From Lysinibacillus sp. JNUCC-52 (GTDB lineage: Bacteria; Bacillota; Bacilli; Bacillales_A; Planococcaceae): 64,000 nucleotides of DNA. Positions within the stretch are counted from its first letter, which is position 1. Each line of letters starts with the position of its first letter. The translations under genes were made by a program, and so were the position numbers. Location: contig NZ_CP065546.1 of NCBI RefSeq assembly GCF_015999545.1, positions 124,001-188,000 of the forward strand, written 5' to 3'. This document shows, piece by piece, positions 1 to 64,000 of the stretch. The notes under the pieces were generated by a model. It saw only the letters and a program-made list of their open reading frames with translations. It had not been told where the DNA came from and ran no database searches.

Positions 1-780
1 TCTTTGCAAATCGATATTGTAAATATTATTCATCCAACTATTCATAAATTAGTGGGTAAAGAGCAAGTTGAGTTTAATGAAAATGGTCGATCAAATGGAG
101 TTGTTGAATACTGTATGTCATCCTATATAGGGGTTACATATGATAATTTATTCGAAAGCTTACAAGAACCTGGAGAAACGTTGAGTGAAGATACGCAAAA
201 AGATTTATACTGTATTAAAATTGAAATAGAATCGGGGAAATTCGCTTATTTTTTAAATCGTATACCTCAACTAAAGAAGTTTACTAAAGGACTTTGGGGA
301 ACAATAGCAGATGCTACTTTTAGAAAAGTATCAGACTCATTTATAGGAATTGAACCAGGGTTTGATTTACTTATTTTTGAAGACGAAGTACTTGTAATTA
401 ATAATGTCGCTATGCAAAGAATTTTTGATTTGAAAACAAAGTATGTTCAGAATACGAATTCTGTATTAACGGTCTTTGAAGAAACAAATAAGTTGGAAGG
501 GTTTGAACAGTTTAAAAATGATAGTATTGAGGATGGAAATATTGTAAAGAGGGTTTCAAGATTAATGACAAGGCCTGAGAGAATGACTAGGTTTGTTGAC
601 AATTTTGATAAAGTAGAAGAAATTATTATGGAGTTTGATTTAAATATTGAGTTAAATGAAGAAAAAACGAAAATAAAATATACGGATAAAAAACAATTAA
701 ATGATATAGTCAAATTACTAAACGATGCTTATTATAAAACGGTATTAACAGGTGAAAGAGGAAGAGATGACTTAAGGTAA
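1..780 (+). CDS. KwaB-like (DUF4868) protein, 5' partial
   Basis: The frame is open from base 1, so the gene probably begins outside the window; the first possible start inside is a TTG at 4 without a visible ribosome site. The 258 visible residues match my memory of the DUF4868/KwaB family, with the block LLIFEDEVLVINNVAMQRIF near residue 125 as the clearest signature. KwaB is the cytosolic, DNA-binding partner of the Kiwa anti-phage system. The length is below the roughly 310 residues I recall for KwaB, which fits a missing N-terminus. A four-helix membrane protein follows 25 bp downstream, as expected for a two-gene Kiwa operon, but in the order B then A. The family assignment is from memory and no search was run. 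Confidence 0.7.
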   Translation, partial: SLQIDIVNIIHPTIHKLVGKEQVEFNENGRSNGVVEYCMSSYIGVTYDNLFESLQEPGETLSEDTQKDLYCIKIEIESGKFAYFLNRIPQLKKFTKGLWGTIADATFRKVSDSFIGIEPGFDLLIFEDEVLVINNVAMQRIFDLKTKYVQNTNSVLTVFEETNKLEGFEQFKNDSIEDGNIVKRVSRLMTRPERMTRFVDNFDKVEEIIMEFDLNIELNEEKTKIKYTDKKQLNDIVKLLNDAYYKTVLTGERGRDDLR

Positions 781-805
781 TTTATAAAGAAAGGGTGGAA
801 GAAAG

Positions 806-1351
806 TTGACAAATCTTTTTAAATTATTTTTATTCATATCGTCCTACTCGCCATTATATTTAATTGTAGCAATATCCCTATACCCCTATGAAAAATTTAA
901 CATACATTCAATTTTTGAAGATAAAGTAACCGTTACAGTGTATATAATTTTAATCGTATTATTTATTGTTTCATTTTTACCTATTTGGTATATAAATAAA
1001 TGTGAATTAAATAGCACAATCGATAGTGAACGTGTAACACGAAAAAATGAAGAAATATTAAGTTATTTAGTAACGTATATTGTGCCTTTATTGGCAATCG
1101 ATATAAATGAAAAAAGTACATTGGTTACAAATGGAATATTGTTTCTTTTGATTGGGTATTTATATATTAAGTCGAATTTAATACATGTTAATATAACGTT
1201 TTTAATTTTTGGATGGAATACTTATGAGGATGAGCTTGGACGAATTATAATTTCGAAGGAAAGTCCAGACTATTTTAATAGAATGAAAATTGGTGGAAAT
1301 AATATACGCGTTAGAAAAATGGCTAATAATATTTATTTGCATCGAGCCTAA
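806..1351 (+). CDS. KwaA-like four-TM membrane protein
   Basis: This 181-residue protein has four hydrophobic segments at about residues 5-27, 38-60, 85-100 and 105-130, then a short basic cytosolic tail. Its TTG start follows AAAGGGTGGAAGAAAG. It sits 25 bp behind the KwaB-like gene and before a strong terminator, so the two form one operon. Kiwa KwaA is a four-TM membrane protein thought to sense infection and work with KwaB. The assignment rests on topology, context and a VTYIVPLL block that I associate with the family. It could instead be another membrane partner of DUF4868 proteins. Confidence 0.6.
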   Translation: MTNLFKLFLFISSYSPLYLIVAISLYPYEKFNIHSIFEDKVTVTVYIILIVLFIVSFLPIWYINKCELNSTIDSERVTRKNEEILSYLVTYIVPLLAIDINEKSTLVTNGILFLLIGYLYIKSNLIHVNITFLIFGWNTYEDELGRIIISKESPDYFNRMKIGGNNIRVRKMANNIYLHRA

Positions 1352-1376
1352 TACAAGTGAAAAGTTTATAAAAAAT

Positions 1377-1443
1377 AAAACGCCTTTTAGACATCTGGCT
1401 ATAACATCGAGCAGCCTGATGTCCTTGCAAAAGGCGTTTTTTT
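1377..1443 (+). terminator. Large terminator hairpin
   Basis: AAAACGCCTTTT (1377) pairs with AAAAGGCGTTTT (1429) and is followed by seven T. A nested stem pairs GACATC with GATGTC. It ends the Kiwa-like operon. Confidence 0.85.
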
Positions 1444-1483
1444 ATAGATTGAAGTCAAATTGTTTTGAGAATAGATGGGGCAA

Positions 1484-1792
1484 TCAAAATAAAATGGTTT
1501 GAATTATCTGGTCATTTACAAATGCCTTTAAGAGAAATAATTCATTTTCATTTGGCTCTATTTTATTTTCAACCTTAAAGCATTCGATAGCTTTTTCAAA
1601 TAAGGTGGATTTTACAGCAAGATTTGCTTTTGTTAACTCATTCCAATATATATTCATTTCATTAGCATCACAGATTGATTCATAACCGAGTAGGAACATT
1701 TCAGCATCATAGTGAATGTCATTAATCATAGGCAATAGCAGTGATTGTTTGAAATGGTACAGTGAATCACATATAGACTGAAGAGGAAGCAA
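1484..1792 (-). CDS. Hypothetical protein, start doubtful
   Basis: The frame encodes 102 acidic, probably helical residues with protein-like composition and no recognised domain. The only upstream start is a TTG with no ribosome site, and the region before it is AT-rich. It may be the C-terminal remnant of a longer gene. Function unknown. Confidence 0.4.
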   Translation of the reverse strand: MLPLQSICDSLYHFKQSLLLPMINDIHYDAEMFLLGYESICDANEMNIYWNELTKANLAVKSTLFEKAIECFKVENKIEPNENELFLLKAFVNDQIIQTILF

Positions 1793-1878
1793 GCTTAAAT
1801 TTACTACATAATATTGATATTTAAGTTGAAAGTATAGATATTTAAAAAAAGGAAAGTGTATTACTGGAGGTGATTATT

Positions 1879-2037
1879 ATGACGAAGAATAAACAAAACA
1901 AAAAGGCTGTAGAACGAGAAGAATTTGGAAATGATTTAAGCCCTGATGATTTAGATGTACGTGAAGATAATGATCTTACAAAAGAACAAGTTAAAAATGC
2001 GAATGAAAAGAATGAACAACAAGCAGAAAAACAGTAA
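1879..2037 (+). CDS. Small hydrophilic protein (52 aa)
   Basis: An ATG follows an excellent GGAGGTGAT site. The 52 residues are almost entirely charged or polar (Lys, Glu, Asp, Asn, Gln), with a lysine-rich start and an acidic middle. Such short, low-complexity proteins in bacilli are often minor spore proteins, but I recognise no specific family. A terminator follows within 15 bp, so it is a single-gene unit. Confidence 0.65.
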   Translation: MTKNKQNKKAVEREEFGNDLSPDDLDVREDNDLTKEQVKNANEKNEQQAEKQ

Positions 2038-2050
2038 ATATAAAATGAAC

Positions 2051-2078
2051 AAAACTCCAGATCACACTGGAGTTTTGT
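2051..2078 (+). terminator. Rho-independent terminator
   Basis: AAAACTCCAG and CTGGAGTTTT form a perfect 10-bp stem with a 6-nt loop. It follows the small hydrophilic gene; the T tract is short. Confidence 0.7.
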
Positions 2079-2212
2079 GCTGTTAATGGCTTCTTAACGG
2101 CGCAACTAAATTTTTTCACTTTTCTCATCAATTTTAATGCATCTAATTAGACGCTGTCATATCATAATTCTTTGCAAGACTTTATCAGTTCATTAACCGC
2201 TAGTGCTCAAAG

Positions 2213-2647
2213 TTAATTAGTGAATTTAGATAACTTCTCAAATTGTTCTGGCGTAATATTTTTTACTTTATACGATATAACTGCTTTATTTGAAATCACT
2301 TTATATATAGTTGAAGCTTCACTAGAAGGTATTCGAAAAGTAATGTTAATTAGTTTGTAAGGTGGATTGTGTGCACCTTCAAAAGTAATAACCCTTAAAG
2401 AAACATCATAAAAGTCATTCTGTCTATTTCTTTCAATTTTTTCGATTCTTCCAGAGGTAAATAACTGATTATCTCCGTAAGAAGACATTGTTTCAAGAAT
2501 GGATTGACCTAATTCACGTAAAAATGCTAATTCAATTACACTTGGTGGTTGATCTTGTGGGAAATATTCTGTATCGGATTGAGCAAAAGCATAACTAATG
2601 ACGAAGCAAGACATTAATAGTAATGAGATGATTATTTTTTTTCTCAT
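2213..2647 (-). CDS. DUF3888 domain secreted protein
   Basis: This 144-residue protein starts with a signal peptide: basic MRKK, a hydrophobic core to about residue 20, then an AFAQ cleavage-like site. The mature part contains FEGAHNPPY near residues 90-100, a hallmark of the DUF3888 family of Bacillus exported proteins of unknown function. AAAGGAATTTG precedes the ATG. It is monocistronic. Family confidence is good; the role is unknown. Confidence 0.75.
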   Translation of the reverse strand: MRKKIIISLLLMSCFVISYAFAQSDTEYFPQDQPPSVIELAFLRELGQSILETMSSYGDNQLFTSGRIEKIERNRQNDFYDVSLRVITFEGAHNPPYKLINITFRIPSSEASTIYKVISNKAVISYKVKNITPEQFEKLSKFTN

Positions 2648-2883
2648 AATACAAATTCCTTTCAGCTTTTGCTCTTGTTATTTGTAGATTCAAGAAAATT
2701 TATGTACTAGAATTAATAGTATATGAGGTAAACAATAAATTGAGCTTGCTTAAGTTGAGCATGGCATCCCATTATATATAAAATATTGATTTAAATGATG
2801 AGGAAGCCGTTTTGTTGCTTCTTTTAATCTTATTTTTTGATATAATTACCATTAAATACAATAACAGTAGGGGGAATAATCTT

Positions 2884-2923
2884 AAACAAAAAAGAATGCC
2901 TATATCATGTTACAGATATAGGC
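2884..2923 (-). terminator. Terminator of the GNAT gene
   Basis: GCCTATATC and GATATAGGC pair perfectly around an 8-nt loop. Read on the minus strand the stem is followed by ATTCTTTTTTGTTT. Confidence 0.85.
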
Positions 2924-2934
2924 GAAGATTAAAA

Positions 2935-3465
2935 TTAATCCATTTTTAACAATGAATACATATTAATATTTATGAAACGCTCATTAGGTTCTTCGTATTG
3001 TCGATGTTGACCTTCGAACATGAAATTAAGTTTTTGTAACACTTTAATAGAATTTACATTTGCAGGCTCCACTTTTGCTTCAATTTTATTTAATTGTAAA
3101 GTGTTGAAAGCGTAATCTAGGAGTGCCATTATAGCCTCTGGAGCGAACCCCATGCCCCAATAGGCTTTTGCCAGATCATAACCAATTTCTGCCTTGCCAT
3201 TTTCAAAGTCTATAAAATTGAATCCACATGTTCCAATTATTTCGTTAGATTTTCTTTCAATCATGCTAAAGCGAATTGCCTCATTTGCCTGGGCCAATTC
3301 TTCAAGTAGTTCAATCATTTCTTTTGCTTGCGCTTCATGTGTAAAGCTAGAAATGTTCATATATTTTGTTACATCAGGATCAGACCAAATTTTAAACAAG
3401 CTATGTGAGTCTGAAATGTCCATTCTTCTTAAATGAAGTCTTTGAGTATTTAGTTCTTTTATCAA
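2935..3465 (-). CDS. GNAT family acetyltransferase (RimJ/RimL-like)
   Basis: The protein (about 176 residues) has the RimJ/RimL-type layout: LRRMDISDSHSLFKIWSDP near the N-terminus, the AEIGYDLAKAYWGMGFAPEA acetyl-CoA region near residues 90-110, and VEPANVNSIKVLQKLNF near 140. These enzymes move an acetyl group from acetyl-CoA to an amine, often on ribosomal proteins or small molecules. GGAGGT lies 4 nt before a GTG at 3468 and 7 nt before a TTG at 3465; I chose the TTG for spacing. The true substrate cannot be read from sequence. Confidence 0.8.
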   Translation of the reverse strand: MIKELNTQRLHLRRMDISDSHSLFKIWSDPDVTKYMNISSFTHEAQAKEMIELLEELAQANEAIRFSMIERKSNEIIGTCGFNFIDFENGKAEIGYDLAKAYWGMGFAPEAIMALLDYAFNTLQLNKIEAKVEPANVNSIKVLQKLNFMFEGQHRQYEEPNERFININMYSLLKMD

Positions 3466-3662
3466 CACGTATACCTCCAATATTTTTAATCAATGAGATA
3501 AAAAATATTGCCATCTGCGCATAGTTCAGTCCCTTCAAAGTTGTATAGTTTAAAGATACCAAGCGTGACAAAATAAAGGAATAATAAATTGATTAACAAC
3601 TTGAAGAAATAAAGCCGAGAAAAACAAAAAATTATGTTAAATCATTTTCATGAGGCTACAAC

Positions 3663-3992
3663 TTGAAGAAAACTTTTTCAATAATCATTCTTTTACTAAT
3701 AGTTCTATCTGTACATCATTTTAAAGATACAATAATTGAATCAGTTGATGATTCTCCCCAAAAAGTAGAGCGATTTTTTAAAAAAGAAGAAATTTATGAA
3801 ACAGCACATGAAAAATATGGGGTTTATAGCATGGGGGTAGATCAAAAAGATAAATTATTACTTGTAAGTCTGAATGTATCCAATTATGTATACAAGGAAG
3901 ATGTAGAAAAATATTTTGAATAACAACTATTTATCCATGGTTTAAAAGAATATAGTATTGAAGTATATTTTTACGAAAATGGAAATAGATAA
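3663..3992 (+). pseudogene. Small exported protein gene with internal TAA
   Basis: A TTG start preceded by GAGG opens a frame with a hydrophobic signal or anchor (residues 5-20). It reaches a TAA at 3921 after 86 codons. The same frame continues for 22 more protein-like codons (QLFIHGLKEYSIEVYFYENG) to a second TAA at 3990. The downstream part looks coding, so the gene seems interrupted by a nonsense change or a read error. Function unknown. The zinc-ribbon gene follows 12 bp later, probably in the same transcript. Confidence 0.6.
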
Positions 3993-4004
3993 CGAGGTGA
4001 TCTA

Positions 4005-4193
4005 ATGAAATCATTATTAGCAAAAATTAAGGACAGCTTTATAAATACTACACCAAAAGTTTCTAACAAAATATGCTATTTTTGTAAGCGTGAAGCAGCC
4101 GATTTACGAAATTATAAAAATGAGAGAAGCCAAAAAATCAAAGTGTGCTTTTTATGTGTTGAATATGCAGAGAGAAGAGCTTATCGTAAATAA
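4005..4193 (+). CDS. Small zinc-ribbon-like protein
   Basis: The 62-residue protein has two CxxC knuckles, CYFC (residue 24) and CFLC (residue 48), separated by a basic segment. This spacing suits one structural zinc site. AACGAGGTGAT precedes the ATG. It follows the broken exported-protein gene directly. Such mini zinc ribbons commonly bind nucleic acid or protein, but nothing here shows the partner. Confidence 0.65.
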   Translation: MKSLLAKIKDSFINTTPKVSNKICYFCKREAADLRNYKNERSQKIKVCFLCVEYAERRAYRK

Positions 4194-4343
4194 AACATAT
4201 TTTATCTTCTTTTCGGTGACCTTACATAGCTAGGTGATGCAATTATTCAATAGAATGCATGCATTTGAAAGCTTTGAATTATCCATAAGATTAACTAGAG
4301 CTATAACATTCACTAAAGTGATTATAAAACGAGGGGGATACGT

Positions 4344-5357
4344 ATGATTAAATATCCATTTTTAGAAGATGGGGCAACAATTGGTGTTACAGCACCGTCA
4401 TCGGGAATACCAAGTGAACTGCATGACTTATTAAAAAGTGCTTGCACTCGGTTGGAAAAGGAAGGATATAAAGTTTTTTGTGGAGAAACAGCTTGGACTC
4501 AAGATAAAGCAAAGTCTGCTTCAGCTAAAAAGCGTGCTGAAGAGTTTAATTACATGATGACTAATGATGAAATCCAAATTATTATTCCACCATGGGGTGG
4601 TGAATTACTTATTGAAACACTTGAATTTATAAACTTTGAAACTATCCCGACTAAATGGGTATTAGGCTATTCAGATATTAGTCTTTTATTATTAGCTATA
4701 ACGTTAAAAACAGGTATAGCTACGGCTCATGGAACGAATTTAATAGATTTAAGAGGAGAATATGTTGATGTCACGACAGCGATGTGGCAGTCGGTTTTAT
4801 CATTAAAAAAAGGTGAATCAATCCTCCAACATTCTTCAGATCAATATCAAAAAGAGTGGGATTTTGACAAACCTAGTCCATATGTTTTTCATTTTACAGA
4901 AAAAACATACTGGAAAACTACGCAAGAGAAGGGTGCTAAAATACAGGGGCGTTTACTTGGAGGATGTATTGATACGATAAGGCATCTAATTGGAACAGAA
5001 TTTGGTAATATCCACACCTTTAATAAGACGTTTATTAAAGGTGAATCTATAATTTGGTTTTTTGAGAACTGTGATTTATCTACTACCGATTTACGTAGGA
5101 CACTTGTTCAAATGAGATTAGCTGGATGGTTTACAAATTGTTCAGGCATTATGTTCGGTAGAAATAATGCTGAAATCTCTGTTGAAAATTATACCGTCGA
5201 GGATGTCTATAGGGAGCTTTCGAAGGAACTTGAAATGCCGATTATATACGACATTGATTGTGGTCACTTACCGCCCCAAATTACACTAATAAACGGAGCA
5301 TTTGCAGAAGTGCAAACGAATAATGGTAAAGGGACTATTTTACAACACTTTATTTAA
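4344..5357 (+). CDS. S66 family LD-carboxypeptidase / MccF-like
   Basis: The 337-residue protein has the S66 serine peptidase signature: VTAPSSG at the start, PPWGG near 83, the nucleophile elbow GYSD (Ser110), FFEN (Glu241) and CGHLPPQ (His308), giving the Ser-Glu-His triad. Family members either cleave the terminal D-Ala of muropeptides during cell-wall recycling (LdcA) or detoxify microcin C-like peptide-nucleotides (MccF). There is no signal peptide, so it acts in the cytosol. GAGGGGGATACGT precedes the ATG. It is monocistronic. I cannot tell the LdcA role from the MccF role. Confidence 0.9.
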   Translation: MIKYPFLEDGATIGVTAPSSGIPSELHDLLKSACTRLEKEGYKVFCGETAWTQDKAKSASAKKRAEEFNYMMTNDEIQIIIPPWGGELLIETLEFINFETIPTKWVLGYSDISLLLLAITLKTGIATAHGTNLIDLRGEYVDVTTAMWQSVLSLKKGESILQHSSDQYQKEWDFDKPSPYVFHFTEKTYWKTTQEKGAKIQGRLLGGCIDTIRHLIGTEFGNIHTFNKTFIKGESIIWFFENCDLSTTDLRRTLVQMRLAGWFTNCSGIMFGRNNAEISVENYTVEDVYRELSKELEMPIIYDIDCGHLPPQITLINGAFAEVQTNNGKGTILQHFI

Positions 5358-5799
5358 TCATGTGCTTATAAGGAGCCACTTGGAAAGAAACTATTTAAGG
5401 GTCACCCTGGGATAGTGGCGACCCTAAGAAACAAATCAGGAGGAAGTTAAACTATTTAGCTTAACACTATTATTTATATGCAGCATACCATTAGATTTTA
5501 TAGTTAATTGCCTTTGAAAAATAAAAAAGTATAAAGAGGCTCTTAAATTTAGAGAAACTATTCTCGTAGGTATGATCTAAAAAAATCTTAGCACTGCAAT
5601 ATGTATGGAATAATGCAACATAAATTTTTATGTAAAAGACTTATAGTAGCGTTTATAAGGACTAGTGGGGATATGAGGTATTATTGAGTTGTGGTCGCGG
5701 AAACTACTTATAGTGACCTGTACGCCAATAGGTAATGTCCATTGGGGTGCAGGTCTAGTTAATAAGTATGTTTATGTGAAATAAATAACTTTTAATATT
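5358..5799. other. Intergenic, imperfect hairpin only
   Basis: No convincing gene lies in these 440 bp. At about 5718-5758 GACCTGTAC..CCAAT faces ATTGG..GCAGGTC as an imperfect inverted repeat, but no T tract follows. It may be a decayed terminator between two convergent genes. Confidence 0.4.
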
Positions 5800-6366
5800 T
5801 TAATGGTGATTCACCTTCTGTAATTCCCACTCACTACGTAAAATGCCCATTTTAATTGCATCATAGTATTTTCCATCAACTATTCGTGCATCTCTTATTT
5901 TTGCCTCTAATTGCATCCCCAATTTTTCAGCTACTCGCATCATTCTTTCATTGCCAGACCAAGTAGACATACCTAGGCGATGAAGAGTAGTTTTTTCAAA
6001 AAGATAATCGATCCATAAGCTATAAGCCTCTGAACCGTAACCACCATTCCAGTATTCCGAATTATATGTAACAATCCCTGTTTCAAGCCAATTTGTATTT
6101 TTGTCAATCCAATAAGCACCAACTACTCCAATAAATTGGTCATTTACTGCCATGACTAATGTACTTGGAACACCTTCAAACAATTGTTCATCATTGGCCC
6201 ATTCCTTTAAAAACTCATTTTTGGTCATTTGTTTTTCTGGAATATAAGGTCCATTCCATTTTTTAGCGGACTGTCCTTTATCTACATATTTCCAATAATA
6301 AATTGCTTCTAAATCCTCCATTGTAGCTGTTCGTAAAATAACTCTTCTACCTTTTTTATGAATCAT
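5800..6366 (-). CDS. GNAT family acetyltransferase
   Basis: This protein of about 188 residues has the long-insert RimL-like form: N-terminal ILRTATMEDLEAIYYWKY, a central strand with LETGIVTY, the acetyl-CoA loop NGGYGSEA near residue 115, and NERMMRVAEKLGM near 145. AAAGGAG lies 8 nt before the second ATG (6366), which I prefer over the ATG at 6372 that nearly touches it. Substrate unknown. It is monocistronic and convergent with the LD-carboxypeptidase gene. Confidence 0.8.
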   Translation of the reverse strand: MIHKKGRRVILRTATMEDLEAIYYWKYVDKGQSAKKWNGPYIPEKQMTKNEFLKEWANDEQLFEGVPSTLVMAVNDQFIGVVGAYWIDKNTNWLETGIVTYNSEYWNGGYGSEAYSLWIDYLFEKTTLHRLGMSTWSGNERMMRVAEKLGMQLEAKIRDARIVDGKYYDAIKMGILRSEWELQKVNHH

Positions 6367-6542
6367 TATCATTCTCCTTTTGTTACCTAAAAAATAACTA
6401 ATTTTATAATATCATACACAGTTTTGTAAGTTAATAAAATAACATTGGTTATATGTAAATGTTGACTAATATTATATACTTGTCTGAATTTAGAGGAGTT
6501 CTGCTCTTCTTGTCGAATTAGTACATAAATGGAGGGATACTA

Positions 6543-6827
6543 TTGTTAACCAAAATTAGAAAAGTTAAGTTTGAAAAAGAAAGAAAAAATCCTATTTATA
6601 ATGTTGTTATGGAATGTCCAGATGGGAAGGAACTTTTTGTTAAGTTTGATTATACTTACGCTACAAAAAACTTTTGGCCATTAGAAGTAAATTATAATAA
6701 GAAAAATTACGGTGCTAAACTAGCATGGTATACAAGAGAAGTGGAAAATATGACGGTTGAATTATTCCTAGAAACCATTGCAAGCAAGATAAACAAAAAA
6801 TATAACTTTGTGCTACAGCATTTGTAA
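6543..6827 (+). CDS. Hypothetical protein (94 aa)
   Basis: A TTG start follows GGAGGGATACTA. The small, soluble, basic protein has alternating charged and aromatic residues and no signal or membrane segment. I recognise no domain. A terminator follows 20 bp after the stop, so it is a single-gene unit. Confidence 0.6.
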   Translation: MLTKIRKVKFEKERKNPIYNVVMECPDGKELFVKFDYTYATKNFWPLEVNYNKKNYGAKLAWYTREVENMTVELFLETIASKINKKYNFVLQHL

Positions 6828-6846
6828 TTTGAAAAATTTCTTTTAG

Positions 6847-6878
6847 GTCCTTCACAGCTCGTTGTAAGGGCTTTTTTG
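6847..6878 (+). terminator. Rho-independent terminator
   Basis: CCTTCACA..TGTAAGG forms a stem with one mismatch, followed by GCTTTTTT. Confidence 0.8.
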
Positions 6879-7041
6879 TATAAAATGAACAAACCTGTTA
6901 TGTAGAAGTACTTGTTACTGTGTGGGGACTCTTTCAGGACTTTTCAGGCATATAATAAGCAAAATTTAAGAGAAAAAGTTTGAAAAAAACATTCCATTTT
7001 TATAGTTTTCTTTTTATTATTAAAGTTGGAGGGGATATTAG

Positions 7042-7407
7042 ATGTATAGTAATACAGCGAATATGTTTAAACAAACTACTAATCTTATAAATGCTTTGAA
7101 TAAATTAAAGCAAAACTTATCTTTTGTAAAATCAAATGTAAATAACGATAAAACGCTGGCCATCTATTTTTTAAGTAATGCGTATAGTGACTTTAATTTA
7201 TTTAAAACAATCTACTTATCTGTAACACCTGGTGATCATAAAATTGAGGCATTTTTAAAAGAGTTTGAAAAATTTTTTGTAGATGTAAACAAGTATTTAG
7301 TATTTATTACTGAAGATAGCATAGAAGATACACTTCATAAAGAAGTGGTCCTTTCAATAAATGAAGTAGAAAGATATTTGTTAAATCAGTTAGATATGTA
7401 TAGATAA
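7042..7407 (+). CDS. Hypothetical helical protein (121 aa)
   Basis: The ATG follows TTGGAGGGGATATTAG. The protein is soluble and predicted mostly helical, with a KFFVDVNKYL segment near residue 75 and an acidic second half. No known domain was recognised. It is monocistronic with its own terminator. Confidence 0.6.
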   Translation: MYSNTANMFKQTTNLINALNKLKQNLSFVKSNVNNDKTLAIYFLSNAYSDFNLFKTIYLSVTPGDHKIEAFLKEFEKFFVDVNKYLVFITEDSIEDTLHKEVVLSINEVERYLLNQLDMYR

Positions 7408-7416
7408 AAATTGGGG

Positions 7417-7445
7417 GACATTCCTTAGAGGAGTGTCTTTTTCTT
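7417..7445 (+). terminator. Rho-independent terminator
   Basis: GACATTCC and GGAGTGTC pair with one mismatch around TTAGA, followed by TTTTTC. Confidence 0.85.
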
Positions 7446-7575
7446 TTTTCTACTACAACACGCTTTAAGTGATGAGATGGAATGTCAATCTACATCTTTC
7501 ATAGCATGCAAGTATTTTCGGATAATCGAGGAGATGGTGGGCTGTGAAATCAATATTAGATAATGGGTTTACACA

Positions 7576-7604
7576 TTAAAAAGAGCTGCCTTAGAAAGAC
7601 AGCT
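7576..7604 (-). terminator. Terminator of the 57-aa gene
   Basis: On the minus strand AGCTGTCTT..AAGGCAGCT forms a stem followed by CTTTTTAATG, just past the stop of the small gene. Confidence 0.75.
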
Positions 7605-7612
7605 AGTTAACA

Positions 7613-7786
7613 TTATTTGACAGCTTTTAAAAAAGCTTTCCCTTTGCTGTATACAAAACGTTCCCACCTAGCTAATAACCCGTCTCCATTTACGCCATTT
7701 TCTAATTCTAAAGCGTGTTTCTTATGGAAATCTTTGATTAGCATATTATGTTCTTTTTGCCATTGATGTAAAGGATTATGTTTCAT
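7613..7786 (-). CDS. Small conserved-looking protein (57 aa)
   Basis: The ATG follows AAAAGGAGGGAAAGA, a near-perfect ribosome site. The protein begins MKHNPLHQWQKEHN, is rich in His, Lys and Trp, and ends in a basic helix. The strong start signal and dedicated terminator support a real gene. No family or function recognised. Confidence 0.65.
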   Translation of the reverse strand: MKHNPLHQWQKEHNMLIKDFHKKHALELENGVNGDGLLARWERFVYSKGKAFLKAVK

Positions 7787-7928
7787 TCTTTCCCTCCTTT
7801 TAGTTTGTTAATTATATGGTTAGAAAGGGTCAATTGAAAGCAATATATCTACTTACTTTAAAAATAAATCTGGTAGTTACAAGTGAAGCATATTTAATAA
7901 CTTGATTAGTATCATTAAAAAAGAAACA

Positions 7929-8117
7929 TTAAGTTTGTTTCTTCTTAGACAACATGACAACACTCGATAAAATTGTGATAAAACCGCCAATCAAGAAAAT
8001 ATAAGCTACTAATATGGACATTTCTTCTAAGTTGTTTGTAAAGATTCTATAGGCTCCTAAAGTAAATAATGCTAAACTACTTACTAAACTAAGAATCGTT
8101 CTATTCTTATTAGTCAA
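7929..8117 (-). CDS. Small two-TM membrane protein (62 aa)
   Basis: Two hydrophobic helices (about residues 8-25 and 32-52) are followed by a lysine-rich end, SKKKQT. I placed the start at the TTG at 8117 because GGAGGTG lies 8 nt before it; a longer frame exists but would bury the ribosome site. Function unknown. Confidence 0.6.
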   Translation of the reverse strand: MTNKNRTILSLVSSLALFTLGAYRIFTNNLEEMSILVAYIFLIGGFITILSSVVMLSKKKQT

Positions 8118-8498
8118 TACAACGCACCTCCAAATAATGGGATTGATAATAAGCGATAATAACACTTTAGCTAATTAGAAAATCTCATACAATAGGTTTT
8201 CTTTCTAACAAATCCAAGTTCCATTATTAACATAATGCCAAATGGAGGTAAAAAAGGAAAATACCCCGTAGAAAGCGAAATTGATGTACTTACCGAATTT
8301 AGTCCACTCAAGCACTTTAATATGTAATTTATGTAAATAATAACATAATAAAAACTTCAAAAACATCTAAAAAATTTTTTATGGTGATACTTTTTTTATT
8401 TGTTATGGTTAGTATATTATAGATTTACTATTTATCGCTTTGACAATACTGGAAATTGTATACATTACGTTGAAAAAACAACTGAGGAGGAATGAAAG
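8118..8498. other. AT-rich intergenic region
   Basis: No gene or clear hairpin was found in these 380 bp. It separates two divergent genes and presumably holds their promoters; none could be assigned with confidence. Confidence 0.4.
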
Positions 8499-8936
8499 TT
8501 GAAAATCAGAAGGATAGATCATGTGGCTATTGTCGTAAACGATCTTTCTGCCGCTAAAGTGTTTTTCCACGATTTTGGACTTGAAGTAAAAGGGGAATGG
8601 GAAGCGGAAGGAGATTTGATGGGATATGCAGTTGGACTTAAAGACGCTAAAGTTGGGTGTGTAGGATTGGGAACTCCAGACGGTCCAACATGGATAGAAC
8701 TCATCAAATTTTATTCACCATTAGATGAAAAAGATCTTCATCAAACTTTTGCAAATACACTCGGTATCCGACACCTTGCATTTACAGTTGAAAATATGGA
8801 AGCTATTGTTGCCAAACTAAAAGGGAAAGGTACGGAAATTTTTAGTGAAATACAGCAATATGAAGATCGCTATAAATTATGCTACGTTCGAGGTCCAGAG
8901 GGAATTATTTTAGAGTTGGCTGAGGAAATCCTATAA
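8499..8936 (+). CDS. VOC family protein, methylmalonyl-CoA epimerase/glyoxalase-like
   Basis: The 145 residues contain two beta-alpha-beta-beta-beta modules typical of the vicinal oxygen chelate fold. Likely metal ligands are His8 (IDHVAIV), Glu67 (WIELIKF), His91 (IRHLAFTV) and Glu141 (GIILELAEE), the pattern of methylmalonyl-CoA epimerases and lactoylglutathione lyases. The length suits an epimerase-like member. A TTG start follows GAGGAATGAAAG. No pathway genes lie beside it, so the substrate is open. Confidence 0.8.
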   Translation: MKIRRIDHVAIVVNDLSAAKVFFHDFGLEVKGEWEAEGDLMGYAVGLKDAKVGCVGLGTPDGPTWIELIKFYSPLDEKDLHQTFANTLGIRHLAFTVENMEAIVAKLKGKGTEIFSEIQQYEDRYKLCYVRGPEGIILELAEEIL

Positions 8937-9193
8937 GTAATGAATGGAAAACTCGAAAATAACATCGCTGCCAACGTTGTAATGGCATAGGTACTGCACT
9001 CTTAAAAAGAGCTAAAGGGTGGGCTTTAGAAAAGGAAATGAAAGGTTTTATGCTTGAAACACAAGATGTTAATTTGCTTGCTTGTCATTTTTATTCTAAA
9101 AATGGATTCACCATAGGTTCAGTCGACAATATGCTTTATGCAAACTCAAAATATGCGAATGAAAAGGCTGTGTTTTGGTATTTAAAGTTTTAA
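8937..9193 (+). pseudogene. SatA-like streptothricin acetyltransferase, 3' remnant
   Basis: From 8975 the frame reads as the last third of a GNAT: GIGTALLKRAKGWALEKEMK (acetyl-CoA loop), then MLETQDVNLLACHFYSKNGF and FWYLKF at the stop (9191). This matches the C-terminus of Bacillus SatA/YyaR-type streptothricin N-acetyltransferases. The preceding bases (AACATCGCT) fit the strand before the loop but in another frame, and the first two thirds are missing. The fragment has no start, so it is dead. Confidence 0.75.
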
Positions 9194-9260
9194 GCCTTAC
9201 TTACAACGCCATGAATAGCTGTTTTATGGCTGACATCACTTTATGAATATTGAAAATTTT

Positions 9261-9291
9261 AAAGGCATGCCAGTAAAGCATGTCCTTTTTT
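9261..9291 (+). terminator. Rho-independent terminator
   Basis: AAAGGCATGC and GCATGTCCTTT pair with one bulge, followed by TTTTTT. It is probably the old terminator of the decayed satA-like gene. Confidence 0.75.
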
Positions 9292-9509
9292 CGCTTTTAT
9301 AATTTCTTTACTGTACAGGCTGATTATAAAATTCTATATTGTGGCGCTGACTAGTAAAGAAGCTTCGTCATAATATAGTGGTTAGTGCTAGCCTGACAGG
9401 TAGTAATAGATGGACGTATTACTGTTATTTTTATTGTATTGCAATATTTTTCGATAGATAGTGGCATGATATGATTTAGAGGTTAACAAATGTGTAAGGA
9501 GGAAAATGA

Positions 9510-9728
9510 TTGGACACTTTATTAACGGAAATTCGAGAAGGAATGGACTATCTTAATTTGCAGGGCAAGCATATTAATAAAATTAAAATGAACGCTGATA
9601 TTTTTGATAATATGACTAAACTTACCAATATCGAACATGCGAATAATGCCGCTACTTTATTTGGAATTACAATTGAGTCAGATGAAAATATTGAAAAATA
9701 TGCATTTATTTTAGAAGACGTCAATTAA
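9510..9728 (+). CDS. Hypothetical protein (72 aa)
   Basis: The TTG start follows AAGGAGGAAAATGA. The product is a small soluble acidic protein with no recognised domain. It is probably expressed alone. Confidence 0.6.
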   Translation: MDTLLTEIREGMDYLNLQGKHINKIKMNADIFDNMTKLTNIEHANNAATLFGITIESDENIEKYAFILEDVN

Positions 9729-9856
9729 TGAGTAGTGGCTTATTTAAAAAAGTCTGGAACAGCCCTTACATTTGCAGAACGACCAGTTGGATGCTTGGAT
9801 GAAAGAAAGTGTAACAAGCTAAATAAATATGTACAAAAATTTAATTATAGTGACAA

Positions 9857-9890
9857 TAACCTATGACTAAAGTTATAGTTTTTTTGGGGA
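9857..9890 (+). terminator. Probable terminator
   Basis: ATAAC and GTTAT flank a 9-nt loop and are followed by AGTTTTTTT. Confidence 0.6.
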
Positions 9891-9910
9891 AATAAGAAAA
9901 ATTATTACTG

Positions 9911-9992
9911 ACGGATCGCCGTATGTGATGAAAGTCGCCTGTACGGTGAAGGCTCGTTATAAAACCTAAATATAGAGGTATAAGACGAGAAT
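9911..9992 (+). mobile_element. Group II intron 3' remnant (domains V and VI)
   Basis: GCCGTATGTGAT-GAAA-GTCGC then TGTACGGT forms a domain V-like hairpin with a GAAA tetraloop. Next, CTCG-TTATA pairs with TATAA-GA-CGAG (9953-9989), a domain VI-like helix in which G9984 and A9985 bulge out. A bulged A seven bases before a 3' end AT (9991-9992) is where a lariat branch point belongs. No reverse transcriptase or domains I-IV are present, so this is a 5'-deleted scar. The assignment is by structure and motif, without a covariance search. Confidence 0.65.
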
Positions 9993-9995
9993 AGC

Positions 9996-10562
9996 TTGTT
10001 AGAAGCACCAATTTTAATACCTGATACTACAAATAACTACTTGGACAATATACTCGAAATTAGCTTCTCTTCTAATACTTCTTGGGAATCTAAAATAAAT
10101 TCCATTTTAATCAGTACAGACGGTGGAGTTACATTTAATCCTCTAAATTTTGACTTATCATGGGTGAGTCCAGGAAAGGTCACACTTCCTAAAGGATTGC
10201 CTTCAGGCTCGTTAATTTTCAAGTTTCAAGCTATTGGTTATAAAGATGCAGTTGTAAATCAAAATGTACTTGAACCATTAGCGGAAGTAAGAATAAAAAC
10301 AAAAGACACAAATATTGTACAACTGGACAACACAATTGGATTTATAACAGTTAAATCGACAGCAACAGTAGGTGAAATTAAAGCAGCAATTGAATCCTAC
10401 AATGGTTCAGCTCAAAGCTATGTATTTAGAAAAAATATCGGTGATGATAATTTCGACTATACAGAATCAGATACGATTTCAAATATCTATGTATCATGGC
10501 TGGATATTACGTCTGAAGATGGGTCGACAAAAGGGCAATATATAATAAATTTTATTGAATAA
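9996..10562 (+). CDS. DUF1533 / haemoglobin-binding-type domain protein, N-terminally truncated
   Basis: The 188 residues are beta-rich and secreted-protein-like. The first 90 (ILISTDGGVTFNPL, then LPSGSLIFKFQAIGYKD) resemble the DUF1533 heme/haemoglobin-interaction repeat of Gram-positive surface proteins. The TTG has no ribosome site and no signal peptide follows. The frame begins exactly where the upstream intron remnant ends (AGC at 9993). I therefore read it as the 3' exon of a larger surface protein whose 5' part was lost with the intron. It is probably not translated now. Confidence 0.55.
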   Translation: MLEAPILIPDTTNNYLDNILEISFSSNTSWESKINSILISTDGGVTFNPLNFDLSWVSPGKVTLPKGLPSGSLIFKFQAIGYKDAVVNQNVLEPLAEVRIKTKDTNIVQLDNTIGFITVKSTATVGEIKAAIESYNGSAQSYVFRKNIGDDNFDYTESDTISNIYVSWLDITSEDGSTKGQYIINFIE

Positions 10563-10568
10563 AAAATG

Positions 10569-10600
10569 AGAACGTCCATTATGGCGTTCTTTTCTTTTTG
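10569..10600 (+). terminator. Rho-independent terminator
   Basis: GAACG and CGTTC pair around TCCATTATGG and are followed by TTTTCTTTTT. Confidence 0.75.
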
Positions 10601-11057
10601 TTCAACTACATATTGAGTTAGTAAAGACTGAAATCCTCATTTCATAGAGGAATCATGGCAATGAGGCTAGGCTAAAGACAATGAGATAGAGTTTTATCAA
10701 AAAGCAGAAGGGAATGAGCTTAATGCACCCCCATTCAGTTAAAAAGGATGGCATTAGCATTTAGTAAAAGTTGGCTAGTAGGAGGGAATGGTGCTCATAT
10801 TAAAGCCTATGGATATGATGACAGCATTTAAGCTAACAGGTCATCGATTTTTTGCTTTTAGGATTCACTTCATTAACAAAGTAAATCCTTTATTTTTACA
10901 GAAAATGCGAAGATCTAGCTTTTTACTCCAATACATCTATTTTGACGCACTACGTGCAGAAAATGATTTAGTTTTTAACTTATAAAAAACCTGTCGTCAA
11001 TTTAACCGTGGGGATGGTATAATTTTACGTATATTTAATTTGGAAGGAAGTGAATTC
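10601..11057 (+). other. Degraded coding sequence
   Basis: A 65-codon frame at 10788-10985 has poor composition. A different frame (about 10756-10835) reads SKSWLVGGNGAHIKAYGYDD before a stop and looks more like real protein. Frames change repeatedly, so this is most likely a decayed gene of unknown identity. Confidence 0.35.
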
Positions 11058-11141
11058 ATGAGTGATTTAGAACAAATTAAACTCGTGAAGCCACCATTTC
11101 CCAAGCTACGATGTTTTTCTTTCAAACCTATAATTATTTAG
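11058..11141 (+). CDS. 27-residue peptide, possible leader
   Basis: GGAAGGAAGTGAATTC precedes an ATG opening a 27-codon frame that ends 12 bp before the exporter start. Strong initiation signals on so short a frame directly upstream of a drug-exporter gene suggest a leader peptide. It could equally be the stub of a deleted gene. Confidence 0.35.
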   Translation: MSDLEQIKLVKPPFPKLRCFSFKPIII

Positions 11142-11153
11142 GAGAGGATTATT

Positions 11154-12338
11154 TTGAGGAAAAACATCGGAAACAAAACACCTAGCTTATTATTATTAAT
11201 TGTATTAGTAGGTTTTCCACAAATTAGTGAAACTATTTTTAGCCCATCATTACCTTCTATCGCAGAAGCATTGAACACTTCTATGAGTGAAGCACAGCTT
11301 ACTATGAGCGTATACTTTATCGCTTTTGCCTTCGGAGTATTTTTCTTTGGACGACTTTCTGATAAAATCGGACGTCGTAAGGCAATGCTTTATGGGTTAT
11401 TTTTATATTTTGTTGGTAATGTACTTTGTTTAGTAGCAAATGAAATGGCAGTTTTATTAGTCGCACGCTTTATTCAAGCGTTTGGTGCAAGTGTTGGCTC
11501 TGTCGTGACACAAACGATTTTACGGGAAAGCTTTACTGGTGTTGTGCGTCATAAATTGTTTGCTCAAATTTCAGCAGCCCTTGCATTTACACCTGCACTT
11601 GGTCCCTTAATCGGAGGTTTTACTGATTATTATTTTGGCTTTAAAGCTGTATTTTTAGTGTTAGTCGCTATGAGCATTATTGTATTTTGCTATGCGTCTT
11701 TACGCTTACCAGAAACAGCGCTTGCAACATATGAGATGAAGCCAATATTACCAATAGTAAAACGCATGCTTACAAATCCGCGTCTATGGCGTTACGGCGT
11801 ATTAATTGGCGGTATTAATGGTGTTTTATTTAGCTACTATACCGAAGCACCTTTTATTTTTACGCAATACTTTACACTAACAAGTGCGGTCTATGGTTAT
11901 TTAGGCATTATCGTTGCACTCGCTTCTATTGCAGGGGCGATGCTATCTAAACGACTCGTTAGTCACACAAAACCTGAGAAAATTATCGTCCGTGGTTTAG
12001 TTATAATGTTCATCGGTACATTATGCGCTACAGCAGTCCATTTTTTACCTACTGTATTACAGATGCCCACGATGATTATGAGTGTGTTCATTATTCTATT
12101 TGGTACAGGTACCGCTTTACCAAACTGTTTAAGCTTAGCGCTCATCGATTTTCAAGACGTTATCGGTACTGCTAGTGCATTATTTAGCTTAGGCTATTAT
12201 TTACTCGTCAGCGCGACAATCTTTGGCATGAGCCTTTTCCATAATGGAACAGTCCTTGCAATGCCTTTATATTTTTTAGCGTTAGGAATTGTAATGCTTT
12301 TAATAAGCTTACCGTTACTTCATAAACAAGTTTCGTAA
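11154..12338 (+). CDS. MFS multidrug efflux transporter, Bcr/CflA family
   Basis: The 394 residues form about 12 membrane helices. The motif-A loop GRLSDKIGRRKAML lies between helices 2 and 3 (about 67-80). RFIQAFGASVGSVV (motif B region) and FTPALGPLIGG (motif C of drug-proton antiporters) follow at about 104-150. This order is typical of Bcr/CflA exporters, which use the proton gradient to expel bicyclomycin, chloramphenicol-type and other drugs. GGAGAGGATTAT precedes the TTG. A short peptide frame lies just upstream. The actual substrate is unknown. Confidence 0.85.
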   Translation: MRKNIGNKTPSLLLLIVLVGFPQISETIFSPSLPSIAEALNTSMSEAQLTMSVYFIAFAFGVFFFGRLSDKIGRRKAMLYGLFLYFVGNVLCLVANEMAVLLVARFIQAFGASVGSVVTQTILRESFTGVVRHKLFAQISAALAFTPALGPLIGGFTDYYFGFKAVFLVLVAMSIIVFCYASLRLPETALATYEMKPILPIVKRMLTNPRLWRYGVLIGGINGVLFSYYTEAPFIFTQYFTLTSAVYGYLGIIVALASIAGAMLSKRLVSHTKPEKIIVRGLVIMFIGTLCATAVHFLPTVLQMPTMIMSVFIILFGTGTALPNCLSLALIDFQDVIGTASALFSLGYYLLVSATIFGMSLFHNGTVLAMPLYFLALGIVMLLISLPLLHKQVS

Positions 12339-12349
12339 ATTTCATAAAA

Positions 12350-12379
12350 GTATCCTCTTTTGAGGATGCTTTTTCTTTT
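12350..12379 (+). terminator. Rho-independent terminator
   Basis: GTATCCTC and GAGGATGC pair around TTTT and are followed by TTTTTC, after the exporter gene. Confidence 0.85.
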
Positions 12380-12499
12380 GCATGAGTATGGAAAAGAATT
12401 ATATCCGATCATAGAGGCTTTATAAGTGCTGAAAGGTTGAGCATACAAAAGTATCGGATATTATGGTGAGTACCATCGTTATTGAAAGAAAGTGGCAGT

Positions 12500-12538
12500 A
12501 ACTAAAACAAAAGAACACCAGTACAAAACACTGGTATT
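12500..12538 (-). terminator. Terminator of the BASS transporter gene
   Basis: On the minus strand ACCAGT..ACTGGT with flanking GAA/TTC pairs is followed by TTTTGTTTTAG. Confidence 0.7.
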
Positions 12539-12580
12539 CATTTTATGTTGTAAGTAGTAGGTAACAAATTATTATTTAAG

Positions 12581-13528
12581 TTAATTATTAGAAGAAGTGA
12601 CTGTACGTTTTGTAACAATTTTGCTAAATAAGGACGCTAAAACTTGTTGAAACAGCATTCCGAATACAACGGGCATTGCTACTTTACTTGGGAAATATGT
12701 TGTTGCAACAATGACACCAATTGCAATATTTCTCATTCCGCCTGTAAATACTAAGGTCGTCATTTGTGGATAGTCTTTAATAATATATCGACCAATTATT
12801 AAAGCAAAAACATAGCCCGAGACAGCAATTACCAAGACTAAAAGTAAAACTGAAATTAGATGTAAGTTGAAATTTGTTAAATATGGAGAAATGGCGCTAC
12901 TATTAATCATTATCACTGCAAATAAAGACAGTGTTGAAAAAGGAGCAAGTTTTTTCCCAAATTTCTTTGGTATTTCTCCTTTGGAAAGTTCGTTCACTAA
13001 TATACCTAGAATAGTGGGCAACACAATCATCAAAATTAAATTAAGTATAAGGGAAGTAACATCTAATTGAATTTTTTCACCTGAAACTATATAGAGCATG
13101 AACGGCATGATAAACGGAGAAAGTAGGGTATCAATTAAAATAATAGATAAGCCTAACGGCAAGTTTCCCTTACAGATATTTATCCAAATAACACTTGTTA
13201 CGCCTGTAGGGACTGCAACCGATAATACAAAGCCGACAGTTAATAAATGATCATCGAAAATGATTGTCGATAAAAAATAAGCCCATAAAGGCATCAATAA
13301 GTGAAGAAAGATAATGGAGAATAAGATGAGAGCTGGATGTTTTGTGAAAATTTTTACATCTTTAAATTTCATGTTTAAACTTCCAACGAATGTCATAAAA
13401 GCAAATAGCCAAGATACGAGGAATAATAGACTGTGACCAACGCTTTCTAATAAAACACCTACAACTAAACTTAATGGTGTTAAAATAGCAATGTATTTTT
13501 GGAGAAATCCATTTAGTTTCTCTAACAT
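12581..13528 (-). CDS. Bile acid:sodium symporter (BASS) family transporter
   Basis: The 315 residues form about ten membrane helices. Conserved BASS features include VAVPTGVTSVIW near residue 105 and the crossover segment FTGGMRNIAIGVIVAT near 265. The family carries organic anions (bile acids, pyruvate, pantothenate precursors) with sodium; bacterial substrates are mostly unknown. AGAAGGTC precedes the ATG. It is monocistronic. Confidence 0.8.
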   Translation of the reverse strand: MLEKLNGFLQKYIAILTPLSLVVGVLLESVGHSLLFLVSWLFAFMTFVGSLNMKFKDVKIFTKHPALILFSIIFLHLLMPLWAYFLSTIIFDDHLLTVGFVLSVAVPTGVTSVIWINICKGNLPLGLSIILIDTLLSPFIMPFMLYIVSGEKIQLDVTSLILNLILMIVLPTILGILVNELSKGEIPKKFGKKLAPFSTLSLFAVIMINSSAISPYLTNFNLHLISVLLLVLVIAVSGYVFALIIGRYIIKDYPQMTTLVFTGGMRNIAIGVIVATTYFPSKVAMPVVFGMLFQQVLASLFSKIVTKRTVTSSNN

Positions 13529-13838
13529 AAATAAGACCTTCTTTTTGAAATATTATTTAAATAACTTTAACATATGTTTTTAGTAAAAAGTAAAATAATT
13601 AAAACGCTACAAATTGATTTTATCTTTTCTAAATTAATGAAAATTACTATAATGTACTTTCAAGCTAAAATGGCTTGGTGAAATATAAAGTCAACCATCG
13701 TGTGCAACGAGATTTGGAGAAAACAAGTTAACATAAGTTTTGATTAAGATATTTTTGTGCAATACTTTAATATATGTTAAAATAAACCATATCAATATGT
13801 TAAAAGACACAGAAATCATTTAAGAGGAGGGTGAGTGT
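13529..13838. other. Divergent promoter region
   Basis: This AT-rich 310 bp separates the divergent BASS and small membrane genes. A TATGTTAAAATAAA tract near 13772 could be a -10 region. I see no gene here. Confidence 0.35.
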
Positions 13839-14063
13839 ATGAGTGCAAAGAAGAAAAATGGAAAATTACAAATATTAGCGATAATTTTAATAATATTACT
13901 ATTTGTTGTGGCATTTGTTTCTTTTTTCTTAGGTCATTTCATGGTAGGTTCAGTTTTATTTGTGATCTTCATCGTTATTTTGAATGCTATTAGTAGTTGG
14001 ACGAGAGTCAAAAATACAGAGTACATTCATTTTAAAAATCATAAAAACAATGAGAAGTGGTGA
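13839..14063 (+). CDS. Small two-TM membrane protein (74 aa)
   Basis: AAGAGGAGGGTGAGTGT precedes the ATG. A basic start (MSAKKKNGK) is followed by two hydrophobic helices (about 11-30 and 34-50) and a charged tail. The family and function are not recognised. Confidence 0.65.
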   Translation: MSAKKKNGKLQILAIILIILLFVVAFVSFFLGHFMVGSVLFVIFIVILNAISSWTRVKNTEYIHFKNHKNNEKW

Positions 14064-14085
14064 TTTCCCCCACATTAGCATATTG

Positions 14086-14108
14086 GCCATTCACTTGAGT
14101 GGCTTTTT
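14086..14108 (+). terminator. Rho-independent terminator
   Basis: GCCATTCA and TGAGTGGC pair with one mismatch, followed by TTTTT. Confidence 0.8.
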
Positions 14109-14167
14109 ATATTTGTTTTTCTCTTCTTATAGGAAATTTAATGGAGAAGGGTAGAAAGCAAAAGGTA

Positions 14168-14497
14168 TTATTCCTCTTGCTTCGTTTCTAAAAATAAAGA
14201 GAAACTAAATGCAATTAACATTACTATTGAAAAAACAATTGAAGGAGTGGATTTATATATTAATGAAGCAGTCAATAATACTAGAGCAAAAATGATGGTG
14301 ACTATGCGCAATAGCATATCTGTTTTTTTACTGGGGTTAAAAAAATCTTGAAGTATTCCTAGTAATGCTATTAACCCTGCAAATAGAAGATACAAAGAAA
14401 GAAGTAATGGTTCTAAATAGTCTGGACTGAAACTAATTAATCTTACAGTAAAAATGATTAAAAATATGTATTTAAGATATTTATATATGCCTGACAA
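14168..14497 (-). CDS. Four-TM membrane protein (109 aa)
   Basis: Four hydrophobic helices occupy nearly the whole protein, which ends in LETKQEE. I placed the start at the TTG at 14497 because AAAAGAGGTGAT lies just before it; the longer frame to 14575 lacks a ribosome site. Function unknown. Confidence 0.6.
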   Translation of the reverse strand: MSGIYKYLKYIFLIIFTVRLISFSPDYLEPLLLSLYLLFAGLIALLGILQDFFNPSKKTDMLLRIVTIIFALVLLTASLIYKSTPSIVFSIVMLIAFSFSLFLETKQEE

Positions 14498-14756
14498 AAT
14501 ATCACCTCTTTTAAATGATAGTACATCAAAATAATATAAGTACAGAGGGGTATAGAAGTAAATTTGCCAAATCATTAATTAGTAGTTTTATTATATTAAA
14601 ATTAGGAGCACCTACATGATAACAAACATGGCGCCAAAACTTAAGTAAAATCTGTCTCTGAACAAATGGAGATGGCATGCACTGGACTTCCTACATGGGG
14701 TGCTATTTGAGGAACATCTTATGTCGCCAAATGAAAAGCGACAAATAAAAAAAGTC

Positions 14757-14804
14757 CTATGTTTGTACAAAATCCATACAAACATAGAAACTCACTTTTT
14801 TTTT
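14757..14804 (+). terminator. Long perfect hairpin with distant T tract
   Basis: CTATGTTTGTA and TACAAACATAG pair perfectly around a 9-nt loop; nine T follow after 8 nt. It lies in a 310-bp stretch (14,576-14,886) with no gene I can support. It could end a lost gene. Confidence 0.5.
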
Positions 14805-14886
14805 ATAGTTATAGTAAGTGATTTAGCGAATTTTAGCTTAAATCACAGCATGTTAATTGCGAAAGTAGAGACTTTTCAATTCTTCC

Positions 14887-15324
14887 TCACGCGTTGTGAT
14901 GAAGTAAAACTAGGATTTTACCATCTTCAGCGTCATTCGAATAGCGTTCCGCTTCATCATCTGGGACTCCAATTTCCATAAGTGCATGCTTTAAGCCACC
15001 AGCTCCAGAGTTTGCCCCTACGACTGCTCCTCCAATTGTTGTAATGATAGGGCCTGCAGCCAATACAGCACCAAATCCTGGAATTAATATACTGGACAAT
15101 CCTACTATCACGCCTGCTATGCCAATGGCAGCTCCAGTCGCAGCTCCAGCAATGGCCCCATCCATAGTGGAGGGTTTAACTTCCTGTGTGTTTACTGATA
15201 GTTCTTTTGCTTTTTTAGCAATAACTGAAATTTCCTCAGTTGTATAGCCGCTCTCTTTTAAATCTTTAACTACTTCAGCTGCTTTTTGTTCATTATCGAA
15301 TACGCCAATAACTTGATTCTTCAT
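14887..15324 (-). CDS. General stress protein (YflT-type), glycine-rich
   Basis: Residues 1-45 form the YflT-type alpha/beta domain (VIGVFDNEQKAAEVVKDLKE). A long Gly/Ala-rich hydrophobic hairpin follows (about 57-105), like that of general stress proteins such as GspM/YflT. GVPDDEAERY and ILVLLHHN close the chain. AGGAGGTAATTTGAA precedes the ATG. In Bacillus such genes are often sigma-B dependent, but I could not identify a sigma-B promoter here. Molecular role unknown. Confidence 0.75.
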   Translation of the reverse strand: MKNQVIGVFDNEQKAAEVVKDLKESGYTTEEISVIAKKAKELSVNTQEVKPSTMDGAIAGAATGAAIGIAGVIVGLSSILIPGFGAVLAAGPIITTIGGAVVGANSGAGGLKHALMEIGVPDDEAERYSNDAEDGKILVLLHHNA

Positions 15325-15450
15325 TTCAAATTACCTCCTGTTTGTTTCTTCAACTATGTATTCTTTACCCGTGTTTTTGTATTTCTAGACACAATTCACT
15401 TTTAGATTGTTGATGAGACGTTTTTATAAGAGTGATTGTATTTTAAATTC

Positions 15451-15497
15451 TTGTAATCAAAAATCATTTGGTATATAATTTAGTTAACTTAACTAAA
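15451..15497 (+). promoter_or_regulatory. Promoter with perfect MarR-type operator
   Basis: TTGTAA (15451) and TATAAT (15474) are separated by 17 nt. Starting on the last base of the -10 box is TTTAGTTAACTTAACTAAA (15479-15497), a perfect 9-1-9 palindrome over the expected start point. A MarR gene is second in the operon, so autorepression is the simplest reading. Confidence 0.85.
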
Positions 15498-15512
15498 TTA
15501 GGGGGATTGAAA

Positions 15513-15806
15513 TTGGAAAGAGAGATTATTACAGATGAAGCTAAGAAAAAAAAACCATTTCTATTTAAACTTGGAATAGGGCTTCTAATCCTTTATCCTA
15601 TCTTATGGGGAGCGGCTGCAATCGTACCATTTACGCCATTTCCGACTCATATAAAGGCAACTTTTATAACATTATTTATAGTTTTGGGAGAAATACTATG
15701 TTTGTTAGGTATTGCGCTTGTTGGGAAAGAAGTGGTGACTAAATATAAAAGTAAGTTAAATCCTAAAAATTGGAGAAGAAGAGGTGATCAACAAAATGAT
15801 GAATAA
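15513..15806 (+). CDS. Two-TM membrane protein in MarR operon
   Basis: I chose the TTG at 15513 behind GGGGGA, giving about 97 residues, because an upstream start would lie inside the operator. Two helices (about 20-42 and 50-72) flank a PFTPFPTHIK loop. The C-terminus is strongly basic (NPKNWRRRGDQQ). Its last 11 bp overlap the MarR gene, so translation is coupled. In this setting it may be a transporter accessory or envelope stress protein, but no family was recognised. Confidence 0.6.
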   Translation: MEREIITDEAKKKKPFLFKLGIGLLILYPILWGAAAIVPFTPFPTHIKATFITLFIVLGEILCLLGIALVGKEVVTKYKSKLNPKNWRRRGDQQNDE

Positions 15807-16230
15807 TGAAAACTTACCTGAGGAAATAAATAAAACTTTAGAAGAGCTTTGGCTGTTACTTGAAACAAAAGAACGAGCCTATACAAATTTCCAATTAAAT
15901 AATCAACAATATTCGTTATTAACATTAATTATTCGCCATCCTTTATCCACTCCTACAGAGTTAGCAGAAAAAATGAATATTACCAAAAGCGCTATTAGCC
16001 AACAGTTAGTAAAACTTGAAGCGGAAGGTTATATTTATAGAAAGCAACACGTAGATGATAAGCGTGCATTTTCTGTTGAATTAGCCGAAAAAGGACTGCT
16101 TTATAAAAAAGAAATGGATAGATTTATGCAGCAGGTTTCCGAAAAATATTATGCGATTTTATCACCCCAAGAGTTAACAAGCTTTTTATCCGCACTTCAA
16201 AAACTAACTAAAGTAATAGAAGGGTTATAG
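15796..16230 (+). CDS. MarR family transcriptional regulator
   Basis: The 144-residue protein has the MarR winged helix: PTELAEKMNITKSAISQQLVKLEAEGYI as the helix-turn-helix (about 52-80), then YRKQHVDDKRAFSVELAEKG as the wing with the conserved D-x-R. Such dimers repress their own operon and release DNA on binding phenolic or other ligands. AGAGGTGAT lies before the ATG at 15796. A perfect palindrome over the operon promoter is the likely target. Confidence 0.9.
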   Translation: MMNNENLPEEINKTLEELWLLLETKERAYTNFQLNNQQYSLLTLIIRHPLSTPTELAEKMNITKSAISQQLVKLEAEGYIYRKQHVDDKRAFSVELAEKGLLYKKEMDRFMQQVSEKYYAILSPQELTSFLSALQKLTKVIEGL

Positions 16231-16278
16231 CGCTGAATTTAGTTTCTTATATTGTTTATGAGCATTCAAAAAACTATT

Positions 16279-16509
16279 CTACCATTTTAAATCTGGATAT
16301 ATTTCAGAGATCTTCATACCTTCTATTGTTCCATTTTCAAGGAGTTCTTCATATCCATTAAATTCTTGAGAAAATTGATCTTTAACTATTGTTAAATAGG
16401 ATTTCCCACGACTATGACTTATCCAAAGTTCTTCACCTTTATAATAAAAATTTAGTTCATCATTCATCTCGAGATGGCTTTTGAACTCTAAATATTCTTT
16501 TTCTGTCAT
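16279..16509 (-). CDS. Hypothetical protein (76 aa)
   Basis: AGGAGGATATT precedes the ATG. The product is a small acidic soluble protein with strands around WISHSRGKSYLTIV. The pattern suggests a YdcA/YolD-like mini domain, but I cannot name it. It is monocistronic. Confidence 0.55.
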   Translation of the reverse strand: MTEKEYLEFKSHLEMNDELNFYYKGEELWISHSRGKSYLTIVKDQFSQEFNGYEELLENGTIEGMKISEIYPDLKW

Positions 16510-16629
16510 ATAATATCCTCCTTTATACAGGGCCTCTTTTGCTTAACTAATATAAGAGACAAATGTATGGAACATATTACTTTTTGTATTGTATAATCAA
16601 AATACAATATTTAAAAGGTGATGGTTATT

Positions 16630-16857
16630 TTGCTAACGATATTACAAATTCTTTTTTCAATCATAGTAATATCACTCTCGACTTACTCAATTATCACGAG
16701 TGATTACCAGTTGAGTTTCCTAGTGATATTCTTCTTAGGATTATTGATATGTATTGTTGGAATAAAAGAATTTCAAAGAGAGAGAAAAGTTTCTGGTTGG
16801 TTCCATATAGGGGTATTTTTATTTTCAGTATATGTTTCAATTAAAATCTTTTTTTGA
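16630..16857 (+). CDS. DUF3953 (YczI-like) membrane protein
   Basis: Three hydrophobic segments with FFLGLLICIVGIKEFQRERK in the middle match the YczI/DUF3953 family of small Bacillus membrane proteins. AAAAGGTG lies 9 nt before the TTG at 16630; an ATG at 16621 is the alternative. Upstream, TATAAT lies between TTGTATT and AATACAA (about 16584-16607), a small inverted repeat that may be an operator. Role unknown. Confidence 0.65.
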   Translation: MLTILQILFSIIVISLSTYSIITSDYQLSFLVIFFLGLLICIVGIKEFQRERKVSGWFHIGVFLFSVYVSIKIFF

Positions 16858-16925
16858 TTCAGGATAAATGGCTTACCGTTTTTTATAAAACTCATACTTG
16901 AAGTAAGATAACCTACTCGTTATTT

Positions 16926-17075
16926 TATCACAATATACTAATAGAAGTAATGCAAGGCCTTAATCTAGTGCAGGGATGGGGGCTTTTCTTATGCTTTAGA
17001 AACTATATCAAACATCCAAAACACTTTGTGATAGGAAGGTTGAGTTTAGTGTTGTTTTGAGCGTGTGAATTATAG
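16926..17075 (+). repeat. Dispersed repeat copy R1 (terminator plus tail)
   Basis: This segment aligns with 30,961-31,100 (R2) through GCAAGGCCTT..GCAGG.ATGGGGGCTTTT and the following 90 bp, and with 21,804-21,890 (R3) at both ends (TTATCACAATA and GTTTTGAG.GTG). GGCCTT..ATGGGGGCTTTT can fold as a terminator. No gene precedes this copy, so it may mark a lost module. Confidence 0.6.
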
Positions 17076-17167
17076 AAGAAGATTCCATTCTTTTGACTCA
17101 TACATTAAGATTAAGTATGTAGAGATTGTAAAATCCTTGCTATCATATTTAACAACGGAGGACTAAA

Positions 17168-17590
17168 ATGACACCAGAACAAATTGTTAAGAAATTTTTT
17201 GAAGAAGTACGTTCAGGGAAAAATCCTGATTATGCAACTGAATTAATGGCAGACAAAGTAATGGCACACCAAGTTATTTCTGAAGAAGAAATAACGGTTA
17301 TAAGAACGCCGAAAGATTATTCAGATCATGTAAAAGAAATGGTAGATGCGTATGGCAATTTTTCGTTAGAAATCCAAGAATTTATGGTACAAGATAAAAA
17401 AGTATATGTACGATGGAAACAAGTTGGTACCCATGTTGGAGAGGTTGATGGATATCAGCCTACAAGTCTTCCAGTTATAGAAATAGCAAGCGCAGTTTAT
17501 CGAATAGAAGATGAAAAAATAGCAGAATATTGGATACAAATCGATCGAGCTGGTATTGAAATACAACTAAATCGCAATAAAAGTAATTAA
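17168..17590 (+). CDS. SnoaL-like / NTF2-fold protein
   Basis: The 140-residue protein starts TPEQIVKKFFEEVRSGKNPD and ends with a strand pair around AVYRIEDEKIAEYWIQIDRAG, the pattern of SnoaL-like ester-cyclase relatives with an NTF2 cone fold. These bind or convert small hydrophobic ligands. AACGGAGGACTAAA precedes the ATG. It is monocistronic; ligand unknown. Confidence 0.75.
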   Translation: MTPEQIVKKFFEEVRSGKNPDYATELMADKVMAHQVISEEEITVIRTPKDYSDHVKEMVDAYGNFSLEIQEFMVQDKKVYVRWKQVGTHVGEVDGYQPTSLPVIEIASAVYRIEDEKIAEYWIQIDRAGIEIQLNRNKSN

Positions 17591-17609
17591 CATCCTTCGG
17601 GGTGTTTTT
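17590..17609 (+). terminator. Rho-independent terminator
   Basis: ACATCC and GGGTGT pair around TTC, followed by TTTTTATTTT. Confidence 0.8.
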
Positions 17610-17824
17610 ATTTTGCTTTGAAACGGGAGTTTTGGGAAATCCATAACTGAATTGTTGGAAGTGGTGTTTATATAAATTTTATAAGGCAACAATCAAATTA
17701 TTTTTGAAATGGGGGAAAATTAAGACTTTACAAAGAATTCTAACTCCTGTATATTTATTTTCTATTAACGACATATATCGACAATGTTGTTAAATGTTTA
17801 AATCTTTGAAAGGTGTGTTATTTA

Positions 17825-19231
17825 ATGGAAAATGAACAGAGAGAAAAGAAGAGGAGTTGGCTCAAAGTACCTCATACATATACTATTATTTTTGCTATTA
17901 TTTTTTTAGCAGGTATTTTAAGTTATATTATTCCAGCAGGTGAGTTTGATCGTGAAGAAGATGATGAAGGGCGTATGCTCGTTGTAGATGGAAGCTATCA
18001 TCATATTGAGAGTGATCCAGTTTCATTTTTCGAAATGTTTACAGCGATTCCAATGGGGCTTGAAAAAGGAGCTCAAATTATATTTTACATTTTCTTAGTT
18101 AGTGGTGTATTTGGCATTATTCATAAAACAGGTGCGATTGAAGCTGGTGTCTATAAAGGAGTAAAAGCTTTAGAAGGCAGAGAAAAATTACTTATTCCTT
18201 TATCGATGATTTTATTCTCTGTTGGTGGTTTTACAATGGGGATGGCGGAAGAAACAATTATTTTCGTACCCATTGGTGTGGCCATTGCACGCGCGATGGG
18301 CTTTGATGCTGTAACAGGAACTGCCATGATCACACTTGGTGCTGCTAGTGGATTTTTCGGAGGCATGCTTAATCCCTTTACAGTAGGTGTTGCGCAATCA
18401 TTAGCAGATGTACCATTATTCTCAGGGATCGGCTTCCGTGCAGTAGTCTATGTTTTTGTATTAGGCTTTGCTATTTTCTATGTATCTCGCTATGCTTTTA
18501 AGGTGAAAAAGAACCCGCAGGCAAGCGTTATTTATGATATTGAGCAAAAAGCTAAATCTAATGTATCAGTGATTGACATTCCTACATTAACTGGAAAGCA
18601 TAAATTTGTATTTATTGTCATGGCTTGTGGAATTGGCTTTAATATTTATGGTGTCTTTAATTGGGGTTGGTTCTTAACACAGCTAACTGCATCCTTCTTA
18701 ATAATGGGATTAGTTGCAGGATTAATAGGCGGTTTAAAACCTGCTTCTATATTTGATTCCTTTATTGAAGGAGCGAAAGCTGTAACATTTGGTGCTTTAA
18801 TTGTAGGTTTTGCCCGTGCCATTACAGTTGTTTTAGAACAAGGGAAGATTATTGATACAATTGTGTATGCAGCATCTGAAACAATTGGACATTTACCACA
18901 TGCTATTAGTGCAATCGGCATGTTAATTATCCAAGCACTTTTAAATTTATTTATTTCATCAGGCAGTGGACAGGCTGCAGCAACAATGCCGATTATGATT
19001 CCGATTACTGATTTATTAGGATTAGAACGACAAGTGGCTGTTTTAGCATTCCAATATGGGGATTCCCTCACAAACTCTATTATCCCAACTTCATCAGCAT
19101 TAATGGCTTATTTAGCTGTTGCAGGTATCCCATATGAAAAGTGGATTAAATTTATTTGGAAGATGATACTTGGTTGGGTAGTCATTGCTTGTATCGCGTT
19201 AATTGCAGCGGTTGCCTTAGGTATCAGTTAA
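17825..19231 (+). CDS. YfcC family transporter (DcuC/ArsB-like)
   Basis: About 468 residues with 12 or more helices. A basic N-terminus and an early YIIPAGEFDRE block are the hallmark of YfcC/DcuC-like carriers. MGMAEETIIFVPIGVAIA and LFISSGSGQAAATMPIM follow in the two re-entrant-type regions. The family is proposed to move amino acids or C4-dicarboxylates, often as exchangers. I chose the ATG at 17825, nine bases after AAAGGTG. It is monocistronic with a terminator. Substrate not determinable here. Confidence 0.85.
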   Translation: MENEQREKKRSWLKVPHTYTIIFAIIFLAGILSYIIPAGEFDREEDDEGRMLVVDGSYHHIESDPVSFFEMFTAIPMGLEKGAQIIFYIFLVSGVFGIIHKTGAIEAGVYKGVKALEGREKLLIPLSMILFSVGGFTMGMAEETIIFVPIGVAIARAMGFDAVTGTAMITLGAASGFFGGMLNPFTVGVAQSLADVPLFSGIGFRAVVYVFVLGFAIFYVSRYAFKVKKNPQASVIYDIEQKAKSNVSVIDIPTLTGKHKFVFIVMACGIGFNIYGVFNWGWFLTQLTASFLIMGLVAGLIGGLKPASIFDSFIEGAKAVTFGALIVGFARAITVVLEQGKIIDTIVYAASETIGHLPHAISAIGMLIIQALLNLFISSGSGQAAATMPIMIPITDLLGLERQVAVLAFQYGDSLTNSIIPTSSALMAYLAVAGIPYEKWIKFIWKMILGWVVIACIALIAAVALGIS

Positions 19232-19270
19232 AACATAAAGTAATCAAGTTAGACATAATATAAGCAACTT

Positions 19271-19312
19271 CTAAGATCTGAGTCCGATATTGTATTGGGC
19301 TTAGGTTTTTTA
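19271..19312 (+). terminator. Rho-independent terminator
   Basis: CTAAG..AGTCC faces GGGCTTAG, followed by GTTTTTT, after the yfcC-like gene. Confidence 0.7.
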
Positions 19313-19327
19313 ATTTAGCTTGTATAT

Positions 19328-19557
19328 GATGGTGATTATTAAAGGGAAGGCAACTATTTTCAGTATTTAACGGTATTTCTTCGGAAGCTGTTGACGCTAA
19401 TGGAAGTTGGACACAACTAGGTTATGAGGAGTCTTTAATTGAGGGTAAAACTGTATATAAAATCGCGGTTGGAGGAAACTACTCCCATAGTGGTATTATT
19501 TCTTCACATATCATAGAGATGGAATTTCATTGTGATATATACGGAGGAATTAGTTAG
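19328..19557 (+). pseudogene. Frameshifted small gene
   Basis: An ATG frame (MVIIKGKATIFSI) stops at 19370. The overlapping frame from 19363 continues with 64 protein-like codons (VFNGISSEAVDANGSW, then KIAVGGNYSHSGIISS) to 19557 without any start. A single-base change near 19363 would join them. No ribosome site is visible. Product unknown. Confidence 0.4.
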
Positions 19558-19645
19558 AAACCCTAAGCTGCTACAATGGTAGACACATGAATTTGAGTCA
19601 TACTAATATACAATTAATCCGTAAAAATATTATAAGTTCGATTGG

Positions 19646-19677
19646 AAAGGCACTCGTGAAAAATAGCGAGTGCCTTT
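19646..19677. terminator. Perfect hairpin, possible terminator
   Basis: AAAGGCACTCG and CGAGTGCCTTT form an 11-bp perfect stem. No long T tract follows closely on either strand. Confidence 0.5.
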
Positions 19678-19699
19678 ACTTAACATTTTTTATAATTTT

Positions 19700-19902
19700 T
19701 TATTTCACTTTGCATTTGATGAAAATTGCTTTTAATTTCTTTCCTAAGGTAATTAATGACCATGTAATTATAAGAAGATACACTGTTAGAAGAATTCCAA
19801 TAGTAAATATACATTTATCTTTAAACTTATCTCTTTTTTCGTCATTAATAACTCTTTGCAATCTTTTTTTATAACATAAAGCATTTTTTCCAAACTTGCC
19901 AT
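19700..19902 (-). pseudogene. Small membrane protein gene with poly-A frameshift
   Basis: On the minus strand an ATG frame runs into a run of seven A. One extra A would continue it into QRVINDEKRDKFKDK and a clear membrane helix (IGILLTVYLLIITWSLITLG) ending KCKVK. As it stands the frame closes early. It is either a decayed or phase-variable gene or a read error. The ribosome site (GAAAG) is weak. Confidence 0.35.
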
Positions 19903-19933
19903 ACTTTCAAAATTAGTCAAATTAAAACAACAA

Positions 19934-20014
19934 TGTAAACTTGGAGGTAGGTACGGTGCACGACATACATGGCCTGCCTAGTTACTTAGAAAGATTAGGT
20001 TCTTAATAAGTAAC
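19934..20014 (+). ncRNA. Candidate structured leader RNA, copy B
   Basis: This 81-bp segment lies 30 bp upstream of the 566-residue protein gene. AGGTAGG can pair with CCTGCCT across TACGGTGCACGACATACATGG. A second hairpin pairs GTTACTTA with TAAGTAAC around a loop containing GATTAGGT. A second copy at 30,611 keeps GACATACATGGCC and a loop with AATTAGGT while its stem bases differ but still pair (TTAAGA/TCTTAA). I do not recognise a known riboswitch class. Confidence 0.5.
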
Positions 20015-20044
20015 GTTAAAAATATAAAATTGGAGTGATTTGAT

Positions 20045-21745
20045 TTGACAAAATTTACACCCTTGCAAGAAGCTCAAGCCTTTGCAGAAGCGTTTCTACT
20101 ACCTATTGAGCAGTTATCTATAAAACATCCTTATAAGAAGGATAAAGGTCGATATCCTCGAGTCAGAAAATTTATCCAAAACTATTTATTAAATGGTTCA
20201 AGTGAAACATTCAATTCTTCTCCAATTCAACAAGGTGTTGGACAACTAATGATGTTCTGTGCTCAGTTCGCACAACAAAAGGCTCAAGCTGGAGAACATG
20301 ATGCAGTTTACAAAGAAATTGTTAATACTGTTATTCCAAAACTTATCGATAAAGCGTTTAATTTTCCGACGAATCCAATTGATCAACTAGCAGGTTTAAT
20401 TTATCTTGGGGCAGCAATGCTTAAGAAATTAGATGATTCTCAGAGCGATGTTTCATTTTCTAATGTAGATACATTGTTAGAGCAATACCGAGAGCATTTT
20501 GCTAATGAAGTATTAAGTTCCAGAGAATACAATATTTTAAAGTATTATCGTACTCCGTCAGCTTGGACATACGATGATTCAGAAAAATCATATCGTTTTG
20601 CTACTGGGCCATATGAGGGGCAAATCGGATATTGGATTACTACAGCGGATTTATCAACTGATCCTCAGAAAGATTACTTAAATAACCCAACTGTTCTTGA
20701 TGATTCGGGAAAGGTTACGTTCGCAGGTATTCAACCAGGTACAAGCGGTAAAGATTATATTAATCATCATGCAAATTTTAAAACTAAAAACGAACGATTT
20801 ATTCTTAATTCTTCACTAAATGCTGTTGCTTGTTGGATGGCAGCGCATGTATATGATGTAAAGGTTAATGAGACTGGCGCTTCATTAGATCCTGCACATA
20901 ACCTGAAAAATGCAATCCGAGATGTTCTTAGTTATACTCAATGGGGTTCCAATACTTCAGTGGCTAATGCTTCTAAAGGTTGTTTCCAGCAAGAGCCCTA
21001 TAACAATTCATTATCTGCAAAAAGAGTTCTTCCTGTTCACGGGTTTTCTGATGTCAACCTGACAAATAATATGCTACGTGCTCGGTTCGATTCTCCTGCA
21101 TATAATGCTTTTGCAATAACATTCTTGCAAATTTATGCAAGTTTAATAGAAAACCCAACAGCCTCATCATGGCACAGTCTTATTCCGAATATAGAATCGG
21201 ATTCTGGAGTTATGGTTACTCAGTTAATTAATACCTACAAGGAGATTTTTGATAACTATTCAACTATAAAAAATAACTTAGTTAGTAATTCGTTTAGCCA
21301 AGCGAAATATTGGGGAATGTACATTCCTGAAAATGCCATGTTAGGTTCATCAGAGTTGATTAAAAATCCGTGGCAAATGCCTAATAAAGGCGAGGGAATC
21401 AATCAAGCTATGGTTGGATTATTTAATGTTTATCCTGGAATTACAGGACAAGGAATAGCAAGTATGGAAAACAAAGTATCTATAGCGATTAAACATCAAC
21501 TTGATGTTGGTCAAGCATTACACGGCCAAAGTAAGTTTCCATCGCACGGTCGTTCAGGCCTTTGGGATTTGGCTCGCTTAGATATATTAGCCGATACTAC
21601 AAATACAAGTGGAACTGTTGATGTTGCTACAGACCTTACTACCACCGATAAAGAATCTCCGAACTGTGCTGGAGCTCGTCGAGCATTCTACGCTTTAGCT
21701 ATGTCATTAGCAGTTGATGGTTCTAGTGGTTTTACATTAGATTAA
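20045..21745 (+). CDS. Uncharacterised 566-residue protein
   Basis: TTGGAGTGATTTGA precedes the TTG. The protein has no signal peptide, no membrane segment, and no Walker or catalytic motif that I can see. The first 150 residues look helical (LQEAQAFAEAFLLPIEQLS). The middle is richer in strands with GYWITTADL and SGKDYINHHANF. The end contains SHGRSGLWDLARLDILAD and a Cys (SPNCAGARRAF). Composition is that of a folded soluble enzyme or structural protein. A candidate structured RNA lies upstream and a repeat-borne terminator downstream, forming a self-contained module. Function unknown. Confidence 0.75.
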   Translation: MTKFTPLQEAQAFAEAFLLPIEQLSIKHPYKKDKGRYPRVRKFIQNYLLNGSSETFNSSPIQQGVGQLMMFCAQFAQQKAQAGEHDAVYKEIVNTVIPKLIDKAFNFPTNPIDQLAGLIYLGAAMLKKLDDSQSDVSFSNVDTLLEQYREHFANEVLSSREYNILKYYRTPSAWTYDDSEKSYRFATGPYEGQIGYWITTADLSTDPQKDYLNNPTVLDDSGKVTFAGIQPGTSGKDYINHHANFKTKNERFILNSSLNAVACWMAAHVYDVKVNETGASLDPAHNLKNAIRDVLSYTQWGSNTSVANASKGCFQQEPYNNSLSAKRVLPVHGFSDVNLTNNMLRARFDSPAYNAFAITFLQIYASLIENPTASSWHSLIPNIESDSGVMVTQLINTYKEIFDNYSTIKNNLVSNSFSQAKYWGMYIPENAMLGSSELIKNPWQMPNKGEGINQAMVGLFNVYPGITGQGIASMENKVSIAIKHQLDVGQALHGQSKFPSHGRSGLWDLARLDILADTTNTSGTVDVATDLTTTDKESPNCAGARRAFYALAMSLAVDGSSGFTLD

Positions 21746-21803
21746 TAGGAACTTAGGCTCCTTCTTCCAAACTTCTACGACCTAAAGAGCGAGCTTTCGA
21801 CAA

Positions 21804-21890
21804 TTATCACAATAACTAAATAGACGAATGCAAACCCCTTGAGTGGATTCGAGGGGTTTTTATTTTGTTTTGAGAGTGGAATTTCTTATC
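21804..21890 (+). repeat. Dispersed repeat copy R3 with terminator
   Basis: The segment starts TTATCACAATA-ACTAAATAGACG and ends GTTTTGAGAGTGGAATTTCTTAT, sharing both ends with copies R1 and R2. In between, AACCCCTT pairs with AGGGGTT and is followed by TTTTATTTT. It terminates the 566-residue protein gene. Confidence 0.65.
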
Positions 21891-22102
21891 ACGGCTTTTA
21901 TTTTTCGCTGCTATCTTATTATTACCTGTACAATTCTATAACAACAGCGAAAAAGACTCTGCTGCAATTTTACAACGAGAATGCTAAGGGCAATAGAGCT
22001 TGATTGACAGGTTAGTATAAAATATATTTAGGGAATATTTTACATATAATATATGCAAAATGTTAAAATAAAAGTGAATAGTTTGTCTAGGGGGAGAAAG
22101 CC

Positions 22103-22180
22103 TTGTTTTGGGTCGCTATCACCATCTATATTCTTTTAATAGTTAGTTCTATAATTCTCGAAAAGTTGTTGAAACGGTAA
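22103..22180 (+). CDS. Single-TM micropeptide (25 aa)
   Basis: AGGGGGAGAAAGCC precedes a TTG. The 25 residues are one hydrophobic helix (VAITIYILLIVSSIIL) with a basic end. A second open frame (about 22,189-22,303) ends in another hydrophobic stretch but lacks a start. The pair may be a broken two-TM gene or a genuine micropeptide. The rest of 21,891-22,509 shows no gene. Confidence 0.4.
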   Translation: MFWVAITIYILLIVSSIILEKLLKR

Positions 22181-22509
22181 TTTAAACTGGAAAAGGATTT
22201 TAAATTTAGTAAAAGGTTCACTAAAAATCAAAATTTAATAGAAATTATAATGTTGTTTATATTTGTTATTGGTTTTTCTATAACCTTTTTTCCTTTTTAT
22301 TAATTAAACAGCATGGACATTTGTTGAAGATATCGAAATAATGCAGCAAATAGAAACTTCTTTAGTATTAAACATACGGGAGCGATTCTGTAATAAGTAG
22401 CAATGTTAGCTTTCATTTAAGGACCCTTTAATAAAAAAAGCTAGGAAAGTATCTTTATCTTTACAGGAAATAGTGTTATAAAACGCTGTATTCATTAGGA
22501 GGTGTTATT

Positions 22510-22800
22510 GTGATGGAAATATTCTGGATAAACGGACAATATCAAGAAGATGAACGGATTTTTGATTCCCAGTTTGAAGTTTATGAATGGACGGACTCAT
22601 TATATCAAGATTTCTCAAATGGCTTTTTGAGAAAAGAAAATATCGGTTATGCTACTCCTGATGCAAAGGTAATCGATTGTTTAACGGAACTAATACCACA
22701 ATGGGCGGGATACACAAATGTAAATGTTACATTGCATAAAGATATAATTGAAATAGACGGTAAAGATCTGTATAGAATATGGATTACTTATTGTAGATAA
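22510..22800 (+). CDS. Hypothetical protein (95-96 aa)
   Basis: AGGAGGTGTTATT precedes a GTG (22510) and an ATG (22513). The small acidic soluble protein is rich in aromatics (FWINGQYQEDER, YRIWITYC). No domain recognised. The next gene starts 136 bp later on the same strand. Confidence 0.55.
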   Translation: MMEIFWINGQYQEDERIFDSQFEVYEWTDSLYQDFSNGFLRKENIGYATPDAKVIDCLTELIPQWAGYTNVNVTLHKDIIEIDGKDLYRIWITYCR

Positions 22801-22936
22801 AATTATTCCACAATCGAGAGGGATTGTGAAATAACAATTATGAAAGATAACCAAACAATGCTTTGGAAGAGTTTGTGTTAGTCTACTGAACAAACTTAAT
22901 AAAATAGGTAATTGACACAAAAATAAGGGAGAAAAT

Positions 22937-23371
22937 ATGAACACTATTATAAAACAATTAACTGAAATGAAAGATGAATTAAGACAGCCATTTCCTACTG
23001 AAGATATTAATAAAATAAGTGAAGATTTTCGAACAGAATTTTTGAATTTATCGAATGAGGAAGAGGTGGATTTCTATGAGGATTTTCGATTCTACTGTTC
23101 AAACATAGCGGGAACATTAAGTTATGTTTTAGAAGAAAAGATAAATCAAATTCCTGAAGGACAAATTGACATGCTATATAAGTCTTTTTTTGAATACTAT
23201 AATCAATATGAATTTCTTGAAGACAAGATAGCAAACTATAATCATTTCTTTCAAGAATTTAAAATCAATGAGCAAGCAAGAAAATGGTTATTACAGCTGT
23301 TGTCAAATAACCATTATCCATTAAAACAACAGAGTCTTTACACTAAAATAAATCTGAATAATGAGAAATGA
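22937..23371 (+). CDS. Hypothetical helical protein (144 aa)
   Basis: AAGGGAGAAAAT precedes the ATG. The acidic, highly helical protein has evenly spaced aromatics (FYEDFRFYC, FFEYYNQYEFLED). The composition resembles small immunity-type proteins, but that is only an impression. A terminator follows at 23,504. Confidence 0.55.
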   Translation: MNTIIKQLTEMKDELRQPFPTEDINKISEDFRTEFLNLSNEEEVDFYEDFRFYCSNIAGTLSYVLEEKINQIPEGQIDMLYKSFFEYYNQYEFLEDKIANYNHFFQEFKINEQARKWLLQLLSNNHYPLKQQSLYTKINLNNEK

Positions 23372-23503
23372 ACTTTACAAGTATACAAAAAAATTTAATT
23401 CGATCGAGAAAATGGTAAGAAAGCTAGTAAATATTAGAAGTGGAGAAAGATTATCGAGCACTATGGTTTAAAGAGTTAGAAAAAACATATTGAATCAGAT
23501 GAA

Positions 23504-23530
23504 GAAGTAGCCAATGGGCTACTTCTTTTT
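23504..23530 (+). terminator. Rho-independent terminator
   Basis: GAAGTAGCC and GGCTACTTC pair perfectly around AATG, followed by TTTTT. Confidence 0.85.
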
Positions 23531-23756
23531 AATAACATTTGCTTAACAATCGGGTCAGAATGTGGAATAACAATCTTTTAAAATGTTACCTAACACCGCT
23601 TTTGCAAAAATAATATAGTTGTTTAGTTTGAATTCATTTAAAAAAATAGTTTTATTAAAAAAAGACACCGCAGTGTCTGATGTTTTTCAAATTAAGCATA
23701 CCGATAAGTTGAAATTCAATTACTTATAATTATGCTTATCACGGGAGCGAGATATT

Positions 23757-25187
23757 TTATCGGCGAGTGTATACAAACCATGTAATACTTGCTGTTAATA
23801 ATGCAGAGGAAATCAAAGCTGTAAAAACGCTATATGTTTGCCAAATAAGTATCGTTGACCAATCGAAAGCAAAGCACAGTATACCCAGGACGATCGTAGC
23901 AATCAGGAAAATAACTGTTACGATTGTTCTCCTTTTTGTCATTCGATGTCGCTCATTCGTTTTCCTTCTGCTGCGTAATCCTAATAGAAATAGCAAAACT
24001 GCCAATAGGGAAAGAATAATGGTGAAAGACGACAAAATAATATCCAACAGCTGTGTGCCGCTTATTTCATATGACTGAGTTAGATTGCCATCTAATATAT
24101 CTTTAACTTTTAGTACCAGGTTTATATTGGTATTCGCACCGTTACTCAGCAAGCAAATGGCTGTGCGTTCATTTGGCAATATGACTACTTCGGTTCTGAA
24201 ATTTGGATTGCCCCCAGTGTGTTCTATAATCGTTTGGTCGGCGTTAACCAACCAGCCTGCCGCATAATACATATCGTTGACAGACGAAACTGACATATCA
24301 CCCTTATGTGATTTTTCGATAACCGTTTGCAATATTTCGGGTATGTTCTGCACGATACCAATTTGTATGCCCATCCAACGCGCCATATCTTTTGTATTAG
24401 AAATGATGTAGCCTGCAGGTTTATTCCCAGCATAATCTGGAGCTTTAAATGGGGTTGTCATAAAAAAGGAAGAACGGTAGCCTTGTGCCAACTGTCCAGT
24501 GGCTTGAGCATCTTCTTTATAAACATACGTCTGGTGAAGACCTAACGGCTGAAATACCTGTTCTTTCATAAAGTCTTCATAGCTTTGTCCCGACACCATC
24601 TCAATAACCAAACCCAATACGTCATAATTAACGGTTCCATAGTTATACTGTTCACCGGGAGGGAACTCCAATTCTGCATCAGCAAGCATTTCCACAGTCT
24701 TTTGCAACATATCTGGTGTATTACCTTGTGGAATATTTTGAGTATGTCTAATATTTGTTAGACCACTTGTATGATGAAGAAAGTTATTTAATGTAAGACT
24801 TTGCATATCAACAAGTCTCCCTTGATACTTTAACGTAAACCAAGGTAAATATTTTTGGACAGGGTCAGTCATTGAGAGCAACCCTTGCTCTTCCAACAGC
24901 ATAATACCCAAACCAGTAAAAGCTTTACTGACTGAGGCTAACTCATAGAGTGTATTTTCACTTGCAGACAACCCCTTTTCACGGTCTGCATACCCTGAAG
25001 AAAAGTAGAGCACTTCATTATCAACAAGAATTGAGATTGACATTCCTGGAACACCTGATATATGACGGGCATCATCTAGCAACGCTTGTATTGCCGCAGA
25101 TTTCGAATCTGACAAGGCATAACTTTGTGTTGAGAATCCTGAGAATAATATAAATATCATTAATATAAAAATAAAAATCTTTTTCAT
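23757..25187 (-). CDS. Membrane-anchored class C serine hydrolase (beta-lactamase/PBP-like)
   Basis: The 476 residues open with a signal peptide (to about 24). The serine hydrolase domain shows SVSK (Ser85, Lys88), HHTSGL near 138, YGTVNYDVLG at 183 and HTGG near 325. Three membrane helices close the protein (about 375-475), the layout of Bacillus PBP4*-like esterases and D-aminopeptidase relatives. The second motif reads YGT where YxN is usual. The substrate may be an envelope peptide or ester. It overlaps the upstream gene by 4 bp, so the two are translationally coupled. Confidence 0.85.
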   Translation of the reverse strand: MKKIFIFILMIFILFSGFSTQSYALSDSKSAAIQALLDDARHISGVPGMSISILVDNEVLYFSSGYADREKGLSASENTLYELASVSKAFTGLGIMLLEEQGLLSMTDPVQKYLPWFTLKYQGRLVDMQSLTLNNFLHHTSGLTNIRHTQNIPQGNTPDMLQKTVEMLADAELEFPPGEQYNYGTVNYDVLGLVIEMVSGQSYEDFMKEQVFQPLGLHQTYVYKEDAQATGQLAQGYRSSFFMTTPFKAPDYAGNKPAGYIISNTKDMARWMGIQIGIVQNIPEILQTVIEKSHKGDMSVSSVNDMYYAAGWLVNADQTIIEHTGGNPNFRTEVVILPNERTAICLLSNGANTNINLVLKVKDILDGNLTQSYEISGTQLLDIILSSFTIILSLLAVLLFLLGLRSRRKTNERHRMTKRRTIVTVIFLIATIVLGILCFAFDWSTILIWQTYSVFTALISSALLTASITWFVYTRR

Positions 25188-25825
25188 AAACCCTGCTTTT
25201 CTGTCGAACCAAAAACTTCATCAACCTCTTTTGAAAAAACTTGGAAAATATAGTTTTTCTCTTGTTCTTCCGAAGCAATGCCTGTCCCTAAACCTTCAGG
25301 TGTTTTCCCACCTTGAATAAACATTAAAATATTATGGTCATCGTCAACTGTTGAAAAATCACCTTTGTGCCAACGTTTTAATATATCTAGATATATTTCA
25401 TAAGGTGCATATTTATCAGACATTTTATGACGTTCATATTTATCTTTGTTTTCTTCTACCATCTGTATTAAAGTGTCGATTCTTTCTGGTGTAATCATAA
25501 TAGAACCTTCTTTCGATTCAGCGATAATCTTTTGGTGTGCCATCTCTTGAATCACTTCTTCTACTAGATTGCCAACAAAGGGTTCATCTCCACTTTTCCA
25601 ATCATCAATTTTCTTGGAGAAAATAGGATTTTCCCACCCCATACCACTCACATCAACCGTCGATACAAATTTTTCTTTTTCCTCTTCTTTTGAATTGTTC
25701 TTTAATTCTTTAACATCATGTTCAGACTCTTCTTTCTCATAGATCTTTTCTGTGATTAAAAGAGTACCACCTATACTCAATAACGCAGTTAAAACAACAA
25801 TACCTAAAACATATGTCCACTTCAT
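25184..25825 (-). CDS. Membrane-anchored protein of unknown function
   Basis: The 213 residues start with one N-terminal helix (residues 4-24), then a charged linker (KELKNNSKEEEKEK) and an extracytoplasmic helical domain containing MAHQKI and PYEIYLDILKRWHKGDF. I think of the Bacillus DUF6241 group, with low certainty. It is first in a two-gene operon with the serine hydrolase, suggesting an envelope partner role. Confidence 0.6.
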   Translation of the reverse strand: MKWTYVLGIVVLTALLSIGGTLLITEKIYEKEESEHDVKELKNNSKEEEKEKFVSTVDVSGMGWENPIFSKKIDDWKSGDEPFVGNLVEEVIQEMAHQKIIAESKEGSIMITPERIDTLIQMVEENKDKYERHKMSDKYAPYEIYLDILKRWHKGDFSTVDDDHNILMFIQGGKTPEGLGTGIASEEQEKNYIFQVFSKEVDEVFGSTEKQGL

Positions 25826-26780
25826 TATTCCACCACCATAAATAACATTTTAAACCAAATTATCATATATAATCCTTTGTGTAAACAACGATTACATTTT
25901 CTCGCTCTCCTGACAATTCACTTAATAAATCATATTCCAATTCACACAATGTACTCTATTTATCTGCGTGATTTGATGAAATTGAATAATGTGCAATAAA
26001 CAACATATGTAACAAAAAACATATTTTATTTTCATACGCGAAATAATGTGTGTTTTAACTTTTTAATAACTTTTTTTGTACTTCTGACGTAAACCCGTTG
26101 TATCTGAACAAGGGGCCTTTCATTCGTCCATTATTTCAACTAACGGATGCTTCGTTCAAGGAGGATTTAGCAATCAAGATAACTTTTTTTCATTGAAAGA
26201 AGTGTTGAAATACGCTCCTAAATCTACCTAGCTTCAAAAGGTTATAGAAGTGGATGAAACAATTAAAACGGAATTTGCAGAAAATATGAGGGAAGTTATC
26301 GAAGACACAGATTATGCAGTTTTTGAAGAATAACCGATGCAACACATGGAAGTGTCAATGAACAGTAAAACTTGTCATTTCTTGCGCTTACCCGGGAAAT
26401 TATTATTTATTTCCTAACTGAAATATCACATTTCGAATAGCATTTTTGCAGGAACAAGCCTTGATCAGATGGTGTTACACATAAGCCTCTACAAAAAAAT
26501 ATCAGTACAAAGAAAACGAGATAGGGTTTTATCAGAACCTTGAAGCATTACGCGTGCTGAAAGGTTTGAGCACTCAGGACGAAGCTTTAGATTATGCTAT
26601 TACAATGACTGAAAGAGCGAGGGCTTCATGAGACTGTGAAACGGTATGCAAATTGAAATTATTAGTGCGTGTAAGCCAGTGCTAAAAGTTAGAGAAAACG
26701 GCTTTAAGTTGTTTTATCAGCAGACTTGAAGCATTTGAGAGAAACTAGTATCGATTATTAAGTGGGTTTTGAATAGTTAA
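25826..26780. other. Degraded coding fragments, no intact gene
   Basis: Short protein-like frames appear without starts. About 26,191-26,333 reads EVLKYAPKST, a stop, then VIEVDETIKTEFAENMREVI. About 26,538-26,633 reads YQNLEALRVLKGLSTQDEAL to a TGA. These look like remnants of at least two decayed genes. A hydrophobic short ORF promoter region for the downstream methylase may lie at the right end. Confidence 0.45.
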
Positions 26781-27008
26781 TTAAACATGTGCTTTTCTTT
26801 TTGTGATAAGTGAAGCTGAGAGTAGCACAATCCCAAAGATCAAATACCACACCTTTCCTTCATAAGAAATCATAAGTATAAGCTCCAACAAATTTGAGGG
26901 ACCTGAATTAGGACTATCGCTGAATGGATAAGCAAATAAAAAAGGGAAAAGGCCAAAGAATGTAGCAACTAATCCAGAAATCAGAAATAGCTTCGAAAGA
27001 TTTTTCAA
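26781..27008 (-). CDS. Small two-TM membrane protein (75 aa)
   Basis: GGGGGAATTTTC precedes the TTG. Helices lie at about 8-28 and 48-66, with a polar loop SDSPNSGPS. The tail is basic (TKRKAHV). No family recognised. Confidence 0.55.
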   Translation of the reverse strand: MKNLSKLFLISGLVATFFGLFPFLFAYPFSDSPNSGPSNLLELILMISYEGKVWYLIFGIVLLSASLITKRKAHV

Positions 27009-27129
27009 GAAAATTCCCCCAGTCTTTTTAATTTCATTTTAACATGAAATATCTGTGTAATGAGTAACTGGATTTACTGAGAACTTTGATGATGAAGCGA
27101 AAAAATGTGCAATAACAGGAGGTGATTGT

Positions 27130-27940
27130 TTGAAGCGAGTCTTAAATTATGTCGGTTCTAAATGGAATCTGGCTAGCTGGATTGTAATCCAAATGCCTGA
27201 GCATGAGGTGTATCTTGAGCCATTCTTCGGTAGTGGTGCTGTCTTATTCAATAAGCCACCTGCACGTATAGAAACAATAAATGATTTAGATGGCAATATC
27301 GTCAATCTATTCAAAGTCATACGCGACCAGCCTGAACAACTGGCTCAACAAATTCAACTTACGCCCTATTCAAGGCAAGAATACAACGAATCATTTGCTG
27401 CATTAAAGGGTGAATTAAATGCGTTAGAAAGAGCTAGGGTATTCTTAATCCGCTGTTGGATAAAAACAAGTGATCGTACAGGGTGGCGTCACAATGTAGA
27501 TTCATCGACTTTCAGTGCATTGCCTGATTGGCGCAAGCTACCAGCTATCGTTTTAGAAGCAACGGAGCGATTACAAAATGTACAAATTGAAAATTTAGAT
27601 TGAGCAACATTAATAGGCCGTTATAACAAAGAAGACTGTTTGATCTACAGTGATCCACCGTATTTATTAAGCACACGTACAAAAAGACATTATGCTTATG
27701 AAATGACGAATGAGAAATGAACAACACGAGGCATTGCTATTTGCCTTAAATAAGCATCGCGGATTTGCCATGATTAGTGGCTACAACAACGATATGTACA
27801 ATGATTTTTTACGTGGTTGGACAAGGATTTCGAAGATTGCCACAACCGAAGCTGCAAAAGAAAAATGCGAAAGCTTGTGGCTCAATCCTCAAATAATTGA
27901 GCGTGGGTATATACAACAATCGCTTTTTGAAATGGTGTAG
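27130..27940 (+). pseudogene. Dam-type D12 class adenine DNA methyltransferase, broken
   Basis: AGGAGGTGATTGT precedes the TTG. The first part has YVGSKWNLA, VYLEPFFGSGAVLF (the SAM-binding FxGxG motif) and TINDLDGNIVNL. The frame stops at TGA (27601), but the same frame continues with IYSDPPYLLSTRTKR, the catalytic DPPY motif. About 27,705-27,722 a 7-bp insertion (AATGAGA beside AATGAAC) shifts to the frame of the C-terminal part (ALNKHRGFAMISGYNNDMY). Such phage or R-M orphans methylate adenine. With two lesions it is inactive. Confidence 0.85.
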
Positions 27941-28003
27941 GAGGGGCGCAAATATGATGTGTGAAAAAGTTTGGTGGACTTGCGGACATTTTGCTTTTGG
28001 TGC

Positions 28004-28170
28004 TTTGTAACAGGTGAATACAGCATTACAGTTAAAGAGTTAAAGTAGATGACATACGCGATAAATGGTGTCCAGAAGGAACTCAAGGCATTGTAACAGA
28101 TTATGGTTACGATGATGGAAAAAATGAAGAGTGGCTAAAAGATGATATGTCATGTCTAATCTTTAGTTAA
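28004..28170 (+). pseudogene. Small phage-type gene remnant
   Basis: Frames change at about 28,045: VTGEYSITVKEL then KVDDIRDKWCPEGTQGIVTD and WLKDDMSCLIF to TAA. There is no start. It lies directly behind the Dam remnant, as small accessory genes do in phage operons. Identity unknown. Confidence 0.45.
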
Positions 28171-28192
28171 AGCAGTATAAAAAGATTGTTTA

Positions 28193-28402
28193 TTAGTGCT
28201 TCATTAAGTAAAAATAAATTGCTATTAAATAAATGACTATGTATATCACTGCCCAAATTTTATAAATAAACATTAAGCAACCTTTTTCACTTTTAAAGAT
28301 AAGTAATACTAGAAGAGCTATAATAACTTGCAAGATAAATAAAGGGCTGTAGGTTAATTGAGCTATTAAACTAGTCAAAGGTTGTCCTGCTAAATCAGTC
28401 AT
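28193..28402 (-). CDS. Small two-TM membrane protein (69 aa)
   Basis: GGAGGCAAT precedes the ATG at 28402, which I prefer to the longer frame at 28432. Two helices (about 18-38 and 44-66) make up most of the protein. Function unknown. Confidence 0.6.
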   Translation of the reverse strand: MTDLAGQPLTSLIAQLTYSPLFILQVIIALLVLLIFKSEKGCLMFIYKIWAVIYIVIYLIAIYFYLMKH

Positions 28403-28553
28403 ATTGCCTCCAAATAAAGATAATGAAATCAATTAATTTTATCTTTATTCTAAATAAGAATCCATGGAAAGTGTTGGAGATAAAATGAGGCTCTGTTAGT
28501 TAAAAAGAAAAGAGTCTAATGAACAATATGAGGAAAATAAGAAGAAAGAGCGA

Positions 28554-28781
28554 CTATAATATCGCCCTAAAAAATTCATAAAACCCCATATTCATAGGGA
28601 TTGCCCATATCAAGAAACCAAGTAGGGCGATGGGGCCAATAAAGAAATTATAAATCTTTGTCGGCAAGATTTTTCCGAATAACGTTTTGTAGATTGCTAC
28701 GCAAACTATCAGTAGTAATATCATTGGTGGTATAAAAAATAAAAGACTTCCACCAAGTGATATATCTGAAAATATGTCCAT
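28554..28781 (-). CDS. Small two-TM membrane protein (75 aa)
   Basis: CGAGGTAATACA precedes the ATG. Helices at about 10-33 and 45-63 are joined by a basic loop (FGKILPTKIYNF). No family recognised. Confidence 0.55.
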   Translation of the reverse strand: MDIFSDISLGGSLLFFIPPMILLLIVCVAIYKTLFGKILPTKIYNFFIGPIALLGFLIWAIPMNMGFYEFFRAIL

Positions 28782-28818
28782 TGTATTACCTCGTTATGTA
28801 TTTTGTGTAAATTTTACC

Positions 28819-28854
28819 ATAAAAAAGCTGCAGCATCGTCACTCGCTACAGCTA
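28819..28854 (-). terminator. Orphan terminator on minus strand
   Basis: AGCTGTAGC and GCTGCAGCT pair and are followed on the minus strand by TTTTTTATGG. No minus-strand gene now precedes it, so it is probably a relic. Confidence 0.55.
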
Positions 28855-28919
28855 AAAATTGGTTATTCCACTTGAGCCTTTTCAAAAGCATTATACCACA
28901 GCTTAAGGGGGCTAACCTG

Positions 28920-29129
28920 ATGGGCAAACAAGAGCAAATGAAAGTAACGAAAGAGAATTTACTGCAGTGGATTAAGAATTATCATTGGATGGTTGCGACT
29001 ATTGAAGAAGCACGAAAACCAGTAGCAAAGGTTGATAATAATAGTTACATTGGGGCTAAATATGGGAAAAGATTTAACGTTAGAAGATCATGTTTTGACG
29101 AACTTAGGCATAATTTTTACTTTAGTTAA
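28920..29129 (+). pseudogene. Phage late-regulator-like N-terminal fragment
   Basis: TAAGGGGGCTAACCTG precedes the ATG. MKVTKENLLQWIKNYHWMVA resembles the first helix of small phage transcription regulators (RinA/DUF1492-like). After about residue 48 the reading becomes unlike protein (RFNVRRSCFDELR). The next gene starts inside this frame in another register, so the cargo genes appear to have been joined to a truncated phage gene. Confidence 0.4.
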
Positions 29130-29313
29130 AGAAGATAAACTAAGAAGAACTGCAATTCAAGAATCTTTTAGTGGTAAACCACAATTTAAAACAAAGCTAA
29201 CAGAATATGAATTAATTAGAACAGGAAAATTAGAAACATTGATGTATGATATGGACTTCTCAAGAGAGGAAATTGTACGACTTTGTGAAGAGTTAATTAG
29301 GAAAACAAGTTAA
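29062..29313 (+). CDS. Hypothetical protein (83 aa), first of a four-gene set
   Basis: GGGGCTAAAT precedes the ATG; the site is modest. The product is soluble and helical with LTEYELIRTGKLETLMYDMD and REEIVRLCEELIRK. Three further genes follow within 20 bp gaps or overlaps on the same strand. Function unknown. Confidence 0.5.
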   Translation: MGKDLTLEDHVLTNLGIIFTLVKEDKLRRTAIQESFSGKPQFKTKLTEYELIRTGKLETLMYDMDFSREEIVRLCEELIRKTS

Positions 29314-29330
29314 AAAAGAGAGGTATTGAA

Positions 29331-29741
29331 ATGGATATAAAAAAAGAATTTATAAATATTAATATCTCTAAAAATAATTCGGAGATAGTACTCCTACTTA
29401 GTGCAGCTGTTTTAAGCGAAATTATCTTAGATAGAGAAGCATATTATACCAAAAATGCAGAATTAAAAATTTTTACTGTTGAAGTTCTTGAAAAAGATTA
29501 TGGTGAATACTTATTTAATGCTAGACCCGCACTTTTTGCAAGAGCAGTAAAGGATTTAAGAGAGCATCAAAAAAAGGAAATTGAACATTTTTTAAAAACA
29601 ATGAAAAATATCCAAAAATTTTTAAAAGATAATAAGAAAGAAAAAAATGACAAAAATAAATCTAATAATAACAAAGAAAAGAAAACTAATAGTAGCAATA
29701 AAAATGTTATTGATGCATGGCGAGCGGTTATAGAATCATAA
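29331..29741 (+). CDS. Hypothetical protein with Lys/Asn-rich tail (136 aa)
   Basis: AGAGAGGTATTGAA precedes the ATG. Residues 1-95 look folded (VLLLSAAVLSEIILDREAYY, then ARPALFARAVKDLREH). Residues 95-125 are a low-complexity Lys/Asn/Glu linker, followed by a short conserved-looking end, VIDAWRAVIES. The linker plus terminal motif suggests a tethered interaction tail. Family unknown. Confidence 0.55.
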   Translation: MDIKKEFININISKNNSEIVLLLSAAVLSEIILDREAYYTKNAELKIFTVEVLEKDYGEYLFNARPALFARAVKDLREHQKKEIEHFLKTMKNIQKFLKDNKKEKNDKNKSNNNKEKKTNSSNKNVIDAWRAVIES

Positions 29742-29756
29742 AAGTAGGTTGATATA

Positions 29757-29960
29757 ATGTCTATAGAAACTAAGAAGAATTGGGAACGGGATTTTGATTC
29801 CTATGAACTATTTCTAACAGAACGTGAGTATTTCACAAATACCGAATTAAAGGTACGTTTTATAAAAATATATCAAAAAATATACTTATATACTACATTA
29901 ACAAATGTTATTTGCGATTTAGACAAGCGAAGTAAAATACAACAATTCTTTTTTGAATGA
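29757..29960 (+). CDS. Hypothetical protein (67 aa)
   Basis: AGTAGGTTGATATA precedes the ATG. The helical, charged protein (NWERDFDSYELFLTEREYF) ends FFFE at a TGA that overlaps the next ATG (ATGA). It may be half of a split protein with the next gene, because both are helical and tightly coupled. Confidence 0.5.
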   Translation: MSIETKKNWERDFDSYELFLTEREYFTNTELKVRFIKIYQKIYLYTTLTNVICDLDKRSKIQQFFFE

Positions 29961-30424
29961 AAAATAATATGATTATTAGTTTTGATTTAGCAAATCTTAA
30001 TTATATAAATGCTTCTAAACAAATACTAAGGTCAGGGATAGAATCTTTATTCAGGCTTTCAATAGGAATTAGTAGATACATTGAATATCGTGAAAACAAA
30101 AAGATGGGTATTTACACAGCTACTGATAGCTTAAAAAACTTAAAAAGCATGCAAGAAAGTCATAAAGTAGGTAAGTTAACACACTTTGTAATTGGTTATT
30201 TTTCCGAAACGCCAGTTAATGAATGTATGAAACAATTATTTGATCTATATTCAACCTTATCTGGTGCAGTTCATGTAAATGATAAGGATAATTTCATACC
30301 ACATAAATACTTATTAGATTACAATACTGCTAACAGGGAACACATAGAGCCACATCTAATAAATTTTGAAATAGTAATAAATAATGCGATATTTATCTTA
30401 TATTATTTTTCTTTTCACTTATAA
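29957..30424 (+). CDS. HEPN-like helical protein (155 aa), tentative
   Basis: It starts inside the stop of the previous gene (ATGA). The protein is all-helical. SKQILRSGIESLFRLSIGIS near residue 20 and LYSTLSGAVHVND near residue 95 recall HEPN-type proteins such as DUF5677, where a late helix carries an H-containing motif before a disordered turn. The classical RxxxxxH is not evident, so nuclease activity cannot be claimed. The operon context with unknown small genes beside prophage debris suggests a defence or toxin-type set. Confidence 0.45.
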   Translation: MKNNMIISFDLANLNYINASKQILRSGIESLFRLSIGISRYIEYRENKKMGIYTATDSLKNLKSMQESHKVGKLTHFVIGYFSETPVNECMKQLFDLYSTLSGAVHVNDKDNFIPHKYLLDYNTANREHIEPHLINFEIVINNAIFILYYFSFHL

Positions 30425-30589
30425 GACGAAGGTGCTCAAATTCACAAAAGAGATTTATTGGAATTCGAGAAAACGTTAGAAAAGACAGTTGTATTAGAAG
30501 AAATAGAAAAATACTTTGACAGACTACATATTTCTGAATAGCGTGAAACAGATGCAATATTAGGAACAAATGTAAAGCATGTACGATAG
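30425..30589 (+). pseudogene. Decayed small phage-type gene
   Basis: GAAGGTG precedes a frame lacking an ATG. It reads IHKRDLLEFEKTLEKTVVLE then YFDRLHISE, an in-frame TAG at 30,539, and 15 more codons (RETDAILGTNVKHVR) to a TAG at 30,587. Helical composition and position suggest an old phage regulator or spacer gene. Confidence 0.4.
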
Positions 30590-30610
30590 TTTGTGATTAA
30601 AAATTTGTAT

Positions 30611-30776
30611 TGTAAACTCGGAGATAGGTTCGGTGCGGTAAAAGTTTCTTCCCCTGGTATTTATAAAAACCTAAATATTAGTGAAGACAGACCGAAGACC
30701 GACCCGCGCTCCATAGACTAGTTCGGAGCAAGACATACATGGCCGGCCATATTTTTTAAGAAATTAGGTATCTTAA
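30611..30776 (+). ncRNA. Candidate structured RNA, copy C
   Basis: This copy starts TGTAAACTCGGAGATAGG and shares TAGGT-CGGTGC, then GACATACATGGCC, with copy B. A terminal hairpin TTAAGA/TCTTAA encloses AATTAGGT. Between GGTGC and GACATAC it carries about 104 extra bases. Part of that insert (TATAAAAACCTAAATATTAG) is almost the same as the intron domain VI loop at 9,958-9,974. No intact gene follows. Confidence 0.45.
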
Positions 30777-30960
30777 TTAATATAAAGGGCTAAAGACGGG
30801 ATAAGAGTGGTTTTTATGTGAACTTCGTCCACTTTCCATAATTCAGTCAAACTTACTAAACGTGCACGGAAATGCACGAAAACAATTCGATTATAATAAT
30901 AAAATGGTGTAGCTCTACCACGGTTGTTAGAAGTGAGCTAACTCGACATTTTTACCAGAA

Positions 30961-31100
30961 TAGAATAATAGACGAATACAAGGCCTTCATCCAGCGCAGG
31001 TATGGGGGCTTTTAATTTGCTTTGAAAACTGCATCGAACAGCCAAAACGCTTTGAGTTGAGAGGGCAGAGTTTGGTGTGGTTATGAGAGTGAAAACTTAT
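30961..31100 (+). repeat. Dispersed repeat copy R2 (terminator plus tail)
   Basis: AATACAAGGCCTTCATCCAG..GCAGG.ATGGGGGCTTTT aligns with R1 at 16,945, including the following GCTTT.GAAACT and CCAAAAC.CTTTG stretches. It lies 185 bp after RNA copy C, the same relative order as copy B, gene, R3, but with no gene between. No gene lies in 30,777-31,246. Confidence 0.6.
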
Positions 31101-31246
31101 TACATTCTATTCTATATTCTGATTTGTTATTGGGCTAAGGAGGTAAGAGTTTTGAAAAATATAGAAAATACTGGTCTAGTTTAAGAGTTTAGAAGGAATT
31201 TCCATTTTCGAGTCGAATAATGACATAAAGAGGGAGAGTGATTTGA

Positions 31247-31696
31247 ATGACTGAACAAACGAATAGTTCGGATCAGAGTATTTTCATTAGCGATTTAATC
31301 GAAGCGACAAGAGGGAAAGATCAGGAATTGAAGAAATTCATTGATGAACATTTATACATAAAGAAATCCCCTTTCGGCATTGAAAGAATAAACAAAAATA
31401 TAGAGTATTTAGAAACTTTGGATTCGACCCAACAAGCGTTAATTATAGGGAGGAGTGCCGATTTTAAAGAATCTAACGATCCTTCAAAATATTTCCCTGT
31501 ACTAATAGCTTTTTTTGGATTTATCATTTCGCTTTATCAATTACTAGATAAGTTCACTGGCACTGTTATTTATTCATTTATGGTAACCTTTGTATTGTCC
31601 ATTTATTTCACTTGGATAATGATTCGTGCTTTTTCAACATATCCGACAGCAGCATATTTTCATTCTATGGTAACGAACATAAAATTTGAAAAATAG
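31247..31696 (+). CDS. Two-TM membrane protein with charged N-terminal domain
   Basis: AGAGGGAGAGTGATTTGA precedes the ATG. About 85 charged residues are followed by two helices (about 88-108 and 112-133) and a short tail. The layout resembles phage or plasmid membrane sensors, but no family is recognised. It has its own terminator. Confidence 0.55.
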   Translation: MTEQTNSSDQSIFISDLIEATRGKDQELKKFIDEHLYIKKSPFGIERINKNIEYLETLDSTQQALIIGRSADFKESNDPSKYFPVLIAFFGFIISLYQLLDKFTGTVIYSFMVTFVLSIYFTWIMIRAFSTYPTAAYFHSMVTNIKFEK

Positions 31697-31700
31697 TTTA

Positions 31701-31725
31701 AGCATCTCTTAGGAGGTGCTTTTTC
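31701..31725 (+). terminator. Rho-independent terminator
   Basis: AGCATCTC and GAGGTGCT pair with one mismatch around TTAG, followed by TTTTTC. Confidence 0.85.
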
Positions 31726-31810
31726 TATACCTAAAAACAAACTAAGCAACTATCATAATGGGGTGATTACAAAACAAACAAACGAAGATGGAGGTGGTGG
31801 TGTATGAGAT

Positions 31811-32535
31811 ATGGCTAGACCAAGGAATCCGAAACGTGATGAAGCGTTTCAAATGTGGGTTGAAAGGAAAGGGAAAATACTCTTGAAGGATATTGCCGAG
31901 CAGTTGAATTTATCCGATTCGCAAATCCGAAAGTGGAAGAACCAAGATAAATGGGATAACCAATTGAAAGGTAACGTTACTAAATCCAATGGTAACGTTC
32001 CTAAACGAAGTGGGGGCTCCTGCTGGCAATAGCAATGCTAAAAGGCATGGTGCACCAAAGCAAAATCAGAATGCAACAACGCATGGTTTTTTCTCAAAAT
32101 ACTTACCCAAAGAAACACTCGAAATCATGGAGGCAATGAACGAGCGCTCTCCTGCCGATTTAATATGGGACCAAATACAAATCCAGTATGCTGCTATCAT
32201 TCGCGCTCAACGTATTATGCATGTTGAATCAAAAGACGAAATCATAAAAGAGCTCAAACGAGAGAAGGTGCAAGGTGCAAGGTGGTAAAAATCCTTCGCA
32301 TGAAACTGAATACAACTTCCAATTTGCATGGGAACAACAGGCGCAACTACTCACTGCTCAATCGAGAGCTATCGGGGAGTTGCGTTCTTCTATTCGTCAG
32401 TTTGTGGAAATGGCTGATGTTGATGATGAGCGTAGACTTAAACTAAAGCAGATGAAGCTGAATATTGATAAAACGAAAGTGGAGATTGAAAAGCTTGGTT
32501 CTAATCAACAAAATGAACCTATAGAAATTCAAAAT
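31811..32535 (+). pseudogene. Phage terminase small subunit (TerS), frameshifted
   Basis: The N-terminus MARPRNPKRDEAFQMWVER with a helix-turn-helix (IAEQLNLSDSQIRKWKNQDK) is typical of PBSX/YqaS-type small terminases, which bind the packaging site. At about 32,013 five G occur where four would keep frame into [15 protein letters not shown]. At 32,262-32,282 a 7-bp tandem repeat (GGTGCAAGGTGCAAGGTGG) breaks the frame again before NPSHETEYNFQFAWEQQA. The end runs into the hicB terminator rather than the usual C-terminus. Dead gene. Confidence 0.85.
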
Positions 32536-32543
32536 ATCAGCAA

Positions 32544-32573
32544 AAAAAGCAACCTTAATTGGCTGCTTTTTTG
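32544..32573. terminator. Terminator at hicB 3' end
   Basis: AAAAAGCA and TGCTTTTT pair with inner CC/GG pairs; both arms carry A or T runs, so it can work in both directions. The hicB stop lies within it. Confidence 0.75.
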
Positions 32574-32989
32574 TCGTTTTGGTCAATACCAAGAGCCTCT
32601 TTAAGGGAAGCTTGAAGTATCTGTGAGAAGTTTAAACCTGCATCTTCAGCTGCATCTCGTAACCAGCGAGGTAGCGTACAGTTTTTTGTTACGGCTTTAT
32701 TTACAGCCTCATTACGAAATGGGGGCATGTAAACGTCAATAAAGATAATGCGATCTGATTCTGCATGCAAAACGATATCTGCAGGATTTGATGGATTGGG
32801 CAGAGATGTTTCCTTTTCTTCTAATTCAAGGATACGAAAAGCTAACATATCTTTCGCTTCTTGGATACCTTCTTTAATATGGTCAGCTAAAATAGCTGTG
32901 CCCGCAAAGTCAGGGAAATACATTCCTAAACCACCATCGGCTGCAGTTTCAACAACGACTGGGTAAATAAAATGATTGGCGTAGCTCAA
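32555..32989 (-). CDS. hicB: HicB-type antitoxin
   Basis: AAAGGAGGTATTAATA precedes the TTG at 32989, giving about 144 residues. Residues 5-60 form the HicB partial RNase-H fold (YPVVVETAADGGLGMYFPDF). The C-terminal 40 residues form a helical DNA-binding part (LPRWLRDAAEDAGLNFSQIL). HicB neutralises HicA and represses the operon. The hicA gene lies directly upstream. The pair interrupts the decayed terminase region and looks intact. Confidence 0.85.
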   Translation of the reverse strand: MSYANHFIYPVVVETAADGGLGMYFPDFAGTAILADHIKEGIQEAKDMLAFRILELEEKETSLPNPSNPADIVLHAESDRIIFIDVYMPPFRNEAVNKAVTKNCTLPRWLRDAAEDAGLNFSQILQASLKEALGIDQNDKKAAN

Positions 32990-33100
32990 TATTAATACCT
33001 CCTTTCTTTTAAATGCTATTATGTTACTTTTGGACATTGAGGTAAGGCAATATAGAGAAAGGCAAGTTAAGGTAAGGCAATAGATGTAAGCAGAGAGGGG

Positions 33101-33316
33101 TTAGAATTTAACCCCTGAAGTCTGCTCAATACTTTTAAGTGTGCCTACCGGAATCAATCGACCATCAGCTTTTACGCTTATATCAGCAAATCTTGTTGGG
33201 TCATCTTTATGTATGTATCTCTGATGACTGCCAGGACCCTTATGAGTAGGAGATTTGATGAATCCTTCTTTTTTGAGTCTTTTTAGTGCTTCTCTTATGG
33301 TCACTTGCTTTCCCAT
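33101..33316 (-). CDS. hicA: HicA-type mRNA interferase toxin
   Basis: The 71-residue protein has the HicA dsRBD-like fold: [12 protein letters not shown] at the start, then [12 protein letters not shown] containing the catalytic histidine (about residue 31), and [12 protein letters not shown]. HicA cleaves mRNA and is held by HicB. AAAGGAGGTAAGGTA precedes the ATG. It is first in the hicAB operon, with a repeated CGCGTGT operator upstream. Confidence 0.9.
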
Positions 33317-33345
33317 TACCTTACCTCCTTTCTAATATCATTATA

Positions 33346-33407
33346 ACACGCATAAATAACGCGTGTCTATTTTGGGGTGTGAAAATACGCGTGTTTTTTA
33401 TGCGTGT
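33346..33407 (-). promoter_or_regulatory. hicAB operator repeats
   Basis: ACACGCAT and CGCGTGT form an inverted pair at 33,346-33,366. CGCGTGT and TGCGTGT follow at 33,388 and 33,401. Four related half-sites upstream of hicA fit autorepression by HicB. Confidence 0.6.
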
Positions 33408-33429
33408 AATGTTAAAGGAGTTGAGTAAA

Positions 33430-33769
33430 ATGACATTATTAATTGAAAAAGAAGTAAATCCACATTTCGAAACTTTCTTATTCGACTGGCGTTGTAAGAC
33501 ACAAGTCCTCGTCGGTGGTTATGGCTCATCGAAATCCTATCATGTTGCATTAAAGATAATCTTTAAATTACTTGAGGAAAAACGTACAGCTCTAGTCGTT
33601 CGTGTAGTTTACGATACGCACAGGGAAAGTACGTTTTCTTTATTTAGTGAAATCATTGAAGATTTAGGACTAGGAGTGCGGGTTAGCGGAGCGATCTCAA
33701 TCAGCGCTTGATGAGGAACTAGCGCGATTGACAAATTCAATGATAGAAATAGCAAATTACTTAGAATGA
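33430..33769 (+). pseudogene. Terminase large subunit stub fused to another phage gene tail
   Basis: GGAGTTGAGTAAA precedes the ATG. The first 85 codons are a PBSX-type TerL ATPase start: [20 protein letters not shown] (Walker A-like GGYGSSKS), then [17 protein letters not shown]. After EIIEDLGLG the sequence leaves the family and stops at 33,711. An overlapping frame from about 33,683 reads [20 protein letters not shown] to a TGA at 33,767, like the end of a different phage protein. This is a deletion junction that removed most of a prophage. Confidence 0.75.
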
Positions 33770-34152
33770 GAATTTTTTCCCTTTTTTAATTTAGTATACG
33801 AGATTTATGTAATACATTTGTTTGTATGAGCATAACTAATTTAGATCTCAAATTAAGTTTGATAAATCACCTCGTTAGTTTTGCATAGAGTTGATTTTAT
33901 TGTTGGTTATATGTGTTAAAATTGAATTGGTTTGGAAGTCTTGTTTAAGTTTTATTCCTTAATTGGACCAGATTGAGGAATATCGGAGTTGATGAGTTAT
34001 ACTAAAAATCAGAAATAGATTGTTAAGAATTTTACTTTATTTAAAAAGACAGAATAATCTAAGTCAAGGAAATAAGTTAAATTTAAATGTAAACTAAAGT
34101 TTATTTATTACGAATTAATAAAAATAAACTTATCTTATAGAGGTGGATTTAT
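33770..34152. other. AT-rich intergenic region
   Basis: No gene seen. GTAAACTAAAGTTTATTTA at about 34,089 contains the inverted pair AAACT/AGTTT and could be the operator of the downstream WYL regulator. Confidence 0.4.
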
Positions 34153-35115
34153 ATGCCTAAAATGGACAATGTGTTAGCAATTCTATGGATGCTTCGTTCA
34201 GGTGAAAAAATTACTGCACAACAAATTTCAGAAAAGTTAGAGATGAATATAAGGACTGTGTATCGTTATATTGATACACTTTCAACAAGTGGCGTACCTA
34301 TAATTTCAGAACCAGGACATAATGGTGGATACACTCTATTGAACAATTTTATTGAGGCTCCTCTATTTTTTGATTTTGAGGAGCAAACTTCACTTTATCA
34401 TGCTGCTGTTTTTGCAGAAGAAGCTGGATATTATGGTGGTGAAGCACTAAATAGTGCTATTTCAAAGCTAAGCAAATATTCAAATCAAGAGCAGAAAATA
34501 AAGATAAACCAACATTTGGCCAATCTTGAAGTAATAAGTCGATTAAGTTCTCAGCCTATGGATCCTTTCTTGAAAGAGTTGGAGCAGGCCGTAGCTGACG
34601 GAAACTCTTTAAAAATTCTTTACCATAAAAGTGGCGAAGATCAATCAAAGTATAGATTTATTAATCCTTACAGAATTATTTATTGGAATAATAAATGGTA
34701 TGTGATTGGGTTTTGTCATCTTAGGAATGAAATCCGTAGTTTTAGAGTAGATCGAATTGAAAGTTTAACGCTAACCGAAAATAAGTTTAACCGACCAGAA
34801 AATTTTTCAGCGAGTGACTTTTTTATGAAAAACCTCCTTCCAACTATAGAAGATACGGAAGTAATTATTTCTTTGGTTATTAATGGGAATTCATTAACGT
34901 TGGATGATATTTGCCAACATTGGTTTTTAGGACATTATTTACAAACACGGACTTCAAATCAAGCAGTTTTTCTTCTTGAAAAAGATATAATACATACATA
35001 TGTACCTTATTTACTTTTACCGTACAATAAATCTATTAATGTTATCGAGCCAATAAGTCTTAAGAAAAGAATTATTGAAGTTCTGACGGAATTAATAAAT
35101 TTTCATCAAGTATGA
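34153..35115 (+). CDS. YafY-type HTH-WYL transcriptional regulator
   Basis: AGAGGTGGATTTAT precedes the ATG. Residues 15-60 are an HTH_11 winged helix (ITAQQISEKLEMNIRTVYRY). Residues 140-210 are a WYL domain with INPYRIIYWNNKWYVIGFC and EIRSFRVDRIESL. A C-terminal WCX-like part follows. WYL regulators sense nucleic acid or small ligands and control nearby genes. The DJ-1/PfpI gene starts after the terminator 70 bp downstream, a pairing common in bacilli, and is the likely target. Confidence 0.9.
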   Translation: MPKMDNVLAILWMLRSGEKITAQQISEKLEMNIRTVYRYIDTLSTSGVPIISEPGHNGGYTLLNNFIEAPLFFDFEEQTSLYHAAVFAEEAGYYGGEALNSAISKLSKYSNQEQKIKINQHLANLEVISRLSSQPMDPFLKELEQAVADGNSLKILYHKSGEDQSKYRFINPYRIIYWNNKWYVIGFCHLRNEIRSFRVDRIESLTLTENKFNRPENFSASDFFMKNLLPTIEDTEVIISLVINGNSLTLDDICQHWFLGHYLQTRTSNQAVFLLEKDIIHTYVPYLLLPYNKSINVIEPISLKKRIIEVLTELINFHQV

Positions 35116-35116
35116 T

Positions 35117-35153
35117 AACTTCCCTGACGTTAACTGTCAGGGAAGTTATTTTA
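35117..35153 (+). terminator. Rho-independent terminator
   Basis: AACTTCCCTGAC and GTCAGGGAAGTT pair perfectly (12 bp), followed by ATTTTAT. Confidence 0.85.
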
Positions 35154-35187
35154 TAATAGCTATATCAAATGTGATTGGAGTGTTTGG

Positions 35188-35820
35188 ATGCAAACAAAAA
35201 AAGTTTTTCTATATGTCTTTAATACAATGTCGGACTGGGAATATGGATATTTAATTGCTGAACTAAACTCAGGAAGATATTTCAAAAAAGACTTACCCCC
35301 TTTAAAAGTAATTACAGTAGGAGCTAATAAAGAAATGATTACAACTATGGGAGGACTGAGCATAAAACCAGATATTTCACTTGATGAATGTATTCTTGAG
35401 AGTAAAGATCTTTTAATTTTACCAGGAGGGACTACTTGGAGTGAAGAAATTCATCAACCTATCTTGGAGAGAGTTGGCCAAGCTTTAAAGTTTGGCACTA
35501 TTGTTGCTGCAATTTGTGGTGCAACTGAGGCCCTTGCGAATATGGGATACTTAGATTCTAGAAAACACACAAGCAGTGACTTAGAGTATATTAAAATGGT
35601 CTGTCCTAATTATAAAGGAGAAAAATATTATGAGATGAGACCTGCGGTATCTGGTGAGAATTTGATTACTGCATCAGGAGTAGCACCTCTAGAATTTACG
35701 ATGGAAGTACTAAAAAAATTAGACGTCTTTGCACCCGACACATTACATTCATGGTATAACCTAAATAAGACTCATAAACCGGAGTACTTCTTCCAGTTAA
35801 TGAATTCAATAAATAGCTGA
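35188..35820 (+). CDS. DJ-1/PfpI family protein (YoaZ-like)
   Basis: TTGGAGTGTTTGG precedes the ATG. The 210 residues show the DJ-1/PfpI fold: Glu18 in DWEYG, LLILPGGTTW near 75-84, and the nucleophile elbow AAICGAT with Cys110. Relatives act as cysteine-dependent hydrolases, glyoxalases or stress chaperones. The length and SDWEYG start match the Bacillus YoaZ subgroup. It is next to a WYL regulator, which probably controls it. Confidence 0.85.
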   Translation: MQTKKVFLYVFNTMSDWEYGYLIAELNSGRYFKKDLPPLKVITVGANKEMITTMGGLSIKPDISLDECILESKDLLILPGGTTWSEEIHQPILERVGQALKFGTIVAAICGATEALANMGYLDSRKHTSSDLEYIKMVCPNYKGEKYYEMRPAVSGENLITASGVAPLEFTMEVLKKLDVFAPDTLHSWYNLNKTHKPEYFFQLMNSINS

Positions 35821-36261
35821 GCTAAATAATTACCTAAGCAGTTTCATATTAGTTCAAATAAAAATCAAACTTTAGACAATGTCAAAGTATGGTTTTTGTA
35901 TATAATTTAAAAATGTTTATGGAAGTAAAAAAACTTACATAGTACTCCGGAAGTTGTTATAAATAGAATTGGTAACTAAATCTCTTTTTAATCTTGTTGA
36001 ACAACGGTGTGCTTTTTTCTTTGGCAATAATGTTGGAATAATCTTCAACAATCTGGCGCGATTCTGTAATAAGGATCAGCGCTCGTTTTCTTTATAGGAT
36101 CAGATTGTGGATTAACGGTTCTAGTCAGATTTATGTGGATTTTACCATGGTAACATTTTGGGAAGGTTATACTTCAACTAAAGACAAGGTTTAGTTGAAT
36201 AAAGAAACAAGAAGAAACAGGTTACCGAATATTTACATACGTTATATAAAGGAGGCTGTAT
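35821..36261 (+). other. Intergenic with terminator and conserved-looking repeat
   Basis: ACTTTAGAC/GTCAAAGT (35,869-35,888) with outer AAAC..GGTTTTTG pairs is a terminator for the DJ-1 gene. Further on, GCGCGATTCTGTAATAAG (36,056) shares 16 exact bases with 22,382-22,397. No gene seen. Confidence 0.5.
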
Positions 36262-36612
36262 ATGCGATTACTATCTACTGTTCTTATAATATTCTTAATA
36301 CCTTTTATATTAATTGGCTGTTCAGGAGGTCCTGGTCAGAATGAATGGGGAGTGTTAAGTAAGGAACAAGTATTAAAACTAAATCCAGATGCAGACATCT
36401 TTGAATTTGATGGGAGAGTTTATAAAACGGGTATAGATTGGATTGAAGAGGAAGAATTAATAAAAGATGAACAAATAGGGGAAATATCTGAAGGGATTGC
36501 AAATAAATTACCAGTTGGTGCAAAGATATTTTCTTCAAAAGAAAGTAGAGATATTTTGATTGTTGAGTATGATGGGAAAGAAAAGAGGTACTTGCTTCAA
36601 GTTGGCGAATAG
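36262..36612 (+). CDS. Lipoprotein of unknown function
   Basis: AAAGGAGGCTGTAT precedes the ATG. A type II signal peptide ends in LIGC (Cys20), so the protein is lipid-anchored outside. The mature 97 residues contain FDGRVYKTGIDWIEEEELIK and a C-terminal strand KRYLLQV, like small Bacillus lipoproteins. A signal peptidase I gene follows 59 bp later. Confidence 0.7.
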   Translation: MRLLSTVLIIFLIPFILIGCSGGPGQNEWGVLSKEQVLKLNPDADIFEFDGRVYKTGIDWIEEEELIKDEQIGEISEGIANKLPVGAKIFSSKESRDILIVEYDGKEKRYLLQVGE

Positions 36613-36671
36613 GTTTATTTTTCTTCATTGGTTTATAATTGATTTAATGGTAATTAAAGGGGTTGTTTGTT

Positions 36672-37235
36672 TTGAAGAAATCTAAGAAAAAGGAATTATT
36701 AGACTGGGTTAAGTCTACAGTAATAACGTGTGTTATTGTTATCGCTACGATGTCATTTATTGTTTCTCCAACTAGAGTAGGTGGTGCTTCAATGATGCCA
36801 ACATATGAAGATGGAGACTTTGTTCTAGTAAATAAAATTGGTAAGAAAATTTCTGGTATTGAAAGGTTTGACGTTATCTTATTCATAACCCCTAATGATG
36901 AGCTTTATATTAAACGTGTCATAGGATTACCCGGAGACCATATTGCTTATGAGAATGAAACCCTTTATGTAAACAATGAAGCCTTTGAAGAACCATATTT
37001 AGATTTGCATAAAAAACAACTACTAGACACTGGTACAATAACAAAAGATTTCACTTTACAGTCTTTAACAGATCATTCAACAATACCAGAAGGCTATTTA
37101 TTTGTTTTAGGTGATAACAGGAGAAATAGTATTGATAGTAGATATTCTAGTGTTGGATTAGTACCATTAGAAAAAGTATTAGGGAAAGCCAACGTTAGAT
37201 TTTATCCATTTGACAGTGTAGGTATTGTTAAATAA
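36672..37235 (+). CDS. sip: Type I signal peptidase (SipS-like)
   Basis: AAAGGGG lies 9 nt before the TTG at 36672 (187 residues). An N-terminal anchor (about 10-30) leads to GGASMMPT with the nucleophile Ser40, then YIKRVIGLPGD with the general base Lys81, and GDNRRNSIDSR near 150. This is the catalytic Ser/Lys layout of P-type Gram-positive signal peptidases that cleave secretory preproteins at the membrane. The next gene overlaps its end by 11 bp and encodes an anchored protein, possibly a dedicated partner or substrate. Confidence 0.9.
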   Translation: MKKSKKKELLDWVKSTVITCVIVIATMSFIVSPTRVGGASMMPTYEDGDFVLVNKIGKKISGIERFDVILFITPNDELYIKRVIGLPGDHIAYENETLYVNNEAFEEPYLDLHKKQLLDTGTITKDFTLQSLTDHSTIPEGYLFVLGDNRRNSIDSRYSSVGLVPLEKVLGKANVRFYPFDSVGIVK

Positions 37236-37725
37236 TTCGTTCATCAGAGAAGTTCTTTGTAAAACTACTGTAGTTCTGGATTGTAGGCAAAGAGAGCCTT
37301 TTAGACGAATAAATAAAAAGCGACGTATTCAAGTGCTTCTAGCTGTTGTGTTCACATTTATGATGACAATAATAGGAGCATGGATCGTACAAGATGTTGG
37401 GGCAGTCAATGACATCTTTTTCCCAGATGAATGGGGAATCGCAACTGTAACAGATGATACGGCGGAAGAGTGGGAGGGTGTAAAGTTTAACGATCAAAAC
37501 TATATAATATTTGATAGTATTTTTTGGAGAAAAGAAATCGTTAATTATGCAAATAATGAAAAGAACGTATTATTAAGAGTAAAAGATGATAATGACAATA
37601 TAGTGATTGATGAAGTTCAAGTACCTGCTGGAACAAGTGTGAAATTAGACGGCTTGAAAAGAAATGAAAAATATTATATTGAAATCAAAGCACCACAAGG
37701 TAGATTTACTCTCACTGCGACATGA
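37225..37725 (+). CDS. Single-TM extracytoplasmic protein
   Basis: The frame begins with a TTG inside the signal peptidase gene; the ribosome site is weak and the true start may be later. A basic stretch (RINKKRRIQ) precedes one helix (VLLAVVFTFMMTIIGAWIV, about 38-57). About 105 external residues follow, ending in a beta-rich domain (EVQVPAGTSVKLDGLKRNEK). No family recognised. Confidence 0.55.
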   Translation: MLNNSFIREVLCKTTVVLDCRQREPFRRINKKRRIQVLLAVVFTFMMTIIGAWIVQDVGAVNDIFFPDEWGIATVTDDTAEEWEGVKFNDQNYIIFDSIFWRKEIVNYANNEKNVLLRVKDDNDNIVIDEVQVPAGTSVKLDGLKRNEKYYIEIKAPQGRFTLTAT

Positions 37726-37864
37726 AGAAAACGGAAATAGCCAAATATATTTGAGTATAATTCAATATTATGGCAGGATTGTTGTATAAGCACTGCTGTT
37801 TTTCTATAACTTATGGGTTCAAGAATGTTCATCTATTATTAAAAAACTTTTATAAAGGTAAACA

Positions 37865-37892
37865 AGCCATTCATTTTGATTGGCTTTTTATT
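37865..37892 (+). terminator. Rho-independent terminator
   Basis: AGCCATTC and GATTGGCT pair around ATTTT, followed by TTTTTATT. Confidence 0.8.
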
Positions 37893-37914
37893 ATGCCTAA
37901 CAGGTGGTGAAATA

Positions 37915-38010
37915 CATGTTAGTAATCGTTTACTCATTACCTTAAGCGTATTTGTCTTTCTTCTAGCACGACATTATAAAAACTGGGAAAAATACTTTCC
38001 AACAGTTTAG
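37915..38010 (+). pseudogene. CBO0543-type membrane protein fragment
   Basis: HVSNRLLITLSVFVFLLARH then NWEKYFPTV and a TAG closely resembles the start of CBO0543 family membrane proteins of sporeformers. The start codon is lost and the remaining roughly 120 residues are absent. The rest of 37,726-38,161 shows no gene. Confidence 0.5.
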
Positions 38011-38161
38011 GGATTCAACAAAGTAACTTAATTGGACAAGGTGGAAATGATTATAAACACTCTATTAAATTTAATAACCTTTTTACCTTTATCTATTCGC
38101 TGATTGTGGTGAAGGAAATCCATCCATTACAAGGAAATGGCGAAACGGATAAGGGGCTAAA

Positions 38162-38718
38162 ATGACACTTGAAACGGTTCAAGCATTTCTAATCGACAAT
38201 GATGAGGGGGAGACATGGTTCCAATCATTTGCTGATACGAATGTAACGGAAGCGATTAAAACGTATGAAACGAAAACTCTTCCAAAGAAACTAGAAGAGG
38301 AAATTGCAAAGCTTCATCCTCTGGTAACGTATGAAACGAAACAGTTACGTAAGTTAAAGGCGCGATTTCAGCAATCACATAAAGAAGCTGCACGTGAAAA
38401 GTTAATTAATCAGGCATTATCTATTCCAACCACACTGAAGAGTAATCATACTTCATGTCTAGCTTGGGACATTGCCATGGCTCCTCCACTAAGCTTATTG
38501 GCCCAGATCGAGTAGGGTCAATAGTTAGTAATTTAGGTTTAACGTGTGGCGGTGATTGGGCACGCAGCATTGACCGACCTCATTTTGAAGTGAAACGCAA
38601 TTGGAAGATGCCTAGAGGGTACAGATTAGAAGGACGAGTTATCGTGCAAAGTAATAGTAAAATGAAAGATTTTTTAATTAATTGTGAAAGACAAGTAAGA
38701 GGAGGTTACGGTGGCTAA
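38162..38718 (+). pseudogene. Phage scaffold-like N-terminus fused to M15 endolysin remnant
   Basis: Residues 1-85 (MTLETVQAFLIDNDEGETWF, then LEEEIAKLHPLVTYETKQLR) resemble DUF4355-type phage capsid scaffold proteins. After ALSIPTT the frame enters SNHTSCLAWDIA, which matches the SxHxxGxAxD zinc site of M15 L-alanyl-D-glutamate peptidases. A frameshift near 38,480 puts the rest (GLTCGGDWARSIDRPHFEVK, the second zinc site) in another frame to 38,718. Two phage genes normally several kb apart are joined, so this is a deletion scar. Confidence 0.65.
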
Positions 38719-38896
38719 TACAAATTGGAATCCTAGTTCATCAGCAATGAGAACTGAAACAGAAAACTTTATTGCACAGTCTTTGAAAGAGGGGATTATA
38801 AATGCTTCACATTTGAATGACTTGCAGAATGGCATTTTGACAACGGATCGTTTAATCGGTCTTTATATTACTATTCAGCAGAGAAGGAATAAATAG
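38711..38896 (+). CDS. Small hypothetical protein (61 aa)
   Basis: AGAGGAGGTTACG precedes a GTG. The product (ANTNWNPSSSAMRTETENFI) is polar, with no signal or membrane segment. It follows the endolysin remnant and may be a phage leftover that stays open. Function unknown. Confidence 0.45.
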   Translation: MANTNWNPSSSAMRTETENFIAQSLKEGIINASHLNDLQNGILTTDRLIGLYITIQQRRNK

Positions 38897-38976
38897 TAAT
38901 TTGTAGAGTTAAGAGCAATCTATAAACTATCAATACTCACTTGTAGTTAAAAGGAAAGTTACGGATACAATAGTAC

Positions 38977-39017
38977 AAAAAGACCGATAGTGCTCAATCG
39001 CTTTCTTGGTCTTTTTT
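38977..39017. terminator. Hairpin at convergent ends
   Basis: AAAAGACC and GGTCTTTT pair across about 22 nt, followed by TTT. It overlaps the 3' end of the minus-strand gene and can serve both directions. Confidence 0.6.
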
Positions 39018-39203
39018 TTCTTGTTTTTTACCAGTAGAAGCCCATTCATACAAAAATATAAAGAAAAAAGTCATGAAGGTCTTTGAGAAGTTCATACCCC
39101 ATTCAAACCTATCATACTTAAAATAATCATAAGAAGTGTAAGAAAATAAAATTAAAAAGAAAAAAACGATTGTTAAAATAATTTTTCTTAAATTTATATT
39201 CAT
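38994..39203 (-). CDS. Small two-TM membrane protein (69 aa)
   Basis: AGAGGCAATT precedes the ATG. Helices lie at about 7-25 and 42-54, with a strongly charged tail (GKKQEKKDQESD). No family recognised. Confidence 0.55.
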   Translation of the reverse strand: MNINLRKIILTIVFFFLILFSYTSYDYFKYDRFEWGMNFSKTFMTFFFIFLYEWASTGKKQEKKDQESD

Positions 39204-39478
39204 AATTGCCTCTTTTCTAAAAATCTTTCGTCCTTATATGAATTATAACATTTAACTAATTTGTAAAATAATACACTTTTATTTTAGCTTCACTAAATTG
39301 CTTAAATGGTACCATTCTGTTCTCTCTTAGAAAATCCCCCAATACGTATAGTACATCCATTTTTCAGGTGTAAAACAACCCCCAACCAACCCGACTTCGT
39401 TACACAAAAAAAGTCACGAAAGTCACGAAAAAGTTACATTTCTCCCGAAAACATGTGATTTTGGGCGAAAACAAGTTT
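39204..39478. other. Possible prophage edge with direct repeats
   Basis: No gene. AAGTCACGAA occurs at 39,411 and, overlapping by one base, AAGTCACGAAA at 39,420. A related AAGTCACGGAAAG lies at 39,638. Short direct repeats near the integrase side of a prophage can be integrase arm sites. No core att site could be defined. Confidence 0.35.
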
Positions 39479-39585
39479 TTGTACATTCGTAAGAAACCTT
39501 GCTATAATGGGCTTTGTGATTACATATGAAAGAGGGTAAAAGCATGAATGCTTACGACGAATGTATGCGTTCATGCTTTTTTTAT
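39479..39585 (+). ncRNA. Promoter-terminator unit, small RNA or 21-aa peptide
   Basis: TTGTAC (39,479) and TATAAT (39,503) are spaced by 18 nt. The predicted transcript of about 70 nt ends at a strong terminator: AAAAGCATGAATGC (39,538) pairs with GCGTTCATGCTTTT (39,567), then more T. Inside, AGAGGG precedes ATG (39,544) opening MNAYDECMRSCFFYVLIYQR, which runs through the hairpin. It is either a small RNA or a short toxin-like peptide. Confidence 0.5.
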
Positions 39586-39684
39586 GTCTTGATATATCAG
39601 CGTTTGTAGGGATTTTTTGAGGTTGGTTTTTTGGAAAAAGTCACGGAAAGTAAACATTTATTATAGTTTTTTTCATTATTTAAC

Positions 39685-39738
39685 TGCTATAATTAAAAAA
39701 TTGCTATATAATTGAGGTAAATTTAACTAAATTTAACT
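39685..39738 (+). promoter_or_regulatory. Promoter and tandem repeat before the defence-like pair
   Basis: TGCTATAAT (39,685) is an extended -10; a second TATAAT lies at 39,707. Two tandem AAATTTAACT units (39,719 and 39,729) sit between the promoter and the gene and could be an operator. Confidence 0.45.
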
Positions 39739-39766
39739 AAATTTTTTAGAATATGTGGTGACTAAA

Positions 39767-41080
39767 ATGATACCTAATAATCTATTTATTAGAAATATAG
39801 AATTAACAAATCATAAGTATTTCCCTTTAAATAAACCTTATTTTGATCCCGATATTGAATCGGAAAGAATAATTACCAAAGATTCATCTGAATATGTAAG
39901 AAGCTTTTTTTCTTCTAAATTAAGAGATCTCGAATTAAGAAGTGAAAATAATTTAATTACATATATTAAAGAACATTACAATAGACAACATAGTCTAGAA
40001 TTAGATGTAGAATTAAAAAAAAATTTAGAAGAAGAAGATTTATCAGCATTAAAAGAGAGATATAAAGAAGATGTGACTGAAGCTAGTTTTTTTTGGGATC
40101 AAGCGATTGAATTTTATAAAGGAACTATTAATATGGATGTACACGTAAAGCCATTGAGTATTTATTATTTTATGTTAAATGCTGCTAAAGCATTACTAGT
40201 ATATAACGGAGTACTTTATAAAGATAGGAATAGTAAAAATGTTTATCACGGTGTAACCGGGTTAGACTTAAGAAATGTTGATAAACAAAAATTTTTAGTA
40301 AGGACTTCTGAACATAGAATAATTTATTTCAATGAGAATTCAGATTTAAATAGTATACAAGACAAACAGATTGATTATAATTTTATTGAGTTAAATGAAT
40401 TGTATATTCAGAGTAATAATGGAGTATTTGCAAATTTGGGGAATTTTTTTAATAACAATATAAAGAGTAAGGAGATTTTTAGTTTAGACGATTTAATAAG
40501 TAATTTAGTTTTTGTACATAGGGCATATTCTATTTGCAAAGGTATTAATATTGATGGTCAACTATTTATACCTTTAGAATCTCAATGTTTTGGAACTCAT
40601 CCAGAAGAAAATAAGTTTCTTTATTATTTTAAAATTGACACTAAATATAAGTTACAAACTTTAGGGAATATTATTGATCTAACTACCTATGTTTCTGAAC
40701 AAGGAAACCATTATATGATTAAATCTGATCAATCTTATAGCAATAATTTTAATGATATTAAAAGTTTTATTCTTGATATTAGGCAGAAACATCAATATAT
40801 TGCTGGAGTGAAACCAAGGTGGTATTTAATGAAAGCAACAGACTGTGATAATATTAAAAATTTAGAATTAAATCCGTTAGTAATATTACTAGGTATCTTC
40901 CATAGACTTAGTGAGTTTTCTAGGTATAATCCATTAAAATTAAAGAATCTACTTGATTCTAAAAAGAACGAAACAAGTTGGTTATTAAGAGAGTTGATTG
41001 AAAATGCTGCGTATCAATTTTTGGATCTAATCTCATCAGAAATTACTCATAAAGAATTTCACTTACCAAGAACTTATTAA
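39767..41080 (+). CDS. YaaC-like (HEPN-related) protein
   Basis: GGTGACTAAA precedes the ATG at 39767 (437 residues). The core PLSIYYFMLNAAKALLVYNG near residue 130, then HGVTGLDLR, and the end (ILLGIFHRLSEFSRYNPLKL, then NAAYQFLDLISSEITHKEF) match the YaaC-like family. These are large helical proteins with HEPN-like features, common near nucleases and in defence islands. There is no signal or ATPase motif. The PD-(D/E)xK-like gene follows 31 bp later, so they form a two-gene unit beside the integrase. The biochemical role is unknown; defence is inferred from context. Confidence 0.6.
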   Translation: MIPNNLFIRNIELTNHKYFPLNKPYFDPDIESERIITKDSSEYVRSFFSSKLRDLELRSENNLITYIKEHYNRQHSLELDVELKKNLEEEDLSALKERYKEDVTEASFFWDQAIEFYKGTINMDVHVKPLSIYYFMLNAAKALLVYNGVLYKDRNSKNVYHGVTGLDLRNVDKQKFLVRTSEHRIIYFNENSDLNSIQDKQIDYNFIELNELYIQSNNGVFANLGNFFNNNIKSKEIFSLDDLISNLVFVHRAYSICKGINIDGQLFIPLESQCFGTHPEENKFLYYFKIDTKYKLQTLGNIIDLTTYVSEQGNHYMIKSDQSYSNNFNDIKSFILDIRQKHQYIAGVKPRWYLMKATDCDNIKNLELNPLVILLGIFHRLSEFSRYNPLKLKNLLDSKKNETSWLLRELIENAAYQFLDLISSEITHKEFHLPRTY

Positions 41081-41111
41081 AATTATTAATTACAGTAAGG
41101 TTGGGGTTATT

Positions 41112-42128
41112 TTGAGAAATAGAAAAGAACTATTTTACAGATCTATTGCCAAAGAATTTCATGCAAAGAAGGATCGTCTAAACTATTTTTTGGATTTTAA
41201 ATACGATTCACCATTTCAAGAATTATTTGAAATTAAAAAAAAGATAAAAAATAAAGCTCCAGATAAAAAATTGTCAGCTCTCTTGCGAAGAAAATTAACT
41301 GAAATACTTACAAAATTGAATAAACCCCTCGATAATGCATTAGAAAGTGAAAAGGAGATTTATGATTTTATAGAGAGTGTCTTAGAAAATACACCTCCAA
41401 ATATTCAATTTGGTCCAGAAGGTAGTTACAGGGAATCACTTATAAGAAGCTATTTAAAAGAAATCTTACCTCAACCAAGTGCTGTTGGAACTGGTTTTAT
41501 TTTGAACGAGAATAACTCTAGTAGTAAACAAATAGATATTATTATATATGATCCAAGAATACCCACTTTATTTAATTCGGATGATCTTGTAGTAGTCGTT
41601 CCAGAGGCTGTTTATGGAATAATTGAAGTGAAAACAACCCATCGTAGTTTTAATTTTAAGAAAGAACTTGAGAACGCAAATATAAATGGAGAGTTAATAA
41701 CAAAACCTCTGAAAACATTTTTAAAAGAAAATAACTTTTATATTGATAATGAAGTAACTAATGATTACTTCTTTAATGGAATATTTTATTATTCGCTTGT
41801 GAATGATATTTATACTAAAGATGGATTATTTTTAGAAAAAGAGCAGAGAGATAGATATATCTGGGAGGCTGAAGACTATAAAAACGTAAATTATATTGCT
41901 TTTTCTAGTAGCGTATTCGGCCGAAGGTACGGAGAGGAATTCTCTTATTATGATATGAATAAAAAGCAACTCGCTTTTTCTTATTTTTTTTCTAATCTAA
42001 TCCGTATCATAATGAATAGAAATAATGTTTCAAGCGAAGCTATAAATAATCATATATTTCCTATAGATGACCCAAACGGGAAAGAGTCTTTGAAAATAAT
42101 AATGGTTAATGGAGTTACTAGTTTATAG
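41112..42128 (+). CDS. DUF6602 nuclease-like protein
   Basis: AAGGTTGGGGTTATT precedes a TTG. The N-terminal 90 residues are helical. Residues 100-180 have the DUF6602 core: FGPEGSYRESLIRSYLKEIL, then SKQIDIIIYDP and YGIIEVKTT, i.e. E, D and ExK in the order of a PD-(D/E)xK nuclease fold. A FNSDDLVVVVPEAVYG strand lies between. DUF6602 proteins are found in mobile defence loci. With the YaaC-like partner upstream, this suggests a two-gene anti-phage unit carried by the prophage. Nuclease activity is inferred only from motif order. Confidence 0.7.
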   Translation: MRNRKELFYRSIAKEFHAKKDRLNYFLDFKYDSPFQELFEIKKKIKNKAPDKKLSALLRRKLTEILTKLNKPLDNALESEKEIYDFIESVLENTPPNIQFGPEGSYRESLIRSYLKEILPQPSAVGTGFILNENNSSSKQIDIIIYDPRIPTLFNSDDLVVVVPEAVYGIIEVKTTHRSFNFKKELENANINGELITKPLKTFLKENNFYIDNEVTNDYFFNGIFYYSLVNDIYTKDGLFLEKEQRDRYIWEAEDYKNVNYIAFSSSVFGRRYGEEFSYYDMNKKQLAFSYFFSNLIRIIMNRNNVSSEAINNHIFPIDDPNGKESLKIIMVNGVTSL

Positions 42129-42137
42129 TACTCCATT

Positions 42138-43289
42138 TTATTTATCCATTAGTAACTCCGTAAACTTATCATGCATCCTCTCCGCGGCAGCCACCCGCAT
42201 CCCTGAAGTAACATGCAAATAAATCTTAGTAGTTGTATCAGAATTTTTATGTCCAACCCGATTCATAATAAAGTTTAAATCCACACCAGCCTCTGCCAGT
42301 AGACTAATATGTGTATGGCGGAGGAGGTAGGTGCGGAATTGTTTGTTGATCTCGGTGAGGGCGCCGATGCGTCGGACGGTTTGGTTTAGCATTTTGACGG
42401 TAGGGGGGATGCCCTCCTTATCGCCGAAAACAAAGTCGGACTTAGTCCATTCGCGATACTCGTGCCATTGGTAAAGTTGCTTCAATTTTTCCACCACAAT
42501 ATCATCAATATCGACGGAGCGGACGCTGCCTGCTGTTTTTGGGGGCGTGAGCTCGAAGTCGCCTCGTAAACTTTTCTTTGCATACACTGTTTTGTTGATG
42601 TGTATGACCTTCTTCTCCAAATCCACATCCTCATATTTTAACGCAACAGCTTCGCCTGGTCGCATTCCTGTAAAAGCGATTGCGTAGATCAGCGTGCGAT
42701 ATATGATATTACGATGTTTGTCTACGTAACTTAAAAATTCCTTCAGTTCATCGGTTTCTAAATAAAGTTTCGCTGTGTCCTCACTGCTAGCTTCCTCTAG
42801 CGTCATTTTTTTCTTCGGTACAAAAGTAGCTTCCACAGGATTCATCTCAATCAACCCAGATTCTTTGGCATAGGCAAATAACATTTTGGCTGTATTATGA
42901 GTGCCACGTAGCGTATTATAGGCTGTTCCATTCGCAAATAAATGATTGAGCAAACCTTGTAATTCGATAGACGTGATTGCAGTCATTTTCTTTTTGGCCA
43001 AGTATCGATTGAGTAGGGTGATGCAATAAGTACGGTGTTCATTTGTCGTTTCCTTGTTGCCTTTCATACGGTAGAGCTTTAACCAATCTTGGCTAAATTC
43101 TTCAAACGTTATCTTCGCATCGAAGTAATATGCTTTGTTTAATTCAGCTATAGCTTTTTCAACTCTTTCGCGTGCTTCTGTTTTACTTTTACCACGTCGT
43201 GTAATTTGACGGCGTTTGCCAGTGGCAGGGTTACGAGGGCCTTCACCAGTGCACCGCCAAGTTGTCTTATTAATTTGAACAAAATGCAT
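42138..43289 (-). CDS. int: Phage tyrosine recombinase (integrase)
   Basis: The 383 residues have an N-terminal arm-binding region (WRCTGEGPRNPATGKRRQIT), a SAM-like core-binding domain (about 60-150), and the catalytic domain with the first Arg in TGMRPGEAVAL, LLRHTHISLL, VGHKNSDTTTKIYLHV and the tyrosine in IYLHV. It catalyses site-specific integration of the prophage. AAAGGTGGTGACAGCTA precedes the ATG. It is transcribed leftward, convergent with the YaaC/DUF6602 pair only 9 bp away, so the attachment site is probably left of 39.8 kb. Confidence 0.95.
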   Translation of the reverse strand: MHFVQINKTTWRCTGEGPRNPATGKRRQITRRGKSKTEARERVEKAIAELNKAYYFDAKITFEEFSQDWLKLYRMKGNKETTNEHRTYCITLLNRYLAKKKMTAITSIELQGLLNHLFANGTAYNTLRGTHNTAKMLFAYAKESGLIEMNPVEATFVPKKKMTLEEASSEDTAKLYLETDELKEFLSYVDKHRNIIYRTLIYAIAFTGMRPGEAVALKYEDVDLEKKVIHINKTVYAKKSLRGDFELTPPKTAGSVRSVDIDDIVVEKLKQLYQWHEYREWTKSDFVFGDKEGIPPTVKMLNQTVRRIGALTEINKQFRTYLLRHTHISLLAEAGVDLNFIMNRVGHKNSDTTTKIYLHVTSGMRVAAAERMHDKFTELLMDK

Positions 43290-43304
43290 TAGCTGTCACC
43301 ACCT

Positions 43305-43661
43305 TTATGAAAGTACTTCCCAAATTATTTTTAGTTTTTCGACGTCTTTCTCATTACAGTGGGGGAGAGACTTGTACCATTGCTGTAATGAGGGATTGTG
43401 AGGAAAAGGTTCTTTTAATGCAGGATTATAAGAAGGGTCATCGTACAAACCTGCAACCTCAATTAGCTTTATGTAATCATATTGATAGGCTGTGGCAATG
43501 CGTTGCAATGTTTCAGGCGTAGGTTTTATCGCATTGCCAGTACGACGATCCGTTCCTCTTTCAAGCATAGCCAAGTAAGAAAACGTAATATCCATACGTT
43601 TTGCTGCATCACGTAAAGATTCATCACCACGTAGTTCCTTTAATAACTCACCTAAACTCAA
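43305..43661 (-). CDS. Xre family HTH regulator
   Basis: The 118 residues have a helix-turn-helix (RDAAKRMDITFSYLAMLERG, about 17-36) extended by TPETLQRIATAYQYDY. The C-terminus (SLQQWYKSLPHCNEKDVEKL then IWEVL) is the same module as in the three repressors at 47.4-51.1 kb. It lies between the integrase and ImmA genes, the lysogeny cluster. It probably works with ImmA. Confidence 0.85.
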   Translation of the reverse strand: MSLGELLKELRGDESLRDAAKRMDITFSYLAMLERGTDRRTGNAIKPTPETLQRIATAYQYDYIKLIEVAGLYDDPSYNPALKEPFPHNPSLQQWYKSLPHCNEKDVEKLKIIWEVLS

Positions 43662-43714
43662 AATCGTTCACCTTCATATCATTAGTTTTGAATGCATATA
43701 CCATTCTGTTTTAA

Positions 43715-44221
43715 CTATAAAATAAAGTTATCTGTCTCACTATTCCAATTCAGCATATGTAACTTTTTACTGCGATACTGTTCCAATCGTTTGAATGCAA
43801 AATCATATTCTACATTAAATAGCCGTTGTACATTTTCGACAGTAAGATCACTAGGATCCAGTTCATCCAACATAAAAGAGGGGACACAGGCATGGTACAT
43901 AAAGTTGTTTGCTTTATATTCTTGGTATTCACGGAATAGGGGATACATGCGTTGTTGATTGCCAGTATGTAAGAGAACATGGCCTAGTTCGTGGCAGAAA
44001 TCTTGCCATTGTTGTTGTTTTGTTAATTTTTCATTTAAGATTATGAAAGAAATATTTTTTGAAAAGAGGCTCTGGCTAGTATCTGGCCAGTAAAACACAT
44101 GAATTCCAAGTCGTTTGGAAATCGTTTGGAATTTAAGACTCTTAGGAGTTAATGTACCAATACGAACGTATAGTTCCTTAATAAAATCCTCTGTGTGTGT
44201 AGAGTATTTCAAAATAAACAC
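43715..44221 (-). CDS. ImmA/IrrE family metallopeptidase
   Basis: The 168 residues include the zinc motif HELGHVLLHTG (about residue 87) and the distal residues EYQEYKANNFMYHACVPSFM typical of ImmA/IrrE proteins. In ICEBs1-type elements ImmA cleaves the Xre repressor to induce the element. AGGAGGTGTTTATTTTGAA precedes the start. It sits directly upstream of the Xre gene on the same strand. Confidence 0.9.
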   Translation of the reverse strand: MFILKYSTHTEDFIKELYVRIGTLTPKSLKFQTISKRLGIHVFYWPDTSQSLFSKNISFIILNEKLTKQQQWQDFCHELGHVLLHTGNQQRMYPLFREYQEYKANNFMYHACVPSFMLDELDPSDLTVENVQRLFNVEYDFAFKRLEQYRSKKLHMLNWNSETDNFIL

Positions 44222-44255
44222 CTCCTAAATAGAACTAATGTTCTGTTTCAGTCTA

Positions 44256-44288
44256 CAATAAAACCCCGCTTTTAGGGAAGAGGGGTTT
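44256..44288 (-). terminator. Terminator of the ABC-3C operon
   Basis: On the minus strand AAACCCC and GGGGTTT pair around 14 nt and are followed by TATT. Confidence 0.6.
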
Positions 44289-44341
44289 AGCAAATAAAAG
44301 TATACATGGAGCTTATGGAGAACATTCAAACTAATCTTACT

Positions 44342-46057
44342 TCACTTCATAAATAATTTATTATCTTTAGAGAGAATAAGAATTTTATCTTTGTCAGATA
44401 TTACATCCATATCTTTAATTTTTTCATTAAGTACAGCTACTATATATTGACAGTCTATTGTTTTTACAAGATTGAATATTTTAGTAAGAATATCACTTTC
44501 AATAGTTTCGATTACGTCATAAACTATGAAGTGCGGTATCAGTTTATTTATTTTCTTTGCAAATTGAATATATGATAAATCGAAAGCACTAATAAGACCC
44601 TTTTTTGTTCCGATACTAATACTTTCATCAGATGCTAACAAATATAAAGGAAAGTTATTTATATCAGAATCATACCCTAATTTATATGTGATACCTAGGA
44701 TTTTTTTTGAGTTTTTTGCAAAATACTCATTAAATAGATCTAGATTATCGTATGCATCAAAAGGAGAAAGATTTAATGCTACCATAAAACTCGTATATTC
44801 ATCTTGAGCTTTACTTTTAGCGGTATTTAAAACATTAATTTCAGATTGAAAAGATTGTAACTCTAATAGTTTTGCTTGTTCATGAGTTAATTCTTCATAA
44901 AGTGTATTACTTTTATCAAAGTCAAAATTTTTAATGTTAGATGAAATGTCTATATAAGCTGCATTTAATCCTTTTTTCAATATATGTAATTCTTCAAGTT
45001 CTTTTGACTTAACATCTAATACATGATTATAATATTTTATTTTATTTTTAACTAAAGAATTGTTAAATTGTATTAAATCACTAAATGTTTTTTCTACATT
45101 AAGCTTTAATTTATTTGTTTCATTATATAAAACTTGTAAAACTTCAGTATCAATATCTTTATCACTTTGAAAAGTATAATCGAGGTTTTGTTCAAGCATT
45201 TTTATTTGAAAGTTGAACGCTCCAATTTTTTGATTCAATAATTCTATTTCAGTTTGCAATTTTCTTAACTCTTCAATTTTATAAATAAAATTATCGTCGG
45301 ATGAATTAATTTTAATTTGATTTGATAGGGATTGAATAAAATCAATTTGGTTTTTAATAGTCTCTTCTAAATTAAATATATCTTTTTTCTCTAGAAATTT
45401 ATTGAAAGTAACTATATCATTTTCATATTTTTTTGAAACTGAACGATTATTAGCTATTTTCTTATTTTCCTCCTCATCTATTAAATTAAATAAAAAATTA
45501 TAGATTATCCGATAGGAAAGATTGGAATGCATTTTATTAGATGAGAAACGTAAGAGATTATATGCACCAGCTTCCATTTCAACTCTAACGAATTTTTTTA
45601 TTAAGTCTATATAATCAGGAACTGAATCGGAGTAATTAAAAATTAATTTATTTAATTCTGGGAAATAATTATCTTCTATATTTTTTAGCTGATTATTGAT
45701 CTTTCTTCTTCCATAGCTAAATAATTCAACAGACAATGTAATATCTGCTTCTTGATTAGGATTATTTAAATTATCTTTATCAATAGATAGTTCTAGAATG
45801 GCTTCAATTTTATGATTATGTATATAGTCTTTTAATGGTTTATTAATTAAATTAGTTTCTTGATCGGTGTAAATAGAGCTTTTGTCTTTTTCCCCCAAAC
45901 AAATATCGATGATTTTTAATGTAGTTGTTTTCCCAACGTTATTTCCAGAGTGTTTACTATCGTCAACAATAAGATTAATACCTAATTTAAATGGAATACT
46001 TCTAATAATTTTTATTTTAGGTTTAGTTTCTTGAAGGATTAATTTTCTAATAAACAT
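44342..46057 (-). CDS. DUF2326 SMC-like ATPase of ABC-three-component system
   Basis: The 571 residues start with an ABC/SMC-type head: GNNVGKTTTLKIIDICLG carries Walker A (about 38-46). A long coiled coil follows (about 215-420, e.g. LRKLQTEIELLNQKIGAFNF), then a C-terminal head part with ISIGTKKGLISAFDLSYIQF and PHFIVYDVIETIE as a Walker B-like strand. This matches the DUF2326 ATPases of ABC-3C conflict systems. AAGGAGAAAAT lies in the end of the preceding gene, overlapping 19 bp, so the two are coupled. It likely senses or acts on nucleic acid. Confidence 0.8.
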   Translation of the reverse strand: MFIRKLILQETKPKIKIIRSIPFKLGINLIVDDSKHSGNNVGKTTTLKIIDICLGEKDKSSIYTDQETNLINKPLKDYIHNHKIEAILELSIDKDNLNNPNQEADITLSVELFSYGRRKINNQLKNIEDNYFPELNKLIFNYSDSVPDYIDLIKKFVRVEMEAGAYNLLRFSSNKMHSNLSYRIIYNFLFNLIDEEENKKIANNRSVSKKYENDIVTFNKFLEKKDIFNLEETIKNQIDFIQSLSNQIKINSSDDNFIYKIEELRKLQTEIELLNQKIGAFNFQIKMLEQNLDYTFQSDKDIDTEVLQVLYNETNKLKLNVEKTFSDLIQFNNSLVKNKIKYYNHVLDVKSKELEELHILKKGLNAAYIDISSNIKNFDFDKSNTLYEELTHEQAKLLELQSFQSEINVLNTAKSKAQDEYTSFMVALNLSPFDAYDNLDLFNEYFAKNSKKILGITYKLGYDSDINNFPLYLLASDESISIGTKKGLISAFDLSYIQFAKKINKLIPHFIVYDVIETIESDILTKIFNLVKTIDCQYIVAVLNEKIKDMDVISDKDKILILSKDNKLFMK

Positions 46058-46281
46058 ATTTTCTCCTTACTATCAAGAGTAATTTTTTCCAATAAATACA
46101 AAAAATCTAATGCTAATATGAAATCTGAATAAGCCATATTTTTGTTGAATTTCACCTTGATTTCATCAAAAAGAATATCTATATCCTTACTTTTATCTTC
46201 ATTTATTAAAATAAAGAGGATGCATGCAGCACAATACATTATTGTATCTTGGGGATTTTTTAAATCATTTAATAAAAGCAT
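46039..46281 (-). CDS. ABC-3C middle component (MC6-like)
   Basis: The 80-residue protein MLLLNDLKNPQDTIMYCAAC.. with YSDFILALDFLYLLEKI near 55 matches the middle-component family 6 pattern of ABC-three-component systems, a small winged-helix-like adaptor between the ATPase and effector part. AAAAGAAAGGAACAC lies upstream. It overlaps the ATPase gene. Confidence 0.75.
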   Translation of the reverse strand: MLLLNDLKNPQDTIMYCAACILFILINEDKSKDIDILFDEIKVKFNKNMAYSDFILALDFLYLLEKITLDSKEKICLLEN

Positions 46282-46308
46282 TCAAATAGTGTTCCTTTCT
46301 TTTAATTC

Positions 46309-46875
46309 CTATTGACAGAATTCCTTAGGAGGTATATTTAATATTTTACATCTAGTAAATGCAAAAAAGACTACGCTTATTAAGACATCTTCAATGTGTT
46401 CATGGGTTAGAGTAGTATTCTGATAGCTATTATTAACAATGTCTCGTAACTTAGAAATGATAGAATGAACAATTTTATCACTTTCTACGTTAGCGTTAAT
46501 TAATAAAACATCATTATAAATAGTATTAATCCTTCTTAAAAGACTAGGGCCATTTATGGTTGAAGAACTAAATACCTTTGCTACAGATTCATAAAAAATA
46601 CTATATTCCATAAATATTTTTTTATAAATCTGTAAGGTGTTAAACTCCATTTTACATAACCAGTCTGGGTTTATAGCATAGGAAAGATCATTAGTCTCTA
46701 CTAAATTACCATCTAAAATTTCACATACTTTATATATTTCGCTTGGGGTAATAGTTTTTAAAGTAATATTTTGTATAGTTTGATTAATTGTTCCGTCATC
46801 ACCGTTTATGACTGCACTTTTATTTCCAATCGTTTGATTAGTTATAGTAGTATTATTTGAATTTACATTAACCAT
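46309..46875 (-). CDS. ABC-3C C-terminal-domain component
   Basis: The 188 residues end with the helical ABC-3C C-terminal domain (LCKMEFNTLQIYKKIFMEYS, then LISVVFFAFTRCKILNIPP). The first 40 residues are Asn/Thr-rich (TTITNQTIGNKSAVINGDDG) and look like a short beta repeat. Nearly the same motif ends the 78-residue membrane protein encoded just upstream. GAGGACGATTTGTA precedes the ATG. It probably binds the ATPase/middle component and links them to the membrane protein. Confidence 0.75.
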   Translation of the reverse strand: MVNVNSNNTTITNQTIGNKSAVINGDDGTINQTIQNITLKTITPSEIYKVCEILDGNLVETNDLSYAINPDWLCKMEFNTLQIYKKIFMEYSIFYESVAKVFSSSTINGPSLLRRINTIYNDVLLINANVESDKIVHSIISKLRDIVNNSYQNTTLTHEHIEDVLISVVFFAFTRCKILNIPPKEFCQ

Positions 46876-46887
46876 TACAAATCGTCC

Positions 46888-47124
46888 TCACATTGAACCA
46901 TTGTTGCCGTTTATGACACGACTACCTTTTCCAACTTTTTGGTTTCTAACAGTTGTGTTTCCATCCCCGTTATTCTCCATTTTTGTAATTTTATACAGAG
47001 CCTCGTTAGCAGTAGTTTTAGCTTTTGAACTTTGAACTAAAGCTATTCCACCGATAACAGCACCAAAAACGCCGGCGATTCCTCCTATAATTGTGAAAAC
47101 AGAAGCTAAATTATCTAAATTCAT
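46888..47124 (-). CDS. Small single-TM protein of the ABC-3C operon
   Basis: I placed the start at the ATG at 47124, behind AGGAAAGG. One glycine-rich helix (about 9-32, FTIIGGIAGVFGAVIGGIAL) is followed by KAKTTANEALYKITKMENN and the terminal motif NTTVRNQKVGKGSRVINGNN. That motif recurs at the start of the next gene product. It is first in the operon and may anchor the system to the membrane. Confidence 0.65.
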   Translation of the reverse strand: MNLDNLASVFTIIGGIAGVFGAVIGGIALVQSSKAKTTANEALYKITKMENNGDGNTTVRNQKVGKGSRVINGNNGSM

Positions 47125-47378
47125 ATCTATCAATCCTTTCCTGAGTAAAATATAGCTACCAATCTTGCTAGAAAATAATTTTTGTTTAGAATAATTTGTT
47201 GTTCAATATTAGATTTCGGTCAAAATATCCATAAAGGAGTATAAATTAGTTTTTTTTATAATTCAAAAGTTTTTTAAGAAAAGGGTTAATCTTTCATAGA
47301 AAAATATAAAATTAATACAAAAAATCATGAATTTAACAATTGATAATTGGTTTTAAGGACATGCTTTAATAGCATGTC

Positions 47379-47738
47379 CTATTTTTTTTCGTTTTTTATG
47401 ATTTCCCAAATATTACGAAGCTTACGTACAGCTTCTTCATCTGATTCAGGAAGCTCCTTATAAAATACATTAAGTTCTGGGTCATTAGCAAAAGCTTGAA
47501 AAGCAGCTTCGTCTTTTTCTTGTGGTGTTAGTGCAGAGATGTTTGTACGTCCAAGAAGATAGTCAAGTGATACTCCAAAGAAGTCAGCGAGTTTCTCTAA
47601 TGTTTCAAAGTCAGGTTGTCTACTTCCCTGTTCATAAGCTCCATATGTAGCACGAGCAATACCAACCTTGTTTGCTACATCAGCTTGTAAAAGTTTTCTT
47701 TCTTTCCTTAAAGAAGTTAAACGAGTGTTGAATTCCAT
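47379..47738 (-). CDS. Xre family repressor
   Basis: AAGGAAGGAGTTATAAAC precedes the ATG. The 119 residues have an HTH (QADVANKVGIARATYGAYEQ) and DYLLGRTN, typical of phage CI-like repressors. A C-terminal module follows (EKDEAAFQAFANDPELNVFY, then RKLRNIWEII) shared with the repressors at 50.1 and 50.7 kb. Direct repeats AAATGTAGAAT at 47,778 and 47,834 upstream could be its operators. A hairpin (AGGACATGCT/AGCATGTCCT) follows. Confidence 0.85.
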   Translation of the reverse strand: MEFNTRLTSLRKERKLLQADVANKVGIARATYGAYEQGSRQPDFETLEKLADFFGVSLDYLLGRTNISALTPQEKDEAAFQAFANDPELNVFYKELPESDEEAVRKLRNIWEIIKNEKK

Positions 47739-47973
47739 GTTTATAACTCCTTCCTTATAAGGAATTATAACGCTTCAAAATGTAGAATTAAACATTTTCT
47801 TCGTAATGAAGAATATTTATTAAAAAGCTACGAAATGTAGAATATATTAATTGAATACGCAGGAGTCTGAGAAAGAATCTGATTTTGATTTATTTGGCGA
47901 TGAGCCAGTACATGAAAAGGGTGGAGTCATTAATGTAGATCAAATCAAAGCAATCATTGAATATCATTCATAA
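47739..47973 (+). promoter_or_regulatory. Repressor upstream region with direct repeats
   Basis: AAATGTAGAAT occurs twice about 55 bp apart, with a weaker GTAATGAAGAATA between. From about 47,862 an open stretch without a start (ESEKESDFDLFGDEPVHEKG) reads into the small ORF that follows, so part of this is gene debris. Confidence 0.45.
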
Positions 47974-48162
47974 GTGGAAGATAATAAATTATTAGAAGTA
48001 GCATTAAATGATGGAGAAATTACAGCTACAATTGAAGTTCAAGCGGTAGAGGGCTTACCTGCTGCATCATCTGCAGAAATTGTATATTCAAGTATGGGAA
48101 ATGAGTTGTTATTACATAAAGGCTGGGAAGAACTGTTGATTATGTTGGAATTGGAGCAGTAA
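47974..48162 (+). CDS. Small ORF, probable phage gene remnant
   Basis: A GTG overlaps the stop of the preceding startless frame (TAAGTG). It encodes 62 acidic residues with EVALNDGEITATIEVQAVEG. Another short frame (MNRSEQKDDSVGPYFPTAEI) follows from 48,166 and runs into the terminator. Neither has a good ribosome site. I read these as tails of deleted phage genes. Confidence 0.35.
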   Translation: MEDNKLLEVALNDGEITATIEVQAVEGLPAASSAEIVYSSMGNELLLHKGWEELLIMLELEQ

Positions 48163-48251
48163 GCATGAATCGTTCAGAACAGAAAGATGATAGTGTCGGT
48201 CCATATTTTCCAACTGCTGAAATAGAGAGGCGGTTGGGGGGGAGAATAAAT

Positions 48252-48290
48252 AAAAAGAATGTAGCGATTGCACAAGCTACATTCTTTTTA
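48252..48290. terminator. Strong bidirectional terminator
   Basis: AAAAAGAATGTAGC and GCTACATTCTTTTT pair perfectly around an 11-nt loop. Confidence 0.9.
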
Positions 48291-48313
48291 TTTTCAGTCA
48301 ATTTTACTGTGAG

Positions 48314-49066
48314 TTAATTATTCTCTTCTGCTACATAACTTCCGTTATTTTCCTCTGCGTTATTTGAAAGGGGTGATATTTCTCTTTTTTCTAGCTTATA
48401 AAGTCTAATAACAAAACTAAAATCTTCATTATTTAAATATTTTATAGCTCTATATTCATTGTTTTTATCGGATAAAATATGTGTAGAATTATCAACGATT
48501 CTCTCTAAATAAAGATCACAAGGAGCATAATTTCTATAGGAACCAACATATTTAAAATGAGTTGAATATGATTTAGAATCCTCTTTTAAAAAAAGAATTA
48601 ATAACATAGATAACAAGAGAGCAAGTGATGGATATAGTACCCAATGTTGAATTGAATTTGTATTTTTATCAGTTTCAATAGAAATTAAAAATATTATATT
48701 TGCAAATATCCCAGAAGAAAAAGTAACTAAAAATTTCAATATTTGAATATACTTTTTATGCTTTCTATTTTGAGAAAAATTTGAGCGAATTCTTAAAAAT
48801 TCACTTGGTATACTAAGATTTCTTTTAAATTCCTTACAAAAGTAAATTATAAAAGCCACTATATTCCTAATGCTCCACCAAACAATAGCTATAACTAATA
48901 GTAACGCATACAATAATATAAAAATAGTTGTAACCCATTCATTTAGATTAATTAGTAAGGCAACAATAAAAAATAGACAAGAAAATACAAATATAATAAT
49001 TAAAGTTGTAAAAAGTGATCTGATCATTGTTACTAATGTTTTTTTCTCACTATTGAAAAAGAGCAT
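48314..49066 (-). CDS. Membrane protein with four or more TM helices
   Basis: The 250 residues from the ATG at 49066 carry helices at about 15-40, 43-68, 110-130 and 140-160. A cytosolic tail follows, ending in the doubled motif AEENNGSYVAEENN. The ATG has no ribosome site. The frame stays open upstream to 49,180, adding another hydrophobic helix (AIFAILPLTILIPIVKVIY) behind AAAGGAAGAAGAAC, where the only initiator in register is ATA. The real start may therefore be non-canonical. Function unknown; it is cargo between phage repressors. Confidence 0.6.
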   Translation of the reverse strand: MLFFNSEKKTLVTMIRSLFTTLIIIFVFSCLFFIVALLINLNEWVTTIFILLYALLLVIAIVWWSIRNIVAFIIYFCKEFKRNLSIPSEFLRIRSNFSQNRKHKKYIQILKFLVTFSSGIFANIIFLISIETDKNTNSIQHWVLYPSLALLLSMLLILFLKEDSKSYSTHFKYVGSYRNYAPCDLYLERIVDNSTHILSDKNNEYRAIKYLNNEDFSFVIRLYKLEKREISPLSNNAEENNGSYVAEENN

Positions 49067-49217
49067 GTCAAAATTATCAACTGCAAAACTATTATAAATG
49101 ACTTTAACAATTGGAATGAGGATAGTTAATGGTAAGATTGCGAAGATTGCCTTATAGTGTTCTGTGATAAAATTTAATATTGTTCTTCTTCCTTTCTAGG
49201 TTAGATGTAGATAGAAA

Positions 49218-49248
49218 AATAGGCAACCAACTGATTGGTATGCCCATT
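49218..49248. repeat. 31-bp hairpin repeat, left copy
   Basis: AATAGGCA..CCA faces TTGGTATGCC..ATT. It matches 25 of 31 bases with 50,090-50,120, where the same hairpin terminates an Xre gene. The pair brackets the 49,318-50,060 cassette. Confidence 0.65.
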
Positions 49249-49317
49249 AACGTAGCTATTTAAATCCAATTTAGTTACACTTATTATGAGAAGTAAATTG
49301 AGAGTGAGGTAATTCTA

Positions 49318-49947
49318 ATGAATATACTCAGTACTATTGTTGCTACTGGTATCCCAGGTTTTTTATCGTACATTTATTTAAATAGACTTGGAATCCTTAA
49401 TTATACGAAAGATGAAAAAGATGAGAAAATTATAGTATTATCAATTTTTTCTCTCATAAATATAGGAGTTTCAATAGTTGTATTTTATTATTTGACTGGT
49501 AAAAAATTTTCAAAAAACCTTGATATAGAAAGTTATTTATTTCTTTTTCTTATAGCAGTTGTTGTAAGTTTTATTTTAACTTTATATATATATCCACTAG
49601 TTATGAAAATGGGTAATAAATATATTGATAATTTTCAAAAAAACAATCATATAGCAAATAAATCAACAAAGACAGTTTATGAGAGTGTGTTATTTCGAAA
49701 AGATAAGAAGTATCCATTTATATTTATCTTTGACTTTGATAATAAATTTATCGAAAGCGGTTTTGCTCACCGTCTTTCTGGAGCTAGCGAAAAATTAAAT
49801 ATCTCAATAACTAATACTACAGGTCATATTAAAGAAACTTACACTATTTATGAAGTGTTGGAAAAATTTGAAAACCATGATAATGAAAGTGCCGAGATAA
49901 TTATAGATGTTGAAAACAAATTGAAAGTATTTGTTTTTTATTCCTAA
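49318..49947 (+). CDS. Three-TM membrane protein with cytosolic domain
   Basis: GTGAGGTAATTCTA precedes the ATG. Helices lie at about 3-22, 38-58 and 72-95; about 110 soluble residues follow (FIFIFDFDNKFIESGFAHRL, then YTIYEVLEKFENHDNES). It overlaps the 38-residue gene tail-to-tail by 4 bp. The topology resembles DUF6338-like membrane proteins of defence islands, but I am not confident of the family. It is probably cargo of the prophage. Confidence 0.6.
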   Translation: MNILSTIVATGIPGFLSYIYLNRLGILNYTKDEKDEKIIVLSIFSLINIGVSIVVFYYLTGKKFSKNLDIESYLFLFLIAVVVSFILTLYIYPLVMKMGNKYIDNFQKNNHIANKSTKTVYESVLFRKDKKYPFIFIFDFDNKFIESGFAHRLSGASEKLNISITNTTGHIKETYTIYEVLEKFENHDNESAEIIIDVENKLKVFVFYS

Positions 49948-50060
49948 TTTTTTTTGATAGGTACTTGAGTAGAACTCGGTGGGCGACTAGGTTGTGTGGT
50001 ACTTCTAGTATCATTATTAATCTTACGTGGGGGAGTTCCTGTATTTTTTGGTTTAGTCAT
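49944..50060 (-). CDS. Small Pro/Ser/Thr-rich protein (38 aa)
   Basis: AAGGAGAGATTATT precedes the ATG. The peptide (MTKPKNTGTPPRKINNDTRS) is disordered and basic. Its stop overlaps the stop of the convergent membrane-protein gene. The strong ribosome site supports translation. A short disordered partner of the membrane protein is one possibility. Confidence 0.55.
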   Translation of the reverse strand: MTKPKNTGTPPRKINNDTRSTTQPSRPPSSTQVPIKKN

Positions 50061-50089
50061 AATAATCTCTCCTTAAAGTAGTAGTATTA

Positions 50090-50120
50090 AATAGGCAGCC
50101 AGTTAACTGGTATGCCTATT
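50090..50120. terminator. 31-bp hairpin repeat, right copy (terminator)
   Basis: AATAGGCA..CCAG pairs with CTGG..TGCCTATT. On the plus strand TATTTTTTT follows. It overlaps the 3' end of the 50,116 Xre gene. Confidence 0.7.
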
Positions 50121-50475
50121 TATTTTTTTCAGCTTTAATCATTTCCCAAATAGAACGTAACTTACGCAACTCTTCCTCGTCTGATTTTGGTAACTCCTTG
50201 TACCAAATATCAAGCTCAGGATCATTAATCAATGCTTGAAACTCCGCATCATCCTTCTCCTGCGGGGCTAGTGAGGGTGTATCAGTGCGTCCTAAAAGAT
50301 AGTCTGTACTGACTTCAAAATAATCGGCTAACTTAGTAAGCGTTGAATTGTCAGGTTCACCTAAATTATTTTCATACTTTGCATAGCCTTGTCTAGTGAT
50401 CCCTAGTAAGTCAGCCATTTCCTGTTGGGTCTTACGTTGCTGTATTCTTAGGGCTTTTAATTGACTTGAGAGCAT
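50116..50475 (-). CDS. Xre family repressor
   Basis: AAAGGGGGTTTACA precedes the ATG. The 119 residues have the HTH QQEMADLLGITRQGYAKYEN and DYLLGRTD. The C-terminal module (EKDDAEFQALINDPELDIWY, then RKLRSIWEMI) matches its neighbours. It lies between a membrane-protein cassette and another repressor, suggesting duplication with cargo insertion. Confidence 0.85.
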   Translation of the reverse strand: MLSSQLKALRIQQRKTQQEMADLLGITRQGYAKYENNLGEPDNSTLTKLADYFEVSTDYLLGRTDTPSLAPQEKDDAEFQALINDPELDIWYKELPKSDEEELRKLRSIWEMIKAEKNK

Positions 50476-50641
50476 TGTAAACCCCCTTTAATGCAATAAT
50501 AAGTTACATATAAACTTAACAGTAACATTACGAAATAGTGAATAATCTGTACCAACTTTAAAATAGTCTACATGTCTTTGTTGTGGCATTATGAGAATAA
50601 GTTAACCATTAATGTGTAATATTTACATACTTTATGTAATT

Positions 50642-50670
50642 TAAAGGACATTCCATATTCGGATGTCCTT
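50642..50670. terminator. Hairpin after the CI-like gene
   Basis: AAGGACAT and ATGTCCTT pair around 11 nt. It resembles the AGGACATGCT hairpin after the 47,379 repressor. Confidence 0.6.
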
Positions 50671-50708
50671 ATTATGTTTCATTACAAAATTTCAAACATG
50701 ATATTATA

Positions 50709-51074
50709 TTACTTTTGTTGCCCGTTTATCATTTCCCAAATTGTTCGTAATTTGCGAAGTTCTTCTTCACCAGATTGTGGAAGCTCTTTATACCAAACAC
50801 CAAGCTCGGGGTCATTAATAAATGCTTGAAAAGCAGCTTCGTCTTTTTCTTGTGGTGTAAGTACTGGGTTATCTGTACGACCAAGTAGGTAGTCTGTACT
50901 GACTTCGAAAAAATCGGCAAGTCTTTGTAAAGTATCAGTATCAGGAGAACGGTTCCCACTTTCATAACCAGATATAGAAACTTTAGTTACATTTATTTTA
51001 CTTCCTAATTCAGTTTGAGTTAGTTTCTTTTCTTTTCTAAGTTTCTTTAGGCGCTCTCCATTCAATAAAAACAC
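50709..51074 (-). CDS. Xre family CI-like repressor
   Basis: AAATGAGGTGTTTTT precedes the start. The 121 residues have the HTH QTELGSKINVTKVSISGYES and DYLLGRTD, and the shared C-terminal module (EKDEAAFQAFINDPELGVWY, then RKLRTIWEMI). It is divergent from the Cro-like gene across an array of GTTAAC sites, so this is probably the working lysogeny repressor. Confidence 0.9.
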   Translation of the reverse strand: MFLLNGERLKKLRKEKKLTQTELGSKINVTKVSISGYESGNRSPDTDTLQRLADFFEVSTDYLLGRTDNPVLTPQEKDEAAFQAFINDPELGVWYKELPQSGEEELRKLRTIWEMINGQQK

Positions 51075-51100
51075 CTCATTTCGATAAATTAATTATACAA

Positions 51101-51218
51101 GTTAACTATTAGATAACAAAGTCATAAACACAAAGTTAACTAAAGGGGAATTTTTGTGTTATAAACTATTGGCAATTCCTATTTAGTTAACTTATTATGT
51201 TGTTAACAAAAGGTTAAC
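51101..51218. promoter_or_regulatory. Repressor/Cro operator array
   Basis: GTTAAC occurs at 51,101, 51,135, 51,186, 51,202 and 51,213, mostly inside AAGTTAACTwA. A further copy lies inside cro (about 51,280) and one just after it (about 51,434). This is the expected layout of a phage genetic switch. Confidence 0.8.
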
Positions 51219-51236
51219 TTCGGCTAGGGGGTGTTT

Positions 51237-51431
51237 ATGTTGGCTCATGAAAAACTAAAAGAACTTCGAGTACAACAAAAGTTAACTTGTAAACAGGTAG
51301 CTGATGGGGCGGGTATTTCAAAGGAGCATTACTGGTTTATTGAAAATGGTAAGCGAGGTTTGACCTATGAAATGGCCACGCGAATAGCAAAAGTTTTTGA
51401 TAAAAAACCAGATGATATTTTTTTAAAATAA
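51237..51431 (+). CDS. Cro-like HTH protein
   Basis: AGGGGGTGTTT precedes the ATG at 51237. The 64 residues are a single HTH (CKQVADGAGISKEHYWFIEN) with KKPDDIFL at the end, as in small Cro/Cl-type regulators. It is divergent from the CI-like gene and heads the rightward lytic operon. Confidence 0.85.
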   Translation: MLAHEKLKELRVQQKLTCKQVADGAGISKEHYWFIENGKRGLTYEMATRIAKVFDKKPDDIFLK

Positions 51432-51744
51432 GTGTTAACTAATTGTGAACTTTGTGAGTGGAAGTAGGGTATAGAGCATCACAAAACCAAGATGAGCGTG
51501 CATGACAGGGAAACCTCTGCTGGAACAGAGACTGAAAGGCCATTATTACTTCATGTGATTGAACAATGTATGCAGTTCTTATTACTTAGAGACAAATACC
51601 TCAAAACGCTTATAGCAAATAAAACAATGATACTCATATGTCTGCTTTTTAATTGAACTTTCTAAAGGTAGTATTGATTATTTTCTCGTTGTATATGCAG
51701 TCGTATGGTCGGATTAACTACTTATTTGAAAGGAGGTGAGAAAG
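51432..51744 (+). other. Spacer in early operon
   Basis: About 310 bp without an open frame worth reporting. AGGCCATTATTACTT and surrounding bases show no clear hairpin with a T tract. Confidence 0.35.
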
Positions 51745-51894
51745 ATGCGGAAACATACTTTCAAAGAGTACTTGTTACGAAATTATCCACCAAATGTAAG
51801 GAGCTTGGAAGAGGCATATGCTTGTAACATTTGGAAAGATTGTACTTTAGAAGAGGCGGTAGATATGTCTAATAAAATCATAGAGCTTTTTTAA
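51745..51894 (+). CDS. Small phage early protein (49 aa)
   Basis: AAAGGAGGTGAGAAAG precedes the ATG. The peptide (MRKHTFKEYLLRNYPPNVRS, then WKDCTLEEAVDMSNKII) is helical. The strong ribosome site and position in the early operon support it. A 26-codon frame (51,904-51,984, MTYTDAYAMLGFIRMDLDYR) follows but lacks a good site. Functions unknown. Confidence 0.6.
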   Translation: MRKHTFKEYLLRNYPPNVRSLEEAYACNIWKDCTLEEAVDMSNKIIELF

Positions 51895-52187
51895 GAAGTA
51901 AACATGACGTACACAGATGCATACGCCATGCTTGGGTTCATTCGTATGGATTTAGACTATCGCTCTGAGCGCGTGAAGTTATAGTCATTCGCATAGTAAT
52001 AAAGCCTTGTAAATTTTATAGATTCACAGAAAGGTAGAATTCAAATGTTGAACAACACTACAGTAGAGGAAGGTTAGCACCAGTGGAGGTGCTAATCTTA
52101 CCAACTAATATAATTGATGTCTGGTGTTTTCTTATAGTGATCTCCGTAAGATTCGAATTGATATTTCGTAAAAAGGATGGATATATT

Positions 52188-52412
52188 GTGTTTTATTTAA
52201 AAACTATTAGAAAAACAAAAGGGTTATCCCGTTACCAGTTAGCGAAACTATCAGGAGTGAAGGATTCTACTATCCAAATGATTGAAAATAGCGAGAATCC
52301 GAATCCTACTTTTAAAATCATGTGCAAATTAGCAGATGCATTAGAAGTAAGTTTGGATGATCTAAGGGGAGGTGAGAAGTTTGGTATGGAGCATGACAAA
52401 ACCGAAGCGTAA
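52188..52412 (+). CDS. Xre family HTH protein (74 aa)
   Basis: AAAAGGATGGATATATT precedes the GTG at 52188. The protein has the HTH SRYQLAKLSGVKDSTIQMIE and FKIMCKLADALEVSLDDL. The longer frame from 52,083 is less likely. It overlaps the next HTH gene. Probably an early phage regulator. Confidence 0.75.
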   Translation: MFYLKTIRKTKGLSRYQLAKLSGVKDSTIQMIENSENPNPTFKIMCKLADALEVSLDDLRGGEKFGMEHDKTEA

Positions 52413-52659
52413 GAAAAAGCGCAAAAAGCCTTTACCTTCGGATGAATTTCGAAATGTAAAAGGGGTTAAGCGTGAGCGGATGATTGCTGAAAGGAAAGCG
52501 AGACAACTTACGCAAGCACAGTTAGGAAAATTGGTTGGCTGTTCAACTGCAATGATAAGCGCTATTGAGAGTGGTCGAGTTAAACCAGGATTAGAGGTTT
52601 CATTGCAGTTGGAAGTTGTTCTGGAGACTTCAATTTTTGAATTATTTCCTGATTTATAA
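52381..52659 (+). CDS. Xre family HTH protein with basic N-terminus
   Basis: GGGGAGGTGAGAAG precedes the TTG at 52381; an ATG at 52393 is the alternative. A very basic start (KPKRKKKRKK) leads to the HTH LTQAQLGKLVGCSTAMISAI. It overlaps the previous gene by 32 bp. It is an early phage regulator. Confidence 0.7.
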   Translation: MVWSMTKPKRKKKRKKPLPSDEFRNVKGVKRERMIAERKARQLTQAQLGKLVGCSTAMISAIESGRVKPGLEVSLQLEVVLETSIFELFPDL

Positions 52660-52875
52660 AAAAAGTACTTGACTTGGAGGGGGGCACATTTTTTCCAGTT
52701 AAAAAATAAAAAATGAATAAGTATGAAAGTTTATAAAAATCCATTATTTGTAAAGTGGTCAAATATGAATGAATTCGAATATTAATGAAAATAAATGTAT
52801 GTATTTTTATTCCTCATTTGGAAAAATGGCAATTTGGTAATATAAAATCAAACCTTAAATGAGGAGGTGAGGGGG

Positions 52876-53184
52876 ATGTATAGCGAGGAGTTTAAAGCGG
52901 AGATAAAAGAGGAATTTCGCAAGTTGCTTCGAGAGGAGTTGGAGAAGACATTTACACGAAAACCATTAATTTGTGAGTTACCGATTTTATTGACTCGTAA
53001 TCAGTTGATGGAGTTATTCAATATAAAAAGTACAAAAGCGTCTGCGTTATTGAGGCGAGACGATTTCCCGAAGTTTTATGAAGCTGGTCGGGTACTAATT
53101 CCATCAAAAGCATTGTTGCAATGGATTGATGAGCATACCGAATGGGTTCAAACACATACCAAGTATTTTCAATCCGTTGGTTAA
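52876..53184 (+). CDS. DUF771-like phage DNA-binding protein
   Basis: GAGGAGGTGAGGGGG precedes the ATG at 52876. The 102 residues have a charged helix, then LLTRNQLMELFNIKSTKASA and RRDDFPKFYEAGRVLIPSKA, the excisionase-like winged helix of DUF771 proteins common in early phage operons. Its role may be excision or early transcription control. Confidence 0.75.
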   Translation: MYSEEFKAEIKEEFRKLLREELEKTFTRKPLICELPILLTRNQLMELFNIKSTKASALLRRDDFPKFYEAGRVLIPSKALLQWIDEHTEWVQTHTKYFQSVG

Positions 53185-53254
53185 TGTTTCATATTAAAAT
53201 TTTATATCACAACAACGTAATATTGTATTCCGGAATGTGAAAGGTGGTGAGATG

Positions 53255-53524
53255 ATGAAAATTGGCGCCATTTTGCAAGCCTGTCGTGAACGAGCAGGGT
53301 TGTCACAAGAAGAACTGGCATTTCGCATGAATCGATCGCAGTCCTGTATCTCAAAATTTGAAAATAGCGTAAAGATTCCTGATGCCATAACCTTTATGGA
53401 ATGGTTTAAGCAAACAAATACGCAAGAGGTCGCTGTCGCATTTTTAATGGGGATGGATGGGCTAACGATTTTGCAAACATTGCTTCCGATGGTTGGTGGG
53501 TTTGTATGTTGGATTATTTTATGA
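53255..53524 (+). CDS. Xre family HTH protein (89 aa)
   Basis: AAAGGTGGTGAG precedes ATGATG; I use the second ATG. The HTH is LSQEELAFRMNRSQSCISKF. The C-terminal half is hydrophobic (VAVAFLMGMDGLTILQTLLP), which might bind the membrane. It is a phage accessory regulator of unknown target. Confidence 0.7.
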   Translation: MKIGAILQACRERAGLSQEELAFRMNRSQSCISKFENSVKIPDAITFMEWFKQTNTQEVAVAFLMGMDGLTILQTLLPMVGGFVCWIIL

Positions 53525-53543
53525 AATTAGAAAGGAGAACACT

Positions 53544-53909
53544 ATGGAAAAAATCAAAGCATTTTTAGCTTATCAAGATGCAACTAAATTCACATTGCAT
53601 AGGGTAGCAAATGCAAATTTAGATATTTGTTATTCAAATTTTAAAATGATGGAATTGTTATCCATGTTAAAGGAAAAGCATGAAATGGCACAGAGTGCAG
53701 GTGTTTTAGCGATAGATTTTTATGATGGGATTTGTAATGTGCAAGTGTCGTATGACGATTTTCAACGTTTAACAGAAGGTGTTCAGGACATTCGCATTGA
53801 GCCGTCTCTGTGTTCTGAGTCTTATTATGAGTATTTAAATGCTGAAGTAGAGGGCATTCATTTAGTAGCTGTTCGTTCGAATGAAAAAGAAAAAATGCAA
53901 GCGCAATAG
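53544..53909 (+). CDS. Phage hypothetical protein (121 aa)
   Basis: GAAAGGAGAACACT precedes the ATG at 53544. The product is soluble, with LHRVANANLDICYSNFKMME and VQVSYDDFQRLTEGVQDIRI. No family recognised. It lies in the early operon. Confidence 0.6.
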   Translation: MEKIKAFLAYQDATKFTLHRVANANLDICYSNFKMMELLSMLKEKHEMAQSAGVLAIDFYDGICNVQVSYDDFQRLTEGVQDIRIEPSLCSESYYEYLNAEVEGIHLVAVRSNEKEKMQAQ

Positions 53910-54026
53910 CACCTGCATAAAGGTTGAACTGTAGCTTTGGTCGGTCTCAGTTCGAAAATTTAATAAAAATCTTGTCCTTTTATTATGGACAAGAACTGGA
54001 TAGAAGTCAATAAAGGAGGAACGGAT

Positions 54027-54236
54027 ATGAAAGAAGTTTTAGAGAAACTAAATACATTTCTGGCGCAGGAAGAAGAGTTGTTACGGGATTATGCGGTCGA
54101 TGTAGCGGAAGCTTTCGATAGTTGTTTATATGTGAGCAATCAAAAGGATTACTTCGAACAAAAAGGGAGAGTCACTGCTATAAGAGCTGCTATTGAATTA
54201 GTGGAAGATTTAGAGAATCAATTGCAAATGGTGTGA
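54027..54236 (+). CDS. Phage hypothetical protein (69 aa)
   Basis: AAAGGAGGAACGGAT precedes the ATG at 54027. It is a helical acidic protein (KEVLEKLNTFLAQEEELLRD). No family recognised. Confidence 0.6.
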   Translation: MKEVLEKLNTFLAQEEELLRDYAVDVAEAFDSCLYVSNQKDYFEQKGRVTAIRAAIELVEDLENQLQMV

Positions 54237-54295
54237 TTTATTTTTAGGGTTCATCAATTGTCTAATGAATTTGATGTTGCAACCTTGCACTTATA

Positions 54296-54320
54296 GGGTG
54301 GCGACAATTTGTCGCCACCC
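54296..54320. promoter_or_regulatory. 25-bp perfect palindrome before ORF6N gene
   Basis: GGGTGGCGACAA and TTGTCGCCACCC are perfect 12-bp arms around a single T, 20 bp before the ORF6N start. A degenerate relative (GGTGGGCGAC..GACGCCACCC) lies inside the same gene at 54,517-54,541. No T tract follows, so an operator is more likely than a terminator. Confidence 0.7.
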
Positions 54321-54339
54321 TTATGAAAGGAGAAGTCGC

Positions 54340-54990
54340 ATGGATTTAACAGAGATTCAACACGCAGATAAAAAGGTGTTAACAACGGCACAAATTGCTG
54401 AGGCGTACGAAGTGGACAGTAAGTCGTTGATTCGAAATTTTCAACGAAACAAGGAGCATTATCAAGAAGGTACGCATTATTTTGCGCTTACAGGGGAGGC
54501 ACTGAAACAATTTAAAGGTGGGCGACAAAATGACGCCACCCTCAAATTTGTATCATTGCTGTATTTGTGGACCGAAGAAGGGGCGTTTTTATTAGCGAAG
54601 TCACTCAGTAGCGACAAGGCGTGGGAGGCATACCATCTGCTTGTTGCGCAGTATTACAAACTGACAAACGAATTGCAGCAAGTACAGCCCATTGAATTGC
54701 CGTATGACGAGAAACGCTTATTAGCCTTGGAGCAGCGTGTACAGGAAATTGAACAACAGCTAAATGGGATCACACTACATACGGGCGAGCAAAAGCGTTT
54801 ACGACAAGCGGTGACCGAACGTGTCAATCAATTATGCATAGTGCAAGGGCGCCGTCCTGCCTTTTTCGCGTCCCTTTATCGTGAAATCAAACGCCGTTAT
54901 CAAGTGGGGTCGTATCGAGATGTTCCACAGTGCAAGCTACAAGATGCTTTGCATTTTATTTCCACATGGAGAGGAGGGGCAGACACATGA
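54340..54990 (+). CDS. ORF6N domain phage antirepressor-like protein
   Basis: AAAGGAGAAGTCGC precedes the ATG at 54340. The first 100 residues are an ORF6N/KilA-N-type DNA-binding domain (KKVLTTAQIAEAYEVDSKSL, then LYLWTEEGAFLLAKSL). The coiled-coil linker (LLALEQRVQEIEQQLNG) leads to a C-terminal ORF6C-like part (RPAFFASLYREIKRRYQVGS). Such proteins counteract repressors or modulate early genes. A perfect palindrome lies just upstream. Confidence 0.85.
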   Translation: MDLTEIQHADKKVLTTAQIAEAYEVDSKSLIRNFQRNKEHYQEGTHYFALTGEALKQFKGGRQNDATLKFVSLLYLWTEEGAFLLAKSLSSDKAWEAYHLLVAQYYKLTNELQQVQPIELPYDEKRLLALEQRVQEIEQQLNGITLHTGEQKRLRQAVTERVNQLCIVQGRRPAFFASLYREIKRRYQVGSYRDVPQCKLQDALHFISTWRGGADT

Positions 54991-55068
54991 AACACTAAAA
55001 GTCAGAGCGTGCGATTTAAATTACACTCATATTGCTAATTCAACCAAATAGGCGAGGTAGAAAAAATC

Positions 55069-55794
55069 ATGACAATATTTCGTGTTCAAAAAAAGGAGAA
55101 CTATGTTGTTTTAGACAAGGGATTTTTGAATGATGAGAACTTAAGTTGGCAGGCGAAAGGGATGCTTGCTTACATGCTGTCGTTGCCTAATGATTGGCGT
55201 TTTACTATTCAAGACTTAACAAAACGCAGTAAAAATGGGCGTGATGCTACTAATAACATTGTCAAAGAGTTGACGGCTGCTGGATACATCCAAAGGGAGC
55301 AAAAAAGGAGTGATGACGGAAAGTTTGGTAAAACAGAGTTACTAGTTTTTGAAACGCCTGATACATTACCGTTTACTGAAAAGGCGTTACCGGATAATCC
55401 GGATACGGAAAACCCGACACTACTAAATAATAAATTACTAAATAATAAAATAAATAAATATAATGTCGAGCAACTCGACATTGTGCATGAAATTATTACT
55501 CACTTAAACAAAACAGCTCAGAAAAACTTTAAAGCCACAACAGCTGCAACTAAGCGACTCATACATGCCCGACTGAAGGATGGCTATACGTTAGAGCACT
55601 TCAAATGCGTGATTGACACGAAGGCTAAACAGTGGCTGCATAATCCCGACATGAATAAATACTTGCGTCCGGATACGTTGTTCAACGCTACGAAATTTGA
55701 AAGCTACTTGAACGAAAAACAGAGCATACCAACAAACCAAACTCATTTGCCTGAATCACTGGATTTAGATTTTAGCAAGGGGGAAGATCTGTAA
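55069..55794 (+). CDS. Phage replisome organizer
   Basis: AATAGGCGAGGTAGAAAAAATC precedes the ATG. Residues 1-95 form a winged-helix start (NLSWQAKGMLAYMLSLPNDW). A low-complexity linker follows (LLNNKLLNNKINKYN). Residues 160-225 are the conserved phage C-terminal domain (YLRPDTLFNATKFESYLNE) that loads helicase. The gene recognises the phage origin and recruits DnaB, encoded next with a 1-bp overlap (TAATG). The AT-rich linker DNA may be the origin. Confidence 0.9.
   Translation: MTIFRVQKKENYVVLDKGFLNDENLSWQAKGMLAYMLSLPNDWRFTIQDLTKRSKNGRDATNNIVKELTAAGYIQREQKRSDDGKFGKTELLVFETPDTLPFTEKALPDNPDTENPTLLNNKLLNNKINKYNVEQLDIVHEIITHLNKTAQKNFKATTAATKRLIHARLKDGYTLEHFKCVIDTKAKQWLHNPDMNKYLRPDTLFNATKFESYLNEKQSIPTNQTHLPESLDLDFSKGEDL
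55418..55460. promoter_or_regulatory. Possible phage replication origin
   Basis: TACTAAATAATAAA occurs twice in tandem inside the replisome organizer gene, followed by ATAAATAAATATAA. AT-rich direct repeats within the initiator gene are a common phage origin design. Confidence 0.5.
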
Positions 55795-57071
55795 TGACAT
55801 ACCAAAACATTAGCATCGAGCTAGCTGAAAAAAGTCTACTAGGAACGATGCTCCATGAAAATTATTTAATTGCAGATAGCAACTTAGAGCCAGCTCATTT
55901 TATTTCGCAAGTGCATCAAAATATTTTTACTAGCATGTTACAGCTTGTCAGTGAACGTAAAGCCATGGACTATATCACATTGCTGACAACACGAGAGCCG
56001 ATAGAACTTGGCGGGGCAAATTATTTAGCGGAGCTTGGGAGCTTTGCGAGTGCAACGAAATTTGAGGAGTACGAAACCATTGTGCTTGAGAATTGGCGAG
56101 AGCGATCCAAGCGTCAAATGATGGAGCAAGCACAGCAAGAAGATTGGGGCATAGCTGAAATTCAACATGCACTGGATAAGCTCATGACGCAATATACGAC
56201 TACCAATACGAGTATTAAAGCCGACTTAATGCAAATGGCGAAGCGACCTTTTGAGCAAGAAAACAGCAAAACAGGGGTGCTTACAGGGCTACTTGATTTG
56301 GATAAGCTGCTAAACGGCTTTCAAGATGCTGAGCTTACGATTATTGCGGCTAGACCTTCGATGGGGAAAACGGACACGATGAACCATATCGCACTAAAAG
56401 CGGGATGGGATGGCTATTTACCAATCATCTTCTCACTGGAAATGAGTCGCACCACGCTAATTGATCGCCTTATTGCCGCAACAGGTAATTTTAATCGCTT
56501 AAAGATGCGCAATCCCTATGAGTATTTTACAGACGGCCAAAAAGAAAAGTGGATGTCAACACTTGGCATGCTTGATAATGCCAATATCGAAATTGATGAT
56601 CGAGCAGGGATGACCGTTACACAGATTCGAGCTACTGCACGAAAAATCATTAAAGCCAACCCTGATAAAAAGCCCGTCATCTTAATCGATTACTTGCAAA
56701 TCATTCGAGTCAGCAATACACGCGATAATCAAACACAAGCAATTGGCCAAATCTCATGGGATTTAAAGTAAATGGCAAAGGAATTTAACTGCCCTGTAAT
56801 TTGCTTAGCTCAACTGAATCGCAGTGTCGAGCAACGTCAGGACAAACGCCCTGTTATGAGCGACTTACGAGACTCAGGCAATATCGAACAAGATGCTGAT
56901 GTTATCGCGTTTTTATATCGCGATGATTACTACGCCAAAGAATCCGAACGCCAAAATATGTTGGAGTTTATTATCGCTAAGCACCGAAATGGCCCGACTG
57001 GGACAGTGTTCGCCAGCTATGTAAAAGATACTGGCAGATTGTCGAATATAGCCTGGAGTGTTGCCAAATGA
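55794..57071 (+). pseudogene. Replicative DNA helicase DnaB, split by in-frame TAA
   Basis: The N-terminal domain (about 1-100) is followed by the RecA-type core: ARPSMGKTDTMNH (Walker A, about 187) and PVILIDYLQII (Walker B, about 300). A TAA at 56,769 interrupts ISWDLK-MAKEFNCPVICLAQ. The same frame then runs to 57,071 with the expected end (RDSGNIEQDADVIAFLYRDD). The stop replaces one codon. Because ATG follows directly (TAAATG), the second part could be reinitiated as a separate 99-residue piece. It is either a broken gene, a split helicase or a read error. Confidence 0.85.
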
Positions 57072-57562
57072 GCGACCTTATCACGGTAAAGGAGATTTTG
57101 GAGTATGCGACAGAGTTTGAATTGTGTTGGTTTGCACATCAAGTCTATTGGGCTGTGTCTACACAACAAATTCAGTTGGAGGACGATTCTAATAAATTGC
57201 TAGAGGTGGTCTATGATGATGCAGCAGTACGTGAAATGACAAACCGAAATGTCCTTGGCATTGGCCGTATCAAGCTATACGTCGTCAAAAGCTTTGCCCA
57301 ATATGCTTTTTACTTTGCTAGTGATTCACTGGAAGTCAACATGCTGCATCAAGCGTTATTTGGTGAAGTGCCAGGAGCCATTACGGAAGCCCATCGATTG
57401 TTAACAAAGGTAATGTATTTTGCCGATTTCGATATACAAACGTCACTGCTAGAATACCGAAAAACGATCGTGCAATTTCCGGCCTATCTTGGTCATGCAG
57501 CAGCAGGTCAATATAACTTGTATCGCCTAGATTTGCACAAAGGAGGAAGATGGATTGTCTAA
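57068..57562 (+). CDS. Phage hypothetical protein (164 aa)
   Basis: It overlaps the DnaB stop (ATGA). The protein is soluble and helical with ELCWFAHQVYWAVSTQQIQL. No family recognised. It is translationally coupled to DnaB, so probably replication-linked. Confidence 0.65.
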   Translation: MSDLITVKEILEYATEFELCWFAHQVYWAVSTQQIQLEDDSNKLLEVVYDDAAVREMTNRNVLGIGRIKLYVVKSFAQYAFYFASDSLEVNMLHQALFGEVPGAITEAHRLLTKVMYFADFDIQTSLLEYRKTIVQFPAYLGHAAAGQYNLYRLDLHKGGRWIV

Positions 57563-57674
57563 GCAAGAACGTGAAGAAATCATTGCGATTATCATGCTAC
57601 GCAAAAACTACGCTGAGGATATGTTTCGCAATATGTCAGATGAAGAGCTTGTGAAAACGTTGGACGAATTATAA
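57555..57674 (+). CDS. BH0509 family protein (39 aa)
   Basis: AAAGGAGGAAGA precedes the TTG, overlapping the previous gene. MSKQEREEIIAIIMLRKNYA then MSDEELVKTLDEL matches the small BH0509 family seen in Bacillus phage early operons. Function unknown. Confidence 0.75.
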   Translation: MSKQEREEIIAIIMLRKNYAEDMFRNMSDEELVKTLDEL

Positions 57675-57711
57675 AAAGTGATTTTAACTTGAAGAAATGA
57701 GAGGGATGAAA

Positions 57712-57930
57712 ATGGATAATGTGAATATTTATGAAATCATTGACGTTTCGATGGACCCTATTTATCAGGCACTGAATCAGCTTCATGATGATGAAGAAAT
57801 CCTTATCGGCAAACATACCATTCGCAAAACAGCTAAATTTTACGAAATTGAAAATGATCGCTTACATGAATGCTTTAAAGAAAAAGAACGTTGCTATCAA
57901 GTGTTAAGTAATTTGGTCATGACCAATTAA
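57712..57930 (+). CDS. Phage hypothetical protein (72 aa)
   Basis: GAGAGGGATGAAA precedes the ATG at 57712; an earlier ATG at 57697 lies before the ribosome site. The acidic small protein (NVNIYEIIDVSMDPIYQALN) is not recognised. A hairpin follows. Confidence 0.6.
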   Translation: MDNVNIYEIIDVSMDPIYQALNQLHDDEEILIGKHTIRKTAKFYEIENDRLHECFKEKERCYQVLSNLVMTN

Positions 57931-57934
57931 AAAA

Positions 57935-57955
57935 AGCTATGGCTGCAACCATAGC
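57935..57955 (+). terminator. Perfect hairpin, weak terminator
   Basis: AAGCTATGG and CCATAGCTT pair perfectly around a 6-nt loop; only a short T run follows. Confidence 0.5.
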
Positions 57956-58021
57956 TTTGATAGAGCAAAGGCTTCTCCCTTGCTACCAGTAATATCATTA
58001 TAGCATAAGGGGAAAGCATTT

Positions 58022-58219
58022 ATGCGATTAAAACCACTAGTCATTTCGAACGATGGCATCCTACAAATCGACATCATGGAACTCCCTGAAAACTGCGTCA
58101 TCGTCCTCTCCGATGGCATAGCAAAATTCACCGAGCTCCCTGCACACGCTAAGACAAAGATTGTTACCTATCAGGGAAAGGTGAGACGTGTTGAGTTTGA
58201 TGAGGGGGAGGAGTTTTAA
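58022..58219 (+). CDS. XtrA/YqaO family phage protein
   Basis: AAGGGGAAAGCATTT precedes the ATG. The 65 residues (MRLKPLVISNDGILQIDIME, then KTKIVTYQGKVRRVEFDEGE) match the XtrA/YqaO family of PBSX- and skin-type prophages. It lies near phage replication genes; molecular role unknown. Confidence 0.85.
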   Translation: MRLKPLVISNDGILQIDIMELPENCVIVLSDGIAKFTELPAHAKTKIVTYQGKVRRVEFDEGEEF

Positions 58220-58304
58220 TAAAGTATTTAATGGTTTTACTAATTGAGATAAGAAAAAAGAAATATTAAATATATCAATAAAATAGATATAATAGAATTA
58301 TTAA

Positions 58305-58390
58305 TTGGTAATTATTGTGGTAAATTTGATATAATACTATTGAATTTTGGGAAAGAAGGTGATTACTCTTTGATAGAGCTGTTTGAATAG
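58305..58390 (+). promoter_or_regulatory. Promoter and short leader of PARIS-like operon
   Basis: TTGGTA (58,305) and TATAAT (58,330) are 19 nt apart. Further on, AAGGTGAT precedes TTG (58,370) opening a six-codon frame (MIELFE) that stops at 58,390, 31 bp before the ATPase gene. The unit therefore has its own promoter inside the phage operon. Confidence 0.5.
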
Positions 58391-58420
58391 AAAATAAATT
58401 TATTAATATGAGGTGAGAAA

Positions 58421-59971
58421 ATGATTAATAGTTTTTACATAAAGGGGCTTTACGGCCAAAAAAATACTATAAAATTAGAAAATGTAGGAAATTTATCTAT
58501 ATTAACAGGTGATAATGGATCAGGGAAAACAACTCTTCTAAATTTACTATTTACTGTGCTTACTGGAGATTTTGAAAACTTATTTAAAACAAAGTTTAAT
58601 AGTCTTGAGATTGATTTCGATAATAATAAAAGGAAACTTCTTTCTATAGAAATAAAAAAAACAAAATCAACACTAGAAGTGTTTTATATTTTTGAAGATT
58701 ATGAGTTTTGCATAGAAATAGAAGATGTTGGTTTGCCTTGGAATAGTTTTTCCTACAAGTTAATAGACTATGATTCAGAATATACAGATTTAAATTTAGA
58801 AGAAATCACGGAATCTGGGGATTATTGTTTTGATGAAGTATTAGATTATGAAACTGCTATGAGTGAGGATGAAGATAATTATTATACTTCTACAAGGTTG
58901 TTTGATAATCTTGATGAATTAAAAGATAACTATCCTGAACTTTCTTTCATCGATGAAATCAAAAATTCAATACTATATTTTCCGACTTATAGAAGAATTG
59001 ACAGTGATATAAAAAATTTACTAGAGGATAAATATCATATTAATTCTCCATTTGCTTCAGATATTGATATATATAGAGATTTAAAAAATTTTCCAATAGA
59101 TCGTCGTGTTATAGGAGTCGATGACAAAGATATTGAATATATATATCAATCCTATTCAAAAGAGCTTCGTGACTTTAATTCAGAAGGATTAAATGAATTA
59201 TTAAAAAAGTTTATAAAAAGTATTATTGAAAGTATATATGAAAACAAAGATGAAACTAGAAAAGAAAGAAAGAATGATATCAATTTATATGGAAGTGCAG
59301 CTGAACAACTAATTGAACTTTCTAATAAATTGGGGATAGGTGAGGGGATAGACAAAGAAGAAATTAATAAATATTTTGAAAGTCAAAAATTAATTAGTAA
59401 TGATTCTAAAAATATTGTAGATAAAATAGAGATTAAATATACGGAAAGTTTAAATAACAATTATGGATTTGTAAGGGATTCATATCCGAGCCTTGTTGAC
59501 ATAGTGAACCAGTCCTTAAAAACAGTTAGTACAGAGACAAATTTCTTTATTAGATTAATCACACTTTATAGAGAACATGTTAATGAGCAAGATAAATTGC
59601 TCGAACCATTCAGGTATTTGGAAAATGGATTTAGTAATTTTTTTAAAGAAAAAGTTAAACTTAATTTTAATGAGAAAAATTACAATATTTCTTTATCACG
59701 CCCATTTGAAAAACTTTCAACGGGAGAAAAACAATTAATAACAATTCTATCTTATATTGGGTTAGTGTTAAGGAATTGCGTATTTACTCCATTAATTATA
59801 ATTGATGAACCAGAATTATCATTACACATATCATGGCAAAGTAAACTTCTACCACAATTATTAAAGAAGAAAGACACTAAGTTCTTGCTGGCAACACATT
59901 CCCCTTATGTAGCTAATATAAAATATAAAAATAATCTAGTAAAATTAGGTGATATAGATGAATATAAGTAA
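58421..59971 (+). CDS. AriA-like AAA ATPase (PARIS-like)
   Basis: ATGAGGTGAGAAA precedes the ATG. The 516 residues are an ABC-type AAA_15/21 ATPase: GDNGSGKTTLLNLLFTVLTG (Walker A about 30-38), an acidic insert, the signature LSTGEKQLITILSYIG near 432, Walker B LIIIDEPELSLH near 459-469, and ATHSPYVAN as the D/H loop. The DUF4435 gene overlaps by 14 bp. AAA plus DUF4435 is the AriA-AriB layout of PARIS, which assembles into a sensor for anti-restriction proteins. Overcoming Lysogenization Defect nucleases share the ATPase type but have a fused or different TOPRIM partner. Confidence 0.8.
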   Translation: MINSFYIKGLYGQKNTIKLENVGNLSILTGDNGSGKTTLLNLLFTVLTGDFENLFKTKFNSLEIDFDNNKRKLLSIEIKKTKSTLEVFYIFEDYEFCIEIEDVGLPWNSFSYKLIDYDSEYTDLNLEEITESGDYCFDEVLDYETAMSEDEDNYYTSTRLFDNLDELKDNYPELSFIDEIKNSILYFPTYRRIDSDIKNLLEDKYHINSPFASDIDIYRDLKNFPIDRRVIGVDDKDIEYIYQSYSKELRDFNSEGLNELLKKFIKSIIESIYENKDETRKERKNDINLYGSAAEQLIELSNKLGIGEGIDKEEINKYFESQKLISNDSKNIVDKIEIKYTESLNNNYGFVRDSYPSLVDIVNQSLKTVSTETNFFIRLITLYREHVNEQDKLLEPFRYLENGFSNFFKEKVKLNFNEKNYNISLSRPFEKLSTGEKQLITILSYIGLVLRNCVFTPLIIIDEPELSLHISWQSKLLPQLLKKKDTKFLLATHSPYVANIKYKNNLVKLGDIDEYK

Positions 59972-60926
59972 TGGGGAGATGCATGAAGAACTTCTAGAAG
60001 CTGTATTAGCTGAGGATTTCTTCGGTTATTCTGAAAACAATAACGATATTTTATTAGTTGAGGGTTCTGATGATATACAAGTTATAAAAAAATTTTATTA
60101 TCATAGGAGGAACGGCGATATTCCATTTAGGGTAGTAAAAGCTGAAGATTTAAACGAAATTTTATCAGGTAAAAAAAATGCTCTTAAGGCATATGAAAAA
60201 TATAAAGATGAAAAATCAAATTTAATATGTTTATTTGATCGTGACTTAGATTTCTTTTTAAATGAAAATTGTAAAGATGACAGAATACATTACTATGATT
60301 TTTATGAATTGGAGAATTATTTATTTGATGAATCTATATTAAAATTATTCTTTGATAGATACTATGATTGTGATGAAATTGAACTTTTTGAAAAAATGCT
60401 TGATGAATTTAATAATATTTCTGATTTATTATTTCATTATCCTAAACTTAGCTTAATAAGAGAACTGAATTTTAAATACAATTTTTTAAATGAAGAAGAA
60501 TTAGATAAAATAGTAAAACTTTCAAAAACAAAACCCATTCAAATTTTTAATAATCAAGCAGAGAAATATAGAAATTTAGATTTACTACAAAAATTTGATT
60601 TATTTATTTCTGAAGAATTAAATAAAGTTAATACTAGCTTAGTAGAAATTGAACAAAGGATTCTTCCAGATAATGTAGCGGCTACGATTTCAGAATATAC
60701 AAGTATGGAAAAAATGTTTTTCTTCAAGTACTGTATTAGTGCAAAATTTATATTGAGCTCTTTACATTTCCTTATGCAAAATTGTATTAAGGTGGGTACA
60801 ATAATTAATTCTGGAAATTCAAGTAGCTTAGAGCGTACTTTAAAGAAAGAGTGGATTCCTTGTAGATCTGATCATTTCCACACCTTAATGCTACAAATAG
60901 AGAATAAATTTAAACAATTAAGTTGA
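59958..60926 (+). CDS. AriB-like DUF4435 TOPRIM protein
   Basis: AATTAGGTGATATAG precedes the ATG inside the ATPase gene end. The 322 residues have TOPRIM-type motifs: ILLVEGSDDIQVIKKFYYHR (Glu35) and LICLFDRDLDFF (Asp94, Asp96, Asp98), then YDFYELENYLFDES. This is DUF4435, the AriB effector of PARIS, reported to cleave tRNA after activation. Key acidic residues are present, so it looks intact. It is coupled to the AriA-like gene. Confidence 0.8.
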   Translation: MNISNGEMHEELLEAVLAEDFFGYSENNNDILLVEGSDDIQVIKKFYYHRRNGDIPFRVVKAEDLNEILSGKKNALKAYEKYKDEKSNLICLFDRDLDFFLNENCKDDRIHYYDFYELENYLFDESILKLFFDRYYDCDEIELFEKMLDEFNNISDLLFHYPKLSLIRELNFKYNFLNEEELDKIVKLSKTKPIQIFNNQAEKYRNLDLLQKFDLFISEELNKVNTSLVEIEQRILPDNVAATISEYTSMEKMFFFKYCISAKFILSSLHFLMQNCIKVGTIINSGNSSSLERTLKKEWIPCRSDHFHTLMLQIENKFKQLS

Positions 60927-61006
60927 ATTATATTCTTTGAGTAAGAGATGATTAATTTATAACTTAAATTCGCAATGTTAATAATATAATGTACTACCAG
61001 CTCACT

Positions 61007-61066
61007 GGAGGACAATAAAAGGTATCAGCAACCACGCTGCCATCTTCTATTGTCCTCTTTTTATTT
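61007..61066 (+). terminator. Long-stem terminator/attenuator before arpU
   Basis: GAGGACAATA and TATTGTCCTC pair across about 30 nt, followed by TTTTTATTTT. The next gene starts 22 bp later, so it may act as an attenuator. Confidence 0.7.
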
Positions 61067-61087
61067 TAACCAAAGGAGTGGAGTATA

Positions 61088-61531
61088 ATGGATATTCTAA
61101 AAAATATTGATGGCAAGGCAACGCAAAAAGCCATTGAAAAGGTATTGAGACAATATCGAACATATCAACTAACAACACCTGAGGATTTGTTGCCGACGAT
61201 AACAGCGAATTATACGTTAAACATGCCATCTTACAGTGGAGTATTTCATTCGAAAGTTGAAAACGTGGCGATTCGAAATGTAGAGTATTACAAGCAAGCG
61301 AAAGCCTTTTTTGAACGATTTAATCGTGCATTTTATAAACTGACGCAAAAAGAGAGACAGATTATTGTTATGGCTTGTTTAGAGGAGACGCCTTTGTATA
61401 ATTATCAAATTTCAAAAAAGCTACATATTAGCGAGCGTACGTTTTATCGTATTAAAGCACAAGCATTGTATAAATTAGCATTAGCATTACGTGTAGAGGT
61501 ATATGAGGGGGATGAGGTGAAGAGCCTATGA
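61088..61531 (+). CDS. ArpU family phage late transcriptional regulator
   Basis: AAAGGAGTGGAGTATA precedes the ATG. The 147 residues end with a sigma-like HTH (FYKLTQKERQIIVMACLEET, then ISKKLHISERTFYRIKAQAL). ArpU/RinA-type proteins switch on phage late genes. Position just before the terminase genes fits. Confidence 0.9.
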   Translation: MDILKNIDGKATQKAIEKVLRQYRTYQLTTPEDLLPTITANYTLNMPSYSGVFHSKVENVAIRNVEYYKQAKAFFERFNRAFYKLTQKERQIIVMACLEETPLYNYQISKKLHISERTFYRIKAQALYKLALALRVEVYEGDEVKSL

Positions 61532-62097
61532 ATTTTGTCCAGCCAATACGTGAAATAGACAAGATTCGTGATGTTCGTAAAACATTGCAAGACAATCCAC
61601 GTGATGAATTGCTTTTTTGTTTTGGTATTTATACTGGGCTTAGAATAAGCGATATATTGCGTTTAAAGGTAGGAGATGTTCGTCATAAGCAAGTGTTGTT
61701 TATAAAAGAGTCAAAGGTGCAGAAAAAGAAGCAGAATAAGACAAAACGCATTCCAATTTTAAAAGAACTGCAAAAAGTGATTACACAATATATAGAGGAT
61801 AAAGAAGATCAGGAGTACTTATTCAAATCAAGACAAGGTAAAAATAAACCAATTACAAGAGTAAGAGCATATGCAATATTACGTGCAGCTGCATTGGCTA
61901 ATGGTTTGGACGAAATAGGGACACATACGTTACGCAAGACCTTTGGCTATCATGTGTATCAAGAAGAAAAAGATGTGGCGTTGCTGCAGGATATTTCTAA
62001 TCATTCAGCTCCCTATATTACATTGAAATATATTGGGGTAAATCAAGATGCCATCGATCAAGCGTATCAAAAATTAAATAAGCGTTTGAAATTTTAA
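61528..62097 (+). CDS. Small phage tyrosine recombinase
   Basis: It overlaps the ArpU gene (ATGA). The 189 residues are a catalytic domain only: TGLRISDILRLKVGD (first Arg), THTLRKTFGYHVYQEEKD (His-x-x-Arg), and SAPYITLKYIGV with the tyrosine. Such compact recombinases before phage packaging genes are common in bacillus phages; the role may be dimer resolution or homologous exchange. Confidence 0.9.
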   Translation: MNFVQPIREIDKIRDVRKTLQDNPRDELLFCFGIYTGLRISDILRLKVGDVRHKQVLFIKESKVQKKKQNKTKRIPILKELQKVITQYIEDKEDQEYLFKSRQGKNKPITRVRAYAILRAAALANGLDEIGTHTLRKTFGYHVYQEEKDVALLQDISNHSAPYITLKYIGVNQDAIDQAYQKLNKRLKF

Positions 62098-62354
62098 AAT
62101 AGCACTGATAAGTTGGTGCTATTTTTATTTGGCTTATTTTAGGAAATTGAGTAGGGTTTAAAATTGTTTAACACTTTCACAGACTAAAGACATTTACAAA
62201 ATAAACACATGTAAAGCTCATAATCTGAATGGCGAGTAAAGTGTAGAAAAATCTAGCCTTTAAACATATTCTGCACCTTAACAGAATGTAAGATATGTTA
62301 ATGTCATTGTGGTATATTCAATATAAAAATAAATACGATTAATATGGAGGGTAT
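62098..62354 (+). other. Intergenic
   Basis: AT-rich spacer. TATTTGGCTTATTTT follows an AGCAC..GTGCT hairpin (62,101-62,120), which probably ends the recombinase transcript. No gene. Confidence 0.4.
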
Positions 62355-62771
62355 ATGAGGAAAAGAGAATTAGAAAACGAAATTTATGAAAAGAAAGATA
62401 AAAAATTATTGAAGTTTTTAATTAAGAATTATATGGTACAGAACGTTAAAAGAGAAGAATTGAAGAAAAATATCAATACATATAAAAGTTTGGATTCACA
62501 AGAAAAACAAATTTTACTATCTAGGTTGCAAGGAATAGAAGAAAAGTTTGATTTAACAACAGTATTTGTAGCAATAGTAGCGATTATTACTGGTTTTGTA
62601 GGTGCATACGGGAGTTTATTAGAATCATTAGAGGATAATAAAAAAATATCGTTATTAGTAGTAGTATCATGTTATTTTATTTTGATTTTTGCATTCACTT
62701 ACATATTATCTAAATTTAAAGATAATAAAGGGAACGCGAAGTACTTTATTAATTTGTTCAAGCAAGAATAA
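62355..62771 (+). CDS. Two-TM membrane protein (138 aa)
   Basis: ATGGAGGGTAT precedes the ATG. A basic coiled N-terminal half (KRELENEIYEKKDKKLLKFL) is followed by helices at about 72-92 and 99-120. The AT content is higher than neighbouring phage genes, suggesting cargo. No family recognised. Confidence 0.55.
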   Translation: MRKRELENEIYEKKDKKLLKFLIKNYMVQNVKREELKKNINTYKSLDSQEKQILLSRLQGIEEKFDLTTVFVAIVAIITGFVGAYGSLLESLEDNKKISLLVVVSCYFILIFAFTYILSKFKDNKGNAKYFINLFKQE

Positions 62772-62878
62772 ATTTTATCTAATATAATGGCAGACTTTTG
62801 GCAGAATGTTGGCACACTCTTTCAAAATGAACATGCTATTATTGTAGTATGCAATATTTATCAAACAACATAACGATA

Positions 62879-62911
62879 GGCGATGCAGCACATGCTGCGT
62901 CGTCTTTTTTT
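62879..62911 (+). terminator. Rho-independent terminator
   Basis: GGCGATGCAGC pairs with GCTGCGTCGTC with small mismatches, followed by TTTTTTTG. Confidence 0.75.
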
Positions 62912-63033
62912 GTCTTAGGTTCTTCTACCCAAGAACGCCAGGCTGCGGGTCTCCGAGGCCCGAAAAAGGGCTAGATAAAGTGTGAAAAAAGGTGTTCCTT
63001 CCATCCGGTAAATCAAGTGAGGTGAGTACATGA

Positions 63034-63603
63034 GTGACAGCGAAAACGAAATTGGATGATCGAACGATTGTCAATACAAAAACGATTGCCAAAATGTTTA
63101 ATATGACGGAACGGAATGTTCGTTATTTAGTTGAAGAAGGTGTGATTGCACGTGTCGCTCATGGCCGCTATGATCTGATCGATACCGTCAGTCGCTACAT
63201 TACTTTTTTGAAAATGTCCTTTGAAGGCATTGATGAGAACAAGGTGATGGAGTCTTTAGATTATGAGAAATGGCTGCATGAGAAGGCGAAGCGGGAGAAG
63301 GCAGAAATTGAGTTGGCGCATCTAAAACGAGAAATGCATAAGGCAGATGAGGTGGAGAAAATTCAAAATCACATGGTCATGGCGTTTCGTTCAAAGATGT
63401 TGTCGCTGCCCTCAAAATCAGCGTTACTTTTAGCGAGTAAGGATGACCCGAAGATGATTGAAGCATTACTGGAAAGAGATATTCATGAAGCATTAGCAGA
63501 GCTTGCTGAGTATGATGCGGCACATTATTTCACAGAAGATAAAGTTGAATTAGAATTGGAAGGTGATGAAGTTGGTCCAAAAACAGACAATGAGTCTATC
63601 TAA
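63034..63603 (+). CDS. Nu1-type terminase small subunit
   Basis: AAGTGAGGTGAGTACATGA precedes the GTG. The 189 residues have an N-terminal HTH (IVNTKTIAKMFNMTERNVRY) like the lambda Nu1 DNA-packaging subunit. A central helical region (KAKREKAEIELAHLKREMHK) and an acidic tail follow. It binds the packaging site and partners with the GpA-type subunit encoded next. It looks intact. Confidence 0.8.
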   Translation: MTAKTKLDDRTIVNTKTIAKMFNMTERNVRYLVEEGVIARVAHGRYDLIDTVSRYITFLKMSFEGIDENKVMESLDYEKWLHEKAKREKAEIELAHLKREMHKADEVEKIQNHMVMAFRSKMLSLPSKSALLLASKDDPKMIEALLERDIHEALAELAEYDAAHYFTEDKVELELEGDEVGPKTDNESI

Positions 63604-63817
63604 AGGAATTGCTAGCTTAGTAGTACCTCCTCCCAAGCTTACGGTATCGCAGTGGGCGGATAAGCATCGTGTATTATCCAAGGAATCGTCAGCTGAGCAT
63701 GGGCGATGGAATACGGAGCGTGCGCCATATCAAAGAGAGATTATGGAAGCAGTCAATGATCTTGAAGTTCATCATAATGTCGAAAAAATTAAAAAAAGTG
63801 GTCTTATAGAAAAATAA
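63572..63817 (+). pseudogene. GpA-type terminase large subunit, truncated
   Basis: GGAAGGTGATGAAG precedes the TTG at 63572, overlapping the small-subunit gene. KLTVSQWADKHRVLSKESSA and RAPYQREIMEAVNDLEV match the start of GpA family large terminases. After LEVHHNVEKI the sequence becomes IKKSGLIEK and stops at 63,817, before the ATPase motif. The remaining roughly 500 residues do not follow in any frame up to the window end, so packaging is lost here. Confidence 0.8.
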
Positions 63818-64000
63818 TCTGTTTTTAATAGTTATATAACATTCATTGGATAAGTCTCTTAGTTTCGGTATGTCATTTTTGTGAAACTGAAAATGGAGAT
63901 TTAATATAGAAATCATGTGATAAATCTTGTATAAATAAAAGAGTTTAGAATTTCGTATACACCTTATGATTAGTTGTATCTATATGACAACATGATAAGG
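63818..64000. other. Non-coding stretch at window end
   Basis: AT-rich sequence with no gene or clear hairpin. It follows the point where the large terminase is cut and may hold foreign or chromosomal DNA. Confidence 0.4.

Follow-up and report, generated by a model that had tools for sequence, protein, structure and literature searches.

Here, we describe a pair of adjacent genes, encoding a large helical YaaC-like protein and a DUF6602 protein, in a phage-derived element of Lysinibacillus sp. JNUCC-52. We propose, with a confidence that falls just short of even, that the two genes serve in anti-phage defence as cargo of the element, with a NucC-type nuclease that is uncoupled from cyclic nucleotides and controlled instead by its YaaC partner. 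Three sets of observations bear on this proposal, i.e., the position of the pair in a variable slot of the element, the relationship of the DUF6602 protein to NucC, and the contexts in which the two families occur elsewhere.

The gene pair and its upstream region

The window, i.e., the whole stretch of 64,000 nucleotides that was analysed, contains the following features:

39331-39567, no strand: attL region, with a 94% identical attR copy; 39494-39567 is the attB-like part
39718-39744, + strand: tandem repeat of AAATTTAACT, 10-bp unit, 2.6-2.7 copies, just 5' of the YaaC gene
39755-41080, + strand: YaaC gene, 441 aa from GTG; PF14175, E 1.5e-31
41112-42128, + strand: DUF6602 gene, 338 aa from TTG; PF20247, E 5.5e-21
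41535-41633, + strand: predicted catalytic codons D142, E172 and K174 (Q140-I-D142 ... E172-V-K174), from the NucC alignment
42138-43289, - strand: tyrosine integrase of the element (PF00589, 2e-26; phrog_1, 3.5e-74), which closes the cargo slot on its other side

The original prediction of two co-directional genes separated by 31 bp was confirmed in position and strand, and its assignment of the first gene as YaaC-like is supported by a PF14175 score of 110.4 bits against a curated cut-off of 27. An ATG at 39767 (437 aa), with a GTGGTG stretch upstream, is as good a start for YaaC as the GTG, and the TTG start of the DUF6602 gene is preceded by GGGGT. The DUF6602 gene ends 9 bp from the convergent integrase gene, and the G+C content of the pair is 25.4% and 28.5% compared to 42.5% for this integrase gene. 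The tandem repeat upstream of the pair is also real: its copies match each other at 100%, and two tandem units of AAATTTAACT are present at one site of the window, against 0/100 shuffles. It is also near-palindromic and is a possible operator. By contrast, the suggestion that the pair has its own promoter found no support above chance: 13 promoter-like sites were observed between 39400 and 42300 versus 18.4 expected. No terminator-like site was found in the same interval.

The cargo slot of the element varies among relatives

The attB-like segment 39494-39567 comprises sequence upstream of a bacilliredoxin-type gene plus the 5' end of that gene, and a match overlapping this segment was present in 32/32 genus genomes examined. 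The attR copy, at G000:C1:193166-193399 (69166-69399 in window coordinates, past the end of the window), runs into an intact bacilliredoxin-type gene (PF06491). With both copies located, the pair is placed at the left end of the prophage before the integrase, as had been predicted, in a slot of ~2.6 kb from attL to the integrase.

The content of this slot varies among relatives. Six relatives carry the same integrase; the slot contains four other cargoes in four of them (G804, G793, G780 and G215), a surface protein in one, and is split in one (G802, which was left out of slot scoring). Strong PADLOC defence matches were obtained in 2/4 of the slots with other cargo. The occupants, each from one relative, are an 829-aa helicase (PADLOC PDC-S28, E 0), a 1025-aa HATPase protein (TmtA, 1.6e-148) together with a TIR protein (PDC-S35, 3.8e-88), a 735-aa protein with a cold-shock domain plus AAA, and a 427-aa protein without a family. 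In G789, which has a broken integrase, the occupant is a 1618-aa S-layer/Big-domain protein and, therefore, the slot is not reserved for defence. In two further relatives, whose integrase is divergent (62%), the slot is empty. Partial integrase matches were also seen in G790, where it is a second one, and in G806. The idea that the pair occupies a position for defence cargo is supported in that the slot varies and defence-type genes are among its other occupants.

Defence hotspots of prophages and satellites, in which variable cargo, including defence genes, lies beside the integrase, have been described (Rousset et al. 2022, PMC9122126). The Bacillus hotspot of that study is flanked by a regulator and a peptidase beside the integrase. 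The pair in the window differs in lying on the other side of the integrase, i.e., towards attL.

The DUF6602 protein as a NucC-superfamily nuclease

Several lines of evidence relate the DUF6602 protein to NucC. First, DUF6602 family profiles matched solved NucC-type PDB chains with E values of 2.8e-20 and 3.8e-25, and the significant PDB matches of these profiles were to NucC chains, apart from one to a chain called "Bacterial protein ORF C62". Second, the window protein alone matched NucC at 5.7e-7 and the PADLOC models PD_DExK and NucC at 6.3e-24 and 2.8e-14, respectively. Third, D142, E172 and K174, within aligned QID...EVK motifs, correspond to positions 73, 104 and 106 of E. coli NucC, which we take to be its catalytic residues, and the D, E and K are kept in 53/53, 51/53 and 53/53 aligned DUF6602 rows, respectively. 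These three residues bear out the PD-(D/E)xK order originally read from the second protein. Judged by homology, the window protein belongs to the PD-(D/E)XK nucleases of the NucC superfamily, has an intact D-E-K triad, and is probably a DNA-cutting enzyme.

The homology lies in the nuclease domain. The window protein has an extra segment at residues about 18-80 and a C-terminal part outside the NucC alignment. NucC proper is a homotrimer that forms a hexamer upon activation. Arg53 and Tyr81 of NucC contact cyclic-tri-adenylate (cA3). The window protein has Pro122 at the Arg53 position and no counterpart of Tyr81, and the loop is one residue shorter; the T226 region of NucC did not align with the window protein. 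In our literature search, these roles of the NucC residues were not found stated.

NucC effectors are linked to CBASS or type III CRISPR, and one branch of DUF6602 shares the latter context: in 7/21 DUF6602-bearing genomes of the class, the gene lies within ~5 kb of type III CRISPR RAMP genes. These CRISPR-linked proteins belong to the same Pfam family as the window protein, which matches their PADLOC model (PD_DExK, CRISPR-associated) as given above; however, they form a separate clade with 100/100 support, have E-V-D instead of Q-I-D, and in 7/7 cases keep the Tyr of NucC in a loop as long as the one there (x-Y-T-P). They also have Lys at the Arg53 position in 7/7 cases, and, therefore, absence of Arg53 is no clean disproof of cA3 activation. 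Because, in addition, several stand-alone DUF6602 proteins (e.g., L004, L005, L010, L011 and L014) keep a Tyr in a shortened loop, the missing Arg and Tyr are a soft test.

These comparisons bear on the possibility that the nuclease is a cA3-activated effector of the NucC type, responding in trans to cyclic oligonucleotides from a CBASS or type III CRISPR locus at another site, with YaaC as a bystander. The NucC homology, the CRISPR-linked branch and the lack of Arg53 in that branch are compatible with such a function. However, a profile search of the host genome with the SMODS (PF18144) and RAMP (PF03787) models gave no match, and the CRISPR-linked proteins differ from the window protein in clade, Tyr and loop length. 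We consider this possibility very improbable. A classic CBASS or CRISPR NucC was rejected, because neither SMODS nor RAMP was matched in the genome and the protein has neither the NucC-type Arg nor the Tyr.

The DUF6602 tree was built from the 53 rows minus seven near-copies or fragments (L040, L016, L017, L026, L021, L097 and L099). The window nuclease has the longest branch in its own clade, and its insertions are absent from aligned relatives.

The YaaC protein belongs to a mobile clade

The YaaC tree separates a mobile clade (19 rows, including the window protein) from a housekeeping clade (6 rows), each with 100/100 support. The window protein has the longest branch of this tree and insertions, at residues about 49-83 and 183-213, that are absent from aligned relatives. 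PF14175 is common in the host's class (166/398 genomes), which would be compatible with a housekeeping YaaC displaced to a site beside phage genes; however, the tree places the window protein on the mobile side of the split, and the other four genus genomes in the 398-genome sample had no YaaC match. We, therefore, regard a displaced housekeeping gene as extremely unlikely, and a housekeeping YaaC as such was ruled out by the tree.

Mobile YaaC genes were found on phage contigs and plasmids, one of which was typed as IncY. On the E. coli IncY plasmid and phage contigs, mobile YaaC is closely followed by a small enzyme-like gene, similarly to the window pair, but this partner is a nucleoside deoxyribosyltransferase-like protein rather than a nuclease. 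All four downstream genes tested in this way gave this match, which was under the curated Pfam cut-off. At least 80% of the E. coli stretch was present in 106/5,426 E. coli genomes. In one further locus, the downstream gene encodes AbiTii. Thus, mobile YaaC is met with different partners. In 11/21 mobile-YaaC loci, there was no co-directional gene start within ≤100 bp downstream. Among viral contigs, L101 had the best match to the window YaaC (E 1e-33); its YaaC gene converges with the following gene, and it has no DUF6602. A scan of viral contigs with the YaaC protein alone as query gave no match, and phage records had no match to either window protein.

The mobile YaaC clade may have a weak resemblance to HEPN proteins, which we treat as a lead. 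PF05168 (HEPN) matched 4/14 mobile YaaC proteins, the window protein not among them, with E values up to 1 and 3.6e-4 at best; both of the two scores checked were under the cut-off. HHalign of mobile YaaC against 24 HEPN proteins gave a nonsignificant probability of 2-3% versus 0.0-0.5% for unrelated families, and this comparison leans towards resemblance because the HEPN reading frames were chosen by a score rewarding HEPN-like motifs (2/30 loci gave no candidate, and 4/28 candidates were dropped for matching fewer than three others). Abi_2 against YaaC gave 0.3%. The spacing R-x4-6-H, which we take to be the conserved motif of HEPN ribonucleases, was not found among the invariant YaaC residues (alignments A3 and A4), which include the His-Arg pairs H255-R256 and H383-R384.

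The two families occur apart elsewhere

We searched for recurrent adjacency of YaaC and DUF6602 from both sides and saw the exact pair once. YaaC was present in 0/56 DUF6602 loci, where the loci from the class search span 1.5 kb on each side such that a more distant YaaC would escape, and DUF6602 was present in 0/21 mobile-YaaC loci. Nine weak DUF6602 loci (L027 and L057-L064) below the profile threshold are in no tree yet were scanned for YaaC. Among 398 genomes of the class, the two families are side by side only in the genome of the window. The recurrence expected of an established system was, thus, not observed. The statement that no characterised system consists of this pair holds within the literature searched, which gave no hit for DUF6602 and, among the titles listed, nothing on YaaC in defence.

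DUF6602 genes elsewhere are often in conflict contexts. Besides the type III CRISPR loci, an Abi_2 gene lies 18 bp upstream of one DUF6602 gene, and Abi_C lies 12 bp upstream of one and about 430 bp upstream of another; further contexts include SIR2 plus DUF87 and a type I R subunit. An Abi-annotated gene is upstream in 2/16 plasmid DUF6602 regions read. Pfam scans covered a part of the neighbours (ten plus ten, and two picked for their Abi annotation). The genes around many DUF6602 genes are ordinary or unrelated. The Abi_2 and Abi_C arrangements (A. baumannii pA2503, Vibrio THAF190c and a Bacteroidota MAG) resemble the window pair in having an Abi-type protein upstream and the nuclease downstream on the same strand, but differ in the family of the upstream protein and, in one of three, in the size of the gap.

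The many solo YaaC loci and the unrelated DUF6602 neighbours suggest that each gene may work alone. The pair could, therefore, consist of two independent single-gene cargoes, both perhaps in defence, that are neighbours by chance. In each of the other loci retrieved, one family was found without its counterpart, as illustrated by L101. On the other hand, the two genes share a strand and a single small slot with a 31-bp gap, and both proteins are unusually diverged and have insertions. We see this as a real possibility, if not a probable one.

Two closely spaced genes on one strand with the architecture of a regulator plus a nuclease could also be a toxin-antitoxin module, in which YaaC would be the antitoxin of a nuclease toxin and the gain would be maintenance of the element. 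However, mobile YaaC and this nuclease family occur separately in all the other loci retrieved, making YaaC unlike an obligatory antidote, and relatives of the element do without the pair. We consider an addiction function improbable.

A model for the pair as one defence module

In the model that we favour, the pair is carried as cargo of the phage-derived element in its variable slot. The effector would be the DUF6602 nuclease, which lacks the residues of the NucC cA3 receptor, and YaaC would be a sensor or regulator that silences it. Upon infection by a competing phage, YaaC would release the nuclease, which would then cut DNA, and the infection would be aborted or restricted. We infer that the genes are co-transcribed, that the nuclease cuts DNA, that the two proteins touch, that infection is sensed, and that the outcome is defence. 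Divergence and insertions in both proteins would fit a partnership; alternatively, long branches and insertions could result from A+T-rich drift.

More broadly, the pair may belong to a class of small two-gene phage-defence modules in which a NucC-type nuclease no longer depends on cyclic-nucleotide signalling and is directly controlled by an adjacent abortive-infection-type helical protein, with YaaC-DUF6602, Abi_2-DUF6602 and Abi_C-DUF6602 forms. Mobile YaaC would then be a general phage-sensing unit with exchangeable enzymes, e.g., a nuclease in the window and a deoxyribosyltransferase-like enzyme on E. coli phage-plasmids. We regard this generalisation as unlikely on present evidence.

The gap between attL and the integrase in this prophage group is a place to seek more defence genes. 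If our model is correct, it would provide a first function for two families of unknown function, mobile-element YaaC and DUF6602. It would also mean that the NucC fold can work apart from cyclic nucleotides, as a module plugged into other sensors by bacteria and their mobile elements.

Results

The pair under study consists of two same-strand genes 31 bp apart, read as ORFs where the original prediction had placed them, and is followed by an integrase gene on the opposite strand.

39755–41080, + strand: YaaC gene, 441 aa (alternative start ATG at 39767; Pfam YaaC PF14175, E 1.5e-31)
41112–42128, + strand: DUF6602 gene, 338 aa (TTG start, GGGGT upstream; Pfam PF20247, E 5.5e-21)
42138–43289, − strand: integrase gene, 9 bp after the DUF6602 gene

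The Pfam matches agree with the family predicted for each protein. The tandem repeat of the original prediction is also present, upstream of the pair, as 2.7 perfect copies at 39718–39744; two tandem units occurred in 0 of 100 shuffled sequences. The suggestion that the pair has its own promoter did not hold, as 13 promoter-like sites against 18.4 expected are no excess over chance. The G+C content of the YaaC gene (25.4%) and the DUF6602 gene (28.5%) is low against 42.5% for the integrase, as would be expected of exchangeable cargo.

Relatives were searched with 39200–43700 of the window, in 61 genomes and again in the 32 genomes of the genus (own included). A 94% copy of 39331–39567 lies in the same genome at G000:C1:193166–193399 (window coordinate 69166–69399) and continues into a bacilliredoxin-type gene (PF06491, 9.5e-57), which is intact there. 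We read these segments as attL and attR. The element would then extend from about 39.5 to 69.4 kb, with about 30 kb between att sites, and the pair would be its first cargo, with attL on one side and the integrase on the other; the predicted left prophage end beside the pair thus stands. A match overlapping the attB-like segment 39494–39567 was present in 32/32 genus genomes. The element encodes a phage repressor, an anti-repressor, a replication initiator, a DnaB-like helicase and a terminase small subunit; apparent holin and endolysin genes were noted on reading 39567–64000 and L136:1–5400, a region near attR. No portal, capsid or large terminase gene was obvious in the parts read, with ten proteins scanned against PHROGs, and the element may be a satellite or remnant. 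Just left of attL, ORF pieces at 38162–38896 resemble by eye an endolysin-like ORF near attR (L136:2993–3673) and probably represent the degraded terminus of a different element at this site. In another genome, a stretch of 6–7 kb (G798:C36:5852–12703, L137) is bounded by two att-segment copies and has no match to the window integrase; it may be a small satellite that shares this bacilliredoxin site.

Six further genus genomes share the integrase (80–97% protein identity), and in four of these (G804, G793, G780, G215) the order is attL, a different cargo, integrase. The cargo of these four, and that in the slot of a fifth relative, G789, is as follows.

G804 (L127:698–1981): one 427-aa gene, no significant family match
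G793: 829-aa helicase (match to PADLOC PDC-S28, E 0)
G780: 735-aa protein combining a cold-shock domain with AAA (weak match to CSD_V, 8.5e-9)
G215 (integrase frameshifted): 1025-aa HATPase protein (TmtA, 1.6e-148) and a TIR protein (PDC-S35, 3.8e-88; Pfam CAP12-PCTIR_TIR, 4.3e-39)
G789 (integrase broken): 1618-aa S-layer/Big-domain protein

The surface-type cargo of G789 counts against a slot purely for defence. The sixth relative, G802, is split across contig ends and falls outside the scoring. Two genomes with a divergent integrase (62%; G790 and G796) lack cargo in the slot, and in G100 (integrase about 65–69%) no attL match adjoins the integrase. The G804 protein has a weak DUF4145 match (E 0.11) and contains the residues R-S-A-F-V-H, which recall the Rx4H motif of HEPN proteins; its gene is a further defence candidate.

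Two further regions of the element resemble defence systems.

44342–47133, − strand: probable ABC-three-component (ABC-3C) system
58421–60926, + strand: PARIS-like pair, 516-aa ATPase then 322-aa protein

The first encodes a 571-aa protein matching PADLOC PDC-M68B (3.3e-10) without a significant Pfam match, an MC6 middle component (4e-13), a CTD10-type protein (sub-threshold at 7.6e-5) and a small protein, membrane-bound by appearance. The genes of this probable system are flanked by an M78 peptidase gene near the integrase and by a phage repressor gene, a position much like that of the Bacillus prophage hotspot reported in Rousset et al. 2022 (PMC9122126). The 516-aa ATPase of the PARIS-like pair matches solved AriA (1.3e-14). 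The 322-aa protein has no significant PDB match and contains an LLVEGSDD stretch, which we take to resemble TOPRIM/DUF4435 proteins.

By the following tests, the window DUF6602 protein is a NucC-superfamily nuclease, yet probably not a cA3-activated NucC. First, the DUF6602 profile A2 significantly matched five solved sequences, four named NucC and one "Bacterial protein ORF C62" (7zgv, 2.8e-20; 6uxf, 6.9e-20; 6p7o, 1.1e-16; 6p7p, 3.3e-15; 6q1h, 2.6e-14). Profile A5 matched the same five with E down to 3.8e-25, the window protein alone matched 7zgv (E 5.7e-7), and PADLOC gave PD_DExK (6.3e-24) and NucC (2.8e-14). Second, the PD-(D/E)XK order read in the original prediction is borne out: D142, E172 and K174 align with E. 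coli NucC positions 73, 104 and 106, presumably its catalytic residues, and are retained in 53/53, 51/53 and 53/53 aligned DUF6602 rows, respectively. At the positions of NucC Arg53 and Tyr81, which we take to bind cA3, the window protein has Pro122 and a loop one residue shorter without Tyr. Third, SMODS and RAMP matches were absent from the window's own genome.

Type III CRISPR RAMP genes lie within about 5 kb of DUF6602 in 7 of the 21 genomes with DUF6602 in the class sample. The seven CRISPR-linked proteins form a single clade (support 100/100); all keep the Tyr in a NucC-length loop (x-Y-T-P), and all have Lys where NucC has Arg53. A Tyr within a shortened loop is retained by several stand-alone relatives (L004, L005, L010, L011, L014). 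Because of this Lys and this Tyr, the loss is a trait of the window protein and no clean mark of its branch. The window protein falls in a mostly non-CRISPR part of the tree, with a Priestia plasmid protein as sister (95/84, long branch).

Recurrence of the pair elsewhere bears on the chief rival explanation, namely that YaaC and DUF6602 are two solo genes side by side, which we regard as a serious possibility although not a probable one. No recurrent adjacency was found: YaaC occurred in 0/56 DUF6602 loci outside the own genome (47 of which also reach the DUF6602 profile built here), and DUF6602 in 0/21 mobile-YaaC loci (15 viral, 6 plasmid). YaaC was also absent from six DUF6602 loci of a second viral scan, one sharing a contig with an earlier locus, and from 13 further plasmid loci. 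What recurs instead is DUF6602 downstream of abortive-infection genes: on A. baumannii pA2503 the gap to Abi_2 is 18 bp, in a Bacteroidota MAG that to Abi_C is 12 bp, and on a plasmid of Vibrio Abi_C precedes DUF6602 by about 430 bp. Such annotation was present near DUF6602 in 2/16 plasmid regions read. Ten upstream neighbours comprised one Abi_C, two metabolic enzymes and seven proteins with no or sub-threshold families; a separate set of ten neighbours comprised two CRISPR genes, one NA37, one AAA ATPase (AbiEii-like family), one DUF4379 protein, one without family and four proteins of ordinary cellular function (YdjM, an NAD(P)-binding protein, citrate synthase and TauD).

The window YaaC protein matches 85 plasmid records, and the mobile YaaC profile found relatives on 15 viral contigs. 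In a 25-row tree, 19 mobile rows form a clade (100/100) separate from six housekeeping rows, and the window protein belongs to this mobile clade and has the tree's longest branch. YaaC of any kind occurs in 166 of the 398 class genomes, with no match in the four other genus genomes in that sample. The HEPN model weakly matched 4/14 mobile YaaC proteins (best 3.6e-4); matches in L106 and L107, around a YYxxxNAxKALL...HG stretch, were under the cut-off. HHalign (2–3%) did not confirm the resemblance, and HEPN ribonuclease spacing was not found among invariant YaaC residues. At each of the four mobile-YaaC loci tested for it, the next gene resembles nucleoside deoxyribosyltransferase, with a match below the Pfam cut-off, and at one further locus it is AbiTii (2.6e-38); in 11/21 loci, one of the 21 ending at a contig end, no co-directional gene starts within 100 bp downstream. 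Among 5,426 E. coli genomes, 109 contain a match to the stretch with YaaC and the deoxyribosyltransferase-like gene (106 over at least 80% of its length), and 109/112 places were plasmid-borne. One copy (L039:3854–5403), on an E. coli plasmid typed IncY, lies next to an oppositely oriented, large N-6 DNA methylase gene. No literature on this E. coli pair was found under YaaC names.

Discussion

Published work describes NucC as a cA3-activated nuclease in CBASS and type III CRISPR (PMC8682760, PMC11229360, PMC10419184) and defence-gene hotspots in prophages and satellites (PMC9122126). The literature searched yielded no paper on DUF6602 and none on a defence role of YaaC; the pair is a candidate, not an established defence system. 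We tentatively favor, at somewhat less than an even chance, a model whereby the pair is defence cargo with a NucC-type nuclease as effector and YaaC as sensor or regulator. The DUF6602 nuclease would, by homology, cut DNA, and YaaC would control it. Such control is suggested by the gene order and spacing, the missing NucC switch residues, the analogy with Abi–DUF6602 neighbors, and signs of divergence in both proteins, i.e., long branches and insertions (YaaC residues about 49–83 and 183–213; nuclease residues about 18–80).

The pair, the ABC-3C genes and the PARIS-like pair are three defence candidates in one element. More broadly, the pair might represent a class of two-gene modules in which a NucC-type nuclease, freed from cyclic nucleotides, would be controlled by an adjacent abortive-infection-type helical protein; we consider this unlikely, and slightly more so because CRISPR-linked and stand-alone proteins do not differ cleanly in the residues aligned with Arg53 and Tyr81.
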